62,157 bases of DNA, from assembly GCA_003164925.1 (NCBI GenBank), contig PLRV01000041.1, positions 1 through 62,157 of the forward strand. Direction: 5' to 3'. The position numbers and the translations under genes were made by a program. This DNA is from Caulobacteraceae bacterium (GTDB lineage: Bacteria; Pseudomonadota; Alphaproteobacteria; Caulobacterales; Caulobacteraceae). The notes below the pieces were generated by a model. The model did not search any database. It was not told the origin of the DNA and saw only the letters and a list, made by a program, of their open reading frames with translations. Below, piece by piece: positions 1 to 62,157 of the stretch (position 1 is the first letter of the stretch; each line of letters opens with the position of its first letter).

Positions 1-10
1 TGGGTCCCCC

Positions 11-30
11 GGTTCGGCTTTCAGCCGACC
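11..30. terminator. Hairpin downstream of the first minus-strand gene
   Basis: A stem-loop pairs TCGGCT with AGCCGA, extended by a GG/CC pair across a one-base bulge. It lies 20 bp past the stop of the minus-strand gene ending at 50. No U-run follows it. The flanking GTGGGATGACGG resembles the intergenic repeat at 44510-44551, so it may be a repeat copy acting as a terminator. Confidence 0.4.
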
Positions 31-49
31 GTGGGATGACGGCGGGTGG

Positions 50-766
50 TCAGGGCGACGCGGCGCGGGCGGCGAAGCGGATCGGCTTAGTCACCGCCGT
101 TAGCCGTCGGGCGTCCGCCTCCTCGGCCATCAGCGCCGCCAAGGGCGCTCCGGCCGCGCCGCTGGCAATCTCGTCCTGGGCCCAGGCTTCCTCGGCCAAT
201 TGCGGCCAGTCGGGCTCAAGGCGCAGGTCCCGGCAGATGTGGGCGATGATCTCGCTGACGGGGCGGGACAACAGGTCGCCATAGAGCTCGTCCTGGTCCA
301 GCCGGTCGACCGCATCGCGGGCCAGCCGTTCGACCTCTTCAATCGCCTTGCCCTGCGCCCAGGCGACGCGCCGGACGATGCGATGAATGCGGGCCATTTG
401 GCGCCGCAGAAGGTCCGGTCGATCGACCTTCTGGTCAATCTTCTCGCTACGGACCTCCCGCGCCGCCTTGGCCTCCAGGGCCTGCAGGTCGGCGATCAGC
501 TTGGATTGCAGCAGGATGGTCAGGCGCACCGCCCGCGCCACACGGGCATAGGCCATGGGGGCGGCGGCGCGGACGGCGTCGTCTGACCCCTCATCGGTGG
601 CGGCGCGCTCGATGGCCCGGGCGATCTCCAGCCCGCCCTCGGCCAACTGGCCCAGGATCCACAGCTGGCGCTCAAGCAGGGGCCGCGCCCAGTCGCCGGC
701 GTCATCGGCGCAGGCGGGGGCGTCGGTCTGAGCGGCGTTAGCGGGGGCTGTGTCGGCGACGGTCAT
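50..766 (-). CDS. Hypothetical alphaproteobacterial protein
   Basis: A 238-residue soluble protein with no signal peptide or membrane segment. It is mostly predicted helix, rich in Ala, Arg and Glu, with a charged central stretch (about residues 95-150) that could be coiled coil or nucleic-acid binding. I do not recognise a named domain. Codon use matches its neighbours and the frame is open throughout, so it is very probably real. The upstream gene is divergent at 1047, leaving a 280-bp intergenic region that must hold both promoters. Function unknown. Confidence 0.7.
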   Translation of the reverse strand: MTVADTAPANAAQTDAPACADDAGDWARPLLERQLWILGQLAEGGLEIARAIERAATDEGSDDAVRAAAPMAYARVARAVRLTILLQSKLIADLQALEAKAAREVRSEKIDQKVDRPDLLRRQMARIHRIVRRVAWAQGKAIEEVERLARDAVDRLDQDELYGDLLSRPVSEIIAHICRDLRLEPDWPQLAEEAWAQDEIASGAAGAPLAALMAEEADARRLTAVTKPIRFAARAASP

Positions 767-1046
767 GGGTGGAACAAAGAGTGAAAATCAGCAAGTGATT
801 TGTCAAGGTTCACAGCGAGGGCGCTGCGGCAGACTGGGCCAGCAGTGGGCGCGTGGCCCTCTTTCCTAGTTGTCGGAGGTCGTGGGCGTCGTCGAACCCG
901 CGCCGATGACCGAACGGCGGAGTCTTCCGAAAACGGGGGTTTTTGGGAATGGGCGCCAATCCGATATGGAACGTCGGTTGCGCTACCCGTTGGAAACCGG
1001 CCGTACGATGGTAGGCTAAGCGCAAAAGGGGGAAGCAACAGAAGCC

Positions 1047-2789
1047 ATGACCATCTTTCCGCCGTCTCGCGAAGAATTGTGCGATGAGCTGTCCAGGCTC
1101 CTGGACAGCAAGGTCTTTGCTGCTTCGCGGCGTTCTCAGCAATTGCTGGAATATTTTGTCAATCAGCTGCTGCTGGGGACGGCTGATCAAGTGAAAGAGT
1201 ACGCCATCGGCGTGGATGTGTTCGGCCTCGCCCCGTCGTTCAACCCTCAGCTTGACACTATCGTGCGCAACGAGATCTGGCGGCTGCGCAGCAAGCTATC
1301 GACCTATTACGACGGCGAGGGCAAGGGTAATCCCCTGCGCATCGGTTTCCGGTCGCGTTCCTTGGAGCCTGTAGCCCAATACCGGTCGGAGGGAACCCCA
1401 TCCGCGACGAGGTCGAGCCCCGTGCACTTGCTTCGACGCGTCGCCGTGCTGCCGTTCGTCGCCATCGGGCCGCAGGACGAGGCTTTCAACGACGGTCTGG
1501 CCACCGAGGTGATGGTCCGGCTGGGCGCGCGCAGCGACCTGCAGATTATCTCGCGCACCTCGTCCTTCGCGTTCAAGGGGCAGAACTGCAATGTGCGCGA
1601 GATCGCGGCCAAGCTGGACGCCCATCTGCTGGTGGAGGGCGCCGTGCAGATGGGGGACTGCGGCCTGCGCGTCACCACGCTCCTGACCGACGCGGCCAGC
1701 GGCGCACACATTCACTCGGCCACCTATGATCGAAAAGCCGCGCCCTCTTTGCGCATGCAAGAGGAGTTGGCGCAAGAAATCGCCGCGGACATCGGTGGCC
1801 TGTTGCTGCAGAGGGCCGGCGAGTCGGTGGGCGGCCGCGAGAAGAGCGCCTATTTGGACTCCCTGATGCGCATGCGCTTCCAGTTCAAGTATCAGCCGGG
1901 AGCGGCAGCGGAACTGGCCAATTCCATCAAATTCTTCCAGGCGGCCGCGCAGTCGCAACCAGCCAGCCGGCCGATACGCCGCGCCCTTTCCGTCAGCGTC
2001 GGCACCCTCATGTCACTCGGCGGCTCCGCGATACCGGCCGGCACGTCTCAGCTGTTGGCTCCAGCGGAGCCGAGGGACGATTACGATGAAATGGATCTCG
2101 AGAGGCGGGTGTGCGCGGGCATGGTCGCCATGTACAGGGGCCAATATGGCGAAGCGGCCGACCTGCTGCACCGCGCGGTGGAGCTGCATCCCGCCGAGAG
2201 CATGGCGCATGTGGCCCTGGGCATGCAGCTGTTGAACGCAGGCCGACTGGAAGAGGCGCTGCAGGCCATCTCTGTCGGCCAGAGCCTCGACCCTCTATCG
2301 GCGATCAATGCCGGCCTGTTGGCGGTGGTCTTGTTCAACCTGGAACGCACCGATGCTGCGCGCGAACAGGCCGCGCTTTGCCTGACGCTCGATCCGAAGA
2401 ATATAATGGCCCAGGTCGTGCTCGCGGACATCGAACTGATTTGCGGCCGGCGCGAAACGGCCTTGGACAAGTATTTCGAGCTTTGCCGGATGTCGAACGG
2501 ACATCCGATGGCCTTGGGAAAGCTGGGATATATCTATGGACTTGAGGGCAAGCGGTCCAAGGTGGAAAACATCCTCAATACCTTGCTCGCCCAGGCCGAC
2601 GAGCCCGGCCGGGTCGCGCCGTCCATAGCGCTGGCCTATCTGGGTCTGGGCGACGCCAAGAAAGCCCTGGCCTGGGTGCGGACCGCAGCGGAACAGAACG
2701 CGCTGATCGACATGATTCCGAGCATGCCGTTCTGCGACGCCCTCCGGTCGGACCCGAAGTTCACCGCCCTGATCCCCGATCTGCGCTGA
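1047..2789 (+). CDS. TolB-like/TPR regulatory protein
   Basis: A 580-residue cytoplasmic protein in three parts. Residues about 5-100 match the N-terminal module seen in many acidobacterial and proteobacterial TPR regulators (QVKEYAIGVDVFG, then IVRNEIWRLRSKL, a winged-helix-like segment). Residues about 130-255 form a TolB/FlgO-like domain starting RVAVLPF and including LLVEGAVQ. Residues about 345-570 are TPR repeats. It has no transmembrane span or catalytic motif. A purine-rich Shine-Dalgarno tract lies at 1027-1035. It sits immediately upstream of the SnoaL/TonB-receptor genes on the same strand, so a regulatory role over them is inferred from position only. Confidence 0.7.
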   Translation: MTIFPPSREELCDELSRLLDSKVFAASRRSQQLLEYFVNQLLLGTADQVKEYAIGVDVFGLAPSFNPQLDTIVRNEIWRLRSKLSTYYDGEGKGNPLRIGFRSRSLEPVAQYRSEGTPSATRSSPVHLLRRVAVLPFVAIGPQDEAFNDGLATEVMVRLGARSDLQIISRTSSFAFKGQNCNVREIAAKLDAHLLVEGAVQMGDCGLRVTTLLTDAASGAHIHSATYDRKAAPSLRMQEELAQEIAADIGGLLLQRAGESVGGREKSAYLDSLMRMRFQFKYQPGAAAELANSIKFFQAAAQSQPASRPIRRALSVSVGTLMSLGGSAIPAGTSQLLAPAEPRDDYDEMDLERRVCAGMVAMYRGQYGEAADLLHRAVELHPAESMAHVALGMQLLNAGRLEEALQAISVGQSLDPLSAINAGLLAVVLFNLERTDAAREQAALCLTLDPKNIMAQVVLADIELICGRRETALDKYFELCRMSNGHPMALGKLGYIYGLEGKRSKVENILNTLLAQADEPGRVAPSIALAYLGLGDAKKALAWVRTAAEQNALIDMIPSMPFCDALRSDPKFTALIPDLR

Positions 2790-2882
2790 GGGCCGCCTGT
2801 TAGGGCGGGCCGCCGCGGCGGCGATGGTCGAGACCTCCTGAGACTATCGGGGTCGGCTGCGATCGCGCATGAACCGCGACAG

Positions 2883-2904
2883 CGGCCCCCTTTGCGGGGG
2901 GCCG
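2883..2904 (+). terminator. GC hairpin between regulator and SnoaL gene
   Basis: A perfect 8-bp stem (CGGCCCCC with GGGGGCCG) closes a 6-base loop. It has no U-run, so it may attenuate rather than fully terminate transcription between the TPR gene and the next gene. Confidence 0.4.
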
Positions 2905-2934
2905 AACGTGTCCAACGCATAGGGATGGAATAGA

Positions 2935-3552
2935 GTGACAAAACATTTCTCGCGGCGGCTGGCGATTTTTGCTGTCGCCGGCGCGCTGGCTGCGCCGCAG
3001 GCTTTTGCTGCAGCGCCGCGCGCTGTTCCTTCAGAGTCTTACGCCGATACGCGCGCCCACGTCGAAAACCTTATCTCGCAATACCTGTGGGCGTTCGACA
3101 CTCAGGACGACGAAGCCCTAGCCAGCCTATTCGCGCCCGACGGCGAGGTGGTGATGAAGGGGGCCGACATCCCGACGCCGATGGTGTTTCACGGCCACGA
3201 GAAGATCCGTTCCTTCGTCGATATGATGCGGAAACGGACCAAGATGCCGCCGCATGCAGAGCTGCAATTCTCGCCCAATATTCACCTGACGGCCAACCTC
3301 GTGCTGACGGTGGATGGCAATAGGGCCAGCAGCAAGATCTACTGGTTCACCGTCCGGCGCGGAAACAACGTCGATCAGATCACCCTGCCAAATCCAAACC
3401 CGTCCTTCTTCGCCTCTCTGGGCCGCTATGAGCAGGAGTACGTGAAGCAGAACGGCAAGTGGATGTTCAAACGCGTGACCATCGCGGAGATGAACAGGGA
3501 CACTGTGGCCCCGCCGGTGACTGCGGCCCCCGGCGCCTCGACCCAGCCCTGA
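2935..3552 (+). CDS. Exported SnoaL-like (NTF2-fold) protein
   Basis: A 205-residue protein starting with GTG and carrying a Sec signal peptide ending near APQAFA (about residue 25). The mature part has the SnoaL_4-like pattern: an N-terminal helix pair (IENLISQYLWAFD type), DEALASLFAPDGEV, then the cone-shaped beta sheet ending KWMFKRVTIAE. NTF2-fold proteins of this kind include hydratases, isomerases and plain binding proteins, so no reaction can be assigned. It is only distantly like the two other SnoaL-like proteins in this locus (5928 and 13123). The next gene is the TonB-dependent receptor, 88 bp downstream, which suggests co-expression. Confidence 0.75.
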   Translation: MTKHFSRRLAIFAVAGALAAPQAFAAAPRAVPSESYADTRAHVENLISQYLWAFDTQDDEALASLFAPDGEVVMKGADIPTPMVFHGHEKIRSFVDMMRKRTKMPPHAELQFSPNIHLTANLVLTVDGNRASSKIYWFTVRRGNNVDQITLPNPNPSFFASLGRYEQEYVKQNGKWMFKRVTIAEMNRDTVAPPVTAAPGASTQP

Positions 3553-3640
3553 CGATAAAGTTCCTTCACTGATCTATCACGCACCACAACGACGACTGAT
3601 AAACAAAGCGATGTCGTCGCAAAAATGGGGAGAAAACAAC

Positions 3641-5872
3641 ATGACGACCATAAAGCGGCATTATTTGAAACTGATGGCCGGAGCCGCGGCGTGCGGACCG
3701 TTGATCTGGGCAGGTCCCGCCTTCTGCCAGACGGTTGCGAACGCTAGTTCGGGCGCCGCGGCGGCCACCGCTTTACCGGAGGTCGTCGTCACGGCCGAAC
3801 ACCGCGTCGGCAATGTTCAGCGCACGGCCGCTTCGGTCAGCGTGCGCACGGGTAAGGAGTTGGCGATTACCGGCCGCTACCAGCTGTCGCAGATTATCGA
3901 GGATGTGCCCGGTATCGCCGGCGCCGCGGCGACAAACTCCGGCTCGTCGTTCGGCGCTGGCAGCGACTCTCCGTCTTCCGGTCTGACGATCCGCGGAATT
4001 CCATCCAACTTGCCGGCCGGAGGCTCCGTGGTGGGCGTTGCGCCTGCGGCCGCCCTCTATGTCGACGGTGTGTACGAAGGATTGGGCGGCTCCTACGACA
4101 TAGATCGCGTCGAAGTTCTGCGTGGTCCCCAAGGAACGCTCTACGGACGCAGCGCCACTTCAGGCCTGATAGCCGTCAATACGGCCGACCCCCAACTCCA
4201 TAGCTGGGGCGGCAATGCGTCGATCGAGTTGGGTAATTACGCTCTGCAGCACTACACAGCGGCCCTGAACGCGCCGATCGTGGATGATGTTCTGGCCGTG
4301 CGGGTCTCCGGCAACCACTATCAGCGCAATGGGTTTTATTCCGCCGACGGCGGTTTCAACTCAAGCAACGACGCCAAGATCAAGTTGCTTTACGAGCCGA
4401 CTCAGAGCTTCTCGCTGCTGTTCGGCGCCGCGATCGAGGACAATATCCAGAACAGCGGCGGGACCACCGTCAACCTCGCGACGCCGAACTCCTACCAATA
4501 TGTGCCTACAGCCCTGGGCCCCGGCAGCAACGAAAGCCGACAATATTGGGCCTTGGCCAAATGGGACCTCGGTCCGGCGACGCTCACCTACCAACCGGCC
4601 TACCGCACGTTCCAGGAGAGCTTCGACATTCCCGTGAAGGCGGGCTCTCTCACGCTTAACCAGACGGGCTCCATAAGCAACGACCATTTCATGACGCACG
4701 AGCTGCGTTTAGCGTCCAATCCAGGCTCAATGGTCACCTGGCAGGTCGGGACGCTCTACTACGACAACAACCTGGCGAGCACCAGCAACCTGGTATTTGT
4801 TAGTCCGCCGTTGGGCCTGCTTTACAACGCCGACATCCCCAAGAAGGAAACCGAAGCGCTGGGCGTGTTCGGCGAAGCCACCTATCCTTTCGCGGATTCG
4901 TGGCGGGTGACCGCCGGCGCGCGCTACGACTACACCAAGGTGCAAGTCGAAGAGACTTACACAACTCAACCGCCGACTTTTCCACCACAGCTGATTTCGC
5001 AATCGATCGGCGGCGAAGCCGGCGAACGCCGCTTTTACACCACCACCTACAAGGCCCGGCTGGAGCATGATCTGACCCCGCAGAACTTGCTCTACGCCTC
5101 GGTTTCCACGGGCTTTTCTCCGGGCGACGTGACCCTCACGACGGGCCAATCGTCCAATCCGATCGTGCTCGATATCAAGTCCGAAATCCTGACGGCCTAC
5201 GAGGTCGGATCGAAGAACAGATTTCTGGAAAACAAACTCCAAGTTAACGGCGCTCTGTTCTACTACGATTACGGCGGCTACCAAGTCGCCAACATCAATT
5301 TCACCCCGCAACTCTCCACTCCCTCGTACGGCACGGTCAACATTCCGGTGAAGGCGTTGGGCGGCGAGTTGGAGATGATCTATCAGCCCACTACGGCTGA
5401 TCGCCTGAACCTCAATCTGGCTTACACGAACGCCTACTATACCGGGCGGTCCAGCACGATCGTCCCGACCGGCCCAGGGACCTCCGAGCCCGCCAGCGAT
5501 TTTATCGCGCTTGATGGCATTCCCAATGTCGTGCCGTTCACCGCCGATGCCGGTTACGATCATACCGTCCTGTTGCCCGGCGGCTCGAAACTGACGCTAC
5601 ACGCCGACGCGCGTTATCTCTCAGCGCACAACAGCAGCGGGGTGTCGCCGGGCCAGCTTGCCCAGGGAGCCTATCCCTACGTGCGCGTGGGCGACGAAGT
5701 GGTCGGCGACCTCAATGTCATGTGGGCGTACCAGAATTATTCCGTGGTCGGCTACGTCCGGAATGTGGGCGACAACCGGTATAAGAGCGCTGTGACGTTG
5801 AACGCGCAGGCTTACACCGTGACCCCCTATGATCCGCGCACCTTCGGCGTCGTTGTCAGCGTCCGCTTTTAA
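3641..5872 (+). CDS. TonB-dependent outer-membrane receptor
   Basis: A 743-residue receptor. A signal peptide (about 1-29) is followed by a TonB box, LPEVVVTAE, at 45-53, a plug domain with RVEVLRGPQGTLYG, and a long beta-barrel ending in the terminal aromatic FGVVVSVRF. An in-frame ATG lies 30 bp upstream at 3611, but ATG 3641 has a GGGGAG Shine-Dalgarno 8 bases ahead and gives a proper signal peptide. Such receptors import scarce large substrates using TonB energy. The barrel gives no obvious substrate class and there is no siderophore or SusD-type partner nearby, so the ligand is unknown. The downstream exported proteins are its likely partners. Confidence 0.93.
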   Translation: MTTIKRHYLKLMAGAAACGPLIWAGPAFCQTVANASSGAAAATALPEVVVTAEHRVGNVQRTAASVSVRTGKELAITGRYQLSQIIEDVPGIAGAAATNSGSSFGAGSDSPSSGLTIRGIPSNLPAGGSVVGVAPAAALYVDGVYEGLGGSYDIDRVEVLRGPQGTLYGRSATSGLIAVNTADPQLHSWGGNASIELGNYALQHYTAALNAPIVDDVLAVRVSGNHYQRNGFYSADGGFNSSNDAKIKLLYEPTQSFSLLFGAAIEDNIQNSGGTTVNLATPNSYQYVPTALGPGSNESRQYWALAKWDLGPATLTYQPAYRTFQESFDIPVKAGSLTLNQTGSISNDHFMTHELRLASNPGSMVTWQVGTLYYDNNLASTSNLVFVSPPLGLLYNADIPKKETEALGVFGEATYPFADSWRVTAGARYDYTKVQVEETYTTQPPTFPPQLISQSIGGEAGERRFYTTTYKARLEHDLTPQNLLYASVSTGFSPGDVTLTTGQSSNPIVLDIKSEILTAYEVGSKNRFLENKLQVNGALFYYDYGGYQVANINFTPQLSTPSYGTVNIPVKALGGELEMIYQPTTADRLNLNLAYTNAYYTGRSSTIVPTGPGTSEPASDFIALDGIPNVVPFTADAGYDHTVLLPGGSKLTLHADARYLSAHNSSGVSPGQLAQGAYPYVRVGDEVVGDLNVMWAYQNYSVVGYVRNVGDNRYKSAVTLNAQAYTVTPYDPRTFGVVVSVRF

Positions 5873-5927
5873 ACGTGGGCCAACTTTCAAGTCCAATTGA
5901 TAGATCGAACTCGAGAGGAGCACTATT

Positions 5928-6461
5928 GTGAGAGCGCCGAAGTATTTCCTGGTCGCTATGCTCGCCGTCCTGGTGGGGACAGCGGCATTGGTCACAAGCA
6001 CGCATGCCGGAACATATACGACCAAAGAGAAGGCGAACATAAAGCTGGTCGGCGATTTCTATGCTGCTCTCGAGCAGGATTATCTGCACGGCAGCCAGAA
6101 CGTTCGCCACATCGCCGAGCGGTACCTGAAGCCCGACTATATACAGCATATGGAGGCCGCGCAGGCCTTTGGCCCGGGGCGGGAAGGATATATCCGCATG
6201 TTCGAGCAAAAGCCGGCGGTGCCGCCCCCGGCGGGCGGTCGCGTAGCGCCTCCGCCGATGAAGGTGTTGGCGCTGATGGCCCAGGGAGACCTGGTGGTCC
6301 GCATCAACAGCCGGCCAGGCGGAGCGCCCGATCAAAGGCCGATCTACATATTCAACCTGTTCCGCGTACAGGACGGCAAGCTGGCCGAACACTGGGACGG
6401 CTATTCTCGCCCGATCGAGCAAGCCGCCCCTGCAGCGGGCGTCTCCAGCGGCGGGAAGTGA
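5928..6461 (+). CDS. Exported SnoaL-like protein, copy 1
   Basis: A 177-residue protein with GTG start, strong Shine-Dalgarno GAGAGGAG at 5913-5920 and a signal peptide to about residue 28. The mature part is NTF2-like of the SnoaL polyketide-cyclase type: PDYIQH at 69-74, GDLVVRI near 120, and a C-terminal strand pair with LFRVQDGKLAEHWDGYS. It is a clear paralog of the protein at 13123, sharing all of these motifs. It is the first member of a SnoaL-A-B triplet with only 5 bp to the next start. Function beyond the fold is unknown; a small hydrophobic ligand would suit the family. Confidence 0.8.
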   Translation: MRAPKYFLVAMLAVLVGTAALVTSTHAGTYTTKEKANIKLVGDFYAALEQDYLHGSQNVRHIAERYLKPDYIQHMEAAQAFGPGREGYIRMFEQKPAVPPPAGGRVAPPPMKVLALMAQGDLVVRINSRPGGAPDQRPIYIFNLFRVQDGKLAEHWDGYSRPIEQAAPAAGVSSGGK

Positions 6462-6466
6462 GTTCC

Positions 6467-7207
6467 ATGACACATGGACCCGTTGGCCATCGGCTGGGCC
6501 TTTGCGTGGCTGCCATGGCCGGCGCCTTTGTAGCTGTCGGGCTCGCGACGTCAGCCCCTGCTCAGGCCGCTACGCCCAATCTGGAAGGCGTGTGGAAAAT
6601 CGCCGCACCGACCAACACCCTCAAGCCGGTCGGCGGGGACCCTCCCTTCACCGCCGAAGGGCGCAAGCAATACAATGAGAACAAACGCCTGCAGGCCAAG
6701 GGGGCCTACGACGACTACGACATCACGATGTCACGGTGCAACAGTCCGGGCACGCCGCGGCTGATGCTGACGCCCGAACGCTTCAAGATCTGGCAGCAGC
6801 TCGGGGTCCTGACCTTTGACTTCGAATGGAACGGCGCCCTGCGTCAGATCGACGCCAGCGGTCGTCCACCCATAGTGGACCCCCTGGGCCGGGGGCTGGT
6901 CCCGACGATGACCGGAACCTCCAGGGGGCATTGGGAAGGCGATACCCTGGTCGCGCAGACCACCAACCTCTCCGACCGCACGCTGCTTGACGACCTGGTT
7001 CCCCACACCGCGGATCTAAAGGTGATAGAGCGCCTCCGCCTCTTGGACCGCGATACCCTCGAAGACCGCATCACCATTGAGGACCCCGCCTATTTCACGC
7101 GGCCCTGGGAGGCGGTGGTCATCTACAAGCGCCAGCCGGAGGAATTGTTCCCCCAGGACGTCTGTCTGGACCGTCTCCAAGCGCATCAACCGATTTTCCC
7201 GCAATGA
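6467..7207 (+). CDS. Exported protein of unknown family A, copy 1
   Basis: A 246-residue protein. The frame is open further upstream, but ATG 6467 lies 5 bp after the previous stop and begins a good signal peptide (to about residue 35). The mature protein is beta-rich with conserved marks LEGVWKIA, SRCNSPG (Cys91), GHWEGDTLV, EDRITIEDP, FTRPWEAVV and DVCLDR (Cys233). It is a paralog of the protein at 12373. Similar uncharacterised exported proteins occur in Acidobacteria and Caulobacterales; no reaction is known to me. The two conserved cysteines could form a disulfide. Its stop overlaps the first possible start of the next gene. Confidence 0.8.
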   Translation: MTHGPVGHRLGLCVAAMAGAFVAVGLATSAPAQAATPNLEGVWKIAAPTNTLKPVGGDPPFTAEGRKQYNENKRLQAKGAYDDYDITMSRCNSPGTPRLMLTPERFKIWQQLGVLTFDFEWNGALRQIDASGRPPIVDPLGRGLVPTMTGTSRGHWEGDTLVAQTTNLSDRTLLDDLVPHTADLKVIERLRLLDRDTLEDRITIEDPAYFTRPWEAVVIYKRQPEELFPQDVCLDRLQAHQPIFPQ

Positions 7208-7239
7208 TCCGGTTTAACTCTGATTTGGAGCGCCTCCAT

Positions 7240-8187
7240 ATGAGGGCTGAAATTTCCTGGCGCCACGGTCTGAAAGGGCTGGCCCTGGCGGGCGCCGCCG
7301 CGCTGGCGCTCGGCGCGGGCGCTGCGGGGGCGCAGCCCAGTGGCCCGCCGCCGGGTGCGGGCGGGCCTGGAGGTCCGCCGGGAGGTCAGGCGTTTGGTCC
7401 GCCTCCGGAACCGCCGATGCCCCCCGCCGAGAACCTGGTGGCTGAGTTGCCTGCACCCACGGTACCCCGCATGAGGCCCGTACCGGCTCCGGCCGCGGAC
7501 TCGCCCATGCCGGCCGCCGACCCACGTGACCTACGGGGGACATGGTTCCACAACCAGAGGCTCGAGTTCCGCATGCAGCGGGACATGTATGGCGTCTCCG
7601 TCCCCTACAACATGGATGGGGCCAAGGTCCTCGCCCGTCGCGTCACTTCGCTGAAGGAAGGCAAGCCGTACATCAACGCCTCCGCCATCTGCCGCCCACC
7701 CGGTCCGCAGTGGCAGCGCGATCTAAACTTCCCTTTTCAGATCTTCCAGTCGAAGGATTGGATCCAATTCGTGTTCGAGGAATACCACGGCCGCTGGCAT
7801 GTGATCCTGAATCCGGCCAAGGCGCCGCGTCCGGCCCAGAAGGACTACATGGGCTATTCGGTCGGCCATTGGGATGGTGGCACGCTGGTGGTCGAAAGCA
7901 AAAACTTCAAGCAGGCCCTCTGGCTGGATGTCGACGGCACGCCGCTGTCGGCGAACGGCAAGCTCATCCAGCGGATCCGCAAGGTCGACAACGGCGACCA
8001 CAATCCGTACCTGGAGATCATCACCACGATCGATGACCCGACCTATTACACGCGGCCCTGGTCGGTGGTCCGCACCTTCGGTTGGCATCCGGGCCTCACC
8101 GTCTTTAACGAATACAACTGCGAAGAGCAGATCGGAGACCCGAGCGTCAGCGCCGACGCCGGTCTCCTCCCCGAACCCCAACGCTGA
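7240..8187 (+). CDS. Exported protein of unknown family B, copy 1
   Basis: A 315-residue protein. ATG 7204 overlaps the upstream stop, but ATG 7240 gives a canonical signal peptide (cleavage near AGAAGAQ, residue 31) and has GGAG ahead of it, so it is preferred. A Pro/Gly-rich linker (about 33-95) precedes a beta-rich domain with LRGTWFH, ICRPPGPQWQRDLNFPF (Cys151), SVGHWDGGTLVV, TTIDDPTYYTRPW and EYNCEE (Cys294). It is a paralog of the protein at 11558 and shares the CxxPG, GHWxGxTLV and IxDP..YTRPW layout with family A. Function unknown. Confidence 0.78.
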   Translation: MRAEISWRHGLKGLALAGAAALALGAGAAGAQPSGPPPGAGGPGGPPGGQAFGPPPEPPMPPAENLVAELPAPTVPRMRPVPAPAADSPMPAADPRDLRGTWFHNQRLEFRMQRDMYGVSVPYNMDGAKVLARRVTSLKEGKPYINASAICRPPGPQWQRDLNFPFQIFQSKDWIQFVFEEYHGRWHVILNPAKAPRPAQKDYMGYSVGHWDGGTLVVESKNFKQALWLDVDGTPLSANGKLIQRIRKVDNGDHNPYLEIITTIDDPTYYTRPWSVVRTFGWHPGLTVFNEYNCEEQIGDPSVSADAGLLPEPQR

Positions 8188-8350
8188 ATAGGGCCAGATG
8201 GGCATTCAAGGTGGGGCCGCGCACCACTTTCCTTGGCTCCACACTTGGAGAGCGACGTTCGCGGAAAATGAGTGAGCGATGTCCCCACATTTGCACGCCC
8301 ACAAAATCGTCAAATGGGCGGGGGGCAAAGCGGGCTCGCCCTCCCTTTCG

Positions 8351-10000
8351 CTAGCCCCATTGCTCGACAGCGCCACGGCGTCGTCCGTTCTCTAAAACCG
8401 CTGTGGACAGGACCGGCATTTTCCAAATCGGTTTGGGGGTGGGCTTGCCATAGTGCCAGCCCTGACCAAGGGTCACCCCAAGCGAGCGGACCATCTCGAG
8501 TATCTCTTCCGTCTCGACCATCTCCGCAATCGCGATCGCGCCGAGCTCCCGGCAAAGTCCGACGACATGTTTGATCACCAGGGCGTCTCGCGGGCGGGTG
8601 GCGAGGCCCTTGATGTAGCGGCCGTCGATTTTGACGAAATCGGCATCCAAGCGGCTCAGATACTCCAGCGTCGCCGCGCCCGCGCCGAAATCGTCAAGGC
8701 AGATGGGGTGTCCGGCATTGCGTAGCGCAGTCAGGACGCCATTGGCCTTGGGCAAATCGTCGATCTTCTGGGTTTCGGTGATCTCGAGCAGCAATCTCGG
8801 GCGCAGGCCGGCTTTCGAGGCGGTGAGTTTTAGAAACTCATCGGCAAAGCGTGGCGTCATGAGTGAAATCGCGCTGATATTGACGGCGATTTTCACACTA
8901 CGTTCTGTCTGAGACAGCATTTCCACGACCTTCTTGGCCGCCGCAAAGTCGAATTCGAGAATCATCCCGAGTTCCTCGGCCAGCCGAATAGTCGCGCCCG
9001 GATCGTCCTGTCCGTCGAAGCGGGCAAGGGCCTCGAAATGGTGGACGCAATTGCCCTCCACGGCGATGATAGGTTGATAGACAAGGTGGAAGGTGCTGGC
9101 CGAGATGGTCGACCTGAGCACCGAGGCATCCTTCACCGTGCGCTCCATCATGACCCCAAGGTCGGCCGTGACGGCGGACAGGCCATCTTCGACATAACGA
9201 TTTAGCGCGTATCGCACGGCCCTCAAGCTGGTCTCAGGCGTCGAGGTGTCCAGCTCAAGCTCGGATGTGACCGGCGATACGCCAGCACCACAGATCTGTT
9301 CCAGGCGCCGCGACATCTTGGCGTCAGACGTCCCCGCGCTGCGCAGTATGGCGAAGCGATTATCGGCGATCTCGGTGGCGCCGACGCCTGAGTAGGACTC
9401 CAATCGAAGAGCCGCCGCGAGCTGCGATCGGGTGGCTTCGACCCCAGTCGAGTCGAGCGCCGAAAGGGCCGATGTCAGACCATCCAATTGGATAAGCGCC
9501 AAACGCAGCGGGGTCCCGGCCTGCCCTGCCTCAGCCATGATCGCTACCGTCGCCTCATCGAAGGTCTTGCGATCGAGCAGGCCTGCGCGGTTACGCGGGA
9601 ATTCGCCCAGTTTGGAGGGCGCGCCAAGGCTGAGGGCGCATGACAGGGCATTGGCGTTGTCCGGCAATCGAAACACGGACAACGACGCGGGCCGGCCCAG
9701 GCCGCCTGCCTGCTTTGGTTTCAGTACGACACGCAGCGGCCCCCGCCGATCCCCCGGCAGCAAGCTGACCAGCAGCGCTTTGAGGAGGTCGGCATTGCTG
9801 TCGCTGAGCAGAGTTGACCAATCCCGCCCGACGATGTCGCCTACCCCAACGCCGGCAATTTGCTCGGCCGCGCCCAGGGCGAAACGTATCGCGCCGGTCG
9901 GATCAACTTCGAACGCAAGGTCGGCCCCCGCGAAGGCTAACCCCAGAAGCTGAAGCTTCTGAGGACCTACTTGGGCTTGTCCCCGCTCAGGCAACGTCAT
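8351..10000 (-). CDS. EAL-domain cyclic-di-GMP phosphodiesterase
   Basis: A 549-residue soluble protein. Residues about 15-125 look like a PAS-type sensor, about 140-240 like a degenerate GGDEF fold without a GGDEF motif, and 300-525 form an EAL domain. The residues needed for Mg-dependent hydrolysis of c-di-GMP all appear present: EAL at 323-325, Asn374, Glu406, DDFG at 436-439, Lys457, Glu493 and Gln513. It should therefore be active. It is transcribed against the surrounding exported-protein genes and separates the two mirrored gene sets. Whether it controls them or is an unrelated insertion cannot be told from sequence. Confidence 0.9.
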   Translation of the reverse strand: MTLPERGQAQVGPQKLQLLGLAFAGADLAFEVDPTGAIRFALGAAEQIAGVGVGDIVGRDWSTLLSDSNADLLKALLVSLLPGDRRGPLRVVLKPKQAGGLGRPASLSVFRLPDNANALSCALSLGAPSKLGEFPRNRAGLLDRKTFDEATVAIMAEAGQAGTPLRLALIQLDGLTSALSALDSTGVEATRSQLAAALRLESYSGVGATEIADNRFAILRSAGTSDAKMSRRLEQICGAGVSPVTSELELDTSTPETSLRAVRYALNRYVEDGLSAVTADLGVMMERTVKDASVLRSTISASTFHLVYQPIIAVEGNCVHHFEALARFDGQDDPGATIRLAEELGMILEFDFAAAKKVVEMLSQTERSVKIAVNISAISLMTPRFADEFLKLTASKAGLRPRLLLEITETQKIDDLPKANGVLTALRNAGHPICLDDFGAGAATLEYLSRLDADFVKIDGRYIKGLATRPRDALVIKHVVGLCRELGAIAIAEMVETEEILEMVRSLGVTLGQGWHYGKPTPKPIWKMPVLSTAVLENGRRRGAVEQWG

Positions 10001-10602
10001 TGGAGAATCCGTGAGTATGGCGGCAGCCGATTAGACAAAAAATGAGGGCGCGCTCCCGTTCATCCCTATCTCGAGCAGCTTGCGCTCAATTTTCGCGTTC
10101 TCCGCCAAGGCGACGATGCGATTAGACATTAGGAAGAACATCCAGGGTTAATTTGTAGTGAAAAAATATCTTACCCAGCGGCGAGCTCGCCTCCGCAAAT
10201 CATAGTCCAGTGAATGAATCGGCATTATCGGGCAGCCCCAAAACATCCGCTTTGAAGCAAGGCGCGGGCGCGGCGCCTCACCGCATGGCGGTGACATTCC
10301 GTTAAGGATTTGTAAGTCATAGAGCCCAATAAATGAAGGCATCGGTTGCATAAAATACCTCTACTCAAGTCTATTTAAACACTGAAGCCGAACTGGAACG
10401 GCGAAACGCGCCAAAGTTAAGGTTCACCTCAGGGGTAAAAATGCAAAATTCCGCGTACTTGCAGGTTTTGCTCGATCTGAGCGAAGGAAAAATTGTGAGG
10501 CTCGACCTCATGGCGCCCCTGGTCATCACGACCGCCGACACCTGCTTAGCGGCCCGGTGGCCGGCCCACGGCGCTAGAAGGGGCTGACGCGGGCCAGAAA
10601 CC
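10001..10602. other. 600-bp gene-poor, AT-richer gap
   Basis: There is no convincing long gene between the EAL gene and the membrane protein at 10603. The stretch is visibly richer in A and T than its surroundings, with runs such as GTGAAAAAATATC and CCTCTACTCAAGTC. The motif GATTAGACA appears twice (near 10031 and 10121). It must hold the promoter of the EAL gene and of the plus-strand gene at 10603. One short reading frame with a good ribosome site is listed separately. Confidence 0.5.
10441..10587 (+). CDS. Possible small protein, 48 residues
   Basis: ATG at 10441 is preceded by AGGGG at 10431-10435, a well-spaced ribosome site. The frame encodes 48 residues beginning MQNSAYLQVLLDLSEGK and stops 15 bp before the next gene. 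The first half could form an amphipathic helix; the second half is basic. No homolog is recognised. It may be a leader or a real small protein, and chance is also possible. Confidence 0.3.
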   Translation: MQNSAYLQVLLDLSEGKIVRLDLMAPLVITTADTCLAARWPAHGARRG

Positions 10603-11376
10603 ATGAAGTTTGAAGAAAAAATCCATGAGATGCTGAGCCGTCGCGCGCCGCTTCAGCGCCCTCAGCCGCCGGCAAAGGTCAACCTTGGCAAGGATCTGAA
10701 GTGGGTCGAGCGCCGAGCGCAACGGGCGCGGGCGCGCGCGGCGATGGCTGGCGCGGCGATGGCCGGCGCGGAAACTATTCCCCAGCAGATAAGCCGCCGT
10801 CGGGGCCGTGTCCGCACAGTCGTCGTGTCGGTGCTGGGCCTTTCGTTGCTCGCCGTCGCAGGAGGCTTGGGCTGGGCCGTTCGGGACGCTTGGCCGACTC
10901 TCACACAAAGCAACGACGAAGCGGGCGTTTCGCCGTCCACCGCCGTCGCACCGCCGGCCCAGGCGGCGGCGGCGAAGCCTGCATCTCCATCCCCAGCGCC
11001 CGAAACCGACCTGTCCTCAGCCGTTCTTGCCTATACGGCGCCGGTCCAACCACAGCAGGCCGTCGACGGCGATACGCCCGCGCTGGAGATGAAAAGGACG
11101 GCGTCGGAGGCCATGCTCAAGGAGCAGATATCCGATCCGCACGGCCTAGTTTACCAGGACGTGCGGACCGTTTTGACGCCTCCCGAAGTCGACGATGGCG
11201 TCAATTTCTGCGGCAACGTCAACAGCCTCAATCCGATGGGGGCCTACGTCGGCTACCAGCGCTTCGTCAGCTCCGCCGACAGCGCTGTATTGGAGCACTT
11301 CAAAACGCCGGACGAGTTCGAGGAGATCTGGCGGCGCCGTTGCTCCGGAGCCCAGGGCCCGCGCATCTGGCGATAG
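10603..11376 (+). CDS. Single-span membrane protein, unknown function
   Basis: A 257-residue protein. A basic cytoplasmic part (residues 1-70, rich in Arg and Ala) leads to one membrane helix (about 72-93, VVVSVLGLSLLAVAGGLGW). An Ala/Pro-rich linker (105-165) follows, and then a C-terminal periplasmic domain with NFCGNVNSLNPMGAYVGY and a final WRRRC. The FCGxVN...GxYxGY pattern recurs in small exported proteins of alphaproteobacteria that have no assigned role. The two cysteines of the outer domain could pair. No partner gene is evident. Confidence 0.65.
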   Translation: MKFEEKIHEMLSRRAPLQRPQPPAKVNLGKDLKWVERRAQRARARAAMAGAAMAGAETIPQQISRRRGRVRTVVVSVLGLSLLAVAGGLGWAVRDAWPTLTQSNDEAGVSPSTAVAPPAQAAAAKPASPSPAPETDLSSAVLAYTAPVQPQQAVDGDTPALEMKRTASEAMLKEQISDPHGLVYQDVRTVLTPPEVDDGVNFCGNVNSLNPMGAYVGYQRFVSSADSAVLEHFKTPDEFEEIWRRRCSGAQGPRIWR

Positions 11377-11557
11377 GCGGCCAGCTTCGTAGCTAGGGTG
11401 ACAGTTACTCCTGTCCTCTGATTTATTTCGTCACCTATTTATGTTGCCTGATCCCACTCTATCCATACAGCGTTGGCGCAATGGCGGTGATGGCGCCCAA
11501 CCACGCTGAGCTTTCCCCGTCCGCCGCGCTACAAGCGTCGCCAACCGATGGGTGGTC

Positions 11558-12373
11558 ATGAAGTCGTCTTGCCTGGGGCGCCTGTTGCTTTTCGGCCTGC
11601 TGGCTTGCTGCGCCCCGGCGCAGGCTCAGCCGATCCCGCCTGGCTTCAACCCATTCCTCCTGCCGCCCTTGCCGCCGGACGCGCCCAAACCCTCCCCCGA
11701 TCCGCGGAATCTGGAAGGCGCCTGGTATCATCAGGACATGATGGAGGTCTTCCTGACCAAGACCATGCACGGCGACCCTGTGCCGATGAACGACAAAGCC
11801 AAGGCCCTGCTGCGCGAGCGGGCGGTCGCCGATAAATCAGGCCATCCCTTGGCCAATGCGGCGGTCCGGTGTCGTCCGCCCGGCCCGATCTGGCAGCGCG
11901 ACATAAATTTCCCCTTCGCCGTTCTGCAGATACCGGACGAAATCGACTTTCTGTTCGAGGAATTCCACGGCGTGTGGAAAATTCGCATGAACCAGCCGCA
12001 TCGACCTTCGGGGCGCCGCGAGTACATGGGCGACTCCGTCGGCCATTGGGAAGGCGACACCTTGGTGGTCGACACGACCAATTTCAAAGACGTGTTCTGG
12101 GTCAATTCCGACCTCACGGGCGCGCCGCTCAGCCGCGACGCTCATTTGGTGGATCGCATCCGAAAGATCGACGACGACGGCCCGGCTTTGAGCGTCGTTA
12201 CGACGATCGACGATCCCGCCTACTTCACCTCCCAGTGGTCCATATCGCGCAAGTTCATCTGGCGTCCGGACAGGGCGATTTTCGCGGAGTATGACTGCGA
12301 GGATGACGTGGGGCGGCCGGATGGCGTTTCGCGCTATGGCTTTTCCGACGCTCCGGGGCCGGGCGAAAACTAA
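11558..12373 (+). CDS. Exported protein of unknown family B, copy 2
   Basis: A 271-residue paralog of the protein at 7240. GTG 11552 is in frame, but ATG 11558 is the more usual start. A signal peptide runs to about residue 24 and contains CC at 17-18, which is not a clear lipobox. The mature domain has LEGAWYH, RCRPPGPIWQRDINFPF (Cys105), SVGHWEGDTLVV, TTIDDPAYFT and EYDCED (Cys247). The long Pro/Gly linker of copy 1 is shorter here. Its stop overlaps the start of the next gene (TAATG), so the two are translationally coupled. Function unknown. Confidence 0.8.
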   Translation: MKSSCLGRLLLFGLLACCAPAQAQPIPPGFNPFLLPPLPPDAPKPSPDPRNLEGAWYHQDMMEVFLTKTMHGDPVPMNDKAKALLRERAVADKSGHPLANAAVRCRPPGPIWQRDINFPFAVLQIPDEIDFLFEEFHGVWKIRMNQPHRPSGRREYMGDSVGHWEGDTLVVDTTNFKDVFWVNSDLTGAPLSRDAHLVDRIRKIDDDGPALSVVTTIDDPAYFTSQWSISRKFIWRPDRAIFAEYDCEDDVGRPDGVSRYGFSDAPGPGEN

Positions 12374-13092
12374 TGCGCGGAAATCCAGGCCTATGTCTTG
12401 GCGTCGCCTTGCTGCTGAGCGTTTGCGCCGGCGCGGGCGTGGCGCAGCCGGTTAATGATCGGACGGCGCTGGATGGCGTCTGGAAGATTGCCCAGCCGCG
12501 CGTGTCCCTGCCCCTGGAGAATGAAGCGCCGATCCCCTTCACGCCCGTGGGCAGGGAACAATACGAACGAAACAAGGCCGCCGCCTTGCGCGGCGACTAC
12601 GGATTTGATCCGACCCTGTCGCGCTGCTCTTCTCCCGGCATGCCGCGGATCATGCTCTCTGACCGACCCTTCAAGATTTTCGTCCGCGCCAACGTCGTGT
12701 CCATGATGTTCGAATGGAACCGGTTGCTCCGCCAGGTGAACATGGGCGCGAGCCCGTCGGAAAGGGTGTGGGGAACCGTCATGGGCGACGCCTGGGGCCG
12801 CTGGGAGGGCGACACGCTGGTGATCGACTCGCGCAATTTCAAGCCTGAACGGCTGCTCGACGACCTCATTCCCAGCAGCGAGCAATTGCGCCTGGTCGAA
12901 CACCTCCGCCTGGCGGACGCGGACACCCTGGACGATCGCATCACGATCACCGACCCGGACATGTTCACGCGGTCGTGGGACGCCGTGGTGACCTACAAGC
13001 GCCAACCGAAGCAGGCCTTTGCCGAAGACGTCTGTCTCGACCGCAAAGCGGCGGGGCAGGCGCCGTGGCCTGGCCGGCTAGCGCGCCCGTAA
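12373..13092 (+). CDS. Exported protein of unknown family A, copy 2
   Basis: A 239-residue paralog of the protein at 6467, starting inside the TAATG overlap with the preceding family B gene. The signal peptide ends near residue 24 (GAGVAQ). Shared features are LDGVWKIAQP, SRCSSPGMPRIML (Cys85), FEWN..LRQ, RWEGDTLV, LLDDLIP, DDRITITDP, VTYKRQP and EDVCLDR (Cys221). In the first set A precedes B; here B precedes A. A SnoaL-like gene follows 30 bp downstream. Biochemical role unknown. Confidence 0.8.
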   Translation: MRGNPGLCLGVALLLSVCAGAGVAQPVNDRTALDGVWKIAQPRVSLPLENEAPIPFTPVGREQYERNKAAALRGDYGFDPTLSRCSSPGMPRIMLSDRPFKIFVRANVVSMMFEWNRLLRQVNMGASPSERVWGTVMGDAWGRWEGDTLVIDSRNFKPERLLDDLIPSSEQLRLVEHLRLADADTLDDRITITDPDMFTRSWDAVVTYKRQPKQAFAEDVCLDRKAAGQAPWPGRLARP

Positions 13093-13122
13093 CGCCAAAA
13101 ACGATATAGGGAGGACCATTCC

Positions 13123-13623
13123 ATGAAACGTCTATGCCTCATGCTGTGGGTATTGATCTTGAGCGCCGTGGCCGTGGCGGCGCCGTCAATCGCATCCGCC
13201 GAAACCGCGCGAGAAACCGCCAACAAGCAGGTGGTCATCGGCTATTTCGGGGAGCTCGATCGGCTGGAAAAACTCAGCCACGATGAGGCCAAGAAGGAAT
13301 TACCCGCGGTCTTGGCCAAATATTGCCGGCCTGACTACATCCAGCATAACGAGAGCATGGCGGTCTACGGCCAGGGCGCGGCCGGCCTGATGAAGCTGTT
13401 TGACAGCGCGGGAGACAAGGCCTCGCCTGGCCCCGCGCTCGGGGCCTCGCACGTAATCACGGTCATGGCGCACGGCGACCTGGTGACGCGGATCAATACC
13501 CGCGAGATGCCCGGCCGGGCTGAGCCCCTGATGATCTTCAACCTGTTCCGCCTACAGGACGGCCTCATCGCTGAGCATTGGGATGGCTATTCGGGCGTGA
13601 ACCCAATGATGTCGTCAAAGTGA
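13123..13623 (+). CDS. Exported SnoaL-like protein, copy 2
   Basis: A 166-residue paralog of the protein at 5928. It has a strong GGGAGG ribosome site, a signal peptide to about residue 26 and an NTF2-type fold. Shared motifs are RPDYIQHNES (PDYIQH at 70-75), AHGDLVTRI and LFRLQDGLIAEHWDGYS. It closes the mirrored B-A-SnoaL set. Conserved Asp, His and Tyr in PDYIQH could line a pocket, but no catalytic mechanism is claimed. The convergent atp operon begins just downstream. Confidence 0.8.
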   Translation: MKRLCLMLWVLILSAVAVAAPSIASAETARETANKQVVIGYFGELDRLEKLSHDEAKKELPAVLAKYCRPDYIQHNESMAVYGQGAAGLMKLFDSAGDKASPGPALGASHVITVMAHGDLVTRINTREMPGRAEPLMIFNLFRLQDGLIAEHWDGYSGVNPMMSSK

Positions 13624-13681
13624 AAGCGGCGCCACGCGGAGGCGGGCATCCAGGCTTTTTGACCGGCGCGCCCACGCTGGA

Positions 13682-13712
13682 AACTAAAAAACCGTAGGCT
13701 GCCGCCTACGCG
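13682..13712 (-). terminator. Rho-independent terminator of the F0 operon
   Basis: Read on the minus strand, a 7-bp stem (CGTAGGC with GCCTACG, 4-base loop) is followed by TTTTTTAGTTT. It lies 31 bp after the atpF stop, exactly where the operon should end. Confidence 0.75.
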
Positions 13713-13742
13713 GGAGTGAGCGGAATTGGGTGCAGACGCTGG

Positions 13743-14246
13743 CTAGTTCAGCTTGTCCGGCAGTTGCGCCAGGGCCGCGTCCACCAGCGGGTCGGACTTG
13801 GACGTGGCGATGCGGGCGGTCAGGACGGTTTCGGCGATGTGGGCGGCCAGGTCAGCGGCGGCGGCCTTGACCTCGGCGGTGGCCTGGACCTCGGCGTTGG
13901 CGATGCGGCGTTCGGCCATCTCGGCGCGGCGCGTGATCTGTTCGTCGAGCTTGGCCTTGGCCTCCGCCGTCATCAGCTTGGCCTCGGCCTTGGCGTTGTC
14001 CAGCATCTCCTTGGCCAGGGCCTCGGCCTGCTCGCGCTGGGCGGTGAGGCTGGCCAGCAGGGCTTGGGCCTCCTCGCGCAGGCGCTTGGCTTCGTCCAGC
14101 TCCGCCTGAATGCGTTCGCCGTGGGCGTCGAGCGCCTTGGCCGCCACGCCGGGGACCTTGGCGGCGATCAGGACGATCACCAGGATCACCAGGGCCACCA
14201 GCACCCAGAATTCGGCGTTTTGCAGGGCGTTTTGCAGGAAGTCCAT
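13743..14246 (-). CDS. atpF: ATP synthase F0 subunit b
   Basis: A 167-residue subunit with one N-terminal membrane helix (about 12-32, [19 protein letters not shown]) and a long charged coiled coil (40-150). It forms half of the peripheral stalk that holds the F1 head against the rotating ring. This is the last gene of atpI-atpB-atpE-atpF'-atpF, 11 bp after the b' gene, and it is followed by a clear terminator. Alphaproteobacteria commonly encode the F1 subunits in a separate operon, and none is present in this window. Confidence 0.93.
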
Positions 14247-14257
14247 CAGCAGGGTCC

Positions 14258-14785
14258 TCAGGCCGGAAGCGCGGCTTTGACTTCGGCCGCGTCGGCGGCC
14301 ACGCCGGTCAGCTTCTCGATGATGGCCTGGGCCGTGTCGCTGGCGATGCCGGCCACATTGCCCATGGCCTTGTCGCGGGCGGCGGCGAGGGAAGCCTCGG
14401 CCGCGGCCAGCTTTTCGTTCAGCTTGGCTTCTTCCGTGGCCTGACGCGCGGCGGCCTCGGCCTGAGCCTTGGCCTTGGCGTCCGCCCCCAGCCGCTGGGC
14501 CCGCGCGCGGGCCTCGGCGGTTTCAGCGGCGGCCGCGGCGGCCTGGGCCTCGGCCTCGTCCTTCAGGCGACGGGCCTCGGCGATGTCGCCGGCGATCTGG
14601 CCTTCGCGGCCGTCGATGGTTCCGCCGACCTTGGGCACGAACACCTTGGCGAACAGGACGAACATCACCCCGAAGATGATGAGCATCCAGGCCATTTGGC
14701 CCGGCCACCAGCTTAGATCGAATTGCGGCAAGCCGCCGGAGCCTTGCTCGGCGGCGGCGCCCGCAACGGTCGCAGGATCAGCCAC
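14258..14785 (-). CDS. atpF2: ATP synthase F0 subunit b'
   Basis: A 175-residue divergent second b subunit. After a short periplasmic start rich in Ala and Gly, a membrane helix (about 31-49, [19 protein letters not shown]) leads into a very Ala/Glu-rich coiled coil. Heterodimeric b/b' stalks are usual in alphaproteobacteria and cyanobacteria. It lies 10 bp after atpE and 11 bp before atpF, inside one transcription unit. Confidence 0.92.
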
Positions 14786-14795
14786 GTGAGCGCCT

Positions 14796-15026
14796 TTAGA
14801 CTTTCACGAACAGGATGATGAAGGCCATCACGAGGGCGAAGATGCCCATGGCTTCGGTCACGGCGAAACCCAGGAACAGCATCGGGCGTTCGGCCGGAGC
14901 GGCCGACGGGTTGCGCATGGCGGCTTGCAGATAGTTGCCGAACAGGATGCCGAGGCCGGCGCCCGCGCCGATCAGGCCGGTCATCGCCAGGCCGGCGCCG
15001 ATGTATTTGGCGGCTGTAACGTCCAT
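14796..15026 (-). CDS. atpE: ATP synthase F0 subunit c
   Basis: A 76-residue hairpin of two membrane helices. The first holds the GAGAGLGILFG packing motif. The polar loop has the RNP signature (Arg38-Asn39-Pro40). The second helix carries the proton-binding carboxylate Glu58 in VTEAMGIF. No sodium-type ligand set is visible beyond this Glu, so proton coupling is expected. Multiple copies form the rotor ring. Length and sequence are typical of the family. Confidence 0.96.
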   Translation of the reverse strand: MDVTAAKYIGAGLAMTGLIGAGAGLGILFGNYLQAAMRNPSAAPAERPMLFLGFAVTEAMGIFALVMAFIILFVKV

Positions 15027-15074
15027 TTGGAAAAGTCCCCTTGGAAGTGGATCAGGTTGCAGTGGTTAAGCGGA

Positions 15075-15872
15075 TCAATGGCCGTGATCGAGGTTCACGA
15101 CGTCGTTGAGGTAGGTGCAGGTCAGGGCCGCGAAGACGAAGGCCTGCAGGAAGGCGACGATGAATTCCAGCGCGTAGAGCGCAATCACCATCGCCAGGGA
15201 AAGGGCCGAACCCAGAAAGCCCAAGCTGGCCAAGCCGCCGTGCAGGGCGAAAGCGCCCAGGCCGATGACGAAGCTGGCGAACATATACATCACCACGTGG
15301 CCGCCGATCATGTTGCCGAACAACCGCATGGCCAGGGTGACGGGCCGCACCATGAACGAGATGAACTCGATCGGCGCCAAAAAGCAGGCCATCAGGATGC
15401 TGACGCCGCCCGGCACGAACAGCTTGAAGAAGCCGAGGCCGTTACGCGTGAAACCGACGATCACCACGATCAGAAAGGTCATCAGCGCCAGCGCCACGGT
15501 GACGGAAAGCTGGGACGTGACCGTGAAGCTCGTGGGCGCCAGGCCGATAATGTTCATCACCGCGATCATGGAGAACAGGGTGAATATGAACGGCAGGAAG
15601 GGCTTGCCGCGCCCGTGGCCGATCATCGCTCCGACCAGGCCCTTGTCCACCAGGCCATAGAGCGTCTCGGCCAGGGCCTGGCCCCGACCGGGCACCAGGG
15701 CGCCGCGCGCGGTGGTGAGGAAGAACACGGTGATGATCGCGGCAGCGATCAGCATGAACATGACATTGTTGGTGATCGACATGTCGATCGAGCCGAGGCC
15801 CGGAATGACGACCGGCGGCAGATCCACGATCTTGTGGATCATGAACTGCTCCATGGGCTGGATAGCGGCCAT
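15075..15872 (-). CDS. atpB: ATP synthase F0 subunit a
   Basis: A 265-residue membrane protein with five or six hydrophobic helices. The proton half-channel subunit is recognised by LAMRLFGNM, whose Arg is the essential partner of the c-ring Glu, and by the C-terminal helix ending ALTCTYLNDVV. It starts 15 bp after the atpI stop. An internal Met (MEQFMIHK, residue 7) is an alternative start; both give the same N-terminal topology. Role: conducts protons to and from the c ring. Confidence 0.95.
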   Translation of the reverse strand: MAAIQPMEQFMIHKIVDLPPVVIPGLGSIDMSITNNVMFMLIAAAIITVFFLTTARGALVPGRGQALAETLYGLVDKGLVGAMIGHGRGKPFLPFIFTLFSMIAVMNIIGLAPTSFTVTSQLSVTVALALMTFLIVVIVGFTRNGLGFFKLFVPGGVSILMACFLAPIEFISFMVRPVTLAMRLFGNMIGGHVVMYMFASFVIGLGAFALHGGLASLGFLGSALSLAMVIALYALEFIVAFLQAFVFAALTCTYLNDVVNLDHGH

Positions 15873-15887
15873 CGGTCGTGTCGTCCC

Positions 15888-16241
15888 CTACTCGTCTTCG
15901 TCCCTGGCGGGCGCCGGCGGCGCCGGCCCCGACTTCGCGGCCGCCTTGTCGCTCATGCGGCTGGCGGAGCGCACCGTGCTAAAGATCGCTCCCGTCGTAC
16001 CGATCAGCAGACCGCCAATCAGGCCCCAGGGCGCGGTGTGGACGAAGTGGTCGAAGAGCCAGCCGAAGCCGACCCCCCCGAGCACGCCGCCGAGCATGGC
16101 GCCCAGCAGACGATACCCTTCGCCGACCCCCGACTCGTCGCTGATGGACGAGCCACCCTTCTGACGCTTGGCTTCGAACGCCTTCAGCTTGTCGCCGAGG
16201 CGGTCGAGCGCCTTGTCGTCAGAGGGGTCCGGATCCGTCAT
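15888..16241 (-). CDS. atpI: ATP synthase accessory protein I
   Basis: A 117-residue protein with two membrane helices (about 45-65 and 72-92) packed with Gly (GAMLGGVLGGVGFGW). Charged termini flank them. It matches the AtpI/AtpR family thought to aid c-ring assembly or Mg uptake. As is usual, it is the first gene of the F0 operon, 15 bp before atpB. The C-terminus is Pro/Ala/Asp-rich and probably disordered. Confidence 0.88.
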   Translation of the reverse strand: MTDPDPSDDKALDRLGDKLKAFEAKRQKGGSSISDESGVGEGYRLLGAMLGGVLGGVGFGWLFDHFVHTAPWGLIGGLLIGTTGAIFSTVRSASRMSDKAAAKSGPAPPAPARDEDE

Positions 16242-16376
16242 GAATGCCTATGCCCTCGCACGGCCCCACCGCGGCCCGGCAAGATCGCGGCGGAACCTAC
16301 AGGCGCCGCCCAATCGCGTCAAGTTTACGGCTGGGCTAAATAAACGCCTGTTTTTGATCATAAAAACCGGAACGCC

Positions 16377-17804
16377 TTAGCTATCGAGGGGGCTCCATGA
16401 GCCCGAAGTGATCCCCTGCGACGCCCGGTCGCCATTGCCGCGACCCGGCTTGCCGGAGCCCGCGGAGCCCTTACGGCCCTGGACAGGGCTTTTCGCGCCC
16501 GGATGCCCGCCCGGACGGCCCTGCGGCCGGCGCTTGCGATTCGCCTGACGCTCGGCGCCGTCGCGGTTCGGTCGCGATTCGGCCTCGTCGTGCCCGCGTG
16601 ATTTTTCCGGCGCGAGGGCTTCGGCCACGGCGGTGGCCTGGGCCAGCACCTTGTCGTTGCGGCGATCGAAGGTCGGGATGATCTGGCGCGTGGCGCGCTG
16701 GATGTCCTTGAGCAGGGAGCGTTCGTCGTCCGAGCACAGGCTGATGGCGATGCCGGCAGCCCCGGCGCGCGCCGTGCGGCCGATGCGATGGACATAGGCT
16801 TCGGGCACGTTGGGCAGCTCGTAGTTGATGACGTGAGTCACGCCGTCCACGTCGATGCCACGGGCGGCGATGTCGGTGGCCACCATGGCGCGGCAGGCGC
16901 CGGCCTTGAAGGCGGCGAGCGCCTTCTCACGCTGGCCCTGGCTCTTGTCGCCATGGATCGCCGCGGCGCCCACCCCGCAGGCTTCCAGGTAGCGGGCCAC
17001 CTTGTCGGCGCCGCGCTTGGTGCGGGTGAACACGATCACCCGCGACAGCGCCTTTTCGGCGAACAGTTCCGCCAGCAGGGCCCGCTTGCGCTGGGCCTCC
17101 ACGAACAGCAGGCTCTGCTCGACCTTGTCCACGGTGGTGGCCGTGGGCGTGATCGACACCCGCGCGGGATCCTTGAGCAGCTCCGAAGCCAGCTTGCCGA
17201 TTTCGCTCGGCATGGTGGCGGAGAAGAACAGGTTCTGGCGCTTGGCCGGCAACTTGCCGACGATCTTGCGGATCGGCACCAGGAAGCCGAGGTCCAGCAT
17301 CTGGTCGGCTTCGTCCAGCACGAACACCTCGGTCTCGTGCAGTTGGCAGGTGTTCTGCTGAATGTGGTCGATCAGGCGGCCGGGGGTGGCGACCAGCACG
17401 TCGATGCCGGCCTCCAGGGCCTTGATCTGGGCGCCGTACTTCACACCGCCGAAGATCACCGCGACCTTCAGGCCGAGATGGCGGCCGTAGCTGCGGAAGC
17501 TTTCGGCGATCTGGCTGGCCAGTTCGCGGGTGGGGCTGAGCACCAGGACGCGGCAGGTGCGCCGGGCGGCCTGCTTGGGGTTAGCGGCCAGGCGGTGCAG
17601 GATCGGCAGGGCGAAGGCGGCGGTCTTGCCGGTGCCGGTCTGGGCGATGCCCAGCAAATCCTTGCCCTGCATCAGGTAGGGAATGGCCTGCGCCTGGATC
17701 GGCGTGGGCTGGGTATAGCCTTCGGCGTCAAGCGCGCGCAGCAGAGGCTGGGCCAGGCCGAGGTCGGTGAACTGAGTCAAAACGTATCTTTCAGATAAGC
17801 GCAT
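16377..17804 (-). CDS. rhlE: DEAD-box RNA helicase, RhlE type
   Basis: A 475-residue protein with the full helicase core: Q motif PTPIQAQAIP, Walker A AQTGTGKT, PTRELA, TPGR, DEAD, SAT, ARGID and HRIGRTAR. Residues about 385-475 form a basic, Arg/Gly/Lys-rich tail typical of RhlE proteins, which act in ribosome assembly and RNA turnover. ATG 17804 begins MRLSERYVLTQF. A TTG at 17780 (TQFTDLGL) preceded by GAAAGA is equally likely as the true start and matches the usual N-terminus of the family. It is monocistronic; the upstream region is divergent. Confidence 0.92.
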   Translation of the reverse strand: MRLSERYVLTQFTDLGLAQPLLRALDAEGYTQPTPIQAQAIPYLMQGKDLLGIAQTGTGKTAAFALPILHRLAANPKQAARRTCRVLVLSPTRELASQIAESFRSYGRHLGLKVAVIFGGVKYGAQIKALEAGIDVLVATPGRLIDHIQQNTCQLHETEVFVLDEADQMLDLGFLVPIRKIVGKLPAKRQNLFFSATMPSEIGKLASELLKDPARVSITPTATTVDKVEQSLLFVEAQRKRALLAELFAEKALSRVIVFTRTKRGADKVARYLEACGVGAAAIHGDKSQGQREKALAAFKAGACRAMVATDIAARGIDVDGVTHVINYELPNVPEAYVHRIGRTARAGAAGIAISLCSDDERSLLKDIQRATRQIIPTFDRRNDKVLAQATAVAEALAPEKSRGHDEAESRPNRDGAERQANRKRRPQGRPGGHPGAKSPVQGRKGSAGSGKPGRGNGDRASQGITSGSWSPLDS

Positions 17805-18151
17805 GCGCAGCGCCGATCATCGGATCGGGCCGCCCGCGCGGGTTCGTTATGGAACGCCCCGCGTGAACCTGGGCGATATGTGGGAGAGATATGGGCGCTC
17901 AACAGGCGGGACGCTTTTGCATCCCTTCACGCGGCTGGAGCGCCGATGGACAGGCAAATGGGTCATCAGCGCCGAAAAGTCAAAGGATTTCGGCGCCGCA
18001 CCCGGCCGCGCATGGAAGAAACGCCGCCGATCATGGCCAATTTTAGCCCAATTTGGCCCCAGCTTGGCCATGAAGTTAGCTAAATCTCCCCAAGCCCGCC
18101 GCATTAGCGCAAGCGGGCGGCCAATCGGCATAGCCACGGGAGAAAACCTGC
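17805..18151. other. Divergent intergenic region, rhlE / Spy-like gene
   Basis: There is no gene I can support in these 347 bp. It contains the promoters of the rhlE gene (left) and of the exported protein gene at 18152 (right). GGCCAA and TTGGCC half-motifs recur around 18035-18075 (CCAATTTTAGCCCAATTTGGCC), which may be an operator-like repeat. Short frames here have no ribosome sites. Confidence 0.5.
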
Positions 18152-18691
18152 ATGTCATTTTCCAGCAAAAGCTTCATCGCCGCCGCCGCGGGCGCCGCCG
18201 CGCTCAGCCTGGCCGCAGGCGCTTTCGCCCAAGATCGTCCGCCGCCGGGCGGACCCGACGGCGCCGCCGGCGCGCGCGCCTTCGGTGACCATATGAAGGA
18301 GCGGTTCGAAGCCCGCCAAGCCGAACGGATCAAGGCGCTGCACGACGTCCTGAGCATTCGGACCGACCAGGAGTCCGCCTTCCAAGCCTTCACCTCCGCC
18401 TTGCATCCCGCCCACGACGGCAAGGGTCCGCACGGGCCGGGCCAAGACGCGCAAGGCGGTCCGCCCGCCATGCCCGCCACAACGCCTGAACGGCTTGACC
18501 GTCTGGTCGCCCGCCAGCAGGAACATCAGCAGCGGATCGAAGCGCGCGTCACGGCCATCAAGACCTTCTACGCGCTGCTCAGCCCCGAACAGCGCCACAC
18601 CTTCGATTCGTTGGTCCTGCTGCGCGACGGCGAAGGGCGAGGCCACGACGAAGGCCCGGGCGGTCATGGCGGTTGGGGCCCGCGCGCCTAG
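18152..18691 (+). CDS. Exported Spy/CpxP-like (LTXXQ) protein
   Basis: A 179-residue protein with a signal peptide (cleavage after AGAFA, about residue 26) and GGGAG ahead of the start. The mature part is helical with two copies of the LTxxQ-type turn: LSIRTDQESAF near 65 and LSPEQRHTF near 148. These mark the Spy/CpxP family of periplasmic chaperones and metal-stress proteins. The linker and the C-terminus are rich in His, Gly and Asp (GRGHDEGPGGHGG), which could bind metal. The neighbouring genes repair or reduce periplasmic proteins, consistent with an envelope-stress role. Confidence 0.8.
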   Translation: MSFSSKSFIAAAAGAAALSLAAGAFAQDRPPPGGPDGAAGARAFGDHMKERFEARQAERIKALHDVLSIRTDQESAFQAFTSALHPAHDGKGPHGPGQDAQGGPPAMPATTPERLDRLVARQQEHQQRIEARVTAIKTFYALLSPEQRHTFDSLVLLRDGEGRGHDEGPGGHGGWGPRA

Positions 18692-18744
18692 AGCACGATG
18701 GGTTTAGAGCCAGTGCTCAACGCGGAATCGATAGCGCTTTAGGG
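18690..18744. repeat. Degenerate intergenic repeat copy
   Basis: TAGAGCACGATGGGTTTAG resembles GGAGCATGATCGGTTTAG at 19510. Both are degenerate copies of the AGAGCATGAT-type intergenic palindromes spread through Caulobacterales genomes. It lies directly after the stop of the Spy-like gene. Confidence 0.45.
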
Positions 18745-18747
18745 AAC

Positions 18748-18784
18748 AACGCCGGGCCGGCTGATCCCCCAACGGCCCGGCGTT
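18748..18784. terminator. Bidirectional terminator between convergent genes
   Basis: A perfect 12-bp inverted repeat (AACGCCGGGCCG with CGGCCCGGCGTT) surrounds a 13-base loop. The right arm overlaps the msrA stop codon. It can serve both the Spy-like gene and msrA, although U-runs are short. Confidence 0.65.
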
Positions 18785-19400
18785 AGCCCGCTCTGCCCCA
18801 GACATCCGTCAGCCGCGCGTCGCGGCCGCAGCCGATGCGGTAGATTTCATACTGCTCGTGATGCCGCGCGGCATAGTCGCGGTGGTATTCCTCGGACGGG
18901 TAGAAAGGGCCAAGCGGAAGAATCTGTTCCTTCATGGTCCCGACCTTCAGATTCTTGGCCGCCACGGCGCGGGAGCCTTCGGCGATCCGCCGTTGTTCGG
19001 GACCGTCGACGAAGATGGCGGGGCGATAGGACGGGCCGCGATCGCAGAACTGGCCGCCATCGTCGGTCGGATCGACCAATTTCCAGTATCGGGCGAGGAG
19101 CTGCTGATAGCTGAGGCGCGCGGCGTCAAAGGTGACCTTGACCGACTCATAGTGCCCGGTGCGCTCGGTGACCACATCCTCATAGCGGGGATTGGCCAAG
19201 GTCCCGCCCGTGTAGCCCGATTGAACCGAAACCACGCCGGGAATGGCCTTCATATCGCTTTCCATGCACCAGAAGCAGCCGCCGGCGAACACCGCCGTCT
19301 CAAGCTTCTGCTGCGCCGCGGCTGGCGACACCCGCGCCAGCCCCGCCATGGCGAAGACCAGCGCCGCGAGGACCATGGCCAGACGAACATGCGGTTTCAT
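18783..19400 (-). CDS. msrA: Exported peptide methionine sulfoxide reductase A
   Basis: A 205-residue MsrA that reduces the S-epimer of methionine sulfoxide. The catalytic motif GGCFWCMES places the nucleophile at Cys42. The EYHRDY motif and a C-terminal recycling Cys (IGCGRD) are present. Unlike cytoplasmic MsrA it has a Sec signal peptide (residues 1-29, cut near SPAAAQ), so it should act in the periplasm. It is divergent from the DsbD/ScsB-like gene at 19628, which could supply its electrons. Confidence 0.9.
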   Translation of the reverse strand: MKPHVRLAMVLAALVFAMAGLARVSPAAAQQKLETAVFAGGCFWCMESDMKAIPGVVSVQSGYTGGTLANPRYEDVVTERTGHYESVKVTFDAARLSYQQLLARYWKLVDPTDDGGQFCDRGPSYRPAIFVDGPEQRRIAEGSRAVAAKNLKVGTMKEQILPLGPFYPSEEYHRDYAARHHEQYEIYRIGCGRDARLTDVWGRAG

Positions 19401-19509
19401 TTAAGGCCTCCAATACTTTGGCGAAGGCCTAGCCCAGAACGCCCCGAGCCGCCATCTCTAACCGCCGAGGTTTTTGCTCAAGATCGTGATATCGCTCCGC
19501 GAAGAGTCC

Positions 19510-19560
19510 TGGAGCATGATCGGTTTAGGCGGCATCGTCTAAACGCTGAATCGTGCCTGG
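19510..19560. repeat. Intergenic palindromic repeat
   Basis: An imperfect nested palindrome: GCATGAT...TTTAG...CTAAA...ATCGTGC. It resembles the copy at 18690. A further half-copy (GTAGAGCCTGATTCAGG, 19571-19587) follows. It lies in the divergent region between msrA and the DsbD-like gene, so it may overlap their promoters. Confidence 0.5.
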
Positions 19561-19627
19561 ATTCAAACTTGTAGAGCCTGATTCAGGTTTCAAGATGAAG
19601 CCATCCAGCTCGAACGGAGAAGAGACC

Positions 19628-21733
19628 ATGACGCGTTGGCTGGCGGTTTTGCTTGCGGGCCTGGCTTTGGGATCCGCCGTGCCTGCCCGCGCCGAGCTCG
19701 TGCGGGCCGGCCATCTGCAGGCGGAACTGGCGCCGCAGTCCGCGGCAGCGCCGGGCGCCGTGGTCTATGTGGCCCTACATCAGATCATCGATCCGGGCTG
19801 GCACACCTACTGGCGCAATCCGGGCGATTCCGGCCAGGCCACCTCCATCGCCTGGACCCTGCCGACCGGATGGAGCGCGGCCGACGTCGTTTGGCCCTTG
19901 CCACAAAAGCTACCGACCGGCCCCTTGATGGACTACGGCTATACCGGCTCGGTCTATCTGCCCACGCCCATCCAGGTCCCCACGGACGCCAAGCCGGGCT
20001 CCACGGTTCATATCAAGGCCAGCGCCCACTTCCTGGTGTGCCAGGATATCTGCATCCCGGCCGACGCGATGCTCGACCTGGCGCTGCCCGTGGTCTCCGG
20101 TAGCCCCGCGCCGGATGCCCAGTTCGGCGCCGCGATCAGCGAGACCCTGGCCGCCGCGCCCAAGGATGTGGGCTTGAGCGCCGTGTTCGCCGCCGGCGCC
20201 GACACCCTGAAGCTGGCCGTCACCGGCGCGGTCGTGAAGGGCCAGGACGTCGGCGACGCCTATTTCTTCCCCTACGACAGCTCGGTGATCGACCACGCCA
20301 AGCATCAGACCGCCGAGCGCGGCCCCGATGGCCTGACACTGAACCTGGCGCCGGGCCTGGCCTTTCAGCCCGGAGGAACGCCCCTGAAGACCTTCGCCGG
20401 CGTCCTCGCTTTGGGCGGCCGGGGCTATGTGGTGTCGGCCTCGCCAGGACCCCTGCCCGCTGGCGCCTCCGGCCTGGGCGGCGGAGCGACGATGTCGTCG
20501 GCCCCTCGGAGCATGGGCCTGGCCACAGCCGTCCTGTTCGCCTTGCTGGGCGGCCTGGTGCTCAACCTGATGCCCTGCGTGTTTCCGATATTGTCGATCA
20601 AGGCCGCGTCTCTGGCGGCTCATCGGGAAAACGCCGGCAAGGCGCGCCTGCAGGGCCTCGCCTTCATGGCGGGGGTGATCGCCAGCTTTGTGATCCTCGC
20701 CGGCGTTCTGATCGCCGCCAAGGCCGCGGGACAGGCGGTCGGCTGGGGCTTTCAGCTGCAGTCGCCCGGCGTGGTCGCGGCTCTGGGCCTGATCCTGTTC
20801 CTGGCCGGCCTGAACCTGTCGGGCGTGTTCGAGCTGGGAACCTCCGTTCAGGGGACGGGGGCGGGGCTGGCCTCGCGCGGCGACCTGGCGGGCGCCGTCT
20901 TCACCGGCGTGCTGGCGGTGGTGGTCGCCGCGCCCTGCACGGCGCCGTTCATGGCCGGCGCCATCGGCTGGGCCTTCACCCAACCCACCTCAAGCGCCCT
21001 TCTGGTGTTTGTGGGCCTGGGCGTGGGGCTCGCCCTGCCCTTCACTCTATTCGCGTTCGTGCCGCCGCTGCTGCGCCTGATTCCTCGGCCGGGGCGTTGG
21101 ATGACAATCCTCAAGTCGATCCTGGCCTTTCCCATGTATGGCTCGGCGACTTGGCTAGCGTGGGTGTTCGCCCTGCAGGCCGGCGTCAACGCCGAAGCCT
21201 TACTGCTCGCCGCCGCCGTCGCGGCGGGCTTCGCCGCCTGGGCGTGGGGCCTATCGCAACAATCCGCAAAGCCTCTTGCGGCGCGCCTATGGGCGATAGC
21301 CGGCCTGCTCGCCGCTGGGTTACTGGCGAGCACGGGCGCGCAAAACGCCGAGGCGCCCGGCCGGTCTCAGACCGCCAAGGCCGCCGCCCTACCAAGCGAG
21401 GGCTGGTCGCAAGCCCGGGTCGATGATCTGCGCGCCCAGGGCAAGCCGGTGTTCGTGGATTTCACCGCCGCCTGGTGCATCACCTGCCAGGTGAACGAAC
21501 GCACCGCCCTGGCCACGCATGCGGTCGCGGACGCCTTCAAGACAACCGGCGCGGTCTACCTCAAGGCCGACTGGACCAACCCCGACCCGGCCATCGCCAA
21601 GGCCCTGGCCGACAACGGCCGTTCGGGCGTGCCGCTTTACCTGGTCTACGGCCCGAGCGGTTCGCCCCAGGTCCTGCCGCAGATATTGACCGAGGGTGTG
21701 GTGGTGAATGCGCTGAACAAGGCCAAGGGCTAG
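19628..21733 (+). CDS. DsbD/ScsB-like thiol-disulfide reductase
   Basis: A 701-residue protein that moves electrons from cytoplasmic thioredoxin across the membrane. ATG 19628 follows GGAGAAG and begins a signal peptide (1-22); the earlier in-frame start at 19553 does not. The N-terminal periplasmic domain has Cys138 and Cys142 (FLVCQDIC). The membrane domain of about eight helices contains LNLMPCVFPIL and VVAAPCTAPF, the paired cysteines. The C-terminal thioredoxin fold has AAWCITC. Organisation and sequence suit the ScsB branch. Its substrates may include the exported MsrA encoded divergently. Confidence 0.9.
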   Translation: MTRWLAVLLAGLALGSAVPARAELVRAGHLQAELAPQSAAAPGAVVYVALHQIIDPGWHTYWRNPGDSGQATSIAWTLPTGWSAADVVWPLPQKLPTGPLMDYGYTGSVYLPTPIQVPTDAKPGSTVHIKASAHFLVCQDICIPADAMLDLALPVVSGSPAPDAQFGAAISETLAAAPKDVGLSAVFAAGADTLKLAVTGAVVKGQDVGDAYFFPYDSSVIDHAKHQTAERGPDGLTLNLAPGLAFQPGGTPLKTFAGVLALGGRGYVVSASPGPLPAGASGLGGGATMSSAPRSMGLATAVLFALLGGLVLNLMPCVFPILSIKAASLAAHRENAGKARLQGLAFMAGVIASFVILAGVLIAAKAAGQAVGWGFQLQSPGVVAALGLILFLAGLNLSGVFELGTSVQGTGAGLASRGDLAGAVFTGVLAVVVAAPCTAPFMAGAIGWAFTQPTSSALLVFVGLGVGLALPFTLFAFVPPLLRLIPRPGRWMTILKSILAFPMYGSATWLAWVFALQAGVNAEALLLAAAVAAGFAAWAWGLSQQSAKPLAARLWAIAGLLAAGLLASTGAQNAEAPGRSQTAKAAALPSEGWSQARVDDLRAQGKPVFVDFTAAWCITCQVNERTALATHAVADAFKTTGAVYLKADWTNPDPAIAKALADNGRSGVPLYLVYGPSGSPQVLPQILTEGVVVNALNKAKG

Positions 21734-21764
21734 GCCTGGGCGGACTTGATTGCTGACCGTTGTG

Positions 21765-21802
21765 TGGTCATATTGAAGTGACCAGTCAGGACTATATGAC
21801 CA
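21765..21802. promoter_or_regulatory. Probable operator of the toxin-antitoxin pair
   Basis: TGGTCATAT (21765-21773) and ATATGACCA (21794-21802) form a perfect 9-bp inverted repeat that covers the antitoxin start. A further TGACCA at 21779-21784 pairs with the first half. Such repeats are typical of sites bound by the antitoxin or its complex to repress their own operon. Confidence 0.6.
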
Positions 21803-22074
21803 TGTCTCCCTTCCAGACCTATAGCGCCACTGAATTCAAAGCCAAATGCTTGGACATTCTGGATCGGCTTGCCACGCGCGAACTTATTCAGGTCAAGGTC
21901 ACCAAGCGGGGCAAGACTGTCGCCATCCTGAATCCGCCCGATGAAGAGACCATGACCGTGCAGAACCTGCATGGATTCATGCGGGGATCGGTGCTCACCC
22001 CCCCGGGGCTGGACCTCACGGCGCCAGTGCTCGATGAGCCCCTGTCGGCCATGCACGGCGAACTGGCCGAATGA
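21796..22074 (+). CDS. Antitoxin, Phd/VapB type
   Basis: A 92-residue protein. ATG 21796 has CAGGA just upstream; earlier in-frame starts lack a site and ATG 21802 is also possible. Residues about 5-55 (TYSATEFKAKCLDIL, then VKVTKRGKTVAIL) match the DNA-binding Phd/YefM fold. The C-terminal tail (EPLSAMHGELAE) would wrap the toxin. The stop overlaps the toxin start (ATGA), the usual arrangement. It should neutralise the PIN toxin and repress the operon. Confidence 0.85.
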   Translation: MTMSPFQTYSATEFKAKCLDILDRLATRELIQVKVTKRGKTVAILNPPDEETMTVQNLHGFMRGSVLTPPGLDLTAPVLDEPLSAMHGELAE

Positions 22075-22499
22075 ACGAAAAAAGCGCTGTCCTCTTGGAC
22101 ACCTGCGCGCTGATCTGGCTCGCAAACGGCGACGCCCTACAGGACGCGGCCATGGCCAAGATCATAGCCGCGGCTCTGACCAACAGCTTGTTGATTTCCA
22201 CGGTGTCGGCCTGGGAAATCGGCATGCTGAGCAAGCCTAAGGCCGGTCGAGTCATGGAATTTCTGCCGGACCCGAAGACTTGGTTTGCGCGTGTCATGGC
22301 AAGGACGGGCGTGAGGATGGCCCCTCTTACGCCCGAAATCGCCATTGCCGCCGCTTGGTTGCCCGATCCGCTACACGGCGATCCGGCGGACCGACTGCTT
22401 ATCGCCACCGCACGGGATTTGGCCGTCCCGATGATCACGCGGGACGCAAAAATTCTCGACTACGCCAGACAGGGCCACATTCAAGCTGTTTTGTGCTGA
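22071..22499 (+). CDS. vapC: PIN-domain toxin, VapC type
   Basis: A 142-residue predicted ribonuclease toxin. The acidic metal site of PIN domains is present: Asp10 (LLDTCALIW), Glu49 (SAWEIG), Asp104/Asp107 (GDPADRLL) and Asp125 (ITRDAKI). Length fits the family. It is translationally coupled to the antitoxin through ATGA. RNA target is unknown; VapC enzymes commonly cut tRNA or rRNA. The pair lies between housekeeping genes with no other sign of a mobile element. Confidence 0.88.
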   Translation: MNEKSAVLLDTCALIWLANGDALQDAAMAKIIAAALTNSLLISTVSAWEIGMLSKPKAGRVMEFLPDPKTWFARVMARTGVRMAPLTPEIAIAAAWLPDPLHGDPADRLLIATARDLAVPMITRDAKILDYARQGHIQAVLC

Positions 22500-22551
22500 A
22501 TAGCGCCGCCCCCTTCCCTCCAGGGCCGAAGCCGCCTAAAACCCTGGCTTC

Positions 22552-23529
22552 ATGACAATCAAGGCTGTGGGCATAGACGACGTCCGCGCGCGGACCCACG
22601 CGTTCCCCGCGCCGCATTTCCTCAGCATCGCCGATCTGAACCGGCCCCAAGTGATTCAGCTTCTGGATCTGGCGGAGGCCTTCGTCGCCCTCAATCGCCA
22701 GACCTCCAAGAAGCTCGACCTGCTCAAGGGTCGCACGCTGATGAACCTGTTCTTCGAGAATTCCACCCGCACCCAGAGCTCCTTCGAGCTGGCCGGCAAG
22801 CGGCTGGGAGCCGACGTGGTCAATATGAGCCCGCGTCAGTCGTCGATGACCAAGGGTGAGACCCTGATCGATACGGCCGTGACGCTGAACGCCATGCGGC
22901 CTGACCTGCTGGTGGTGCGTCACGCCTCCTCGGGCGCGGCCGCCTTGCTGGCGCAGAAGGTCGGCTGCAGCGTGATTAACGCCGGCGACGGCCAGCATGA
23001 GCACCCGACCCAGGCTCTGCTCGACGCCCTGGCGATTCGTCACGCCTTCGGCAAGGTGGAGGGCCTGACGGTGGCCATCTGCGGCGACGTGATGCACAGC
23101 CGCGTGGCCCGCTCCAACGTGTTGATGCTGGGCATGCTGGGCGCGCAGGTGCGCCTGGTCGGCCCGCCCACCCTGATGCCCGCGGGCGCCGATCGCTGGG
23201 GCGTGGAAGTGTTCCACGACATGCGCAAGGGCATCGCCGGCGCCGACGTGGTGATGATGCTGCGCCTGCAGCTTGAGCGGATGCAAGGCGCGCTGGTCCC
23301 ATCCACACGGGAGTATTTCCGCTTCTACGGCCTGGACCGCGAGAAGCTGGCCATGGCCGCCAAGGGCGCCAAGGTGATGCATCCGGGCCCCATGAACCGC
23401 GGCGTGGAGATAGACTCCGAGGTGGCGGACGATCCAAAGATCAGCCTGATCCAGAACCAGGTCGAGATGGGCGTGGCCGCGCGCATGGCTGTGCTGGCCA
23501 GCCTGGCCGCTCGGCTGGAGACGGCGTGA
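22552..23529 (+). CDS. pyrB: Aspartate carbamoyltransferase, catalytic subunit
   Basis: A 325-residue enzyme joining carbamoyl phosphate and aspartate in pyrimidine synthesis. Signature segments are [13 protein letters not shown], the [10 protein letters not shown] phosphate-site motif and [11 protein letters not shown]. No pyrI regulatory gene follows; instead a dihydroorotase-like gene overlaps its end. That pairing is characteristic of the PyrB-PyrC' complex described in Pseudomonas. Start ATG 22552 agrees with family length. Confidence 0.95.
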
Positions 23530-24830
23530 TGACGACAAGCCAGACCATCGCCTTCATCAACGCCCGCCTGGTGGAGCCGGAAAGCCGCTACGATGGACCT
23601 GGGGCCCTGGTCGTGCGCGAAGGCTTTATCGCCGACGTGGTGCGACGTCCGGACTTCGGCAAGCTGTCGGACGATATCCGCGTGGTCGATTGCAACGGCG
23701 CCATGCTGGCGCCGGGGTTGGTGGACATCCGCGTGAAAACCGGCGAGCCCGGCCACGAGACCAAGGAGACGCTCAAGTCCGCCTGCCGCGCCGCGGCCGC
23801 CGGAGGCGTGACCTCCATCGTCATTCAACCTGACACCGATCCGGCCGCCGACGATCCGGCGACCATCGATTTCATCCAGCGGCGGGCCCGCGACATCGGT
23901 CTGGTTCATGTCTATGCCGCCGGCGCCGCCACCCAGGGGCTGGAAGGCCAGCGCATGGCCGAGATCGGCCTGATGATGGAGGCCGGCGCCCAGTACATCA
24001 CCGATGTGGACCGGCCGATCGTGGACTCCAAGGTGTTCCGCCGCGTCCTGTCCTACGCCAAGGGCTTCGGGGCGCTGGTCGCCCACCGTCCCGCCGATCC
24101 CTATCTGTCGGCCGGCGCCGCCGCCACCGAGGGCGAGTTCGCCGCCCGCATGGGCTTGCCCTCCGCGCCGGTGGTCGCCGAACGGATCATGCTTGAGCGC
24201 GACCTGGCCTTGGCCGAGATCACCGGCGCGCGCCTGCTGGTGGACCAGATCACCTGCGAGGACTCGCTGGAGCGTCTGGAGCGCGCCCGCGTCCGGGGCC
24301 TGAACGTGTCGGCCACCGCCTCGATCAACCATCTGAGCTTCAATGAGCTGGACATCGGCGACTACCGCACCTTCTACAAGCTGAATCCGCCGCTGCGCGC
24401 CGAGTCCGATCGGCAGGCCCTGATCGACGCCCTCTCGGCGGGCCTCGTCGAGGTCGTCGTCTCGGCTCATGCGCCGGCGCCGGCTGAGGACAAACGCCTG
24501 CCCTTCGATGAAGCCGCGCCCGGAGCGGTCGGGCTGGAAACCTTGCTGGCGGGCCTGCTGTCCCTGCATCACGAGGGGCGCGTGACCCTGGTCGACCTGA
24601 TCCGTGCGGTGACCTACGCCCCGGCCGCCCTGCTCGGCCTAAAGGCAGGCCGCCTGTCGCCGGGCGCGCCGGCGGACCTGGTGCTGTGCGACCTTGGCGC
24701 TCCGTTCATGCTCGATGCGGACAAGCTGATCTCGAAGTCCAAGAATTCGCCCTTCGATGGGCGCCGGCTGCAGGGCCAGGTGATCCTGACCATGGCCGGC
24801 GGCAAGGTGGTGCATAAGGCGCTGGAGTGA
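23529..24830 (+). CDS. pyrC': Dihydroorotase-like protein, probably non-catalytic
   Basis: A 433-residue amidohydrolase-fold protein. ATG 23529 overlaps the pyrB stop by one base (TGATG); GTG 23526 is an alternative. It aligns with dihydroorotases throughout but lacks the metal site. The usual HxH after PGLVDI is Arg68-Val-Lys70, the His in the AHVST segment is Gln240, and the catalytic Asp of the TDHAP motif is Ala313. In Pseudomonas an inactive PyrC' of this kind is needed to assemble PyrB, which is the role inferred here. A true dihydroorotase must be encoded elsewhere. Confidence 0.85.
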   Translation: MTTSQTIAFINARLVEPESRYDGPGALVVREGFIADVVRRPDFGKLSDDIRVVDCNGAMLAPGLVDIRVKTGEPGHETKETLKSACRAAAAGGVTSIVIQPDTDPAADDPATIDFIQRRARDIGLVHVYAAGAATQGLEGQRMAEIGLMMEAGAQYITDVDRPIVDSKVFRRVLSYAKGFGALVAHRPADPYLSAGAAATEGEFAARMGLPSAPVVAERIMLERDLALAEITGARLLVDQITCEDSLERLERARVRGLNVSATASINHLSFNELDIGDYRTFYKLNPPLRAESDRQALIDALSAGLVEVVVSAHAPAPAEDKRLPFDEAAPGAVGLETLLAGLLSLHHEGRVTLVDLIRAVTYAPAALLGLKAGRLSPGAPADLVLCDLGAPFMLDADKLISKSKNSPFDGRRLQGQVILTMAGGKVVHKALE

Positions 24831-24903
24831 GGCCGCTCCTCCCCTTTTCTCGCGCCGCCCTCCGTGACATGAGTTGGATGAAGTTATTGTCGTCGGGGGC
24901 GTA

Positions 24904-25542
24904 ATGACGGCCATCCAGCCTTGGGCTTTCGCCGTGCTGATCCTCGGCGGCTATCTGCTCGGCTCCATTCCCTTCGGCGTGATCGCCACCCGCCTCGGTG
25001 GGATAGGCGACATCCGTCAGGTGGGCTCGGGCAACATCGGCGCCACCAATGTGCTGCGCACCGGCCGCAGGGACCTGGCGGCGATCACCCTGATCGGCGA
25101 TGGCGCAAAAGGCGCCGCGGCGGTGGGTCTGGCCTGGCTGGCGCTGGGCCGGCTGCATCCGGACGCCGCGCCTTTGCTGGGCGCCCTGGCCGGCGGCGCC
25201 GCCTTCGTCGGACACCTGTTCCCCGTGTGGCTCCGCTTCAGGGGCGGCAAGGGCGTGGCCACCTTCCTGGGGGTGCTGCTGGCCGCCGCCTGGCCGGTGG
25301 GCCTGCTATGCTGCGCAACATGGCTGGTCATGGCCAAGCTCGGACGCATCTCGTCCCTAGCGGCCCTGACCGCCGCGGCCCTGTCGCCGCTCTACGCCTT
25401 TTTGCTGCACCGTCCGGCGCCTACGGTCGCCCTGGCCGCCGTGCTCGCCGCACTGATATTCGTCCGCCATCACGAAAACATCCGTAGACTGATTAATGGA
25501 ACCGAGCCGCGCATCGGCGCCGGTAAGGCCAAGGCGGCGTGA
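24904..25542 (+). CDS. plsY: Acyl-phosphate:glycerol-3-phosphate acyltransferase
   Basis: A 212-residue integral membrane enzyme making lysophosphatidate from acyl phosphate. The three conserved loops are visible: SGNIGATNVLR near 42-52, GHLFPVWLRFRGGKGVAT near 100, and a third near the C-terminus with HHENIRRL. About five to seven hydrophobic segments separate them. ATG 24904 is preferred to 24874, which would add ten residues not seen in the family. dprA follows 10 bp downstream; plsY and dprA are adjacent in many alphaproteobacteria. Confidence 0.93.
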   Translation: MTAIQPWAFAVLILGGYLLGSIPFGVIATRLGGIGDIRQVGSGNIGATNVLRTGRRDLAAITLIGDGAKGAAAVGLAWLALGRLHPDAAPLLGALAGGAAFVGHLFPVWLRFRGGKGVATFLGVLLAAAWPVGLLCCATWLVMAKLGRISSLAALTAAALSPLYAFLLHRPAPTVALAAVLAALIFVRHHENIRRLINGTEPRIGAGKAKAA

Positions 25543-25552
25543 GCCTTAGATC

Positions 25553-26647
25553 ATGAGCCTCCTGTCCGATCCTGAGCGGCGCGATTGGTTGAGATTGGCT
25601 CGCGCCGAGACGGTCGGGCCTGTGGCCTTCCGCTACCTGATCGAGACCTACGGCGATCCGGCCCGCGCCATCGGAGCCTTGCCGCGCCTGGCCGAACGCG
25701 CGGGCCGGGCCGTCCCGCCGCGCGTGCCGAGCCCCGCGGAGGCCGAACGCGAGCTTCAAGCCGGCGCGGCCCTGGGGGCGCGACTGCTGTGTTCGGGCGA
25801 GAGCGCCTTCCCGCCGCTGTTGGCCGCCATCGATCCGCCTCCGCCCGTGATCTGGGCGCTCGGCGACCCCGGCTTGCTCCATGCCCGCGCCGTAGCCGTG
25901 GTGGGCGCGCGCATCGCCAGCGCGGCGGGCCAGCGCTTCGCCCGCGCCCTGGCGCAGGACCTGGGCCAGGGCGGCTATGTGGTGGTGTCCGGTCTGGCGC
26001 GCGGGATAGACGCGGCGGCGCACGAGGGGGCGATGAACACCGGCACGGTCGCCGTCCTGGGCGGCGGGATCAACGACGTCTATCCGCCCGAGCACGGCGC
26101 GCTTTACCGGCGCATCATCGAACAGGGCTGCGTGGTGTCCGAAAGTCCCGTAGGTCATCGCGCTCAGGCCAAAGACTTTCCGCGCCGCAACCGGCTCATT
26201 TCCGGCTTGGCTCTAGGCGTGGTGGTGGTCGAGGCCGAGTTGCGTTCAGGCTCGCTCATCACCGCGCGCCTGGCGGCGGAACAGGGCCGCGAGGTGTTCG
26301 CGGTGCCCGGCTCGCCGCTCGACGCACGCGCCAAGGGAACCAACGACCTGATCCGCCAGGGCGCGGCCCTGTGTGAAGGCGCGCCGGATGTACTGCGCGT
26401 CCTGGACGCCATGCGCGGGGTGAGCGAGCCCGCACCGCCCGCTTACGGCGGACCGCCTGCTGGCGAGCCTGAAGCGGCGTTGTTGGAGCGCGTGGCGGCT
26501 CTACTGTCGCCCACGCCGGTCTCGTGGGATGAGCTTGCCAGAGCCGCCGCCGCGCCGGGGCCGCAGGTCTATGCGGCGCTGGTGGAGCTGTCGCTGGTCG
26601 GACGGGCGGCGCTTTTGCCGGGCGGGATGGCGGTGAGCGAAGATTGA
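25553..26647 (+). CDS. dprA: DNA-processing protein DprA
   Basis: A 364-residue DprA/Smf protein, which binds single-stranded DNA entering the cell and loads RecA. A short N-terminal helical domain precedes the Rossmann-like core with VAVVGAR, VVSGLARGIDAAAH, GGGINDVYPPEH, RRNRLISGL and GSLITARLA. The C-terminal winged-helix part (about 300-364, LSPTPVSWDELAR) is the DML1-like domain. No other competence gene is in the window. Confidence 0.94.
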   Translation: MSLLSDPERRDWLRLARAETVGPVAFRYLIETYGDPARAIGALPRLAERAGRAVPPRVPSPAEAERELQAGAALGARLLCSGESAFPPLLAAIDPPPPVIWALGDPGLLHARAVAVVGARIASAAGQRFARALAQDLGQGGYVVVSGLARGIDAAAHEGAMNTGTVAVLGGGINDVYPPEHGALYRRIIEQGCVVSESPVGHRAQAKDFPRRNRLISGLALGVVVVEAELRSGSLITARLAAEQGREVFAVPGSPLDARAKGTNDLIRQGAALCEGAPDVLRVLDAMRGVSEPAPPAYGGPPAGEPEAALLERVAALLSPTPVSWDELARAAAAPGPQVYAALVELSLVGRAALLPGGMAVSED

Positions 26648-26727
26648 ACGAACGCGATGCGCGCGCGTTAGACAATCGACGTGTTCCTTCAGATTTAATC
26701 CAGGGATGCGCCACCCGGATCAAACCA

Positions 26728-26982
26728 ATGACCGACAACCTGGGGACATGGGCCTTACGTCTGAAGGCCACTTGGGCGGAGGCGCTCATGTCTTTTCGTT
26801 CCGGGACCTTCGGAACGTCTGAACTGCGCAATGGACGGCGCGTCGATACGACGATGGAAACAATCGTTCAACGGAAAAAGGACTTGGTTGAACTGAACGC
26901 AATGATTGTAGAGCATGATGAGGAACTCAAGGAATCACAGTCGCATTTGGACGATCCACGCTCATGCGGTCGCCGCGATTGA
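26728..26982 (+). CDS. Small hypothetical protein
   Basis: An 84-residue frame starting at ATG 26728. A TTG overlapping the dprA stop (26644) would extend it by 28 residues. It is charged, with a possible helix near the C-terminus (QRKKDLVELNAMIVEHDEEL). No domain is recognised and no strong ribosome site is seen. Base composition is less GC-rich than dprA. It may be a real small gene preceding the receiver protein, or chance. Confidence 0.4.
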   Translation: MTDNLGTWALRLKATWAEALMSFRSGTFGTSELRNGRRVDTTMETIVQRKKDLVELNAMIVEHDEELKESQSHLDDPRSCGRRD

Positions 26983-27023
26983 GCCTGTGAAGTCGCCTGC
27001 TTATAGCCTCAGCCAGGTGTTAT

Positions 27024-27452
27024 ATGCCGATGCTTAGATCCGCACGTCTCAACCGCCCCATCGTCTTGGTCGTGGAGGACGAGGCGATCGTCTGCCTGGA
27101 CATGGTCCATTGGGTCGCGACGCTGGGCTCCGTCGTGCTCAAGGCGCGCAACGCCGAAGAAGCCATCGCGCTATTGGACGAGCATCCGGACATCCAGCTT
27201 TTGATCACCGACATCAGGATGCCCGGCTCGATGGATGGCCTCCGGCTCGCCCATTACGTCCGAGAGCGTTGGCCGCCGATTAAGATCATCGTCGTGTCCG
27301 GAATGATCGATACGTCGCAATCGGCTCTGCCCAAGCGCAGCGTGTTCATCCCAAAGCCATATAGGCCCCAGGACTTGTGGGCGGCGTTGTCGTCTTTGAT
27401 CCCGGCGCCCGGTCCACGCCCGATGGCCAGTCAGGCATTTTTGCCCTTTTAA
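27024..27452 (+). CDS. Stand-alone receiver-domain response regulator
   Basis: A 142-residue protein consisting only of a REC domain. The acidic pocket is VVEDEA, the phosphoacceptor is Asp63 (LITDIRMPG), the switch Ser lies in VVSGM and the Lys in FIPKPYRP. There is no output domain, as in DivK or CheY. It converges with pstB, with an 11-bp gap, so it is not co-transcribed with the phosphate genes. Its kinase and target are unknown. Confidence 0.85.
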   Translation: MPMLRSARLNRPIVLVVEDEAIVCLDMVHWVATLGSVVLKARNAEEAIALLDEHPDIQLLITDIRMPGSMDGLRLAHYVRERWPPIKIIVVSGMIDTSQSALPKRSVFIPKPYRPQDLWAALSSLIPAPGPRPMASQAFLPF

Positions 27453-27462
27453 GTCCCGGTCC

Positions 27463-28275
27463 CTACCCGAACCGGCCCGTCACATAGTCCTGGGTGCGCT
27501 TGGCCTTGGGATTGGTGAACAGCTGTTCGGTCGAGGTGAACTCGATCATGCGGCCCAGGTACATGAATCCGGTGTAGTCGCTGATGCGCGCGGCCTGGCC
27601 CAGATTGTGGGTGACGATGACGATGGTGTGGTCGGTCTTCAGCTCAAGCAGGGTCTCTTCAAGCTTGGCCGTTGAGATCGGATCGAGCGCCGAGGCCGGC
27701 TCGTCGAGCAGCAGGACTTCGGGTCGAACCGCCACGCCGCGCGCCACGCATAGACGCTGTTGCTGGCCGCCGGACAGGCCCAGGCCCGAGGTATGCAGCT
27801 TGTCCTTGACCTCGTCCCACAGGGCCGCGCGGCGCAGGGACTGTTCGACCCGGCCGTCCATGTCGGCCTTGCCCAGGCGCTCGTACAGGCGCACGCCGTA
27901 GGCCACGTTGTCGTAGATCGACATGGGGAACGGCGTGGGCTTCTGGAACACCATGCCGATGCGCGCGCGCAGGGCCGCCATATCCTCGCCGCCGTTCAGG
28001 ATATTGCGCCCGTCGAACAGGATTTCACCTTCGGCGCGCTGGCCCGGATATAGGGCGTAGATGCGGTTGAGCGTGCGCAGCAAGGTGGACTTGCCGCAGC
28101 CGGATGGGCCGATCAGGGCGGTGATCTGCTTTTCGGCGAACCCGGTCGTGACCCCGAACAGGGCCTGGGTCTTGCCGTAGAAGAAGTTCAGCTTGCGGAG
28201 ATCGATCTTGGCCGTGCCGGCCGGGATCTGCTCGACGAAAGACTCATAGGTCTCAGCTTGCGGCTGGGCGTTCAT
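27463..28275 (-). CDS. pstB: Phosphate ABC transporter ATP-binding protein
   Basis: A 270-residue ATPase of the high-affinity phosphate importer. Walker A is GPSGCGKST (56-64), the signature is LSGGQQQRL and Walker B is [12 protein letters not shown] followed by the H-loop VTHNLGQ. The frame is open upstream, but ATG 28275 overlaps the pstA stop (ATGA) and matches family length. It is last in pstS-pstC-pstA-pstB. phoU, which often follows, is absent. Confidence 0.95.
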
Positions 28276-29120
28276 GAGCGGCGGGACTCCCTGGCCAGCG
28301 TACGGGCGATAATATTGACGAACAGCACGGCGAAGGCGATCAGCGCCGCGCCGGCCCAGGCCAGACGCTGCCAATCATCATAGGCGCTGAGGGCATAGTT
28401 GAAAATCACCGTGGGCAGGTTGGCGGTCGGCTGGGTCAGGTTCCAACTGAAGAACTGATTGTTCAGCGCGGTGAACAGCAGGGGCGCGGTTTCGCCGGAG
28501 ATGCGGGCGAAGGCCAACAGGCCGCCGGTGAGGATGCCGGTGCTGGCGGCGCGCCACAGGATGCGGCGGATGGTCGAGGCTAGCGGCGACCCCAAGGCCA
28601 CGCCCGCTTCGCGCAGGGCGGGCGGCTGCAGCTTCATGACATCCTCGGTGGTGCGCGTGACCACCGGCGCGGCCAACAGCGCCAAGGCCACGGCGCCGGC
28701 GAGGCCGGAGAAGCCATGGAACGGCTTGACCATCAAGGTGTAGACGAACAAGCCGATCAGGATCGACGGGGCCGACAGCAGCACGTCATTCACGAAGCGG
28801 ACCACCTTGCCGTACAGGCTGTCGCCAGCGTATTCGGCCAGCCAGGTTCCCGCCAGAACGCCGAAGGTTACCGCCAGCAGCATGGCGATGGCGCACATCT
28901 CAAGCGAGCCCATGATGGCGTTGCGTAGGCCGCCGGGCGAGCCCGGAGCCGGCGTATCCATGGTGAACACCTTCAGATCGATACCGCCGAGGCCCTTGAC
29001 GATCAGCGACCACAGGATCAGGGCCAGGAAGCCTAGGGCGATGGCCGCGCCGACCCAACAGAAGACGACGAAGACCGCGTTTCCCATCTTGCGGCGGACG
29101 ATGAGGAGTTGGGAGGCCAT
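28272..29120 (-). CDS. pstA: Phosphate ABC transporter permease PstA
   Basis: A 282-residue inner-membrane permease with six hydrophobic helices. The cytoplasmic coupling loop has [21 protein letters not shown], the EAA-type contact with PstB. It starts 2 bp after pstC and overlaps pstB by four bases. Together with PstC it forms the phosphate channel. Length is typical. Confidence 0.95.
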
Positions 29121-29122
29121 GA

Positions 29123-30091
29123 TCAGACCGTCTTTGCAGGGCCGAGCAGCGCCCGAGCAGCCGCCAGCACGGTGAAGGTGATCAGGAACAGGACCAGGCC
29201 CAGTGCAATCAGGGCCGAGGTGTGCATGGCGCCGGTCGCCTCGTTGAATTCATTGGCGATGGTCGAGGCGATGGTCGAGCCGCTGTCGAACAGGCTCTTG
29301 GGAAAGTCGTGCGAATTGCCGATGATGAAGGTCACGGCCATGGTCTCGCCCAGCGCCCGGCCCAGGCCCAGCATCACCGCGCCGATGGCGCTGCGGCGGA
29401 CATAGGGCAAGGACACCGACAGGATTACCTCCACCGTGGTGGCGCCCAGGCCATAGGCGCTCTCGCGCACGGCCGGCGGGATGGTCATCAGCAGGTCGCG
29501 CAGCACCGCGGCGATGAATGGCAGGACCATGATCGCCAGGATGATGGAGGCGGTCAGAATATTGGCGCCATTGGGGACACCCTGGATCAGGTTCGCCAGC
29601 AATGAGCCCGGCGGCGCCGCGACCATCAGCGGCAGTTGGATATGCAAGGCGAACCAGGGCGCCAGAACGAACAGGCCCCACATGCCGTAAACGATCGACG
29701 GAATGCCCGCCAAAAGCTCTACCGCCACCCCGATGGGCCGGCGCAGCAGGGGGGGGCAGAACTCCACCAGAAACACCGCGACGCCGAAGGCCACCGGCAG
29801 GGCCAGGACCAGGGCCAGGATCGAGGTAATAATCGTGCCGACGATCGGCCCGGCGGCGCCGAACACCTCGGTGACGGGGTTCCACTCGCTGACGGTCAGA
29901 AAGCTAAAACCAAATTTGTGCAGGGCCGGCCAGCCGCCCACCAGAAGGGACCCGATCACACCGACCAGGGCGGCCAGAAGGGTCGTGGCGCTGATGAAGC
30001 ATAGCCCCTCGAATATGGGATCAAGCACGCCGCCGCGAGGCTTGCGCGCCTGCGGCTCGGCCGTCTTGGTCTGTTCAATCGCAAGGGTCAT
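29123..30091 (-). CDS. pstC: Phosphate ABC transporter permease PstC
   Basis: A 322-residue permease. The frame is open far upstream, but ATG 30091 begins the normal N-terminus (MTLAIEQTKTAEPQ) and gives the usual length. Six membrane helices and the coupling loop PPAVRESAYGLGATTVEVI are visible, with the partner segment GRALGETMAVTFIIGN. It lies 116 bp after pstS, a gap that contains a hairpin, so expression is probably lower than pstS. Confidence 0.94.
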   Translation of the reverse strand: MTLAIEQTKTAEPQARKPRGGVLDPIFEGLCFISATTLLAALVGVIGSLLVGGWPALHKFGFSFLTVSEWNPVTEVFGAAGPIVGTIITSILALVLALPVAFGVAVFLVEFCPPLLRRPIGVAVELLAGIPSIVYGMWGLFVLAPWFALHIQLPLMVAAPPGSLLANLIQGVPNGANILTASIILAIMVLPFIAAVLRDLLMTIPPAVRESAYGLGATTVEVILSVSLPYVRRSAIGAVMLGLGRALGETMAVTFIIGNSHDFPKSLFDSGSTIASTIANEFNEATGAMHTSALIALGLVLFLITFTVLAAARALLGPAKTV

Positions 30092-30158
30092 CGCGGCTTT
30101 CGGCGTGAAGCAGGCCGGGCCCGTATAGGGTCCGAACACGACAGTACAGAGACAATGG

Positions 30159-30191
30159 GGCGGATGACGCTCGAATTTCGCGCCATCCGCC
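30159..30191 (-). terminator. Hairpin between pstS and pstC
   Basis: GGCGGATG pairs with CATCCGCC across a 17-base loop. No U-run follows on the minus strand. Hairpins after binding-protein genes commonly reduce read-through or protect the upstream mRNA, giving an excess of PstS over the permease. Confidence 0.5.
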
Positions 30192-30207
30192 GAAATATCA
30201 TCCGACT

Positions 30208-31254
30208 TTACTTGGAGACGTACACGGGCTTGCCGTCCGCGCCTTTGATCTCGGCAACCCATTCCTTGCGCATCAGAGCCTTCACAGCGGGAGGCAAGGG
30301 CACGTAGTCCAGTTGCTCGGCGGCGGCGTCGCCGTTCTTGTAGTCCCAGTCGAAGAAGCTGAGCACCGCCTTGCCGGCGGCCGGATTGGCCTGGGTCTTG
30401 TAGAGCAGGATGAAGGTGGCCGCGGTGATCGGCCAGGAATGGGCGCCCGGCTGATCCAGCAACAACAGATAGTTGCCGGGGGCCTTGGTCCAATCGGCGC
30501 CGATGGCGGCGGCGGCGAAGGCGGCCGCAGTCGGAGCCACGAAGGCGCCGGCCTGATTCTGCAACAGGGCGTAGGTCAGGTGATTCTGCTTGGCGTAGGC
30601 GTATTCGACGTAGCCAATCGAACCGATGGTCTGCTTGACGAAGGCGGCGACGCCGTCGTTGCCCTTGCCGCCCAGGCCCGTCGGCCATTGAACGGAATCG
30701 CTGCCGCCCACGCGGGTAGCCCACGCGGCGCTCTTGTGGGCCAGGTACGTGGTGAAGATGAAGCTCGTGCCCGAGCCGTCCGAGCGGTGCACCACCGTGA
30801 CCGGCAGCGTCGGCAGCTTCACGCCGGGGTTCAGGGCCTGGATGCGCGGATCGCTCCACACCTTGATCTCACCAAGATAGATGGAGGCCAGCACGGCGCC
30901 GGTCAGTTTCACCTGGCCCTCCGCCACGCCCGGCAGGTTCATCACGGGAACCACGCCGCCCATGACCATGGGAAACTGGAACAGGCCGTTGGCGTTCAGA
31001 TCGGCCGGCTTCAGCGGCTTGTCGGAGGCGCCGAAATCCACGGTCTTGGCTTCGATCTGCTTGATGCCGCCGCCCGAGCCGATGGCCTGGTAGTTCATGC
31101 CGATGCCGGTCTGAGCCCTGTAGAGCTCGGCCCACTTGGCGTAGACCGGAGCGGGGAACGTCGCGCCCGCGCCGGAGATGTCGGCGGCTTGGGCCTGGGC
31201 CGCCAGCCCAAGGGCGAGCGTCGCCGTGGCGGCGAGGGCGATGGATTTCAGCAT
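30208..31254 (-). CDS. pstS: Periplasmic phosphate-binding protein
   Basis: A 348-residue binding protein with a signal peptide (1-23, AAQAQA). Typical ligand-site segments are GAGATFPAPVYAKW, GSGGGIKQI, DFGASDKPL and HRSDGSGTSFIFTTYL. It captures phosphate and delivers it to PstCA. A Pho box lies about 60 bp upstream. It is the first gene of the pst operon, so phosphate starvation should induce all four genes. Confidence 0.95.
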   Translation of the reverse strand: MLKSIALAATATLALGLAAQAQAADISGAGATFPAPVYAKWAELYRAQTGIGMNYQAIGSGGGIKQIEAKTVDFGASDKPLKPADLNANGLFQFPMVMGGVVPVMNLPGVAEGQVKLTGAVLASIYLGEIKVWSDPRIQALNPGVKLPTLPVTVVHRSDGSGTSFIFTTYLAHKSAAWATRVGGSDSVQWPTGLGGKGNDGVAAFVKQTIGSIGYVEYAYAKQNHLTYALLQNQAGAFVAPTAAAFAAAAIGADWTKAPGNYLLLLDQPGAHSWPITAATFILLYKTQANPAAGKAVLSFFDWDYKNGDAAAEQLDYVPLPPAVKALMRKEWVAEIKGADGKPVYVSK

Positions 31255-31315
31255 GTGGATCTCCCAGCAGGCGACGGCGGTCGCCGATCAGCACCGCCTC
31301 CGATAACGGGCGCCA

Positions 31316-31333
31316 ATAACAGTTTCATGACAC
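31316..31333 (-). promoter_or_regulatory. Pho box upstream of pstS
   Basis: On the minus strand GTGTCATGAAACTGTTAT is a direct repeat of TGTCAT/TGTTAT with an 11-bp period, close to the PhoB consensus CTGTCATNNNNCTGTCAT. It lies 62 bp before the pstS start, a suitable position for activation by PhoB. Confidence 0.75.
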
Positions 31334-31473
31334 TGGGAACCTGGGTTCGTGAAGGTTGGCCAGACCTTCGCCGGCGATCCGATTAGGCTGGGCGTTGACA
31401 CGAGCCCCGCTGCGCCCCCACTTTCCCCGCCTTCCGGCCCCGGCCGCCCGTCTGCAAGAGCCCCGCTTTCCTT

Positions 31474-34134
31474 ATGAACGTTGTCGTCGTCGAGAGCCCG
31501 GCCAAGGCCAAGACCATCAACAAGTACCTGGGCTCCGACTATACGGTGCTGGCCAGCTACGGACATGTGCGCGATCTGCCCTCCAAGGACGGCTCGGTGC
31601 TGCCCGACCAGGACTTCGCCATGATCTGGGACGTAGATCCCAAGTCAGCCAAACGCCTGGCCGATATCGTCGAGGCCCTGAAGGGCGCCGATCGCCTGAT
31701 CCTGGCCACCGACCCGGATCGCGAGGGTGAGGCTATCTCCTGGCACGTGCTGGAAGTGCTGAACCGCAAGAAGGCGGTCAAGGGCGCCAAGGTCGAGCGC
31801 GTGGTGTTCAACGCCATCACCAAGTCGGCCGTGACCGAGGCGATGAAGCATCCGCGCGACATCGACATGGAGTTGGTGGACGCCTACCTGGCCCGCCGGG
31901 CCCTGGACTATCTGGTGGGCTTCACCCTTTCGCCCGTGTTGTGGCGCAAGCTGCCCGGTTCGCGTTCGGCCGGCCGCGTGCAGTCGGTGGCCCTGCGCCT
32001 GGTGGTCGAGCGCGAGATCGAGATCGAGGCCTTCAAGAGCCAGGAATACTGGACCGTGGAGGCCGACGTCTCGGCCGGCTCCGATCCCTTCCTCGCCCGC
32101 CTGGTCAAGCACAACGGCAAGCGCCTGACCAAGTTCGACCTGGGCGACGAGGCCACGGCCCACGGCGCGCTGACGGCGGTCAAGGCCGGCGAATTCACGG
32201 TGACCGCGGTCGAGAAGAAGCCGGCGCGCCGCTCCCCCGCCCCACCCTTCACCACCTCCACCTTGCAACAGGAGGCTTCGCGCAAGCTCGGCTTCTCGGC
32301 CCAGCGCACCATGCAGGCCGCCCAGAAGCTGTACGAGGGCGTGGACATCGGCGGCGAGACGGTAGGCCTGATCACCTATATGCGGACCGACGGCGTGCAG
32401 GTGGCCCAGGAGGCCATCGATGAGGCGCGCAAGGTGATCGCCGGGCGCTACGGACCCGACTACGTCCCCGAGACCGCCCGCTACTACAAGACCAAGGCCA
32501 AGAACGCCCAGGAAGCGCACGAGGCCATTCGCCCCACCAGCCTGTCGCGCAACCCCGGCTCCCTGCGCCTGGAGGGCGATCTCGGCCGGCTGTACGAATT
32601 GGTGTGGAAGCGCATGATCGCCAGCCAGATGGAGCAGGCGCGCATCGAGCGCACCGTGATCGACCTGGAGACCGCCGACGGCCAGACCGGCTTGAGGGCC
32701 AACGGCCAGGTGATCCTGTTCGACGGCTATCTGGCCGCCTACGAGGAAGGCCGCGACGATCCCCTTCCCTCGTCCGGGCCGGGCTTGGAGGGCGAGGAAG
32801 ACGCCGGCGGACGCCTGCCGAAGGTGAACGAAGGCGCCGCCGCGCGCGTGATCGACGCCCGCGCCGACCAGCACTTCACCGAACCGCCGCCCCGCTATTC
32901 CGAAGCCAGCCTGGTGAAAAAGATGGAGGAGCTGGGCATCGGCCGGCCCTCCACCTACGCCTCGATCCTGACGGTGCTGCGCGATCGCACCTACGTCCAC
33001 ATGGACAAGAACCGCTTCGTGCCCGACGACAAGGGCCGACTGGTGACCGCCTTCCTGGAGCAGTTCTTCCGCCGCTACGTGGAATACGATTTCACCGCCG
33101 CCCTGGAGGAGAAGCTCGACCAGGTCTCGGCCGGAGAGCTGAACTACAAGCAATTGCTGCGCGACTTCTGGAAGGATTTCCACGCCGCGGTGGACGAAGC
33201 GGGCGAACTTCGCACCAGCCAGGTGCTGGACGCTCTGAACGACGCCCTGGCGCCGATGATCTTCCCCCAGCGCGCCGACGGGACCGACCCGCGCGCCTGT
33301 CCCTCCTGCGGCGCGGGCCGGCTGAGCCTGAAGACCAGCCGCTTCGGCGCCTTCATCGGCTGCTCCAACTATCCGGAATGCCGCTACACCCGCCCCATCG
33401 CCACCCCCGACGGCGAGGGTCAGGGGGATGGCGAGACCGGCGACCGGGAACTGGGCCTGGACCCCAAGAGCGGCGACAAGGTCTGGCTGAAGGCTGGCCG
33501 CTTCGGACCCTATGTGCAGCTCGGCGAAGGCGAAAAACCCCGCCGCTCAAGTCTGCCCAAGGGGTGGGCCGCGTCCGCCCTGGACCTGGACCAGGCGTTG
33601 CGCCTGCTCAGCCTGCCGCGCGAAGTGGGCAAGGATCCCGAAGACGGCCAGATGATCTATGCGGGGCTGGGTCGCTACGGCCCCTATGTGCAGCACGACA
33701 AGACCTACGCCAGCCTCGGCTCCGTCGAGGAGGCGTTCGAGGTCGGCCTGAACCGCGCCGTGACTCTGATCGCCGAGAAGAAGGCGGGCGGCCCACGCGG
33801 CGGGCGGGGCACGGCGGCGGCCCTGAAGGAGCTGGGCGAGCACCCGCAGACCGGCAAGCCAGTGCGCATCCTGGCCGGGCGCTTTGGGCCCTACATCAAG
33901 CACGAGGACACCAACGCCAACGTCCCGCGCGGCAAGGACCCGCAGGAGGTCACCCTGGACGAGGCCGTGGCCCTGCTCGCCGAACGAGCGGCTAAGGGCG
34001 GCGGCAAGGCCAAGCGCCCCGTGCGCGCCAAGGCCGCGACGGACAAGCCGGCGGCGAAGAAGCCTGCGGCCAAGAAGCCTGCCGCCAAGAAGAAGGCGCC
34101 GGCGAAGAAGAAGGCGACGGCTAAAGCGGGATAG
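31474..34134 (+). CDS. topA: DNA topoisomerase I
   Basis: An 886-residue type IA topoisomerase that relaxes negative supercoils. The Toprim domain (VVVESPAKAKT, ATDPDREGEAI), the SAGRVQSVALR segment and the catalytic Tyr302 in LITYMRTDG are clear. A C-terminal four-Cys ribbon (CPSCG and CSNYPEC) is followed by three repeats of the GRFGPYVQ type. A disordered Lys/Ala tail (AAKKPAAKKPAAKK) ends the protein, as in many GC-rich bacteria. It is divergent from pstS. Confidence 0.97.
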   Translation: MNVVVVESPAKAKTINKYLGSDYTVLASYGHVRDLPSKDGSVLPDQDFAMIWDVDPKSAKRLADIVEALKGADRLILATDPDREGEAISWHVLEVLNRKKAVKGAKVERVVFNAITKSAVTEAMKHPRDIDMELVDAYLARRALDYLVGFTLSPVLWRKLPGSRSAGRVQSVALRLVVEREIEIEAFKSQEYWTVEADVSAGSDPFLARLVKHNGKRLTKFDLGDEATAHGALTAVKAGEFTVTAVEKKPARRSPAPPFTTSTLQQEASRKLGFSAQRTMQAAQKLYEGVDIGGETVGLITYMRTDGVQVAQEAIDEARKVIAGRYGPDYVPETARYYKTKAKNAQEAHEAIRPTSLSRNPGSLRLEGDLGRLYELVWKRMIASQMEQARIERTVIDLETADGQTGLRANGQVILFDGYLAAYEEGRDDPLPSSGPGLEGEEDAGGRLPKVNEGAAARVIDARADQHFTEPPPRYSEASLVKKMEELGIGRPSTYASILTVLRDRTYVHMDKNRFVPDDKGRLVTAFLEQFFRRYVEYDFTAALEEKLDQVSAGELNYKQLLRDFWKDFHAAVDEAGELRTSQVLDALNDALAPMIFPQRADGTDPRACPSCGAGRLSLKTSRFGAFIGCSNYPECRYTRPIATPDGEGQGDGETGDRELGLDPKSGDKVWLKAGRFGPYVQLGEGEKPRRSSLPKGWAASALDLDQALRLLSLPREVGKDPEDGQMIYAGLGRYGPYVQHDKTYASLGSVEEAFEVGLNRAVTLIAEKKAGGPRGGRGTAAALKELGEHPQTGKPVRILAGRFGPYIKHEDTNANVPRGKDPQEVTLDEAVALLAERAAKGGGKAKRPVRAKAATDKPAAKKPAAKKPAAKKKAPAKKKATAKAG

Positions 34135-34167
34135 GGTCAATTGACATTCACTGGACTCCCCCCTCAT

Positions 34168-34263
34168 CCGCTCATTCCCGCGGAAGCGGGAACCCAGTGA
34201 GAGCCTCAAGCGCCATCGCTTGACTGGAAAGTCCTGGGTCCCCGCTTTCGCGGGGATGAGCGG
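34168..34263. repeat. Long inverted repeat of intergenic elements
   Basis: Two 30-base arms (34168-34197 and 34234-34263) are inverted copies with about 27 matches. Each arm contains its own small hairpin, CCCGCGGAAGCGGG and CCCCGCTTTCGCGGGG. The arms belong to the GGGTCCCCGC...GATGA repeat family common in Caulobacterales. It lies between the convergent genes topA and the HAD phosphatase and may end both transcripts. Confidence 0.75.
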
Positions 34264-34302
34264 CAGTAAAATTTGACCTGATGCGCTGAATCTCGATTGG
34301 TC

Positions 34303-34968
34303 CTAACCGGCGACGCGCTCCAACGCATCCGCCACAACGTCCAGGCTCTCGACCACGGCGGCGCACAACGCCCGAATGTCGGGGCCTGGCTGCAGGAAGT
34401 CGGGCACCATGATGGTCGACATGCCCGCCGCCGAGGCCGCGCGCACGCCGTTGAAGGAGTCCTCCAGGGCGATACAGCGCTCCGGCGAGGCTCCCAGGCG
34501 CTCGGCGGCCCGCAAGAAGGTGTCTGGATGGGGCTTGCCGCGAGCCACGTCGCCGCGCGTGACAATAACGTCGAAATAGCCGAGCACGCCGGCCTTCGCG
34601 AGGCTGGAGCGTACATAGTCGACCGATGACGAGGTGGCGATGGCGCGCGGAATGGCGCGCCGCTCAAGCAGGGCCAGCAGCCGTTCGGCGCCCGGCCGTA
34701 GCGGCACGCTGTCGGCGCAGGCGATTTCAAAGCCCCGATGACAGGCGTCGTAATAGGCGTCCACCGAAAAGTCCGCGCCGAACCGCTCAAGCAGCCGTTG
34801 CGCATTGGCGTCGCGCGGGCTGCCAATCATGCTGAGGAACAGATCCTCGGTCATGGCGAAGCCCACCTCGCGGCAGGCCTCGAACATGACGCCGTGGAAC
34901 ACCCGCTCGGTGTCGAGCAGCAACCCGTCCAGGTCGAAGATCACGGCGTGCAGCGGATTGGGAATCAT
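34303..34968 (-). CDS. HAD-superfamily phosphatase, subclass IA
   Basis: A 221-residue hydrolase resembling beta-phosphoglucomutase and sugar-phosphatases. Motif I is FDLDGLLLDTE, with Asp11 as nucleophile and Asp13 as acid/base. Motif II is IATSSS, motif III the Lys in RGKPHPD and motif IV LEDSFNGVRAA. A helical cap lies between motifs I and II. Substrate cannot be told from sequence. It is divergent from rnr, 62 bp away. Confidence 0.9.
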   Translation of the reverse strand: MIPNPLHAVIFDLDGLLLDTERVFHGVMFEACREVGFAMTEDLFLSMIGSPRDANAQRLLERFGADFSVDAYYDACHRGFEIACADSVPLRPGAERLLALLERRAIPRAIATSSSVDYVRSSLAKAGVLGYFDVIVTRGDVARGKPHPDTFLRAAERLGASPERCIALEDSFNGVRAASAAGMSTIMVPDFLQPGPDIRALCAAVVESLDVVADALERVAG

Positions 34969-35030
34969 ACGGCAATCGACAGTGGGCGGCAGCGCCCGGC
35001 GGGTTACAGTAGCCTGACTCGGAGTTCAAC

Positions 35031-37349
35031 GTGCCCAAGCGCCCTAGACAGCCCAACCATACCCCGTCTCGGGCTAATCGCCCGTCCCGCACCGATCATC
35101 GCCAGCCCCAGGGGCTGCCCGACCGGCAAACCCTGTTGGCGGCCATCGGCGAGGGTCAGGCGGACGTGGGCGACCTGGCGGTCCGTTTTGGCCTGAAGGG
35201 CGCGGACCGACGGGCCCTGCGCGAAATGCTCAAGGCCCTGGAGAAGGAGGGCCGGCTCGGCAAGCGCGGGCGCAAAGGCTTCGCCGAGGCCGGCGCCCTG
35301 CCGCCCGTGGGCGTGGCCGACGTGGTGGAGAAGGATTCCGACGGCGACCTTTATGTGCGCCTGACGCGGGCCGGCGAGGATGCGCCGCCGGTGCGTCTGG
35401 CGCCGGGGCTAGGCCAAACGCCCGGTCCGGCGCCCGGCCTGGGCGACCGCCTGCTGGTGCGCTTCGAGCGGCTGGAAAACGGCGAGCTGCTCGCCCGGCT
35501 GATCAAGCGCCTGGGCCAAAGCGCGCACCGCGTGCTGGGCGTGATCCGCAAGGGCCGTGGCGAGACCCGCGTGGAGCCGGTTGACCGCAAGTCCAAGGAC
35601 AGCCTGCTGCTGGCCGACAGCGAAGGCGCCAAGCTGAAGGACGGCGATCTGGTGCTGGCCGAGGTCGGCTCGGCGCCCCAGCGCTACGGACCCAAACGCG
35701 GGCGGGTGCTGGAGGTGGTGGGCCGCGAGGACGAGCCGCGCGCCGCCTCCCTGATCGCCATTCACACGCACGGCATTCCCACCGGCTTTTCCGCCGCCGC
35801 CGAAGCGGAGGCCGAGGCGGCCAAGGCGCCGGAACTGGACAAGCGCACGGACTTACGACACATCCCGCTTCTGACCATCGATCCGCCCGACGCGCGCGAC
35901 CACGACGATGCGGTCTACGCCGAGCCTGACGCGGACCCCAAGAACCCCGGCGGCTGGATCGTTTGGGTGGCCATCGCCGACGTGGCGGCCTATGTGCGGC
36001 CGGGCTCGGCCCTGGACCGCGAGGCGCGCGACAAGGGCAATTCGGTCTATTTCCCCGACCGGGTCGAGCCCATGCTGCCCGAGGCCCTGTCGGCAGGGCT
36101 GTGCAGCCTGCGCGAGGGCGAGAACCGCGCCTGCATGGCCGTGCGCATGGTTTTCGACGCGAAGGGCCGCAAAACGGGCCACCAATTCGTGCGCGGCCTG
36201 ATGCGCTCGGCCGCCAAGCTGTCCTATGACCAGGCGCAGGCCGCCATCGACGGAAACCCGGACGACGCCACAGGACCGCTGCTGGAGCCGGTGCTGAGGC
36301 CCCTGTGGGCCGCCTACGCCACGATGAAGATCGGCCGCGACGCGCGCCAGCCCCTGGCCATCGAGAGCCTGGAGCGGCGCATCGTGCTGGACGAAGAGGG
36401 CAAGGTGGCCTCCATCACCCCGCGCGCCTCGCTCGAAGCGCACAAGCTGATCGAGGAGATGATGATCCAGGCCAATGTCTGCGCCGCCCAGACCCTGGAG
36501 CAGCGCGGCCAGCCCCTGATCTACCGGGTGCACGACGCGCCCAGCCAGGAGAAGCTGCTGTCCCTGACCGAGTTCCTGGGCACCATCGATATCGCCTGGA
36601 ACAAGGGTGAGCCGGCGCGCACCGACCGCTTCAACCGACTGCTCGCCGAGACCCGCGAGGGCCCGCACGCCGACATCGTCAACGAGGTAGTCCTGCGCAC
36701 CCAGATGCAGGCCCACTACAACACCGACAACATCGGCCACTTCGGCCTGAACCTGGACCGCTACGCCCACTTCACCTCGCCAATCCGCCGCTACGCCGAT
36801 CTGATCGTGCACCGGGCCCTGGTGACGGGCCTGAAGCTCGGCGACGACGGCCTGTCGGACTATGACGTCAAGTCGATGAAGGACACCGCCGATCTGATCA
36901 CCCAGGCCGAGCGGCGAGCCATGGCCGCCGAGCGCGACGCCACCGACCGCTACGTGGCCGCCTTCCTGGCCGACCGGGTGGGCGCCGATTTCCAAGGCCG
37001 CATCACCGGCGTGACCCGCTTTGGCCTGTTCGTGCGCCTGATCGAAACCGGCGCCGACGGTCTCGTGCCCGTATCCAGCCTGGGAGACGAATACTTCGTC
37101 CACGATGACCGCGCCCACGCCCTGGTGGGCGAACGCACCGGCCGCCGCTGGCCCCTGGGCAAGCTGGTCGAGGTGCGCCTGTCCGAGGCCACGCCGATCA
37201 CCGGCGGCCTGCTGCTGCAGATGCTGAGCGAGCCCGATGCGCGCGACCCCAAGGCGCCGGCGCCCAGGCTGGGCGTGCGCCGCCGCGCGGTCGGTCGCCC
37301 CGGCGGGCCCAAGCCCGGGGGAGCCAAAGCCCGCAGAGGGCGCAAGTAG
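35031..37349 (+). CDS. rnr: Ribonuclease R
   Basis: A 772-residue 3'-5' exoribonuclease that degrades structured RNA. GTG 35031 follows GGAG by six bases. A basic N-terminus and a winged-helix part (about 30-85) precede cold-shock domains. The RNB catalytic core has DPPDARDHDDAVYAE, whose Asp residues bind Mg. A C-terminal S1 domain (FQGRITGVTRFGLFVRL) and a basic tail (KPGGAKARRGRK) follow. topA and rnr are commonly close in alphaproteobacteria. Confidence 0.96.
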   Translation: MPKRPRQPNHTPSRANRPSRTDHRQPQGLPDRQTLLAAIGEGQADVGDLAVRFGLKGADRRALREMLKALEKEGRLGKRGRKGFAEAGALPPVGVADVVEKDSDGDLYVRLTRAGEDAPPVRLAPGLGQTPGPAPGLGDRLLVRFERLENGELLARLIKRLGQSAHRVLGVIRKGRGETRVEPVDRKSKDSLLLADSEGAKLKDGDLVLAEVGSAPQRYGPKRGRVLEVVGREDEPRAASLIAIHTHGIPTGFSAAAEAEAEAAKAPELDKRTDLRHIPLLTIDPPDARDHDDAVYAEPDADPKNPGGWIVWVAIADVAAYVRPGSALDREARDKGNSVYFPDRVEPMLPEALSAGLCSLREGENRACMAVRMVFDAKGRKTGHQFVRGLMRSAAKLSYDQAQAAIDGNPDDATGPLLEPVLRPLWAAYATMKIGRDARQPLAIESLERRIVLDEEGKVASITPRASLEAHKLIEEMMIQANVCAAQTLEQRGQPLIYRVHDAPSQEKLLSLTEFLGTIDIAWNKGEPARTDRFNRLLAETREGPHADIVNEVVLRTQMQAHYNTDNIGHFGLNLDRYAHFTSPIRRYADLIVHRALVTGLKLGDDGLSDYDVKSMKDTADLITQAERRAMAAERDATDRYVAAFLADRVGADFQGRITGVTRFGLFVRLIETGADGLVPVSSLGDEYFVHDDRAHALVGERTGRRWPLGKLVEVRLSEATPITGGLLLQMLSEPDARDPKAPAPRLGVRRRAVGRPGGPKPGGAKARRGRK

Positions 37350-37460
37350 ACTCGCGGCTGGCCAAACGCGTTGACTTTCGGCTTTTCCTGCGTATGGTCC
37401 GCGCCTCTCGGAATTTCCGGCTGGAGCGGCCTGCCCGCTCGCCCGCAAGGACAGGACGCC

Positions 37461-37628
37461 ATGGCCAAACCGGCATCAATCAAGATCCGCCTCAACTCCT
37501 CGGCGGACACCGGATTCTTCTACGTCACCAAGAAGAACGCCCGCACCAAAACCGACAAGCTGGTGTTCAAGAAGTACGATCCCGTCGTGCGCAAGCACGT
37601 CGAGTTCAAGGAAGGCAAGATCAAATAG
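37461..37628 (+). CDS. rpmG: Ribosomal protein bL33
   Basis: A 55-residue large-subunit protein starting [14 protein letters not shown]. The frame is open 90 bp upstream, but ATG 37461 gives the standard start. It lacks the Cys pairs of the zinc-binding form ([15 protein letters not shown]), so it is the C- type. A strong terminator follows. Confidence 0.97.
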
Positions 37629-37656
37629 GGCGAAAGCCGCGTTTGATGCGATGACG

Positions 37657-37687
37657 CGCCCGGCCTCACCGCCGGGCGTTTTCGTTT
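37657..37687 (+). terminator. Rho-independent terminator of rpmG
   Basis: CGCCCGGC and GCCGGGCG form an 8-bp stem with a 6-base loop, followed by TTTTCGTTT. It lies 28 bp after the rpmG stop. Confidence 0.88.
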
Positions 37688-37723
37688 GCCGGCCCGGACC
37701 CAAATCAGGACGCCCTTGGCGCT

Positions 37724-39088
37724 CTACGCCGCGTGGGAGATCACGCGGTTGCGGCCCGACGCCTTGGCCTCGTAGAGGGCTTGATCGGCGCGCTTGAGCA
37801 GGGCTTCGGGCGTGTCGCCTTCGCCCAGGGTGGCGGCCACGCCGATGGAGATGGTCACCGTCAAAAGTTCGGATCCCGCGGCCACGCGGAAGGGCGAGCC
37901 GCCGACGTTTCGCCGAATCCGGTCGGCGATTCGCTCGGCGTCGGCCAGGGCGGTGTCGGGCATGAGTATGACGAACTCCTCGCCGCCGTAACGGCAAGGC
38001 AGGTCGATGGCCCGCACATTGGAGGCTAGGCGCAGACCGAACTCGCACAGAACTTCGTCGCCCACATCATGGCCAAAGCCGTCGTTGATCTTCTTGAAGT
38101 GGTCGATATCGATCAGCAACGCCGCCACGGGCGCGCCGCCGCGCACCGCGCGCTGGGTCAGGGCGTCGAGCTGACCGGTCATGTAGCGGCGATTGTGCAG
38201 GCCGGTCAGTTGGTCGGTGACCGCCAACTCCAGACTGTTGTCGAGGTTGTTGCGCAGGAAATCGGTATAGCGCTTGCGTTTGATCTGGGTGCGCACGCGC
38301 GCGGCCAATTCCAGCGGATCGATGGGTTTGGCCAGAAGATCGTTGACGCCCAGGTCCAGGGCCTTAACCGCCCTCGCCCGCTCGTCCGGGTCGTAGATGG
38401 CCAGGATCGGCGCCTGCCGCGTGGCCTCGTCGGAGCGCAGGTTCGCGGCGAAGCGCAGGCCGTCGAAATTGCGCGCCATCAGATTGACGATCACCAGGTC
38501 GACTGGGCCCCGAGCGGTAAGGTGGGCCTTTTCCGGGTCCGGCTCCACCAGCGGGCGATGCTCGACCGACAATTCGGTGTGGATGCGCTGGGCCTGCCGT
38601 TCATTGTCATCGACGATCAGCACACGCCCGCCCACGCCGGCCAGGCGCGCCGCCGCCCCCGCAATCACCCCGATGCGTCGGCCCGAGGCCTCGCGGTCGC
38701 GCAGTTCGTCGATCACCAGCTTCAGGCGCGTCAGGTTGCGCACCCGAGAGAACATGATCAGGTCATCGATGGGCTTGGTGATGAACTCGTCGGCGCCCGC
38801 CTCCAGGCCGGCGATCCGGTCGGCGCGGCCATCCAGGGCAGTGACCAGCACCACCGGGATGTGGCGGGTCAGCGGGTCGTCCTTCAGGCGACGGCAGACT
38901 TCGAAGCCGTCCATGCCGGGCATCATCACGTCCAGCAGGATGATGTCGGGTTTTTCCGCGGCGGCCAAGGCCAAGGCCGTGGGGCCGTCGGTGGCCGTCA
39001 GCACATCGAAATACTCGGCCGAAAGCTTGGCTTCAAGCAGCTTGACGTTCGCTTCTATGTCGTCAACGACCAGGATGCGCGCCGTCAT
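37724..39088 (-). CDS. pleD: Response regulator diguanylate cyclase PleD
   Basis: A 454-residue protein, the same length as Caulobacter crescentus PleD. The first receiver domain carries phosphoacceptor Asp53 (ILLDVMMPG). A degenerate second receiver follows (about 153-270). The C-terminal GGDEF domain has CRYGGEEF with the inhibitory I-site RAID just before it. Phosphorylation drives dimerisation and c-di-GMP synthesis, which in Caulobacter controls the swarmer-to-stalked transition. It lies 9 bp after divK, in one operon. Confidence 0.96.
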   Translation of the reverse strand: MTARILVVDDIEANVKLLEAKLSAEYFDVLTATDGPTALALAAAEKPDIILLDVMMPGMDGFEVCRRLKDDPLTRHIPVVLVTALDGRADRIAGLEAGADEFITKPIDDLIMFSRVRNLTRLKLVIDELRDREASGRRIGVIAGAAARLAGVGGRVLIVDDNERQAQRIHTELSVEHRPLVEPDPEKAHLTARGPVDLVIVNLMARNFDGLRFAANLRSDEATRQAPILAIYDPDERARAVKALDLGVNDLLAKPIDPLELAARVRTQIKRKRYTDFLRNNLDNSLELAVTDQLTGLHNRRYMTGQLDALTQRAVRGGAPVAALLIDIDHFKKINDGFGHDVGDEVLCEFGLRLASNVRAIDLPCRYGGEEFVILMPDTALADAERIADRIRRNVGGSPFRVAAGSELLTVTISIGVAATLGEGDTPEALLKRADQALYEAKASGRNRVISHAA

Positions 39089-39097
39089 CGCCCTACC

Positions 39098-39463
39098 TCA
39101 CCCTAAAAAACGCCGGACGGTGTCTAAAAACAGGCCCACGGAAATGGGCTTGGACAAATAGGCCTCGCAGCCCCCTTCGCGGATCCGCTCCTCATCGCCC
39201 TTCATGGCGAAGGCGGTCACGGCGATCACGGGAATATGGGCCAATTCTTCGTCTTCCTTGAGCCATTTTGTGACCTCCAACCCTGAAATCTCAGGCAACT
39301 GGATGTCCATGAGAATCAGGTCGGGCCGGTGCTGACGCGCCAGCGACAGAGCTTGCAGCCCCTCGCGCGTTTCCAGGGTGGCATAGCCCTGCGCCTCGAG
39401 AAGATCGTGAAAGAGCTTCATATTCAGCTCGTTATCCTCGACGATGAGGACGGTCTTCGGCAT
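39098..39463 (-). CDS. divK: Cell-fate response regulator DivK
   Basis: A 121-residue single receiver domain, nearly identical in key stretches to Caulobacter DivK ([20 protein letters not shown], phosphoacceptor Asp53 in [11 protein letters not shown], Lys in LSKPIS). It signals between PleC, DivJ and DivL to control CtrA activity and asymmetric division. The C-terminus is about nine residues shorter than the Caulobacter protein. Its neighbour pleD responds to the same kinases. Confidence 0.96.
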
Positions 39464-39776
39464 CGTTCAACCTGATTGTGAACCGGGAAAACAGTCCCCA
39501 GCCCCGAACGCCGACCCCACCTGCCTGCGTCCGTCTTTGAAGGTCGTTGTCGCACAATATCCTTACCCGGCCGTTAGCCCTGGCCCGGAAGGCTGGACGA
39601 AAAAGGCGAGGTATTGGGCCTGACCGATTGGAAGCTGCGATCGGACGATGGGGCCACGGGCCTGAACGTCTTCACCCCCATCGGCGACGCGCTGGCCTTC
39701 CTGGCGCTGGAGCCGCGCTGAGCCGGTTTCGAACCTGTGTCTTGCACCCCGGCGCGCCTGCCCCGATGGTTCGCGG
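39464..39776. other. divK upstream region with gene remnant
   Basis: The left part (39464-39577) is the promoter region of divK. I see no TTAA-N7-TTAA CtrA site in it. The right part contains the remnant listed separately. No ribosome site or complete gene is visible. Confidence 0.5.
39578..39721 (+). pseudogene. Remnant of a trypsin-like peptidase C-terminus
   Basis: One frame, bounded by TAG at 39575-39577 and ending in TGA, encodes about 47 residues. These include LDEKGEVLGLTDWK and GLNVFTPIGDALAFL. This resembles the last strands of trypsin/DegP-like peptidases, just after the GNSGGP serine, which is missing. There is no start codon or ribosome site. I read it as the decayed 3' end of a lost gene; similarity is by eye only. 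Confidence 0.35.
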
Positions 39777-40706
39777 ATGATACGGATCGGCGTGGACTTC
39801 GGCGGGACCAAGATCGAGGCGGCGGCGCTGGACGAGGCCGGCGTCGAGAGGGCCCGCCTGCGCGCGCCCAATCCCGGCGCCTATGAGGCCGCCCTGGGCG
39901 CGGTGATCGAACTGATCGAGCGGGTCCGACTGGAGTCCGGCGCGCCGCCCGGGCCGGTGGGGGTGGGCATGCCGGGCTCGCCTTCGCCCAGGACCGGCCT
40001 GATCCGGGGCGCCAATTCCACCTGGCTCAACGGACGTAACTTCAAGGCCGACCTGGAACAGCGCCTGGGACAGCCGGTGCGACTGGCCAACGACGCCAAT
40101 TGCCTGGCTCTATCCGAAACCGAAGATGGCGCGGCGGCCAAGGCCGGGGGCGCGGTATTCGCCGCCATCCTGGGCACCGGCGTGGGCGGCGGCGTCGTGG
40201 TGGACGGCGCCCTGCTTGAAGGGGCCAACGGCGTGGCGGGCGAATGGGGGCATACGCCCCTGCCCTGGCCCGGTCCGCAGGACAAGGCGCCGCCCTGCTG
40301 GTGCGGCCGCTCGGCCTGCCTGGAGACCTTCCTGTCCGGCCCAAGCTTCGCCGCCGACTACGCGCGCGCCACCGGGCGCAAACTGAGGGCGGAGGCGGTG
40401 ATTGAGGCGGCGGGCCAGAACGACCGCTGGGCCATCGCGGCCTTCGACCGTTATATCGACCGGCTGGCGCGGGCCCTGGCCGTGCTGATCGACTTTATCG
40501 ACCCCACGGTCATCGTGCTGGGCGGCGGCATGTCCAATGTGGCCGCGCTGTATGAGCGCCTGCCGGAGGCCATCGGTCCGCACGTGTTCTACGACGGCTG
40601 GACCGCGCCGATCGTCAAGGCTGCGCACGGCGACTCCTCGGGCGTGCGGGGCGCCGCGCGGCTGTGGCCCCTGAAAAGCGCCGACCGGGCTCGCGCGGCG
40701 GGGTGA
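39777..40706 (+). CDS. ROK-family sugar kinase (fructokinase type)
   Basis: A 309-residue kinase. The ATP loop is GVDFGGTKIEAAAL, the catalytic region is LANDANCLAL and the second phosphate loop is GTGVGGGVVVDG. A zinc site typical of ROK proteins is visible in GHTPLPW and CWCGRSACLE. Fructokinase or glucokinase activity is likely, but substrate cannot be fixed from sequence. Its stop overlaps the dinB start (GTGA), so the two genes are co-translated. Confidence 0.87.
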   Translation: MIRIGVDFGGTKIEAAALDEAGVERARLRAPNPGAYEAALGAVIELIERVRLESGAPPGPVGVGMPGSPSPRTGLIRGANSTWLNGRNFKADLEQRLGQPVRLANDANCLALSETEDGAAAKAGGAVFAAILGTGVGGGVVVDGALLEGANGVAGEWGHTPLPWPGPQDKAPPCWCGRSACLETFLSGPSFAADYARATGRKLRAEAVIEAAGQNDRWAIAAFDRYIDRLARALAVLIDFIDPTVIVLGGGMSNVAALYERLPEAIGPHVFYDGWTAPIVKAAHGDSSGVRGAARLWPLKSADRARAAG

Positions 40707-41980
40707 GCGACCCCATAAGCGCCCTGTGCCGCGACTGCCTGTGGATGGGCGCGGAGCCTACGGGCCGCCTCTGCCCGCGCTGCGGCTCGCGGCGGCTCGT
40801 CCGCCATGGGGCGTTGGACAGGCTGACCATCGCCCATATCGACTGCGACGCCTTCTACGCCTCCGTGGAGAAGCGCGACCGGCCGGAGCTGCGCGAACGG
40901 CCCGTGCTCGTCGGCGGCGCCAAACGCGGGGTGGTGACCACCGCTTGCTACATCGCGCGTCTGTCCGGCGTCCGTTCGGCCATGCCCATGTTCAAGGCCT
41001 TGAAGTTGTGCCCCGATGCGGTGGTGATCCGGCCGGACTTCGCCAAATATCGGCGCGAGAGCGCGCGGATCATGGCCAAGATTCACGCGCTGACTCCCCT
41101 CGTGCAGCCGTTGTCGCTCGATGAGGCCTGGTTGGATCTGTCCGGCTGCGAGCGTCTGCACGGCGGGCCCGCGGCTTGGGTCCTGGCCCGACTGCAAGGC
41201 GAGATTGAAGCGGATGTGGGCATCACCGTCTCGGTGGGCCTGGCGCCCAACAAGTTTCTGGCCAAGATAGCCTCGGACCTGGACAAGCCGCGCGGGTTTT
41301 CGGTGATCGGCGCCGACGAGGCGCAAGCCTTCCTCGCGCCCCGATCGGTCGCCATCCTGCCCGGCGTAGGCCCCGCCATGGCCCGTTCACTGGAGGGCGG
41401 CGGATGGCGCACCGTGGGCGACCTGGCCCGCGCCGACCCCAAGACCCTGGCCCGACGTTTTGGAGCCTATGGCCTGACCCTCTCGCGTTTGGCGCACGGC
41501 CAGGACGGCCGTCCCGTCAATCCGGATCAGGTGCGCAAGGGGATCAGCGCCGAGACCACCTTCGAGGACGACCTGGCCGAGCTGGAACGCCTGGAACACC
41601 GGCTATGGCCCCTGTGCGAACGAGTGGCGCGAACCTGCCGCCAGGAAGGAACGGCGGCCCGCACGGTGATCCTCAAGCTGAAAACCGCCGACTTCAGGCT
41701 GATCACGCGGCGACGCACCCTGCCTAGCCCCACCCAGACCGCCAGCACCCTGTTCGCCGCAACACGCGAACTGCTGGCCACGGAGGCGAACGGCCGGTCA
41801 TTCCGCCTGATCGGCGTGGGCGTGCAGGAACTGACCGAGGCCCAAGACGGCGCGCCGGAGGATCTGTTCGGGTCGGGCGAAAGCCGCGCGCTCAAGGGCG
41901 AACGGGCGATGGACGCCCTGCGCGAGCGCTTCGGCGCCGATGCGGTGCTGCGCGGGCGGGCGCTCAAGCCGCGAGGGTAA
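40703..41980 (+). CDS. dinB: DNA polymerase IV with N-terminal zinc ribbon
   Basis: A 425-residue Y-family polymerase for translesion synthesis. GTG 40703 overlaps the kinase stop and is preferred to the upstream ATG 40664. Cys9-x2-Cys12 and Cys24-x2-Cys27 form a zinc ribbon ahead of the polymerase. Catalytic acids lie in HIDCDAFYASVE and SLDEAWLDLS; the helix-hairpin-helix is ILPGVGPAMARSL. The little-finger domain is intact, and a possible clamp-binding segment (EDLFGSG) lies near the C-terminus. Confidence 0.94.
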   Translation: MSDPISALCRDCLWMGAEPTGRLCPRCGSRRLVRHGALDRLTIAHIDCDAFYASVEKRDRPELRERPVLVGGAKRGVVTTACYIARLSGVRSAMPMFKALKLCPDAVVIRPDFAKYRRESARIMAKIHALTPLVQPLSLDEAWLDLSGCERLHGGPAAWVLARLQGEIEADVGITVSVGLAPNKFLAKIASDLDKPRGFSVIGADEAQAFLAPRSVAILPGVGPAMARSLEGGGWRTVGDLARADPKTLARRFGAYGLTLSRLAHGQDGRPVNPDQVRKGISAETTFEDDLAELERLEHRLWPLCERVARTCRQEGTAARTVILKLKTADFRLITRRRTLPSPTQTASTLFAATRELLATEANGRSFRLIGVGVQELTEAQDGAPEDLFGSGESRALKGERAMDALRERFGADAVLRGRALKPRG

Positions 41981-42058
41981 GCGCCTCTTTGCGCTGGCGC
42001 GCCTTCCTGCGGACGCGCCGGGGCGCTATCTGAAGACGAACCACCGCGAGGAGCGCCC

Positions 42059-42517
42059 ATGTCCTACGAGAAACGCCTGGCCGATCTCGGTATCGTCTTG
42101 CCCGAGCCCGTGGCGCCGGTGGCCAACTACGTCCCCTTCGTCAAGGTGGGCGAGCTTGTGCACATTTCCGGCCAGATCTCGGTGGATGGAAGCGGCGGCG
42201 TCAAGGGCGTGGTCGGGGTGGAGCTGGACCTGCAGGAGGCCGTTCGCGCCGCGCGCCTCTGCGCCGTCAACCTGATCGCCCAGATGAAGGGCGCCGCCGA
42301 CGGCGACCTGGAGCGCGTCGCACGGGTGGTCAAGCTGAACGGCTTTGTCCAGGCCGGCCCCGACTTCATCGAGATACCCCAGGTGATCAACGGCGCCTCG
42401 GACCTGATGGTGCGGGTGTTCGGCGACGCCGGTCGCCACGCGCGCTCGGCCGTGGGCGTTTATCGCCTGCCGCTCAATTTCGCCGTGGAGGTGGACGCCG
42501 TGGTGCTGCTGAAATGA
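42059..42517 (+). CDS. RidA-family protein
   Basis: A 152-residue member of the YjgF/YER057c/RidA family, which often deaminates reactive enamines and imines. It belongs to the longer TdcF-like subgroup (LPEPVAPVANYVPFVKVGELVHISGQ). The key Arg of classical RidA near the C-terminus is not clearly aligned (GRHARSAVGVYRLPLN), so activity is uncertain. It is first of three overlapping genes; the next start overlaps its stop (ATGA). Confidence 0.85.
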   Translation: MSYEKRLADLGIVLPEPVAPVANYVPFVKVGELVHISGQISVDGSGGVKGVVGVELDLQEAVRAARLCAVNLIAQMKGAADGDLERVARVVKLNGFVQAGPDFIEIPQVINGASDLMVRVFGDAGRHARSAVGVYRLPLNFAVEVDAVVLLK

Positions 42518-43206
42518 GCCTTCCCGCCGCCCTGACCGGTCGTCCCATAGCCCACCGCGGCCTGTGGCGCCCGGGCGTGCGGCCGGAGAACTCGCTGGCC
42601 GCCTTTCACGCCGCCTGCGCCGCCGGCTACGGAATCGAATTGGATGTCCAGCTGACCGCCGACGGGGAGGCGGTGGTGTTCCACGACGCGAGTCTGGACC
42701 GCATGACCACCGAGTCGGGCCTTGTGGAGGAGCGCACCGCCGAGGCGCTCACGCGGCTGGTCCTGCTGGGCGGCGAACGCCAGTCGGTGCCCCTGCTGGA
42801 ACAAACGCTGCAAGCCATCGCCGGACGCAGTCTTGTGCTCATCGAACTGAAAACGCCGCCGGGCCAGGAGGGCCCGCTGGAGGCGCGCGTCGCCGAACTT
42901 CTGGGCGCGTACGAAGGCCCTGCGGCGGTGCTCAGCTTCAATCCCGCGGCTCTGGCGACCATGGCGCGCCTACAGCCGCCCACCGCGCGCGGCCTCAATG
43001 CGGCCGAGGCGAGCGACCTTGACTCCGATTCTTTATCTCACGCTGATTTCATATCTATAAACAGCAAGTTATCTGTACTTTCTAATGTTTTGTCTTGGCG
43101 GGCGCGCGGGGCAAAGGTTGTGGCCTGGACCATCCGCAGCGCCGAACAGAACCAGGCCCTGGCCGGCTTGGTCGATAACGTCATCTTCGAAGGGTTCCAG
43201 CCTTGA
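42514..43206 (+). CDS. Glycerophosphodiester phosphodiesterase
   Basis: A 230-residue GDPD enzyme, cleaving glycerophosphodiesters to glycerol-3-phosphate and an alcohol. The catalytic His and metal acids are in AHRGLW, ENSLAAF, ELDVQLT and VFHDASLDRMT; LVLIELKT and AWTIRS complete the barrel. No signal peptide, so it is cytoplasmic. Residues about 170-192 are encoded by an unusually AT-rich stretch (43021-43090). It overlaps both neighbours. Confidence 0.9.
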   Translation: MSLPAALTGRPIAHRGLWRPGVRPENSLAAFHAACAAGYGIELDVQLTADGEAVVFHDASLDRMTTESGLVEERTAEALTRLVLLGGERQSVPLLEQTLQAIAGRSLVLIELKTPPGQEGPLEARVAELLGAYEGPAAVLSFNPAALATMARLQPPTARGLNAAEASDLDSDSLSHADFISINSKLSVLSNVLSWRARGAKVVAWTIRSAEQNQALAGLVDNVIFEGFQP

Positions 43207-44375
43207 AGCTGGATCACGCCGTATCCGTGCACCGACGGATCGCGGACATCGGCAAAGCGGCCTGGGACCAATGCGCTTCTCCTTCGGATTATGCTGCAAA
43301 CCCTTTTATAAGCTACGACTTTCTCGACGCTCTTGAGGTCACGGGCTGCGCGATCGAACAGACCGGATGGGGGCCAACCCATCTGGCGCTAAGCGACGAG
43401 ACAGGCCAGGCGGCGGCGGTCATGCCCCTGTATCTGAAGACCCACTCACGCGGGGAGTATGTGTTCGACCAGGCCTGGGCTGACGCCTATGAGCGGGCCG
43501 GCGGACGCTATTACCCAAAGCTGCTGTGCGCCGCGCCCTTTTCGCCGGTGACCGGCCCGCGCCTGATGGCGCGTCCGGACGTGGACCGAACCCAGGCCCA
43601 ACGCCTGCTGCTCGGCGGCGCCCTGACCCTGTGCGAGCGCCTGGGCGCCTCAGGCGTCAACGTCACCTTCCCGACCGAGGGCGAATGGACTCTGCTGGGC
43701 GCGGAAGGCCTGCTGCAACGCCAGGACCAGCAGTACCACTGGCATAACCGGGGCTATGGGACCTTCGACGACTTCCTGGCGGACCTGTCGTCGGGGCGGC
43801 GCAAGACCATCCGGCGCGAACGACGCGACGCCCTGGCGCAGGTGGAGGCGGTCGCCTTGACCGGCGGCGACCTGAAGGAGGAGCACTGGGACGCCTTCTT
43901 CGGGTTCTACATGGACACCGGCGCGCGCAAATGGGGCCGGCCCTACCTGACCCGCCAATTCTTTTCCGAGCTTTCGGCCCGCATGGCGGACAAAGTGCTG
44001 CTGATCCTGGCCCGTCGGGACGGGCGCTGGATCGCCGGCGCGATCAACCTGATCGGCGGGGACTGCCTTTACGGCCGCCATTGGGGCTGCACCCAGGACG
44101 TGCCCTTCCTGCATTTCGAGCTGTGCTACTACCAGGCCATCGAACACGCCATCCACCTGGGCTTGGCCCGGGTCGAGGCCGGGGCCCAGGGCCCGCACAA
44201 GATCGCGCGCGGCTATCTGCCCGTCCCGGTCTATTCGGCGCATTACATCCGCGATCCGGCCCTGCGCGTCCCGGTGGCCCGCTATCTGGAGCAGGAACGC
44301 CAGGCGGTGCGCGAGGAGATGGACTGGCTGGCCGAGGAGTACTCGCCGTTTCGCAATGGCGAGGGTGGTGGATAG
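43203..44375 (+). CDS. FemAB-like acyltransferase (DUF482 family)
   Basis: A 390-residue GNAT-fold protein of the FemAB-like group (PF04339 type). Recognisable stretches are NPFISYDFLDALE, MPLYLKTHSRGEYVFDQAW, KLLCAAPFSPVTGPRL and EAGAQGPHKIARGYLP. The start is TTG, overlapping the previous stop (TTGA). Related enzymes transfer aminoacyl groups, but no substrate is established for this group. The operon with RidA and GDPD suggests small-molecule metabolism; the shared pathway is unknown. Confidence 0.88.
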   Translation: MKLDHAVSVHRRIADIGKAAWDQCASPSDYAANPFISYDFLDALEVTGCAIEQTGWGPTHLALSDETGQAAAVMPLYLKTHSRGEYVFDQAWADAYERAGGRYYPKLLCAAPFSPVTGPRLMARPDVDRTQAQRLLLGGALTLCERLGASGVNVTFPTEGEWTLLGAEGLLQRQDQQYHWHNRGYGTFDDFLADLSSGRRKTIRRERRDALAQVEAVALTGGDLKEEHWDAFFGFYMDTGARKWGRPYLTRQFFSELSARMADKVLLILARRDGRWIAGAINLIGGDCLYGRHWGCTQDVPFLHFELCYYQAIEHAIHLGLARVEAGAQGPHKIARGYLPVPVYSAHYIRDPALRVPVARYLEQERQAVREEMDWLAEEYSPFRNGEGGG

Positions 44376-44719
44376 ACTCTGACGCTTGCTACTCGCCCGC
44401 GACCGTCGTTCCCCGCGCGGGCGGGCGAAGCAGCCTACCTATTGGCAGGCCTCCAGGACGGCTGTTGAGGGGGGGACTACGTAAGTCGACGTTCGGCCCC
44501 GATCTGGATCGTCATCCCACGGGCGTCCGAAGGACGAGCCGTGGGATGACGGCCTGGGTGTTCCTATGCGGGTGATCGGTGAGCACCGCCAATCATATGC
44601 CGACCTTCCGAATGTCTCAGATGGGCCGATTCTCACCGTTGGCTTGCGGCTCGGAACCGGACCTTAGGCCGACCGCGTCGTGAACGGACTTCCGGGACTC
44701 AAGTGTCGGATTTCGACCA
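44376..44719. other. Intergenic region between convergent genes
   Basis: There is no supportable gene in these 344 bp. It contains the strong hairpin repeat at 44510-44551, and its remaining sequence gives no tRNA or promoter that I can identify. Confidence 0.5.
44510..44551. repeat. Long intergenic hairpin repeat
   Basis: CGTCATCCCACGG and CCGTGGGATGACG form a perfect 13-bp stem. The loop itself folds as CGTCC-GAA-GGACG. The outer arm shares GTGGGATGACGG with the start of the window (31-42). It lies between convergent genes and probably also acts as a terminator. Confidence 0.75.
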
Positions 44720-45589
44720 CTAGCTGAGCCGGCCTCTTGCTGGCCCGGACAGGCCGCGCAGCAGGGGCCGCGCCACCGACAACAGCATGATCAGCGGGCT
44801 GAGCCCCCAGGCAAGCAGCCGCTGAGGCAGGGTGTCGGCGCGCTTGATGAAGTAGCGCACGAAGCCGCGCCCCTTGTGCAACTCCACGCGCAAGGGGAGA
44901 CTCTGGCTGGTCGAGCCCTCATGCAGCACCACGGCCTTGGGCTGGAACACCACCGAGCCGCCGGCCCGCCGGGCGCGCCAACACAGGTCGATGTCCTCCA
45001 CGTGCAGGAAGTAGCCCTCGTCGAACCCCCCCAGGCGTTCGAAGTCCTCGCGGCTGACATAGAAGCACGAACCGGAGATCGTGGGCACGGCGAGCGGACC
45101 GTCGGGGACAGGCTGGTCGTCCATGTGCAGGTCGCCCGAAAGCTGGGCGAAGTTGAGCAAGGTCCGCAGCGGCGTGAACTCGCCGCGCCGTGCGCCGCGC
45201 TGTTCGGATCCGTCGGTGTTGAGCACCCGCGCGCCGACGATGCACGGCGAGGAAAAACCCTTCGCGCCTTCGATCAGCGCTTCGATGCAGTCGGGTTGGA
45301 TATAGGCGTCGGGGTTGAGGATCAGGAGGCGCGAGCCGTATGCCGCCGCCGCGCCTAGGTTACAGCCCCGGGCGAAGCCGACGTTGCCCTGCCCTTGCAC
45401 CAGGCGCAGGCGCGGCTCGCGCGCAGCGATCTCCTGCAGTTCGGCTTCGTCCGCCGGATCGGAGCCGTTGTCCACCACGACGAAGTCCTCGACTAGCGGC
45501 TCGGCCAGAACCGCCGCGATCGACCTGAACAGGGCGGGGCCGGTGCGATAGACCACCATCACCACCGATACGCCGGGCGACGGGGCCAT
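44720..45589 (-). CDS. Glycosyltransferase family 2, rhamnosyltransferase type
   Basis: A 289-residue GT-A fold enzyme that transfers a sugar from a nucleotide donor. Typical segments are VSVVMVVYRTG, VVDNGSDP, GNVGFARGCNLG and LILNPDAYI, which is the metal-site region. GSCFYVSREDFERLGGFDE and LHVEDIDLCWRARR form the acceptor side. A C-terminal hydrophobic segment (LLAWGLSPLIMLLSVA) may touch the membrane. It starts 4 bp after thrS; its product is unknown. Confidence 0.88.
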   Translation of the reverse strand: MAPSPGVSVVMVVYRTGPALFRSIAAVLAEPLVEDFVVVDNGSDPADEAELQEIAAREPRLRLVQGQGNVGFARGCNLGAAAAYGSRLLILNPDAYIQPDCIEALIEGAKGFSSPCIVGARVLNTDGSEQRGARRGEFTPLRTLLNFAQLSGDLHMDDQPVPDGPLAVPTISGSCFYVSREDFERLGGFDEGYFLHVEDIDLCWRARRAGGSVVFQPKAVVLHEGSTSQSLPLRVELHKGRGFVRYFIKRADTLPQRLLAWGLSPLIMLLSVARPLLRGLSGPARGRLS

Positions 45590-45593
45590 GCGC

Positions 45594-47558
45594 TCAGGCA
45601 GTCTCGCCGGAGGGCGGGATCGGCGCGGGGCCGGCCTGGCGTTTCAGGTCGGGCGCTAGGGCTTCGTAAGACAACTGAGCCGCCGCATCACTCAGATCTA
45701 GGATGCGTTGGCCATCGGAGCCAAGCCGACGCAGGGCCACCTGGCCGGTCTCAGCCTCCTTGCGGCCGACCACGGCGATCACCGGCGTCTTGGCCAAGCT
45801 GAGCTCGCGGATCTTGTAGTTGATCTTCTCGTTGCGCAGATCGGTCTCAACGCGCAGCCCGGCCTTGCGCAGGGCCGCGGCGACCTTGAGCGCATAGTCG
45901 TCCGCATCGGAGGTGATGGTCGCCACGACCACCTGAACCGGCGCCAGCCACAGGGGGAAATGGCCGGCGTAGTTCTCGATCAGGATGCCCAGATAACGCT
46001 CGAAGGTGCCCAGCACCGCCCGGTGCAGCATGACCGGCCGCTGCTTGGAGCCGTCCTCGGCCACATATTCGGCCCCCAGCCGTTCAGGCAGAACAAAGTC
46101 GAGCTGCAGGGTGCCGCACTGCCAGGTGCGGCCGATGGCGTCCTTCAGATGGAACTCCAGCTTGGGCCCGTAGAAGGCGCCTTCGCCCGGCAGCTTTTCA
46201 ACTTCGACGCCCGCCGCCTTGGCGGCCCGCTCCAGGCGCGATTCGGCCAGGTCCCAGGTCTCGTCGGAGCCCGCGCGCAGGTCCGGCCTCAGGGCCAGCT
46301 TCACGCTGTGCAGCTCCACGCCGAGGTCCGCGTAGATGGAAAAGAGCAGGCGCACGAACTGGGTGGTCTCCGCCTCGATCTGGTCCTCGCGGCAGAAGAT
46401 GTGCGCGTCGTCCTGGGTGAACGCCCGCACGCGCATGATGCCGTGCAGGCCGCCCGAGGGCTCGTAGCGGTGGCAGGAGCCGAACTCGGCCATGCGCAGC
46501 GGCAATTCGCGATAGGACCGCTGGCCCACGTTGAAGATCTGCACGTGGCCGGGACAGTTCATCGGCTTGACGGCCAGAGTCTCACCCTCCTCCGTCTCGC
46601 AGACGAACATGGCATGGCCGAACTTCTCCCAGTGGCCCGAGCGTTCCCACAGGCTGCGATCCAGCAGTTGGGGCGTCTTGACCTCCTCGTAGCCATCCTC
46701 CTCCAGCCGGCGGCGCATATAGGCCTCCAGCGCCCGCCACAGGGTCCAGCCCTTGGCGTGCCAGAAGACCATGCCCTTGCCCTCTTCCTGCATGTGGAAC
46801 AGGTCCATGGCGCGGCCGATCTTGCGGTGATCGCGGCGTTCAGCCTCCTCGATGCGCTTGAGATAGGCCGCGAGGTCCGCCTCGCTGGCCCAGGCGGTGC
46901 CGTAGATGCGCTGCAGCTGGGCGTTCTTGGCGTCGCCGCGCCAGTAGGCGCCAGCCAGCTTGGTCAGCTTGAACGCCTTGCCCACATAGCGCGTGGACGG
47001 CAGGTGCGGGCCCAGACACAGGTCCTTCCACGGTCCCTGCCAATAGATCGAAATCGGCGCGTCCTGAGGCAAATCACCAATGATCTCGGCCTTGTAGGAC
47101 TCGCCTATGCCCTTGAAGTGCGCGATGGCCTCCTCGCGCGGCCACACCTCGCGGCGGATCGGCTCGTCGCGATCGACGATCTGGCGCATGCGCTCCTCGA
47201 TGCGCGGCAGATCCTCCAGGCTGAAGGGCTCCTCGCGGGCGAAGTCGTAATAGAAGCCGTCCTCGATGGAGGGCCCGATGGTCACCTGCGTGCCGGGAAA
47301 CAGCTCCTGCACCGCCTGGGCCATGATGTGCGACACGTCGTGGCGCAGCACGTCCAGGGCCTCGGGCGCCTGCAGGGTGAGCAGCTCGATCTTGCCCCCA
47401 TGGGTCAGGGGCCGCTCAAAGTCGAGCAGCTCGCCGTCGAGCTTGATCAGCACCGAGCGCTTTTCAAGCGAAGGCGCGATGGAGGCCGCGACCTGGCGCC
47501 CCGTGGTTCCTTCGGGAAACGGACGCACGCTGCCGTCGGGAAACTGAAGATCGATCAT
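45594..47558 (-). CDS. thrS: Threonyl-tRNA synthetase
   Basis: A 654-residue class II synthetase. ATG 47558 overlaps the yidD stop (TAATG) and gives the usual [10 protein letters not shown] start; ATG 47573 would add five residues. Domains in order: TGS (1-60), editing domain with [11 protein letters not shown] and the YYWRGDAKN-like segment AYWRGDAKN, catalytic core with [10 protein letters not shown] and [18 protein letters not shown], and anticodon-binding domain. The catalytic Cys of the zinc site is in MNCPGH. It charges tRNA-Thr. Confidence 0.96.
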
Positions 47559-47806
47559 TATTCGCACTTCCATTGACGCCGGGCCGGCGGCGGCGGGTCA
47601 TAGCCCCAGGCCGCCATAGGCCGACATCGACACACACGCTTGAACGCCAACCACGAGCCCCTAGCTGGACCATGCTCGACCAGGACCGTGGCGGCATATT
47701 CCGAACACGTGGGCGCAAATCGGCACTGCCGGCCGACGATGAGCGACAGGGTCAGCTTGTAGGTCCGCAGAGCGCCATAAATCAGGCGGCTGTACAGATC
47801 AGCCAT
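47558..47806 (-). CDS. yidD: Membrane protein insertion factor YidD
   Basis: An 82-residue amphipathic protein aiding YidC-dependent insertion. The signature is [11 protein letters not shown], and later CRCRP and WGYDPPP. Usually it lies beside rnpA-yidC; here it sits between an IscU-like gene and thrS, an arrangement seen in several alphaproteobacteria. Its stop overlaps the thrS start. Confidence 0.9.
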
Positions 47807-47886
47807 GGTCCGTCGTCCTTTCGGCCGAAGTCCCGCCGACTAGCATGGGGAATCGCCTCGCGCCACCCGGCCCTGCCGTGTCTGGC

Positions 47887-48321
47887 TCAGGCCGTAGCTT
47901 CCACGGCCGCCCGCGCGGCCTCCGACGCCGCCTCGAACGCCAGCAGGGTGGAGGTGTGTCGCGCGGGATAGTCCCTAACCACCTCCAGCACCGCCAGATC
48001 GGCAAAGCGGCCCTGCGGAGGGGCGCCGCCGGATTTGAGCATGGCCTTGAGCGCGTCGCGGGCGGTCTCGATCTCCTCCACGCGCGCGCCGAGCACATGG
48101 GCGCCCAGCACGGCCGCAGAGGCTTGGCCGAGGGCGCAGGCCTTGACCTCCTGAGCGAAGTCGCTGACCCGGCCATCCGTCACCGACAGGTCCACCACCA
48201 CGCGGCTGCCGCACAGCTTGGACACCTTTTCCGAGGTGGCCTGGGGCGAGGCCAGCCGGCCGGCGTGGGGCATGTTGGCCGCCAGCGTCAGCACCTTGGC
48301 GCTGTAAAGATCGTCGATCAT
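47887..48321 (-). CDS. IscU/NifU-like iron-sulfur scaffold protein
   Basis: A 144-residue protein with the NifU_N fold. Two of the three scaffold cysteines are present, Cys37 (SKLCGSR) and Cys62 (VKACALGQAS). The third, normally near the C-terminus, is missing; the equivalent stretch reads DYPARHTSTLL. It may bind a cluster differently or act as an accessory scaffold. It overlaps the SRPBCC gene by four bases and precedes yidD by 80 bp. Confidence 0.82.
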   Translation of the reverse strand: MIDDLYSAKVLTLAANMPHAGRLASPQATSEKVSKLCGSRVVVDLSVTDGRVSDFAQEVKACALGQASAAVLGAHVLGARVEEIETARDALKAMLKSGGAPPQGRFADLAVLEVVRDYPARHTSTLLAFEAASEAARAAVEATA

Positions 48322-48788
48322 CGACCCCCGTCCGCGCCCCTATGCGCCAGGCGCCGGGCCACCTGCTCGGCGAGCGCCGTATTGAAGGCCTCGAACCCCT
48401 TGCGCAGGCGCCAGCGGTTGCGCTTGCCCACCCTATGGCCCACCAGGCCTTGCCAGATTTCGCCGTTGGCCAGGATGCTGCCGCTGGCCGACTCCTCGAA
48501 GGTGTCGATCTCGATATAGCGGATGCGGCGGATCATCCCGCCGGCCTCGCTCACGGTCCAAAGGATCTGGGCGTCGGGCACCCAGTCCACCACGGTCGGG
48601 GTTATGACCTTCGAGGGCGCGCCCTCGAAAGCCTCGTGCACCTCAAGCTTGGCGCCGATGCGAAGCTGGCCCTCGATCTTGGGGTAGATCGGATTCCAGG
48701 CGCTCCAGCCGGGCAGGTCCGACAGCACCTCCCAGATGACCGAGGCGGGCGCGGGCACGCCCATGCGATGTTCGACGCGAAAGCTCAT
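48318..48788 (-). CDS. SRPBCC (START-like) domain protein
   Basis: A 156-residue single-domain protein with the helix-grip fold: VPAPASVIWEVLSDLPGWSAWNP, the central sheet and a long C-terminal helix (FEAFNTALAEQVARRL). Such proteins bind hydrophobic ligands; none can be named. It sits 5 bp after cysS and overlaps the next gene, so it is in the same operon. Confidence 0.82.
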   Translation of the reverse strand: MSFRVEHRMGVPAPASVIWEVLSDLPGWSAWNPIYPKIEGQLRIGAKLEVHEAFEGAPSKVITPTVVDWVPDAQILWTVSEAGGMIRRIRYIEIDTFEESASGSILANGEIWQGLVGHRVGKRNRWRLRKGFEAFNTALAEQVARRLAHRGADGGR

Positions 48789-48793
48789 GGACC

Positions 48794-50188
48794 CTATTTA
48801 GTCTCGCCGTCCTTCAGGCGCCATGTGGCGCCCTCGGCGTTGTCCATAACCACCACATTAAGCGCGTTCAGCTCGTCGCGGATGCGGTCGGCTGTGGCCC
48901 AGTCCTTGGCCTGGCGCGCGGCGAAGCGCTCCACCAGCAAGGCCTCGACCTTGGCCTTGAGCCCCGCGTCCGCCCCGCCCTCGAACCAGGCGATCGGGTC
49001 CTGTTGAAGAAAGCCCAGAAGCCGGCCGGCCCCCAGCAAGGCTGACTTGGCGGCCTGACGCTCAGAGGCGTCCTCGCTGGTCTCCAGCGTCTTGGCCAGG
49101 GCGAACAGTTCGGCCATGGCCCGGGGGGTGTTCAGGTCGTCCAACAAGGCGTCCAGGACCGTGGGAGGTGGTTCGCCGCCGAGGTCGACGTCGACATCGA
49201 GCGCGCGCTTCAGCGCCCCATACAGCCGGTCCAGAGACTTGCGGCTCTGGGCGATCAGCTCGTCGGTCCAGTCCAGCGGCGCCCGGTAGTGGCCCGACAG
49301 CAGCGCCCAGCGCAAAGCCTCGCCCGGCGCGCGCTTGATCAGCTCGTGCACCAGCTTCACATTGCCCAGGCTCTTGGACATCTTCTCGGCGTCCATGGTC
49401 AAAAAGCCGTTGTGCACCCAATAGCGGGCATAGACCGGCGTGTGGTCGGCGCAGCGGCTTTGGGCGATCTCGTTTTCGTGGTGCGGGAAGATCAGGTCGT
49501 GACCGCCGCCGTGGATGTCGATGGTGTCGCCCAGGGTCTTGCCCACCATGGCCGAGCATTCGATATGCCAGCCCGGCCGGCCGGCGCCCCACGGGCTGTC
49601 CCACACCGGCTCGCCCGCCTTGGACGGCTTCCACAGCACGAAATCGGCGGGGTGGCGCTTGTAGGGCGCGACCTCGACACGGGCGCCGGCGATCATGTCA
49701 TCCAGCGAGCGCCCCGACAGTTTGCCGTAATCGGCGAAGCTCTGGGTGTCGAACAGCACATGGCCCTCGGCAGCGTAGGCCGAGCCGCCCTCGATCAGCT
49801 TGCCGATCAGGACCAGCATCTCGCCGATATGGGCCGTGGCGCGCGGCTCCAGCGTGGGCCGCAGCACGCCCAGGGCGTCCATATCCTGGTGGTAGATGGC
49901 GGTGAACTTGTCGGTGATGGCGCCGATCTCGACGTCCTGGTCGATGGCCGCCTGGTTTATCTTGTCGTCCACGTCGGTGATGTTGCGGGCATAGACCACC
50001 TGGTCCTCGCCATAGAGCCGGCGCAGCACGCGGAACAGCAGGTCGAACACCACGGCGGGACGGGCATTGCCGATATGGGCGTAGTTGTAGACCGTGGGGC
50101 CGCACACATAGAGCGTCACCCGCCCAGGATCGGCCGGTTCGAACGGGCGCTTCTCGCGGGCAAGGGTATCGTGCAGGACCAGGGTCAT
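48794..50188 (-). CDS. cysS: Cysteinyl-tRNA synthetase
   Basis: A 464-residue class I synthetase. The zinc ligand Cys29 (YVCGPTVY), the HIGN motif (38-41) and [10 protein letters not shown] identify it. The zinc pocket also has HIECSAM and HHENEIAQS. It is the first gene of the minus-strand operon running to the glycosyltransferase at 44720. Divergent from hisI with 113 bp between. It charges tRNA-Cys. Confidence 0.96.
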
Positions 50189-50301
50189 TCGGAAGCTTCG
50201 CAGAGGGTTGCGGCGGGGCGCTGGAGCTTCCCATATACTGATCCACCCGCCCCGCGACAGCCGGACGATGACGCGGGCGCGCGAAAACGCTACTTAGGCC
50301 C

Positions 50302-50700
50302 ATGACCTCCACCCCCTTCCCCGCTCCCGGCGATGCGACAGCGCTCGAACACGGCGCCGCCATCACTCCGCGGTTCGACGCCCATGGCCTGATCGCCTGC
50401 GTGGCCACCCACGCGCAAACCGGCGAAGTGCTGATGCTGGCGTGGATGAACGCCGAGGCGCTCAAACTGACCCTGGACACCGGCCTGGCGCATTACTTCA
50501 GCCGCTCGCGCCAAGCACTCTGGAAGAAGGGCGCAACCTCCGGCCAGCTTCAGGTGGTGCGCGAACTGCGCATCGACTGCGATCAGGACGCGGTGTGGAT
50601 CAAGGTCGAGCCTCAGGGCGACGGCGGCGCCTGCCACACGGGCGCTCGCTCCTGCTTCTACCGGGTGTGGGAGGACGGCAAGCTGGTCGAACGGCCGTGA
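50302..50700 (+). CDS. hisI: Phosphoribosyl-AMP cyclohydrolase
   Basis: A 132-residue enzyme opening the adenine ring in histidine synthesis. Motifs are [27 protein letters not shown], the Mg-site DCDQDAVW and the zinc cysteines in [10 protein letters not shown]. No hisE domain is fused. The stop overlaps the next gene (GTGA). Other his genes are not in the window. Confidence 0.94.
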
Positions 50701-51692
50701 GCGCCGAGGATATCAGCGACCCGGAGGAGGAATCCGGCGCAGCTGTAGAGATCAGGCTGGAGCACGCCGGCGAGCGCCTGGACAAGGCCCTGGCCGCCGC
50801 CCTGCCCGACCTGTCGCGCGCGCGTCTGCAGGCCTTGATCGCTCAGGGCGCCTTAAGCCTTGACGGCGCCGTCGTGACGTCCGGCTCGGCCAAGGCTCAG
50901 GCCGGACTCTATCGCCTGATCGTTCCGGCTCCGACGCCTGCCGAGCCCATGCCGCAGGACATCCCGCTGGAGGTCCTGTGGGAAGACGCCCACCTAATTG
51001 TGGTCAATAAGCCCGCGGGCATGGCCGCGCACCCCGCGCCCGGCTCGCCGGACGCCACCCTGGTCAACGCCCTGCTGCACCACTGCGCGGGCAGCCTGTC
51101 AGGCGTGGGCGGGGTGGCGCGGCCCGGCATCGTGCACCGGCTGGACAAGGATACGTCCGGCGTGATGGTCGCGGCCAAAACCGATGCGGCCCACGCGGGC
51201 CTGTCGGCGCTGTTCGCCCGGCATGACATCGAACGGGCCTATATCGCCCTGACGCGCGGCGCCCCCGAAAGGTCCAGCGGGACCATCGCCACCCGTATCG
51301 GGCGCTCGCCGCACGACCGCAAGAAGATGGCCGTGCTCAAGGCTGGCGGGCGCGAGGCGGTCACCCATTACAAGACCGACCGCCGTTTTGGCCCCCAGGA
51401 CAAGCCCGTGGCGGCGCGGCTGCTATGCGAGCTGGAGACCGGCCGCACGCACCAGATCCGGGTCCACCTGGCCTCCATGGGCTATCCGTGCCTGGGCGAC
51501 CCCCTCTACGGCTCGGGCCCGCCGGCGGGTGTGGTGCGCGAGGCCATCGCCGAAGCCGGCTTGGGACGCCAAGCCCTGCACGCGGCGATTCTGGGCTTCA
51601 TCCACCCGATTACCGGGGAGCGGCTGCGTTTTGAAGCGGCGCCGCCGACCGATATGGCCCTGCTTGAAGCTCGCCTGGCGGCGCTATCATGA
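50697..51692 (+). CDS. rluD: RluA-family pseudouridine synthase (RluD-like)
   Basis: A 331-residue enzyme starting GTG 50697, inside the hisI stop overlap. An N-terminal S4 RNA-binding domain ([11 protein letters not shown]...[11 protein letters not shown]) precedes the catalytic domain with [12 protein letters not shown], whose Asp is the nucleophile, and [13 protein letters not shown]. RluD modifies helix 69 of 23S rRNA. The assignment to RluD rather than RluA/RluC is likely but not certain. Confidence 0.9.
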
Positions 51693-51739
51693 AAATTGCG
51701 GACGCTTGATGCATCTGAAGCGTCAGCCAAGCCGTAAGG

Positions 51740-51769
51740 GTCTAGAAATGCACGCAACGCTTCCTATCT
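51740..51769 (+). promoter_or_regulatory. Possible heat-shock promoter of rpoH
   Basis: GTCTAGAA (51740-51747) and CCTATCT (51763-51769) are spaced 15 bases apart and resemble the CTTGAA / CCCATNT pattern used by sigma-32. Caulobacter rpoH is known to be self-activated. The match is imperfect. Confidence 0.4.
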
Positions 51770-51828
51770 GGAACCGTTGAGCCTAGAGGCGGCGGCCGCG
51801 CCGTGTCTTCGCCGTAAGGGGACGTATC

Positions 51829-52722
51829 ATGGCTGTCAATCAGCTCGCCGTCATGTCGCCGGAAGGCGGCCTGTCACGTTATCTGACCGAGATCCGCAAG
51901 TTTCCCATGCTGCGCAAGGACGAGGAGTTCATGCTCGCCAAGCGTTGGAAGGAACATGGCGATCCCGAAGCCGCGCACAAGATGGTGACCTCGCATCTGC
52001 GTCTGGTGGCCAAGATCGCCATGGGCTACCGCGGCTATGGCCTGCCCATCGGCGAGGTGATCTCCGAGGGCAACGTCGGCCTGATGCAGGCGGTCAAAAA
52101 GTTCGAGCCGGACAAGGGCTTTCGTCTGGCGACCTACGCCATGTGGTGGATCAGGGCCTCGATCCAGGAATATATCCTGCGAACCTGGTCCCTGGTGAAG
52201 ATCGGCACCACCGCCAATCAGAAGAAGCTGTTCTTCAACCTGCGTCGCGCCAAGAGCGAGATCAGCGCCCTGGAGGACGGCGACCTGCGCCACGAGCACG
52301 TGCAGCAGATCGCCACCAAGCTGGGCGTGCTGAACGAGGAAGTGATCTCCATGAACCGGCGCCTGTCGGGTCCGGACGCTTCGCTCAATGCCCCCATGCG
52401 ATCGGATTCCGAAAGCGAATGGCAGGACTGGCTGGCCGACGACACCACGCCCAGCCAGGAAAGCGTGCTGGCCGAGAGCGAGGAGCGAGACGTTCGCATG
52501 TCCCTGCTCGAAGAGGCCATGAAGGAGCTCACCGACCGGGAGCGCCGCATTCTGACCGAGCGCCGACTGAAGGACGATCCCACCACGCTCGAGGAACTGG
52601 CTTCGCAATACGGCGTCAGTCGCGAGCGGGTGCGCCAGATCGAGGTGCGGGCCTTCGAGAAGCTGCAGAAGGCCATGCGCTCGGCGGCGGCGGAACGCGA
52701 GCGCGAGCACGTGGAGGCCTAA
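51829..52722 (+). CDS. rpoH: Heat-shock sigma factor RpoH
   Basis: A 297-residue sigma-32. Region 2 has GLPIGEVISEGNVGLMQAVKKF and DKGFRLATYAMWWIRASIQEYI, followed by the RpoH box region NQKKLFFNLRR. Region 4 has the helix-turn-helix ELASQYGVSRERVRQIEVRAFEKL near the end. It directs transcription of chaperone and protease genes after protein damage. Gene is monocistronic with a hairpin downstream. Confidence 0.97.
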   Translation: MAVNQLAVMSPEGGLSRYLTEIRKFPMLRKDEEFMLAKRWKEHGDPEAAHKMVTSHLRLVAKIAMGYRGYGLPIGEVISEGNVGLMQAVKKFEPDKGFRLATYAMWWIRASIQEYILRTWSLVKIGTTANQKKLFFNLRRAKSEISALEDGDLRHEHVQQIATKLGVLNEEVISMNRRLSGPDASLNAPMRSDSESEWQDWLADDTTPSQESVLAESEERDVRMSLLEEAMKELTDRERRILTERRLKDDPTTLEELASQYGVSRERVRQIEVRAFEKLQKAMRSAAAEREREHVEA

Positions 52723-52745
52723 CCGTCCTTCGGGCCCGCCCTCCG

Positions 52746-52768
52746 CCGGACAACGGTCGCGTTGTCGG
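52746..52768 (+). terminator. Hairpin after rpoH
   Basis: GACAACG (52749-52755) and CGTTGTC (52760-52766) pair around a 4-base loop, extended by CC/GG across a bulge. No U-run follows. It lies 24 bp after the rpoH stop. Confidence 0.4.
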
Positions 52769-52798
52769 CATCCGAAACGCTGACGGAGCATTGGGCGG

Positions 52799-54061
52799 GT
52801 GTTAGCGACCGGACCGCACATCATAGTCTGGGCCATTTGCGCCCTGGCCACGGCTGGGGTGATCGTCAGACCGTTGCGCTGGCCCGAAGCCATATGGGCG
52901 TGCCTCGGACCGTTGCTGCTGATGAGCCTTCGGCTTGTTACACCCGCGGCGGCGGGCGCGGCGGCGCTCAGGGGCTTGGATGTCTATCTGTTCCTCGCCG
53001 GCATGATGCTGCTGTCGGAAACGGCGCGGCGCGAGGGCCTGTTCGACTTTGTCGCCGCCGCCGCCGTGAACCACGCCGCCGGTGATCCGCGCCGTCTGTT
53101 CCTGCTGATCTACGGCGTGGGCGCGGCGATCACGGCTTTCCTGTCCAATGACGCTACGGCGGTGGTGCTGACCCCGGCGGTGTATGCGGCGGCGCGCAAG
53201 GCCGAGGTCGATCCCCTCCCCTTCCTGTTGATCTGCGCCTTCGTCGCCAACGCCGCGAGCTTCGTCCTGCCGATCTCCAACCCGGCCAACCTGGTGCTTT
53301 ACGGCGATCATACCCCGCCGCTGTTGCGCTGGCTCGCCAGCTTCGCATTGCCTTCCATCCTTTCGATCGGGGCGACCTACGGCATGCTCCGCTGGACCGA
53401 AGGCCGCCGTCTACCGCAACTTTGCCGACGCGAGGCGACCCTTCCACCCTTACCTGCCGGCGCCTGGACCGCCTTGATCGGCATCGCCCTGACAGCCGTA
53501 GTGCTGATGACTGTATCTGCCCTGAATATCCCCCTGGGCGCGCCGACCTGCCTTATGGGCCTCCTGACCACGGCGGTGGTCCTGGTGCGCCGGCGCGAGG
53601 GTCCGTGGGCCACCCTGAAGGGCGTCTCCTGGTCGATTCTGCCCCTGGTGGCCGGACTGTTCGTCATGGTCCAGGCGCTGCAGGACACCGGCGTCATCGC
53701 CGCCCTGGCGCGGCTTGTCTCCACCGTCCTGCGCCAGGCGCCGGCGACCGGGCCGTGGGCGCTGGGCGGGATGCTGGCTGTGGCGTGCAACCTGATGAAC
53801 AACTTGCCGGCGGGACTGATCGCCAGCTCGACCATCGCCCAGGCCCATCCATCGGGCCGCGCGGTGGACGCCCTGCTGATCGGCGTGGACCTAGGGCCCA
53901 ATCTTTCGGTGACCGGGTCCCTGGCCACCATCCTGTGGCTGACCGCCATTCGCCGCGAGGGCGAGGCGGTGGGCTTTTGGCGTTTCCTGCGGATTGGCGC
54001 CCTGGTGATGCCGCCGGCGCTGCTGACGGCCCTGGCCGCTCGGTTGCTGTGGGCGAGGTGA
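52799..54061 (+). CDS. ArsB/NhaD-type ion permease
   Basis: A 420-residue membrane protein with about eleven helices. Two inverted halves carry AFLSNDATAVVLTPAV and NLMNNLPAGLIAS, the paired hairpin segments of the ion-transporter superfamily. It resembles ArsB arsenite pumps most, but no arsR, arsC or arsA lies nearby, so another anion or Na/H exchange is possible. Start GTG 52799 has only a weak ribosome site. It converges with gmk. Confidence 0.85.
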   Translation: MLATGPHIIVWAICALATAGVIVRPLRWPEAIWACLGPLLLMSLRLVTPAAAGAAALRGLDVYLFLAGMMLLSETARREGLFDFVAAAAVNHAAGDPRRLFLLIYGVGAAITAFLSNDATAVVLTPAVYAAARKAEVDPLPFLLICAFVANAASFVLPISNPANLVLYGDHTPPLLRWLASFALPSILSIGATYGMLRWTEGRRLPQLCRREATLPPLPAGAWTALIGIALTAVVLMTVSALNIPLGAPTCLMGLLTTAVVLVRRREGPWATLKGVSWSILPLVAGLFVMVQALQDTGVIAALARLVSTVLRQAPATGPWALGGMLAVACNLMNNLPAGLIASSTIAQAHPSGRAVDALLIGVDLGPNLSVTGSLATILWLTAIRREGEAVGFWRFLRIGALVMPPALLTALAARLLWAR

Positions 54062-54067
54062 GCGGGA

Positions 54068-54718
54068 TCAGATATCCTCGGTGAGCAGCCCCTGCACGAA
54101 GCCGGTCAGGCCCGGATTCCTGGCCCTTTTCAGGCGCTCTGCGTGGTAGATGTGGGCGAGCTCGGCGTAGGCCCGATCGAAATCCTCGTTGACGATCACG
54201 TAATCGTAGTCGTCCCACTTGGCGATCTCGCCCTTGGCCCGGCCCAGGCGCCGCTCGATCACGTCGGCATGGTCCTGGGCGCGGGCGTACAGGCGTCGGC
54301 GCAGATCCTGCATCGATGGGGGCAGGATGAATACACGCACCACGTCGTCGGGCGCCGATTGCGCGATCTGCTGGGCGCCCTGCCAGTCGATGTCGAACAG
54401 GACATCGCGCCCTTCGCTCAGGGATTGCAGAATCGGGGCCTTGGGCGAGCCGTAGCAGTGCTCATGAACCTCGGCCCACTCCAGAAAGGCGTCGGCGACA
54501 AGCATCCCGTCGAAGGCTTCGCGGGTGACGAAATGATACTCTCGGCCGTCTTCCTCGCCAGGGCGCGGGGCACGCGTCGTCGCGGAGATCGACAGCGACA
54601 GATCGGCGTGGTCGGCCACCAGGTGGCGCGACAGGGAGGTCTTGCCGGCGCCGGACGGGCTGGAAATGACCAGCATCAGGCCACGGCGGTCCTGATAGGC
54701 AGGATGGATCAGGCTCAT
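54068..54718 (-). CDS. gmk: Guanylate kinase
   Basis: A 216-residue kinase forming GDP from GMP. The P-loop is SSPSGAGKT (19-27); GMP-binding residues lie in SATTRAPRPGEEDGREYHFV; the lid has RRLYARAQDH. It overlaps mltG by four bases (ATGA), a common arrangement in this group. Confidence 0.96.
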   Translation of the reverse strand: MSLIHPAYQDRRGLMLVISSPSGAGKTSLSRHLVADHADLSLSISATTRAPRPGEEDGREYHFVTREAFDGMLVADAFLEWAEVHEHCYGSPKAPILQSLSEGRDVLFDIDWQGAQQIAQSAPDDVVRVFILPPSMQDLRRRLYARAQDHADVIERRLGRAKGEIAKWDDYDYVIVNEDFDRAYAELAHIYHAERLKRARNPGLTGFVQGLLTEDI

Positions 54719-55785
54719 CGTCGGCCTGCCGCGGCGGAAGCCTGGGCCTCGATCTGACGCCAGCGCTGCACGTTCTTCTGATGCTCTTCGAAAGTGGAGG
54801 CGAACACATGGCCGCCCGTGCCGTCGGCCACGAAATAGAGCTCCTGGGTGTCGGCGGGCTGCAGGGCCGCGGCCAGGGCGTCCTTGCCGGGATTGGCGAT
54901 GGGCCCCGGCGGCAGCCCGGCGATCTGATAGGTGTTGTAGGGGGTGGGGGTCTGCATTTCCGACACGCGTATGCCATGGCCCAGAGGCCGGCCGCGGGTC
55001 AGGCCATAGATGATGGTGGGGTCAGATTCCAGACGCATGCCCTTTTTCAGGCGGTTGATGAACAGGCCCGCGATACGCGGCCGCTCGTCGGCCAAGGCAG
55101 TTTCCTTCTCCACGATCGAGGCCAGAGTCACCGCCTCCTCGGGGGTTTTGTACGGAAGATCAGGTCGCCGCGCGGCCCACAACTCGGCCAGCAGCTTGTC
55201 GCGCGCCGCCATCATCCGCTGCAGAACCGCCGACCGGTCCTCGCCGCGCTCAACGCCATAGGTTTCCGGAAGCACCGCTCCCTCAGGCGGCGTGGGAGCC
55301 GAACCGGTGAGAATGGGATCATTCATCAGCACCTCCGCCACCGCGTCGGAGGTGATGCCTTCGGGCAGGGTCACGAAGTGGCGGACAATCTTGCCGTTCT
55401 TCAGCTTGTTCAGAATATCGGCGATGGAGGCGCGCGAAGGGAAGTCGTACTCCCCGGCTTTGAGCTTACGGCCCACGCCGCTGATTTCAGTCAAGGCGGC
55501 GAAGACGGGAGCCGCGCCCACCACGCCGGCCTGCTCGAGGTCGGACGATATCTCCGCCACACTGGCCCCATGGCGCAGGATGACCGTTGTATCTGCGCCC
55601 TGGCGGGCCTTGGGTCCTGGCGCGTGATAGAGCCAAAACGCCGCCAATGCCCCCAGCGTCAGCGCAATGGCCAGGACCGAAAAGCCGCTGGTGGCCATGA
55701 TCCGGATGCGTCGGCCAAAGGAAAGCTGTCCGGGCCCTGTGGCCGCCCGGCTGGTTTTGAGGGGGTCGGGGCGACCGGGGGTCAC
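54715..55785 (-). CDS. mltG: Endolytic murein transglycosylase MltG
   Basis: A 356-residue YceG-family enzyme that cuts nascent glycan strands. GTG 55785 overlaps the fabF stop. A cytoplasmic N-terminus leads to one membrane helix (about 34-52), a LysM-like part (65-130) and the catalytic domain with LASIVEKETALADERP (222-236), containing the catalytic Glu, and FINRLKKGMRLESDPTIIYG. Length is typical. Confidence 0.94.
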   Translation of the reverse strand: MTPGRPDPLKTSRAATGPGQLSFGRRIRIMATSGFSVLAIALTLGALAAFWLYHAPGPKARQGADTTVILRHGASVAEISSDLEQAGVVGAAPVFAALTEISGVGRKLKAGEYDFPSRASIADILNKLKNGKIVRHFVTLPEGITSDAVAEVLMNDPILTGSAPTPPEGAVLPETYGVERGEDRSAVLQRMMAARDKLLAELWAARRPDLPYKTPEEAVTLASIVEKETALADERPRIAGLFINRLKKGMRLESDPTIIYGLTRGRPLGHGIRVSEMQTPTPYNTYQIAGLPPGPIANPGKDALAAALQPADTQELYFVADGTGGHVFASTFEEHQKNVQRWRQIEAQASAAAGRR

Positions 55786-57065
55786 GACACCCGCTTGAAC
55801 AGCAAGGCGGCGTTGGTGCCGCCGAAACCGAAGCTGTTCGACAGGGCGATATTGATCTCCATCGGCTTGGCCGTCTTGGGCGTTAGGTCGATAGGCGTGG
55901 TCACGGAGGGATTGTCGAGATTGAGGGTTGGCGGCGCAATCTGATCGCGCAGCGCCAGGGCGGTAAACACGGCCTCAACCGCGCCGGCCGCGCCCAAAAG
56001 ATGGCCGATAGCCGATTTGGTGGAGGACATGGTCACCTTGCCGGCGGCGTCGCCGAGCATGCGCTCCACCGCGCCCAGCTCGATCTCGTCGCCCATCGGC
56101 GTGGAGGTGCCGTGGGCGTTGATATAGTCGATATCCGACGGAACGATGCCCGCGTGGCCGATGGCCGCCTGCATGGCGCGAAAGCCGCCGTCGCCGTCGG
56201 AAGCCGGGGCAGTGATGTGGTAGGCGTCGCCCGAGAGGCCGTAACCGATCACTTCGGCGTAAATCTTGGCGCCGCGCGCCTTGGCGTGCTCGTACTCTTC
56301 CAACACCAGAACACCCGCGCCTTCGCCCATGACGAAGCCGTCGCGGTCCTTGTCCCAGGGGCGCGAAGCCTGCTCGGGCGCGTCGTTGAACGCGGTGGAC
56401 AGGGCGCGGCAGGCGATGAAGCCTGCGATGCCCAGTTTGCACACGGCCGCCTCGGCGCCGCCGGCGACCATCACGTCAGCATCGCCGAACTGGATCAAGC
56501 GCATGGCGTCGCCCACTGCGTGGGCCCCCGTGGCGCAGGCCGTGACCACCGAATGGTTCGGTCCCTTGAACCCATGACGGATCGACACCTGCCCCGAGGC
56601 GAGGTTGATCAGCGCCGAAGGAATGAAGAAGGGGCTGATGCGGCGCGGCCCCTTTTCCTGAAGCTCTAGCGCGGCGTCGGCGATCGCGGAAAGGCCGCCG
56701 ATGCCCGACCCGATGATCACGCCGGTGCGCTGGCGGTCGCGCTCGTTTTCCGGCGTCCAACCGGAATCGCGAACCGCCTCGTCCGCCGCGGCGACCGCGT
56801 AGAGGATGAAATCGTCCATCCGGCGACGGTCCTTGGAGGACATAACCTGGTCGGGGTCGAACGAGCCGGGAACGTCCGCACCGCCCCCGCCCTGGCCGTC
56901 CACGCGCGGCACCTCGCACGCGACCTTGCAGGCGTAGTCAGTGGTGTCGAAGGCGCTGATCCGCCCGGCCCCTGATTTACCGGCCAGGATGGCGTCCCAG
57001 GTGATCTGGGCGCCCCAGCCGAGCGGGGTCAAAAGGCCAATTCCGGTAATGACGACACGGCGCAT
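55782..57065 (-). CDS. fabF: Beta-ketoacyl-ACP synthase II
   Basis: A 427-residue condensing enzyme of fatty-acid elongation. Catalytic triad: Cys177 (TACATGAHAVG), His318 (NAHGTSTPMGD) and His355 (KSAIGHLLGAAG). The C-terminal NSFGFGGTNA is also present. It follows acpP by 200 bp and overlaps mltG. Confidence 0.97.
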   Translation of the reverse strand: MRRVVITGIGLLTPLGWGAQITWDAILAGKSGAGRISAFDTTDYACKVACEVPRVDGQGGGGADVPGSFDPDQVMSSKDRRRMDDFILYAVAAADEAVRDSGWTPENERDRQRTGVIIGSGIGGLSAIADAALELQEKGPRRISPFFIPSALINLASGQVSIRHGFKGPNHSVVTACATGAHAVGDAMRLIQFGDADVMVAGGAEAAVCKLGIAGFIACRALSTAFNDAPEQASRPWDKDRDGFVMGEGAGVLVLEEYEHAKARGAKIYAEVIGYGLSGDAYHITAPASDGDGGFRAMQAAIGHAGIVPSDIDYINAHGTSTPMGDEIELGAVERMLGDAAGKVTMSSTKSAIGHLLGAAGAVEAVFTALALRDQIAPPTLNLDNPSVTTPIDLTPKTAKPMEINIALSNSFGFGGTNAALLFKRVS

Positions 57066-57210
57066 GCGCTACGGCTCCCTCGCCAGGTTGGCTATCGCGA
57101 AATTCGCTCGGATGGGAGGCGTTCGAAGCGATTTTCCGAATCAAGAACCAACACTAGCAACTTCCGAATCCGGCTGGATCAAGGCCTTATGCCGGTTTCA
57201 AATACGACAA

Positions 57211-57244
57211 CGCGACCGGCGCCGGGCATTCGGCGACGGTCGCG
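57211..57244 (-). terminator. Terminator between acpP and fabF
   Basis: CGCGACCG and CGGTCGCG form the outer stem and CGCCG/CGGCG an inner one. On the minus strand the hairpin is followed by TTGTCGTATTT. It could separate abundant acpP mRNA from fabF. Confidence 0.6.
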
Positions 57245-57265
57245 TTGGATGGACACGACCTGAAA

Positions 57266-57505
57266 TCAGGCTTCCAGACGCTCCGCGATGAACTTCACCG
57301 CATCGCCCACCGTTTGGATGTGCTCGGCGGCGTCGTCCGGGATTTCGATATCGAATTCTTCTTCGAAGGCCATCACCAGCTCGACATTGTCCAAGCTGTC
57401 CGCGCCGAGGTCATCGATAAAGCTGGCCTTCTCGGTGACCTTTTCCGGGTCAGCGTCGAGGTGCTCGATCACGATCTTACGCACGCGTTCGAGAATGTCG
57501 GACAT
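57266..57505 (-). CDS. acpP: Acyl carrier protein
   Basis: A 79-residue acidic carrier. The phosphopantetheine Ser37 is in [16 protein letters not shown] 57505 gives the standard [10 protein letters not shown] start; the frame is open further upstream but that part is not conserved. It shuttles acyl chains among the Fab enzymes. Confidence 0.98.
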
Positions 57506-57687
57506 ACGTTCTAAGCCCCTTAGCTTCGTTGGGCCGCCGCAGCAGCAATTGCAGAAATAACGACGGCTACCCGTCAAAAAAAGCCCGGCGATCCTGAGGT
57601 TCGACGTGCGTTCAAATCGGTTCGAGCTTCGCTAGCACGTTCCTTTTGCGGAAACTAGTTGCCTGTCAAGCGCGCGCCTTGTTGCGA

Positions 57688-58425
57688 TCATGGCATCACC
57701 ATGCCGCCGTTGACGTGCAAGGTCTGTCCGGTGACGTAGGCGGCCTCATCGCTGGCGAGGTAGACGCAGGCGGCGGCGATCTCTTCGCCTTGGCCCAGCC
57801 GGCCCGCCGGGATACGCCCCAGGATCGCCGTGCGCTGCTGTTCGTTGAGCGCATCGGTCATGGGGCTGGCGATGAAGCCCGGCGCGACGCAATTGACCGT
57901 GACGTTGCGGGAGGCCGCTTCCTGGGCCAGGGCCTTGGAAAAGCCGATCATGCCCGCCTTGGAGGCGGCGTAGTTCGTCTGACCCGCGTTGCCCGTCACG
58001 CCGACCACGGAGGTGATGCCAACGACCCGTCCCCAGCGCCGCTTCATCATGCTGCGCAGTCCGGCGCGGCAGAGGCGGAAATAGGCCTCCAAATTCACCC
58101 GCATCACCTTGGCCCAGTCCTCGTCCTTCATGCGCAGGATCAGGCCGTCGCGCGTCAGGCCGGCGTTGGACACCAGAATATCCACCTGCCCGGCCAAAGC
58201 TTCCGCCTGGCCGAAGAGAGCGTCGACCGCATCCGGATCGCCCAGGTCGCACGGGGCCACGAATGCGCCCTCGCCAAGCTCAGCCGCCAAAGCTTCCAGA
58301 GCCTCGCGCCGAGTGCCCGACAGCACCACGCGCGCGCCCTGGGCGTGCAGCTTGGCCGCTATGGCCTGGCCGATGCCGCCGGACGCGCCGGTGACCAGGG
58401 CGGTCTTGCCGGTAAGATCGAACAT
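57688..58425 (-). CDS. fabG: 3-Oxoacyl-ACP reductase
   Basis: A 245-residue short-chain dehydrogenase using NADPH. The cofactor loop is TGASGGIG (12-19), and Asn111, Ser139, Tyr152 and Lys156 (NYAASKAG) form the catalytic tetrad. ATG 58425 is preceded by GGAG; a TTG at 58437 is in frame but less likely. It lies between fabD and acpP as usual. Confidence 0.96.
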   Translation of the reverse strand: MFDLTGKTALVTGASGGIGQAIAAKLHAQGARVVLSGTRREALEALAAELGEGAFVAPCDLGDPDAVDALFGQAEALAGQVDILVSNAGLTRDGLILRMKDEDWAKVMRVNLEAYFRLCRAGLRSMMKRRWGRVVGITSVVGVTGNAGQTNYAASKAGMIGFSKALAQEAASRNVTVNCVAPGFIASPMTDALNEQQRTAILGRIPAGRLGQGEEIAAACVYLASDEAAYVTGQTLHVNGGMVMP

Positions 58426-58514
58426 TCGAATCTCCAAATCTCAGCCCGCTTTCGCGGGTAGGAGCGAAAAAGACAAGCCCTGCCTCGCAAAGGCGTCCTT
58501 CGGCGGCCCTTTGC

Positions 58515-59459
58515 TCACAGGGCGCTGGCGAAGGCTTCCAGGTCCGCCGGGACGCTCAAGGCCATGGCCTCGGCTTCGGGCGCGCAGCGCTTGGCGATCC
58601 CGGTCAGCACCTTGCCGGACCCAAGCTCGGCGAAACGAGTCACCCCGCCCTCCCCGGCCAGCCACGCCATGCTCTCGCGCCAGCGCACCCGGCCCGTCAC
58701 CTGCTGCACCAGAAGATCGCGGATAAGGTCCGCGTCCAGAGTCGGCCGGGCGGTCACATTGGCCACCACCGGCGCGCGGGGCGCCAGGATCGGGGTGTCC
58801 GCCAACGCCCTGGCCATCTCCTCGGCCGCGGGCGCCATCAGCGGGCAGTGGAACGGCGCGGACACGTTCAGCAAGATGGCCCGCGCGCCGAGCGCCTTGG
58901 CCTTCTCGATCGCCAAGGCCACGGCGGCGGCGGCGCCGGAGATCACCACATTGCCGACATTGTTGTCGTTGGCCACCACGCAGACCCCCACGGCCGAGCC
59001 CGCCGCCGCCGCCGCCTCGGCCAGCTCCAGGTCGGCCTTGGGTCCGATTAGCGAGGCCATGGCGCCTTCGCCCACGGGCACGGCCCGCTGCATCGCCTCG
59101 CCGCGCAGGCGCAGCAGACGTGCGGCCGCCGCCAGGCTGAAGGCTTCGCCGGCGGCCAGCGCCGAATATTCACCCAGGCTGTGGCCGGCCACGAAGGCGG
59201 CGCGCGTCACGTCGATTCCGAAATCGGCCTTGAGCACGCGAACTACCGCCATGCTCACGGCCATCAAGGCCGGCTGGGCGTTGTGGGTCAGGGTCAGGTC
59301 CGCTTCGGGGCCCTCCCACATCAGCTTGGACAGTTTGCGCCCGAGCGCGTCGTCGACCTCCTCGAACACAAGACGGGCCGCGGGGAAGGCGTCCGCCAGG
59401 GCGGAGCCCATGCCGACGGCCTGGCTGCCCTGGCCGGGAAACAGGAAGGCGAGGCTCAT
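58515..59459 (-). CDS. fabD: Malonyl-CoA:ACP transacylase
   Basis: A 314-residue enzyme loading malonyl groups on ACP. The oxyanion loop is FLFPGQGSQ, the nucleophile is Ser94 in GHSLGE and the His is in SAPFHCPLM. ATG 59459 matches the family start; an earlier start at 59534 is not conserved. First gene of the fab cluster. Confidence 0.96.
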   Translation of the reverse strand: MSLAFLFPGQGSQAVGMGSALADAFPAARLVFEEVDDALGRKLSKLMWEGPEADLTLTHNAQPALMAVSMAVVRVLKADFGIDVTRAAFVAGHSLGEYSALAAGEAFSLAAAARLLRLRGEAMQRAVPVGEGAMASLIGPKADLELAEAAAAAGSAVGVCVVANDNNVGNVVISGAAAAVALAIEKAKALGARAILLNVSAPFHCPLMAPAAEEMARALADTPILAPRAPVVANVTARPTLDADLIRDLLVQQVTGRVRWRESMAWLAGEGGVTRFAELGSGKVLTGIAKRCAPEAEAMALSVPADLEAFASAL

Positions 59460-59657
59460 GTCACGTGATCCTAGTTTGCGTTGGACCCTTGAAATCCGGC
59501 GCGGAGGGTTAGGGGATAAGCCGCCCAGGAGCAAGCCGATGGGCCCGGCGTGACCTATGTCCCGGCCGCGCCGGTCCCCCTTGCGGCGTGGCTGCTTCTC
59601 ATATCAATGTCCGTCCCGCGCGGGTGCGGCAATACCGCACGGCCGATGGAGGATTGG

Positions 59658-60215
59658 ATGACCAGACTGTCAAAAACCCTGGCTGTGGCCGCCGTGGCCC
59701 TCGCCGCCTTCACCCTCGCCCCCGCCGCCCGTGCGGGGCTCGCCGCCGGCGACAAGGCTCCCGATTTCACCGCTCCGGCCTATCTGGGCGGCAATCCCTT
59801 CACCTTCAAACTGGCCGACGCGCTCAAAAAAGGTCCGGTAGTGATCTATTTCTATCCCGCCGCCTACACCATGGGCTGCCAGATCGAGGCGCATCTGTTC
59901 GCCGAGGCGGCTGATGACTTCAAGAAGGAAGGCGCTACGGTCATTGGCGTGACCGCGGGCAACACCGACAAGCTGCAGGCCTTCTCCAAGGATACGCAGT
60001 ACTGCTCCGGCAAATTCGCCATGGCGGCCGACACCGACCTGAAGATCGCCACCAGCTACAAATCGCTCCTGGCGTTTAAGCCTGGCGTGTCGGACCGCAC
60101 CTCCTATGTCGTCGCGCCCAACGGAAAGATCGTGCTGGCCTATTCCGACCTGAGGCCGGACGACCACGTCAGCAAGACCCTCGCCGCCGTCAAACAGTTG
60201 CACGACGAGCACTGA
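59658..60215 (+). CDS. Exported BCP-type peroxiredoxin
   Basis: A 185-residue thiol peroxidase. ATG 59658 follows GGAGGA; the longer frame from 59550 is not conserved. A signal peptide (1-26, APAARA) sends it to the periplasm. The peroxidatic Cys74 lies in YPAAYTMGCQIEA. The BCP resolving Cys five residues later is absent; Cys116 (QYCSGK) may replace it, or a partner thiol may. It is divergent from fabD. Confidence 0.88.
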   Translation: MTRLSKTLAVAAVALAAFTLAPAARAGLAAGDKAPDFTAPAYLGGNPFTFKLADALKKGPVVIYFYPAAYTMGCQIEAHLFAEAADDFKKEGATVIGVTAGNTDKLQAFSKDTQYCSGKFAMAADTDLKIATSYKSLLAFKPGVSDRTSYVVAPNGKIVLAYSDLRPDDHVSKTLAAVKQLHDEH

Positions 60216-60284
60216 GGTCACGACGCCAAGCGAGCGGGGATCGGTTGAGTTTTTATCAACGCGGGCCGTTCAAGCTGGCGGTTG

Positions 60285-61397
60285 ATGAAAAGCGCTGCTC
60301 GCGACATTCCCAGCCTGACCGGCCTGCGCGGCGTCGCCGCCGTGTGGGTGATGGCCTTCAACATCTGCAAGGTGGCGGCCGCAGACGGCGCGACTTGGCC
60401 CGAGCACGCCGGAGTCCTGAATTTCGGCTGGACGGGCGTGGATCTGTTCTTCGTGCTGTCCGGCTTCATCCTGACCTGGACCCACGGCGCGGCCTTTGCA
60501 CGGCCTAAGGCCGACACCCTCGCGCGCTTCGCTTTCGGCCGCGTCATGCGTGTCTATCCCTTGAGCCTGCTGGTCTTGGGCCTGATCGTCGTGATGGTGT
60601 GGGCCGATCCATCCTTCGCCGCCTGGTACAGGGCGCAGGACCCCGACAACCTGTCGCCGTCGGCCTTGGCGCGCACGGCGTTGCTGGCCACCCGTTGGGT
60701 GACGGGCGCGGGCGGCGACTGGAACGAGCCCACATGGTCGCTCAGCGCCGAAATGATCGGCTATGGCGCCTTTCCCCTGCTGGCCTTTTTCCTGGCGCGC
60801 TGCACCGGCAAGACCGCGGTGGCCGTGGCCGCCGCTGGTCTGGCCACCCTCGTCGCGTTCGAACTCCTGACCGGCTTGGCCGGAAGCAATCCGATCGACC
60901 GGATTTCCGCCCTCATGCGGATGGCTTGCGGTTTTGTCGCCGGCGCAGGCGCATGCCGCCTCAGGCAAACCCTGGGGCCCAATGGCTCCGCCGCGGACCT
61001 GGGCGCCTTGGCGTCATGCCTTGGCCTGGGCCTGGCGTTTTATTTCGGTCTGGGCGGCCTCGCGGCGCCCGCAGGCTTTGCCCTGCTGATCCTGTGCCTT
61101 TCCTTCCGGACCGGCGCCCTGGACGCGCTGCTTTCGTCACAGCCGGCCGTATTCCTGGGCCGTATTTCCTTCCCGCTTTATCTAATCCACCTCATGCCGC
61201 TGCTCTGGCTGTCCTCCCATGTGCGGATCGGGGGGCTGGGCGCGGCCAACACGGTCATTCTGCTGGGCGGTTACATCGCCTTTTGCCTAGGCAGCGCCTC
61301 CTTCCTGCATTTCGCCGTGGAGCGGCCCCTGCACGCCTGGGCGAGGCCCGGCCTGCCGTCGCGACGGACCCGGACTTGCATGGCCCAGCCGGCCTAG
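60285..61397 (+). CDS. Acyltransferase-3 family membrane protein
   Basis: A 370-residue protein with about ten membrane helices, resembling OafA-type acyltransferases that acetylate surface sugars. LTGLRGVAAVWVMAF and GVDLFFVLSGFILT are the family marks. The His normally next in the first helix is Asn26 (AFNICK), so classical activity is doubtful. ATG 60285 is preferred to TTG 60282. No polysaccharide gene is adjacent. Confidence 0.88.
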   Translation: MKSAARDIPSLTGLRGVAAVWVMAFNICKVAAADGATWPEHAGVLNFGWTGVDLFFVLSGFILTWTHGAAFARPKADTLARFAFGRVMRVYPLSLLVLGLIVVMVWADPSFAAWYRAQDPDNLSPSALARTALLATRWVTGAGGDWNEPTWSLSAEMIGYGAFPLLAFFLARCTGKTAVAVAAAGLATLVAFELLTGLAGSNPIDRISALMRMACGFVAGAGACRLRQTLGPNGSAADLGALASCLGLGLAFYFGLGGLAAPAGFALLILCLSFRTGALDALLSSQPAVFLGRISFPLYLIHLMPLLWLSSHVRIGGLGAANTVILLGGYIAFCLGSASFLHFAVERPLHAWARPGLPSRRTRTCMAQPA

Positions 61398-61403
61398 GCC
61401 TGC

Positions 61404-61445
61404 CCGCCCAGATTTGGCCGCCCAGATTTGGCCGCCCAGATCGGG
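61404..61445. repeat. Three tandem 14-bp repeats
   Basis: CCGCCCAGATTTGG occurs twice exactly and once as CCGCCCAGATCGGG, end to end, just after the acyltransferase stop and about 190 bp before rpsF. Confidence 0.85.
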
Positions 61446-61630
61446 CCGCCCTCGCCAGCCTTGCCCCCATGGGCCTTTTCGCGTATGAGCCCCGCTTTCC
61501 TGGAGAGCGGTCTGTCGCGGACCCTTTAGTTCCGGGGGCATGAGGCCCTCGGCGCCGCGACCGGACCCATCGTCCCCGCCGGACTTCCGCCGGCTCGGGC
61601 GCCGCTCTCCGCAACGGAAGTAAGGACGCC

Positions 61631-62026
61631 ATGGCGCTATACGAACACGTGATCATCGCGCGGCAGGACATCTCGCCGCAACAGGCCGAAGCTCTCAACG
61701 ACACCCTCAAGGCCCTGATCGAAGCCGGCGGCGGCACGGTCGCCAAGATCGAGTACTGGGGTCTGCGCAACTTGACCTATCGGATCAAGAAGAACCGCAA
61801 GGGTCACTATTCCCTGCTTGCCATCGACGCCCCCGCTCCGGCGGTGAAGGAAATGGAACGCCTGCTGTCGATCAACGAAGACGTGCTGCGTTACCTGACC
61901 GTACGCGTGGAAGAGCTGGACCTGGAATTGTCACCGGTCCTGGCCCGACGCGACCGCGATCGCAGCGACCGTGGAGACCGCCCCGACCGCGGCGGCCGCG
62001 GCGGCTACGACGAACTGCAACTCTAG
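61631..62026 (+). CDS. rpsF: Ribosomal protein bS6
   Basis: A 131-residue small-subunit protein that binds 16S rRNA with bS18. The start [13 protein letters not shown] and the core [22 protein letters not shown] are typical. The C-terminal tail is long and rich in Arg, Asp and Gly ([16 protein letters not shown]), as in several alphaproteobacteria. rpsR follows 15 bp downstream. Confidence 0.97.
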
Positions 62027-62041
62027 GCTGGGAGCAGAACC

Positions 62042-62157
62042 ATGACCGACGAAATCTCCGCCCCCGCCGCCGGCGGCGGCGCCCGCCGTCCCTTCTTCCG
62101 TCGCCGCAAGGTGTGCCCGTTCTCGGGCGCCAACGCGCCGAAGATCGACTACAAGGA
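62042..62157 (+). CDS. rpsR: Ribosomal protein bS18, 5' part only
   Basis: ATG 62042 begins a frame that is cut by the window end after 38 codons. [13 protein letters not shown] and the following APKIDYK are characteristic of bS18. The N-terminal Gly/Ala stretch is a common extension. It pairs with rpsF; rplI would be expected next. Confidence 0.93.

Follow-up and report, generated by a model that had tools for sequence, protein, structure and literature searches.

Two sets of genes for the proteins A, B and SnoaL lie near a TonB-dependent receptor gene in a 62,157-nucleotide stretch of Caulobacteraceae DNA (the window), and comparison of their sequences makes A and B two arms of one family, here called AB. 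As AB pairs stand beside a receptor here and mostly beside a likely metal-binding protein, DUF6152, elsewhere, they may belong to an undescribed small-molecule machinery of the envelope. We put at about even the chance that AB heteropairs are exported barrels for hydrophobic or aromatic ligands within such a module, a function that we infer.

One genome of 3.4 Mb holds about 60 members of the family, and relatives occur in three phyla or more, yet it has no entry in Pfam, NCBIfam or PHROGs. Because AB closely co-occurs with DUF6152, two domains of unknown function can be approached together, and DUF6152 can be tested directly as a possible new metalloprotein with an N-terminal histidine. Should the AB system act on aromatic or terpenoid compounds, this would help to account for how some bacteria take up what plant matter releases. 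A literature search found no paper with the motif GHWEGDTLVV, DUF6152, DUF6644 or PF19649, and no wider claim is made.

Two gene sets in opposite order

The reading frames of all named genes are open at the positions in Table 1, on the forward strand. A1 and B1 overlap by ATGA at 7204-7207, B2 and A2 by TAATG at 12371-12375, and the receptor gene stops 55 bases upstream of SnoaL1. N-terminal hydrophobic stretches, judged by eye, make the proteins probably exported, in line with an earlier note, made from the letters alone, that called all of them exported. The Pfam matches in Table 1 likewise bear out its TonB-dependent receptor and its extra SnoaL-like protein, the latter without significant similarity to SnoaL1 or SnoaL2; of its "TolB/TPR regulator", the TPR repeats passed the Pfam cut-off and TolB had no Pfam match above it. 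With plug and barrel domains and a place next to these genes, the receptor makes this a TonB-dependent uptake locus; its score for the SusC signature TIGR04057 was 15.3 bits (cut-off 46.2). SnoaL1 and SnoaL2 do not qualify as SnoaL-type polyketide cyclases, as both fell below the SnoaL and SnoaL_2 cut-offs of 28.4 and 27 bits (SnoaL2 reached 13.1 bits for SnoaL; other scores in Table 1).

Table 1. Genes of the locus, with positions in the window
Feature	Position	Strand	Basis or remark
SnoaL_4-type protein, probably exported	2935..3552	+	PF13577 E 2.5e-21
TonB-dependent receptor	3611..5872	+	PF00593 E 4e-25, PF07715 E 8.5e-10 (barrel and plug)
SnoaL1, SnoaL-like, probably exported	5928..6461	+	SnoaL 20.8 bits, SnoaL_2 20.3 bits, both below cut-off; 38% to SnoaL2
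A1, A arm of AB family	6467..7207	+	45% to A2
B1, B arm of AB family	7204..8187	+	42% to B2
B2, B arm of AB family	11552..12373	+	ATG at 11558 is an alternative start; FABP-type barrel model
A2, A arm of AB family	12373..13092	+	FABP-type barrel model
SnoaL2, SnoaL-like, probably exported	13123..13623	+	SnoaL_2 24.9 bits (cut-off 27); 38% to SnoaL1

The two sets are paralogous, as the earlier note had seen, with similarities far above chance between A1 and A2 (over 236 aa, E 1.6e-66), B1 and B2 (over 262 aa, E 1.7e-76) and SnoaL1 and SnoaL2 (over 164 aa, E 1e-30). The reading implied by its title, that a mirrored local duplication of a single three-gene cassette gave both sets, we now regard as highly improbable. 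Three shared families in opposite order within 8 kb would fit such an event, as would the finding that the best non-self match of SnoaL2 is SnoaL1. A1 and B1, however, are 62-82% identical to relatives that lie on other contigs or in loci L053 and L054, but only about 45% identical to A2 and B2, which rank 17th and 18th among the BLAST matches of A1 and B1 (self-match as rank 0). In the gene tree the sets are not sisters, and on this ground local duplication was rejected: A2 groups with genes of contigs C55 and C10, and B2 is the first branch of a 23-member B clade. For A2 and B2 the margin against duplication is small, with best matches of 44-53% against 45%. The order of B before A is itself common, B lying upstream of A in 7 of 21 A/B-type pairs of the genome from which the window comes (the host genome).

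One family encoded as pairs

A and B had been taken as separate families; at 27-29% (E about 1e-14 to 1e-15) the two are homologues, and the possibility of unrelated families was rejected on that homology. No family in Pfam, NCBIfam or PHROGs was matched above cut-off by AB proteins. Pfam matches of A1 and A2 to PF21952 (E 0.05-0.07) and DUF7182 (E 0.41) were taken as chance, and a Pfam search of A and B found no DNA-binding domain.

The host genome contains 61 AB genes in 29 clusters, a count that leaves out one 117-aa fragment on contig C38, and dozens of diverged AB pairs occur per genome. That A and B belong together, as the earlier note proposed, is supported by the heterotypic make-up of 23 of the 25 adjoining host pairs and by U+D fusions in seven of 80 outside loci. 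Among 66 adjacent pairs elsewhere, 46 were U-D, 5 A-B and 15 others, and one DUF6152-AB fusion was found. A single FastTree tree supplied the type labels A, B, B44, U and D, with supports of 0.906, 1.0, 0.958, 0.999 and 0.112, and match counts from the multi-genome searches are to be read as "at least". A plasmid home was tried and rejected, a tblastn search of 72,556 plasmid records with B1 only giving no match at E 1e-8.

As modelled by AlphaFold, A2 and B2 look like fatty-acid-binding-protein (FABP) barrels, and all 50 matches listed for each arm were FABP, retinoid-binding, NanoLuc or similar barrels, although for B2 none of the Foldseek matches reached E <= 0.001. These predicted models show the closed up-and-down beta barrel of the FABP/calycin superfamily. 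By sequence, A and B do not join that superfamily: neither Pfam nor NCBIfam gave a family that they match above cut-off, and a comparison with the PDB gave no plausible match to a solved chain.

Receptors and SnoaL-like genes beside AB

The earlier tie of SnoaL and TonB genes to AB holds in the host genome and is seldom seen outside it. Ten of the 20 host SnoaL-like genes (two matches in one ORF taken as one) lie no more than 2 kb from AB (p 2e-8), and 13 of the 31 TonB receptors no more than 5 kb (p 2e-6), both p-values assuming uniform placement and ignoring contig ends. In a tree of the 31 receptor matches, 12 of the 13 AB-linked receptors fall into two clades, which were picked after the tree had been viewed and include three linked receptors that are mutual neighbours; the window's receptor sits in the large AB-linked clade. 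Outside, a receptor was found within 5 kb of AB in 7/80 loci and a SnoaL gene in 3/80, many of these loci being cut by contig ends and the receptor model, built from 18 sequences, possibly missing other receptor types. SnoaL genes and TonB receptors therefore look like local additions, and SnoaL was rejected as a core AB partner.

The unit of A, B, SnoaL and TonB receptor was seen in L054, in L055 of Novosphingobium sp. Rr 2-17 and partly in genome G085 (locus L142), which has at least 10 AB matches on one contig and is listed as 7% contaminated; in L053, A-B-SnoaL is present and no receptor was found. Near other AB clusters some SnoaL-like genes pass the SnoaL_2 cut-off. Aromatic-catabolism genes (FAD hydroxylases, a BphC-type dioxygenase, FAA hydrolase, aldehyde dehydrogenase) lie near four host clusters, on the basis of ten proteins picked by hand with no control set.

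DUF6152 as the more constant partner

DUF6152 is a more constant partner of AB than SnoaL or the TonB receptor. It occurs in 40 of the 41 AB-carrying genomes of the host's bacterial family; the co-occurrence p-values overstate the link because related genomes are not independent. In the host, 20 of 23 DUF6152 genes lie within 2 kb of AB and 3 have no AB within 5 kb; among the outside loci, DUF6152 lies within 1 kb of AB in 55/80. The window's own two AB sets have no DUF6152 nearby. DUF6644 goes with DUF6152, and as neither accompanies the sets in the window, the earlier note could not have seen them. Weak-DUF6152 genomes of the host's bacterial family had no DUF6644 match in 5/18 cases, the division into strong (E < 1e-20) and weak having been made after the lists were seen. 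DUF6152-DUF6644 stood without AB in all 20 further loci inspected, which were drawn from those with coordinates (10 of 13 family genomes with both, 10 of 25 weak-DUF6152 genomes of the phylum sample).

All 115 DUF6152 ORFs contain His-His and a later xPH, as do those of the 20 AB-free loci, and in 109/115 an AxA-like, signal-peptidase-like site stands just before the His-His; 19 host sequences, all with HH and PH, had served to seed the search model. A His-His at the predicted mature N-terminus suggests a metal site, and with the second conserved His it gives DUF6152, by sequence, the pattern of a histidine-brace or N-terminal-His protein. At E <= 0.01, PF19649 was the sole family matched by the four DUF6152 proteins scanned, which gave no match to CopC (PF04234). 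Two of seven DUF6644 proteins matched CopD (PF05425) at E <= 10, the best with 28.4 bits (cut-off 32.1).

A PDB profile match of DUF6152 to the adhesin 6xi3 had E 2.5e-5, with no single stretch passing. The names PQQ dehydrogenase, MBL-fold and cytochrome c'-like given to neighbour clusters are mainly readings of sequences; one cytochrome c'-like neighbour protein had a PF01322 match below cut-off.

Proposed function and its alternatives

In the explanation that we prefer, A and B would be arms of one probably exported family with an FABP-type (calycin) barrel, made from coupled gene pairs, and the heterodimer that they probably form would bind a small hydrophobic or aromatic molecule in the envelope. 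Many AB pairs of the host lineage would have come to stand beside TonB receptors and SnoaL-like proteins, and the products of the window's genes would thus most likely take up such a compound and carry out its early handling in the periplasm, with flow presumably inward; substrate capture and conversion, as the earlier note had it, is likewise what we infer. The wider system would normally be accompanied by DUF6644 membrane proteins and DUF6152, a small exported protein with a predicted mature His-His N-terminus, read as a copper-type metal protein, and the window's sets would either depend in trans on one of the 23 DUF6152 genes of the host or work without one.

It is also possible, if somewhat unlikely, that AB, DUF6152, DUF6644 and in places cytochrome b561 form an envelope protection or metal-homeostasis system rather than a nutrient system, in which the TonB receptors import metal chelates or are bystanders. 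The N-terminal His-His, the freedom of DUF6152-DUF6644 from AB in the further loci, the HupE/UreJ_2 proteins, predicted to carry an N-terminal His, that lie near two AB clusters and the cytochrome b561-type genes near some loci are consistent with this, and the abstract on BcnA-LcoA offers a precedent (PMC9113575). The dozens of diverged AB pairs per genome and the diversified receptor clade, however, suggest many substrates and not one job, and b561-type genes lie within 5 kb of AB in only 2/80 outside loci. We consider it improbable that A and B are themselves barrel-fold enzymes, of isomerase, cyclase or decarboxylase type, that transform a periplasmic substrate in a short pathway shared with SnoaL. 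The W-x-G-D-T-L-V and D-P motifs, strongly conserved in the AB family, point that way, as do the host SnoaL-like neighbours and the presence of NanoLuc, a barrel enzyme, among the structural matches; other calycin-fold enzymes exist. The conserved residues could nevertheless be structural, a catalytic residue set was not identified, and sequence searches found no solved relative.

A bolder reading, an undescribed envelope oxidation machine, is a long shot: the AB barrel would hold a hydrophobic or aromatic substrate from a dedicated TonB receptor, and DUF6152, as a new histidine-brace copper protein loaded or reduced via a CopD-like DUF6644 pair, would act on it, the module having spread to dozens of copies in each genome, much as polysaccharide loci have, to consume many recalcitrant plant or peat compounds.

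Comparison with known systems

With CopC/CopD and the N-terminal-His "anglerases" (PMC12537917, PMC10952591), DUF6152 shares a signal-peptide-like site directly ahead of the His and a place upstream of a membrane protein, here DUF6644, one of which is weakly CopD-similar; the scanned DUF6152 proteins match PF19649 and not CopC, and the CopD matches of DUF6644 stay below cut-off. DdvT of the sphingomonad Sphingobium SYK-6, a TonB receptor for a lignin-derived biphenyl, is comparable as TonB uptake of an aromatic compound, although the abstract and outline of PMC6874591 mention no AB-, SnoaL- or DUF6152-like partner. BcnA is a secreted lipocalin linked to the cytochrome b561 gene LcoA that detoxifies lipid peroxyl radicals, and its abstract, in contrast to the AB case, describes no receptor expansion (PMC9113575).

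By its predicted barrel, AB resembles the FABP and cellular retinoid-binding proteins (iLBP, calycin fold), from which it differs in being bacterial, probably exported, longer and in heterotypic pairs, and in that no solved chain plausibly matches it by sequence. VtrA/VtrC (PMC9214523) is a periplasmic heterodimer whose lipocalin-like barrel binds bile acid; unlike that pair, A and B are mutually homologous and gave no DNA-binding domain in Pfam, and like it, the A and B partners come from overlapping genes.

Two gene sets of probably separate origin

Two paralogous SnoaL/A/B sets on the same strand in reversed order, as described in the earlier note, were borne out, with identities between the sets of 45% for A, 42% for B and 38% for SnoaL. 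The overlaps A1/B1 (ATGA) and B2/A2 (TAATG) are a sign of coupled translation, and export of the set proteins was judged by eye from hydrophobic N-termini. A and B, previously taken as two families, are homologous: BLASTP comparison within the window aligns them at 27-29% identity with E values of about 1e-14 to 1e-15. They are treated here as one family, AB. Searches of Pfam and NCBIfam at their cut-offs, and of PHROGs at E 0.1, assigned neither to a family, so that nothing of this kind was found in these libraries, and PDB sequence searches returned no plausible relative. The predicted fold is of a known kind, a fatty-acid-binding-protein-type barrel in the models of A2 and B2.

Genes of the window and features of other AB loci (C, host contig; L, fetched locus)
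Feature	Location	Coordinates	Strand	Remark
Gene named TolB/TPR regulator in the earlier note	window	1047-2789		TPR repeats alone reach the Pfam cut-off, from residue 357 onward; no domain does in the first half
SnoaL_4-type protein	window	2935-3552	+	
TonB receptor	window	3611-5872	+	
SnoaL1-A1-B1	window	5928-8187	+	
EAL-domain gene	window	8351-10000	-	between the two sets
ORF	window	10603-11376	+	between the two sets; no family above cut-off
B2-A2-SnoaL2	window	11552-13623	+	
DUF6152-AB fusion protein	L153	7175-8320	-	followed by two DUF6644-type genes
HupE/UreJ_2 protein	L053	1414-2628	-	predicted N-terminal His; 4-5 kb from AB
HupE/UreJ_2 protein	L043	14689-15888	+	predicted N-terminal His; 4-5 kb from AB
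IS110-type transposase	C33 (L037)	3211-4332		about 2 kb from an AB pair

The further reading of the sets as a mirrored duplicate of one cassette did not hold. Across 257 AB proteins placed in one tree, A1 clusters with genes on host contigs C35, C68 and C85 and in two bog metagenome genomes (L053, L054), B1 clusters with L053, L054 and C85, A2 clusters with C55 and C10, and B2 is the first branch of a 23-member B clade. By BLAST, with the self-hit as rank 0, A2 ranks 17th for A1 and B2 18th for B1; the margin of the best matches of A2 and B2 over A1 and B1 is narrow (44-53% vs 45%). Local duplication was rejected as the source because these groupings and ranks place A1 apart from A2 and B1 apart from B2. 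Reversed order is itself ordinary, as B precedes A in 7 of 21 host A/B-type pairs.

A1 is 76-78% identical to its bog relatives, whereas the best matches to the window's ATP synthase a-subunit in the bog genomes reach 33% and 32%. Two Caulobacteraceae MAGs reach 63% and 59% with this subunit, and Novosphingobium 41%. This marker points to a Caulobacteraceae-like host, and the A1-type pair was probably transferred between classes, with a binning error as the alternative.

Heterotypic pairing within AB

Adjacent host pairs, defined as AB genes on the same strand with a gap under 300 bases (n=25), comprised 21 that join an A-clade to a B-clade member, two U-D pairs (the types common outside the host) and two alike, and a random-pairing estimate gave p 3e-5 for the 23 without U-D. 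Outside the host, 66 pairs included 46 U-D, five A-B, five unlabelled with A, and ten others, five of them alike. Among the best 80 of 570 named-genome loci, seven encode a single protein of at least 521 residues with a U-type first half and a second half best matching D-type, U-type proteins also being in the top ten for six of these second halves; an eighth double-domain AB ORF is unlabelled. Heterotypic pairs and fusions are usual signs of a stable heteromer, which AB proteins may form, and the claim that A and B belong together stands.

Size and distribution of the family

A profile built from the window's four AB proteins gave 63 AB matches in the 3.44 Mb host genome, and the set used after ORF calling held 61 genes in 29 clusters. 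AB was found in 41 of 150 genomes sampled from the host's family. A separate sample had it in 17 of 61 genomes. The three same-genus genomes there gave at least 30 matches apiece, and the 24 genomes of other families of the order gave none. The phylum sample yielded 10 of 299 (G028 having a match with internal stops only), and the best 80 of 570 loci in the named-genome scan come from Proteobacteria, Acidobacteria and Gemmatimonadetes. In genome G085, listed as 7% contaminated, DUF6152, SnoaL and a TonB receptor accompany ten AB matches on its contig C349 (L142, L143), reflecting either transfer or contamination.

DUF6152 and DUF6644 as partners

DUF6152 (PF19649), a small, probably exported protein, has 23 copies in the host, 20 of which lie within 2 kb of AB (p 4e-23 against 5.3% expected), and it lies within 1 kb of AB in 55 of the best 80 of 570 outside loci. 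Strong matches (E < 1e-20, others being weak) occurred in 40 of 41 family genomes with AB and 0 of 109 without, 18 of the latter having weak ones; in the phylum sample they occurred in 9 of 10 AB genomes and one genome lacking AB, 25 genomes having weak matches only. The membrane protein DUF6644 (PF20349), often two adjacent proteins, was matched in 38 of the 41 genomes that carry AB and in 16 of the 109 that do not. Of the best 80 of 570 outside loci, 17 have it no more than 5 kb from AB. A natural DUF6152-AB fusion also exists (see table). DUF6152 was not found on the window's contig, which counts against its being required in cis, and 9 of 29 host AB clusters have none within 5 kb.

Twenty AB-free loci from genomes with weak DUF6152 (L182-L201) were read, half of them located through DUF6152 coordinates and half through DUF6644 coordinates. 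In all 20, a same-strand DUF6644-type gene directly follows DUF6152, with a gap of no more than 47 bases or an overlap as drawn, making the two a conserved unit independent of AB; against strict linkage, 5 of 18 weak-DUF6152 family genomes had no DUF6644 match.

Receptor and SnoaL links

The proposed tie of SnoaL and the TonB receptor to A and B was upheld in the host and seen in few loci outside it. Within the host, 10 of 20 SnoaL-like genes lie within 2 kb of AB (5.3% expected, p 2e-8), as do 9 of 31 receptor matches (p 5e-5); 13 of 31 lie within 5 kb (9.5% expected, p 2e-6) and one within 500 bases, not above chance. In a tree of the 31 receptors, AB-linked members fall in a 15-member clade (9), which includes the window's receptor, a 3-member clade (3) and elsewhere (1), with Fisher p 0.001 for two clades picked after the tree was seen. 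Among the best 80 of 570 outside loci, many cut short by contig ends, window-type SnoaL was within 5 kb of AB in 3; receptors at that distance were of the window type in 7 loci and of the Oar type in 8. Given these low counts, the A-B-SnoaL-receptor set, also present in L054 and L055 (L053 has A-B-SnoaL with no receptor found), looks like a lineage-specific elaboration. The earlier interpretation holds in part. A and B probably work as a pair, but the wider module joins AB to DUF6152 and DUF6644, and the window represents its receptor- and SnoaL-linked branch.

Possible roles and known systems

On the favoured reading, A and B would form a barrel heterodimer to which a hydrophobic or aromatic compound passes once it has entered through the TonB receptor. 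Among ten proteins picked by hand around host AB clusters, with no control set, six were of an aromatic-catabolism kind (two FAD aromatic-type hydroxylases, BphC-type and glyoxalase-family dioxygenase-like proteins, an FAA hydrolase and an aldehyde dehydrogenase) and four not clearly so. In L133, L157, L159 and L161, AB loci adjoin genes read by eye as PQQ-type dehydrogenases; L133 and L161 also carry a cytochrome c'-like gene. A further possibility is that A and B are barrel enzymes.

The main rival to a ligand-receiving heterodimer is envelope protection or metal handling. DUF6152 is a candidate metal protein. Every one of the 115 DUF6152 ORFs in the fetched loci has His-His and a later xPH, and 109 have a signal-peptidase-like AxA site just before His-His; host sequences bearing the motif had seeded the search model. 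The DUF6152 proteins of all 20 AB-free loci share these His motifs, with His-His predicted to start the mature protein after an AxA-like site. Copper as the metal is our inference. One of seven DUF6644 proteins shows weak CopD similarity (E 2.3e-6, short of the cut-off) and another reaches E 0.04. Copper genes were not seen to recur around the 20 AB-free loci. Weaker HupE/UreJ_2 matches than those tabulated occur in L090, L126 and L161.

The favoured reading and its main rival have precedents. A lignin-derived aromatic is taken up via TonB in a sphingomonad (PMC6874591), and VtrA/VtrC, a periplasmic heterodimer with a lipocalin-like barrel, serves as a bile-acid receptor (PMC9214523); BcnA-LcoA is a precedent for envelope protection or metal handling (PMC9113575). 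The word DUF6152 was not found in the literature searched. PMC12537917 presents four other N-terminal-His families and shows that the Ang-1 domain of an N-terminal-His HupE/UreJ_2 architecture, the one predicted for the two tabulated HupE/UreJ_2 proteins near AB, binds copper. The histidine-brace layout combines a free N-terminal His with a second His (PMC10952591), and DUF6152 appears to share this predicted N-terminal His and second His with histidine-brace proteins.
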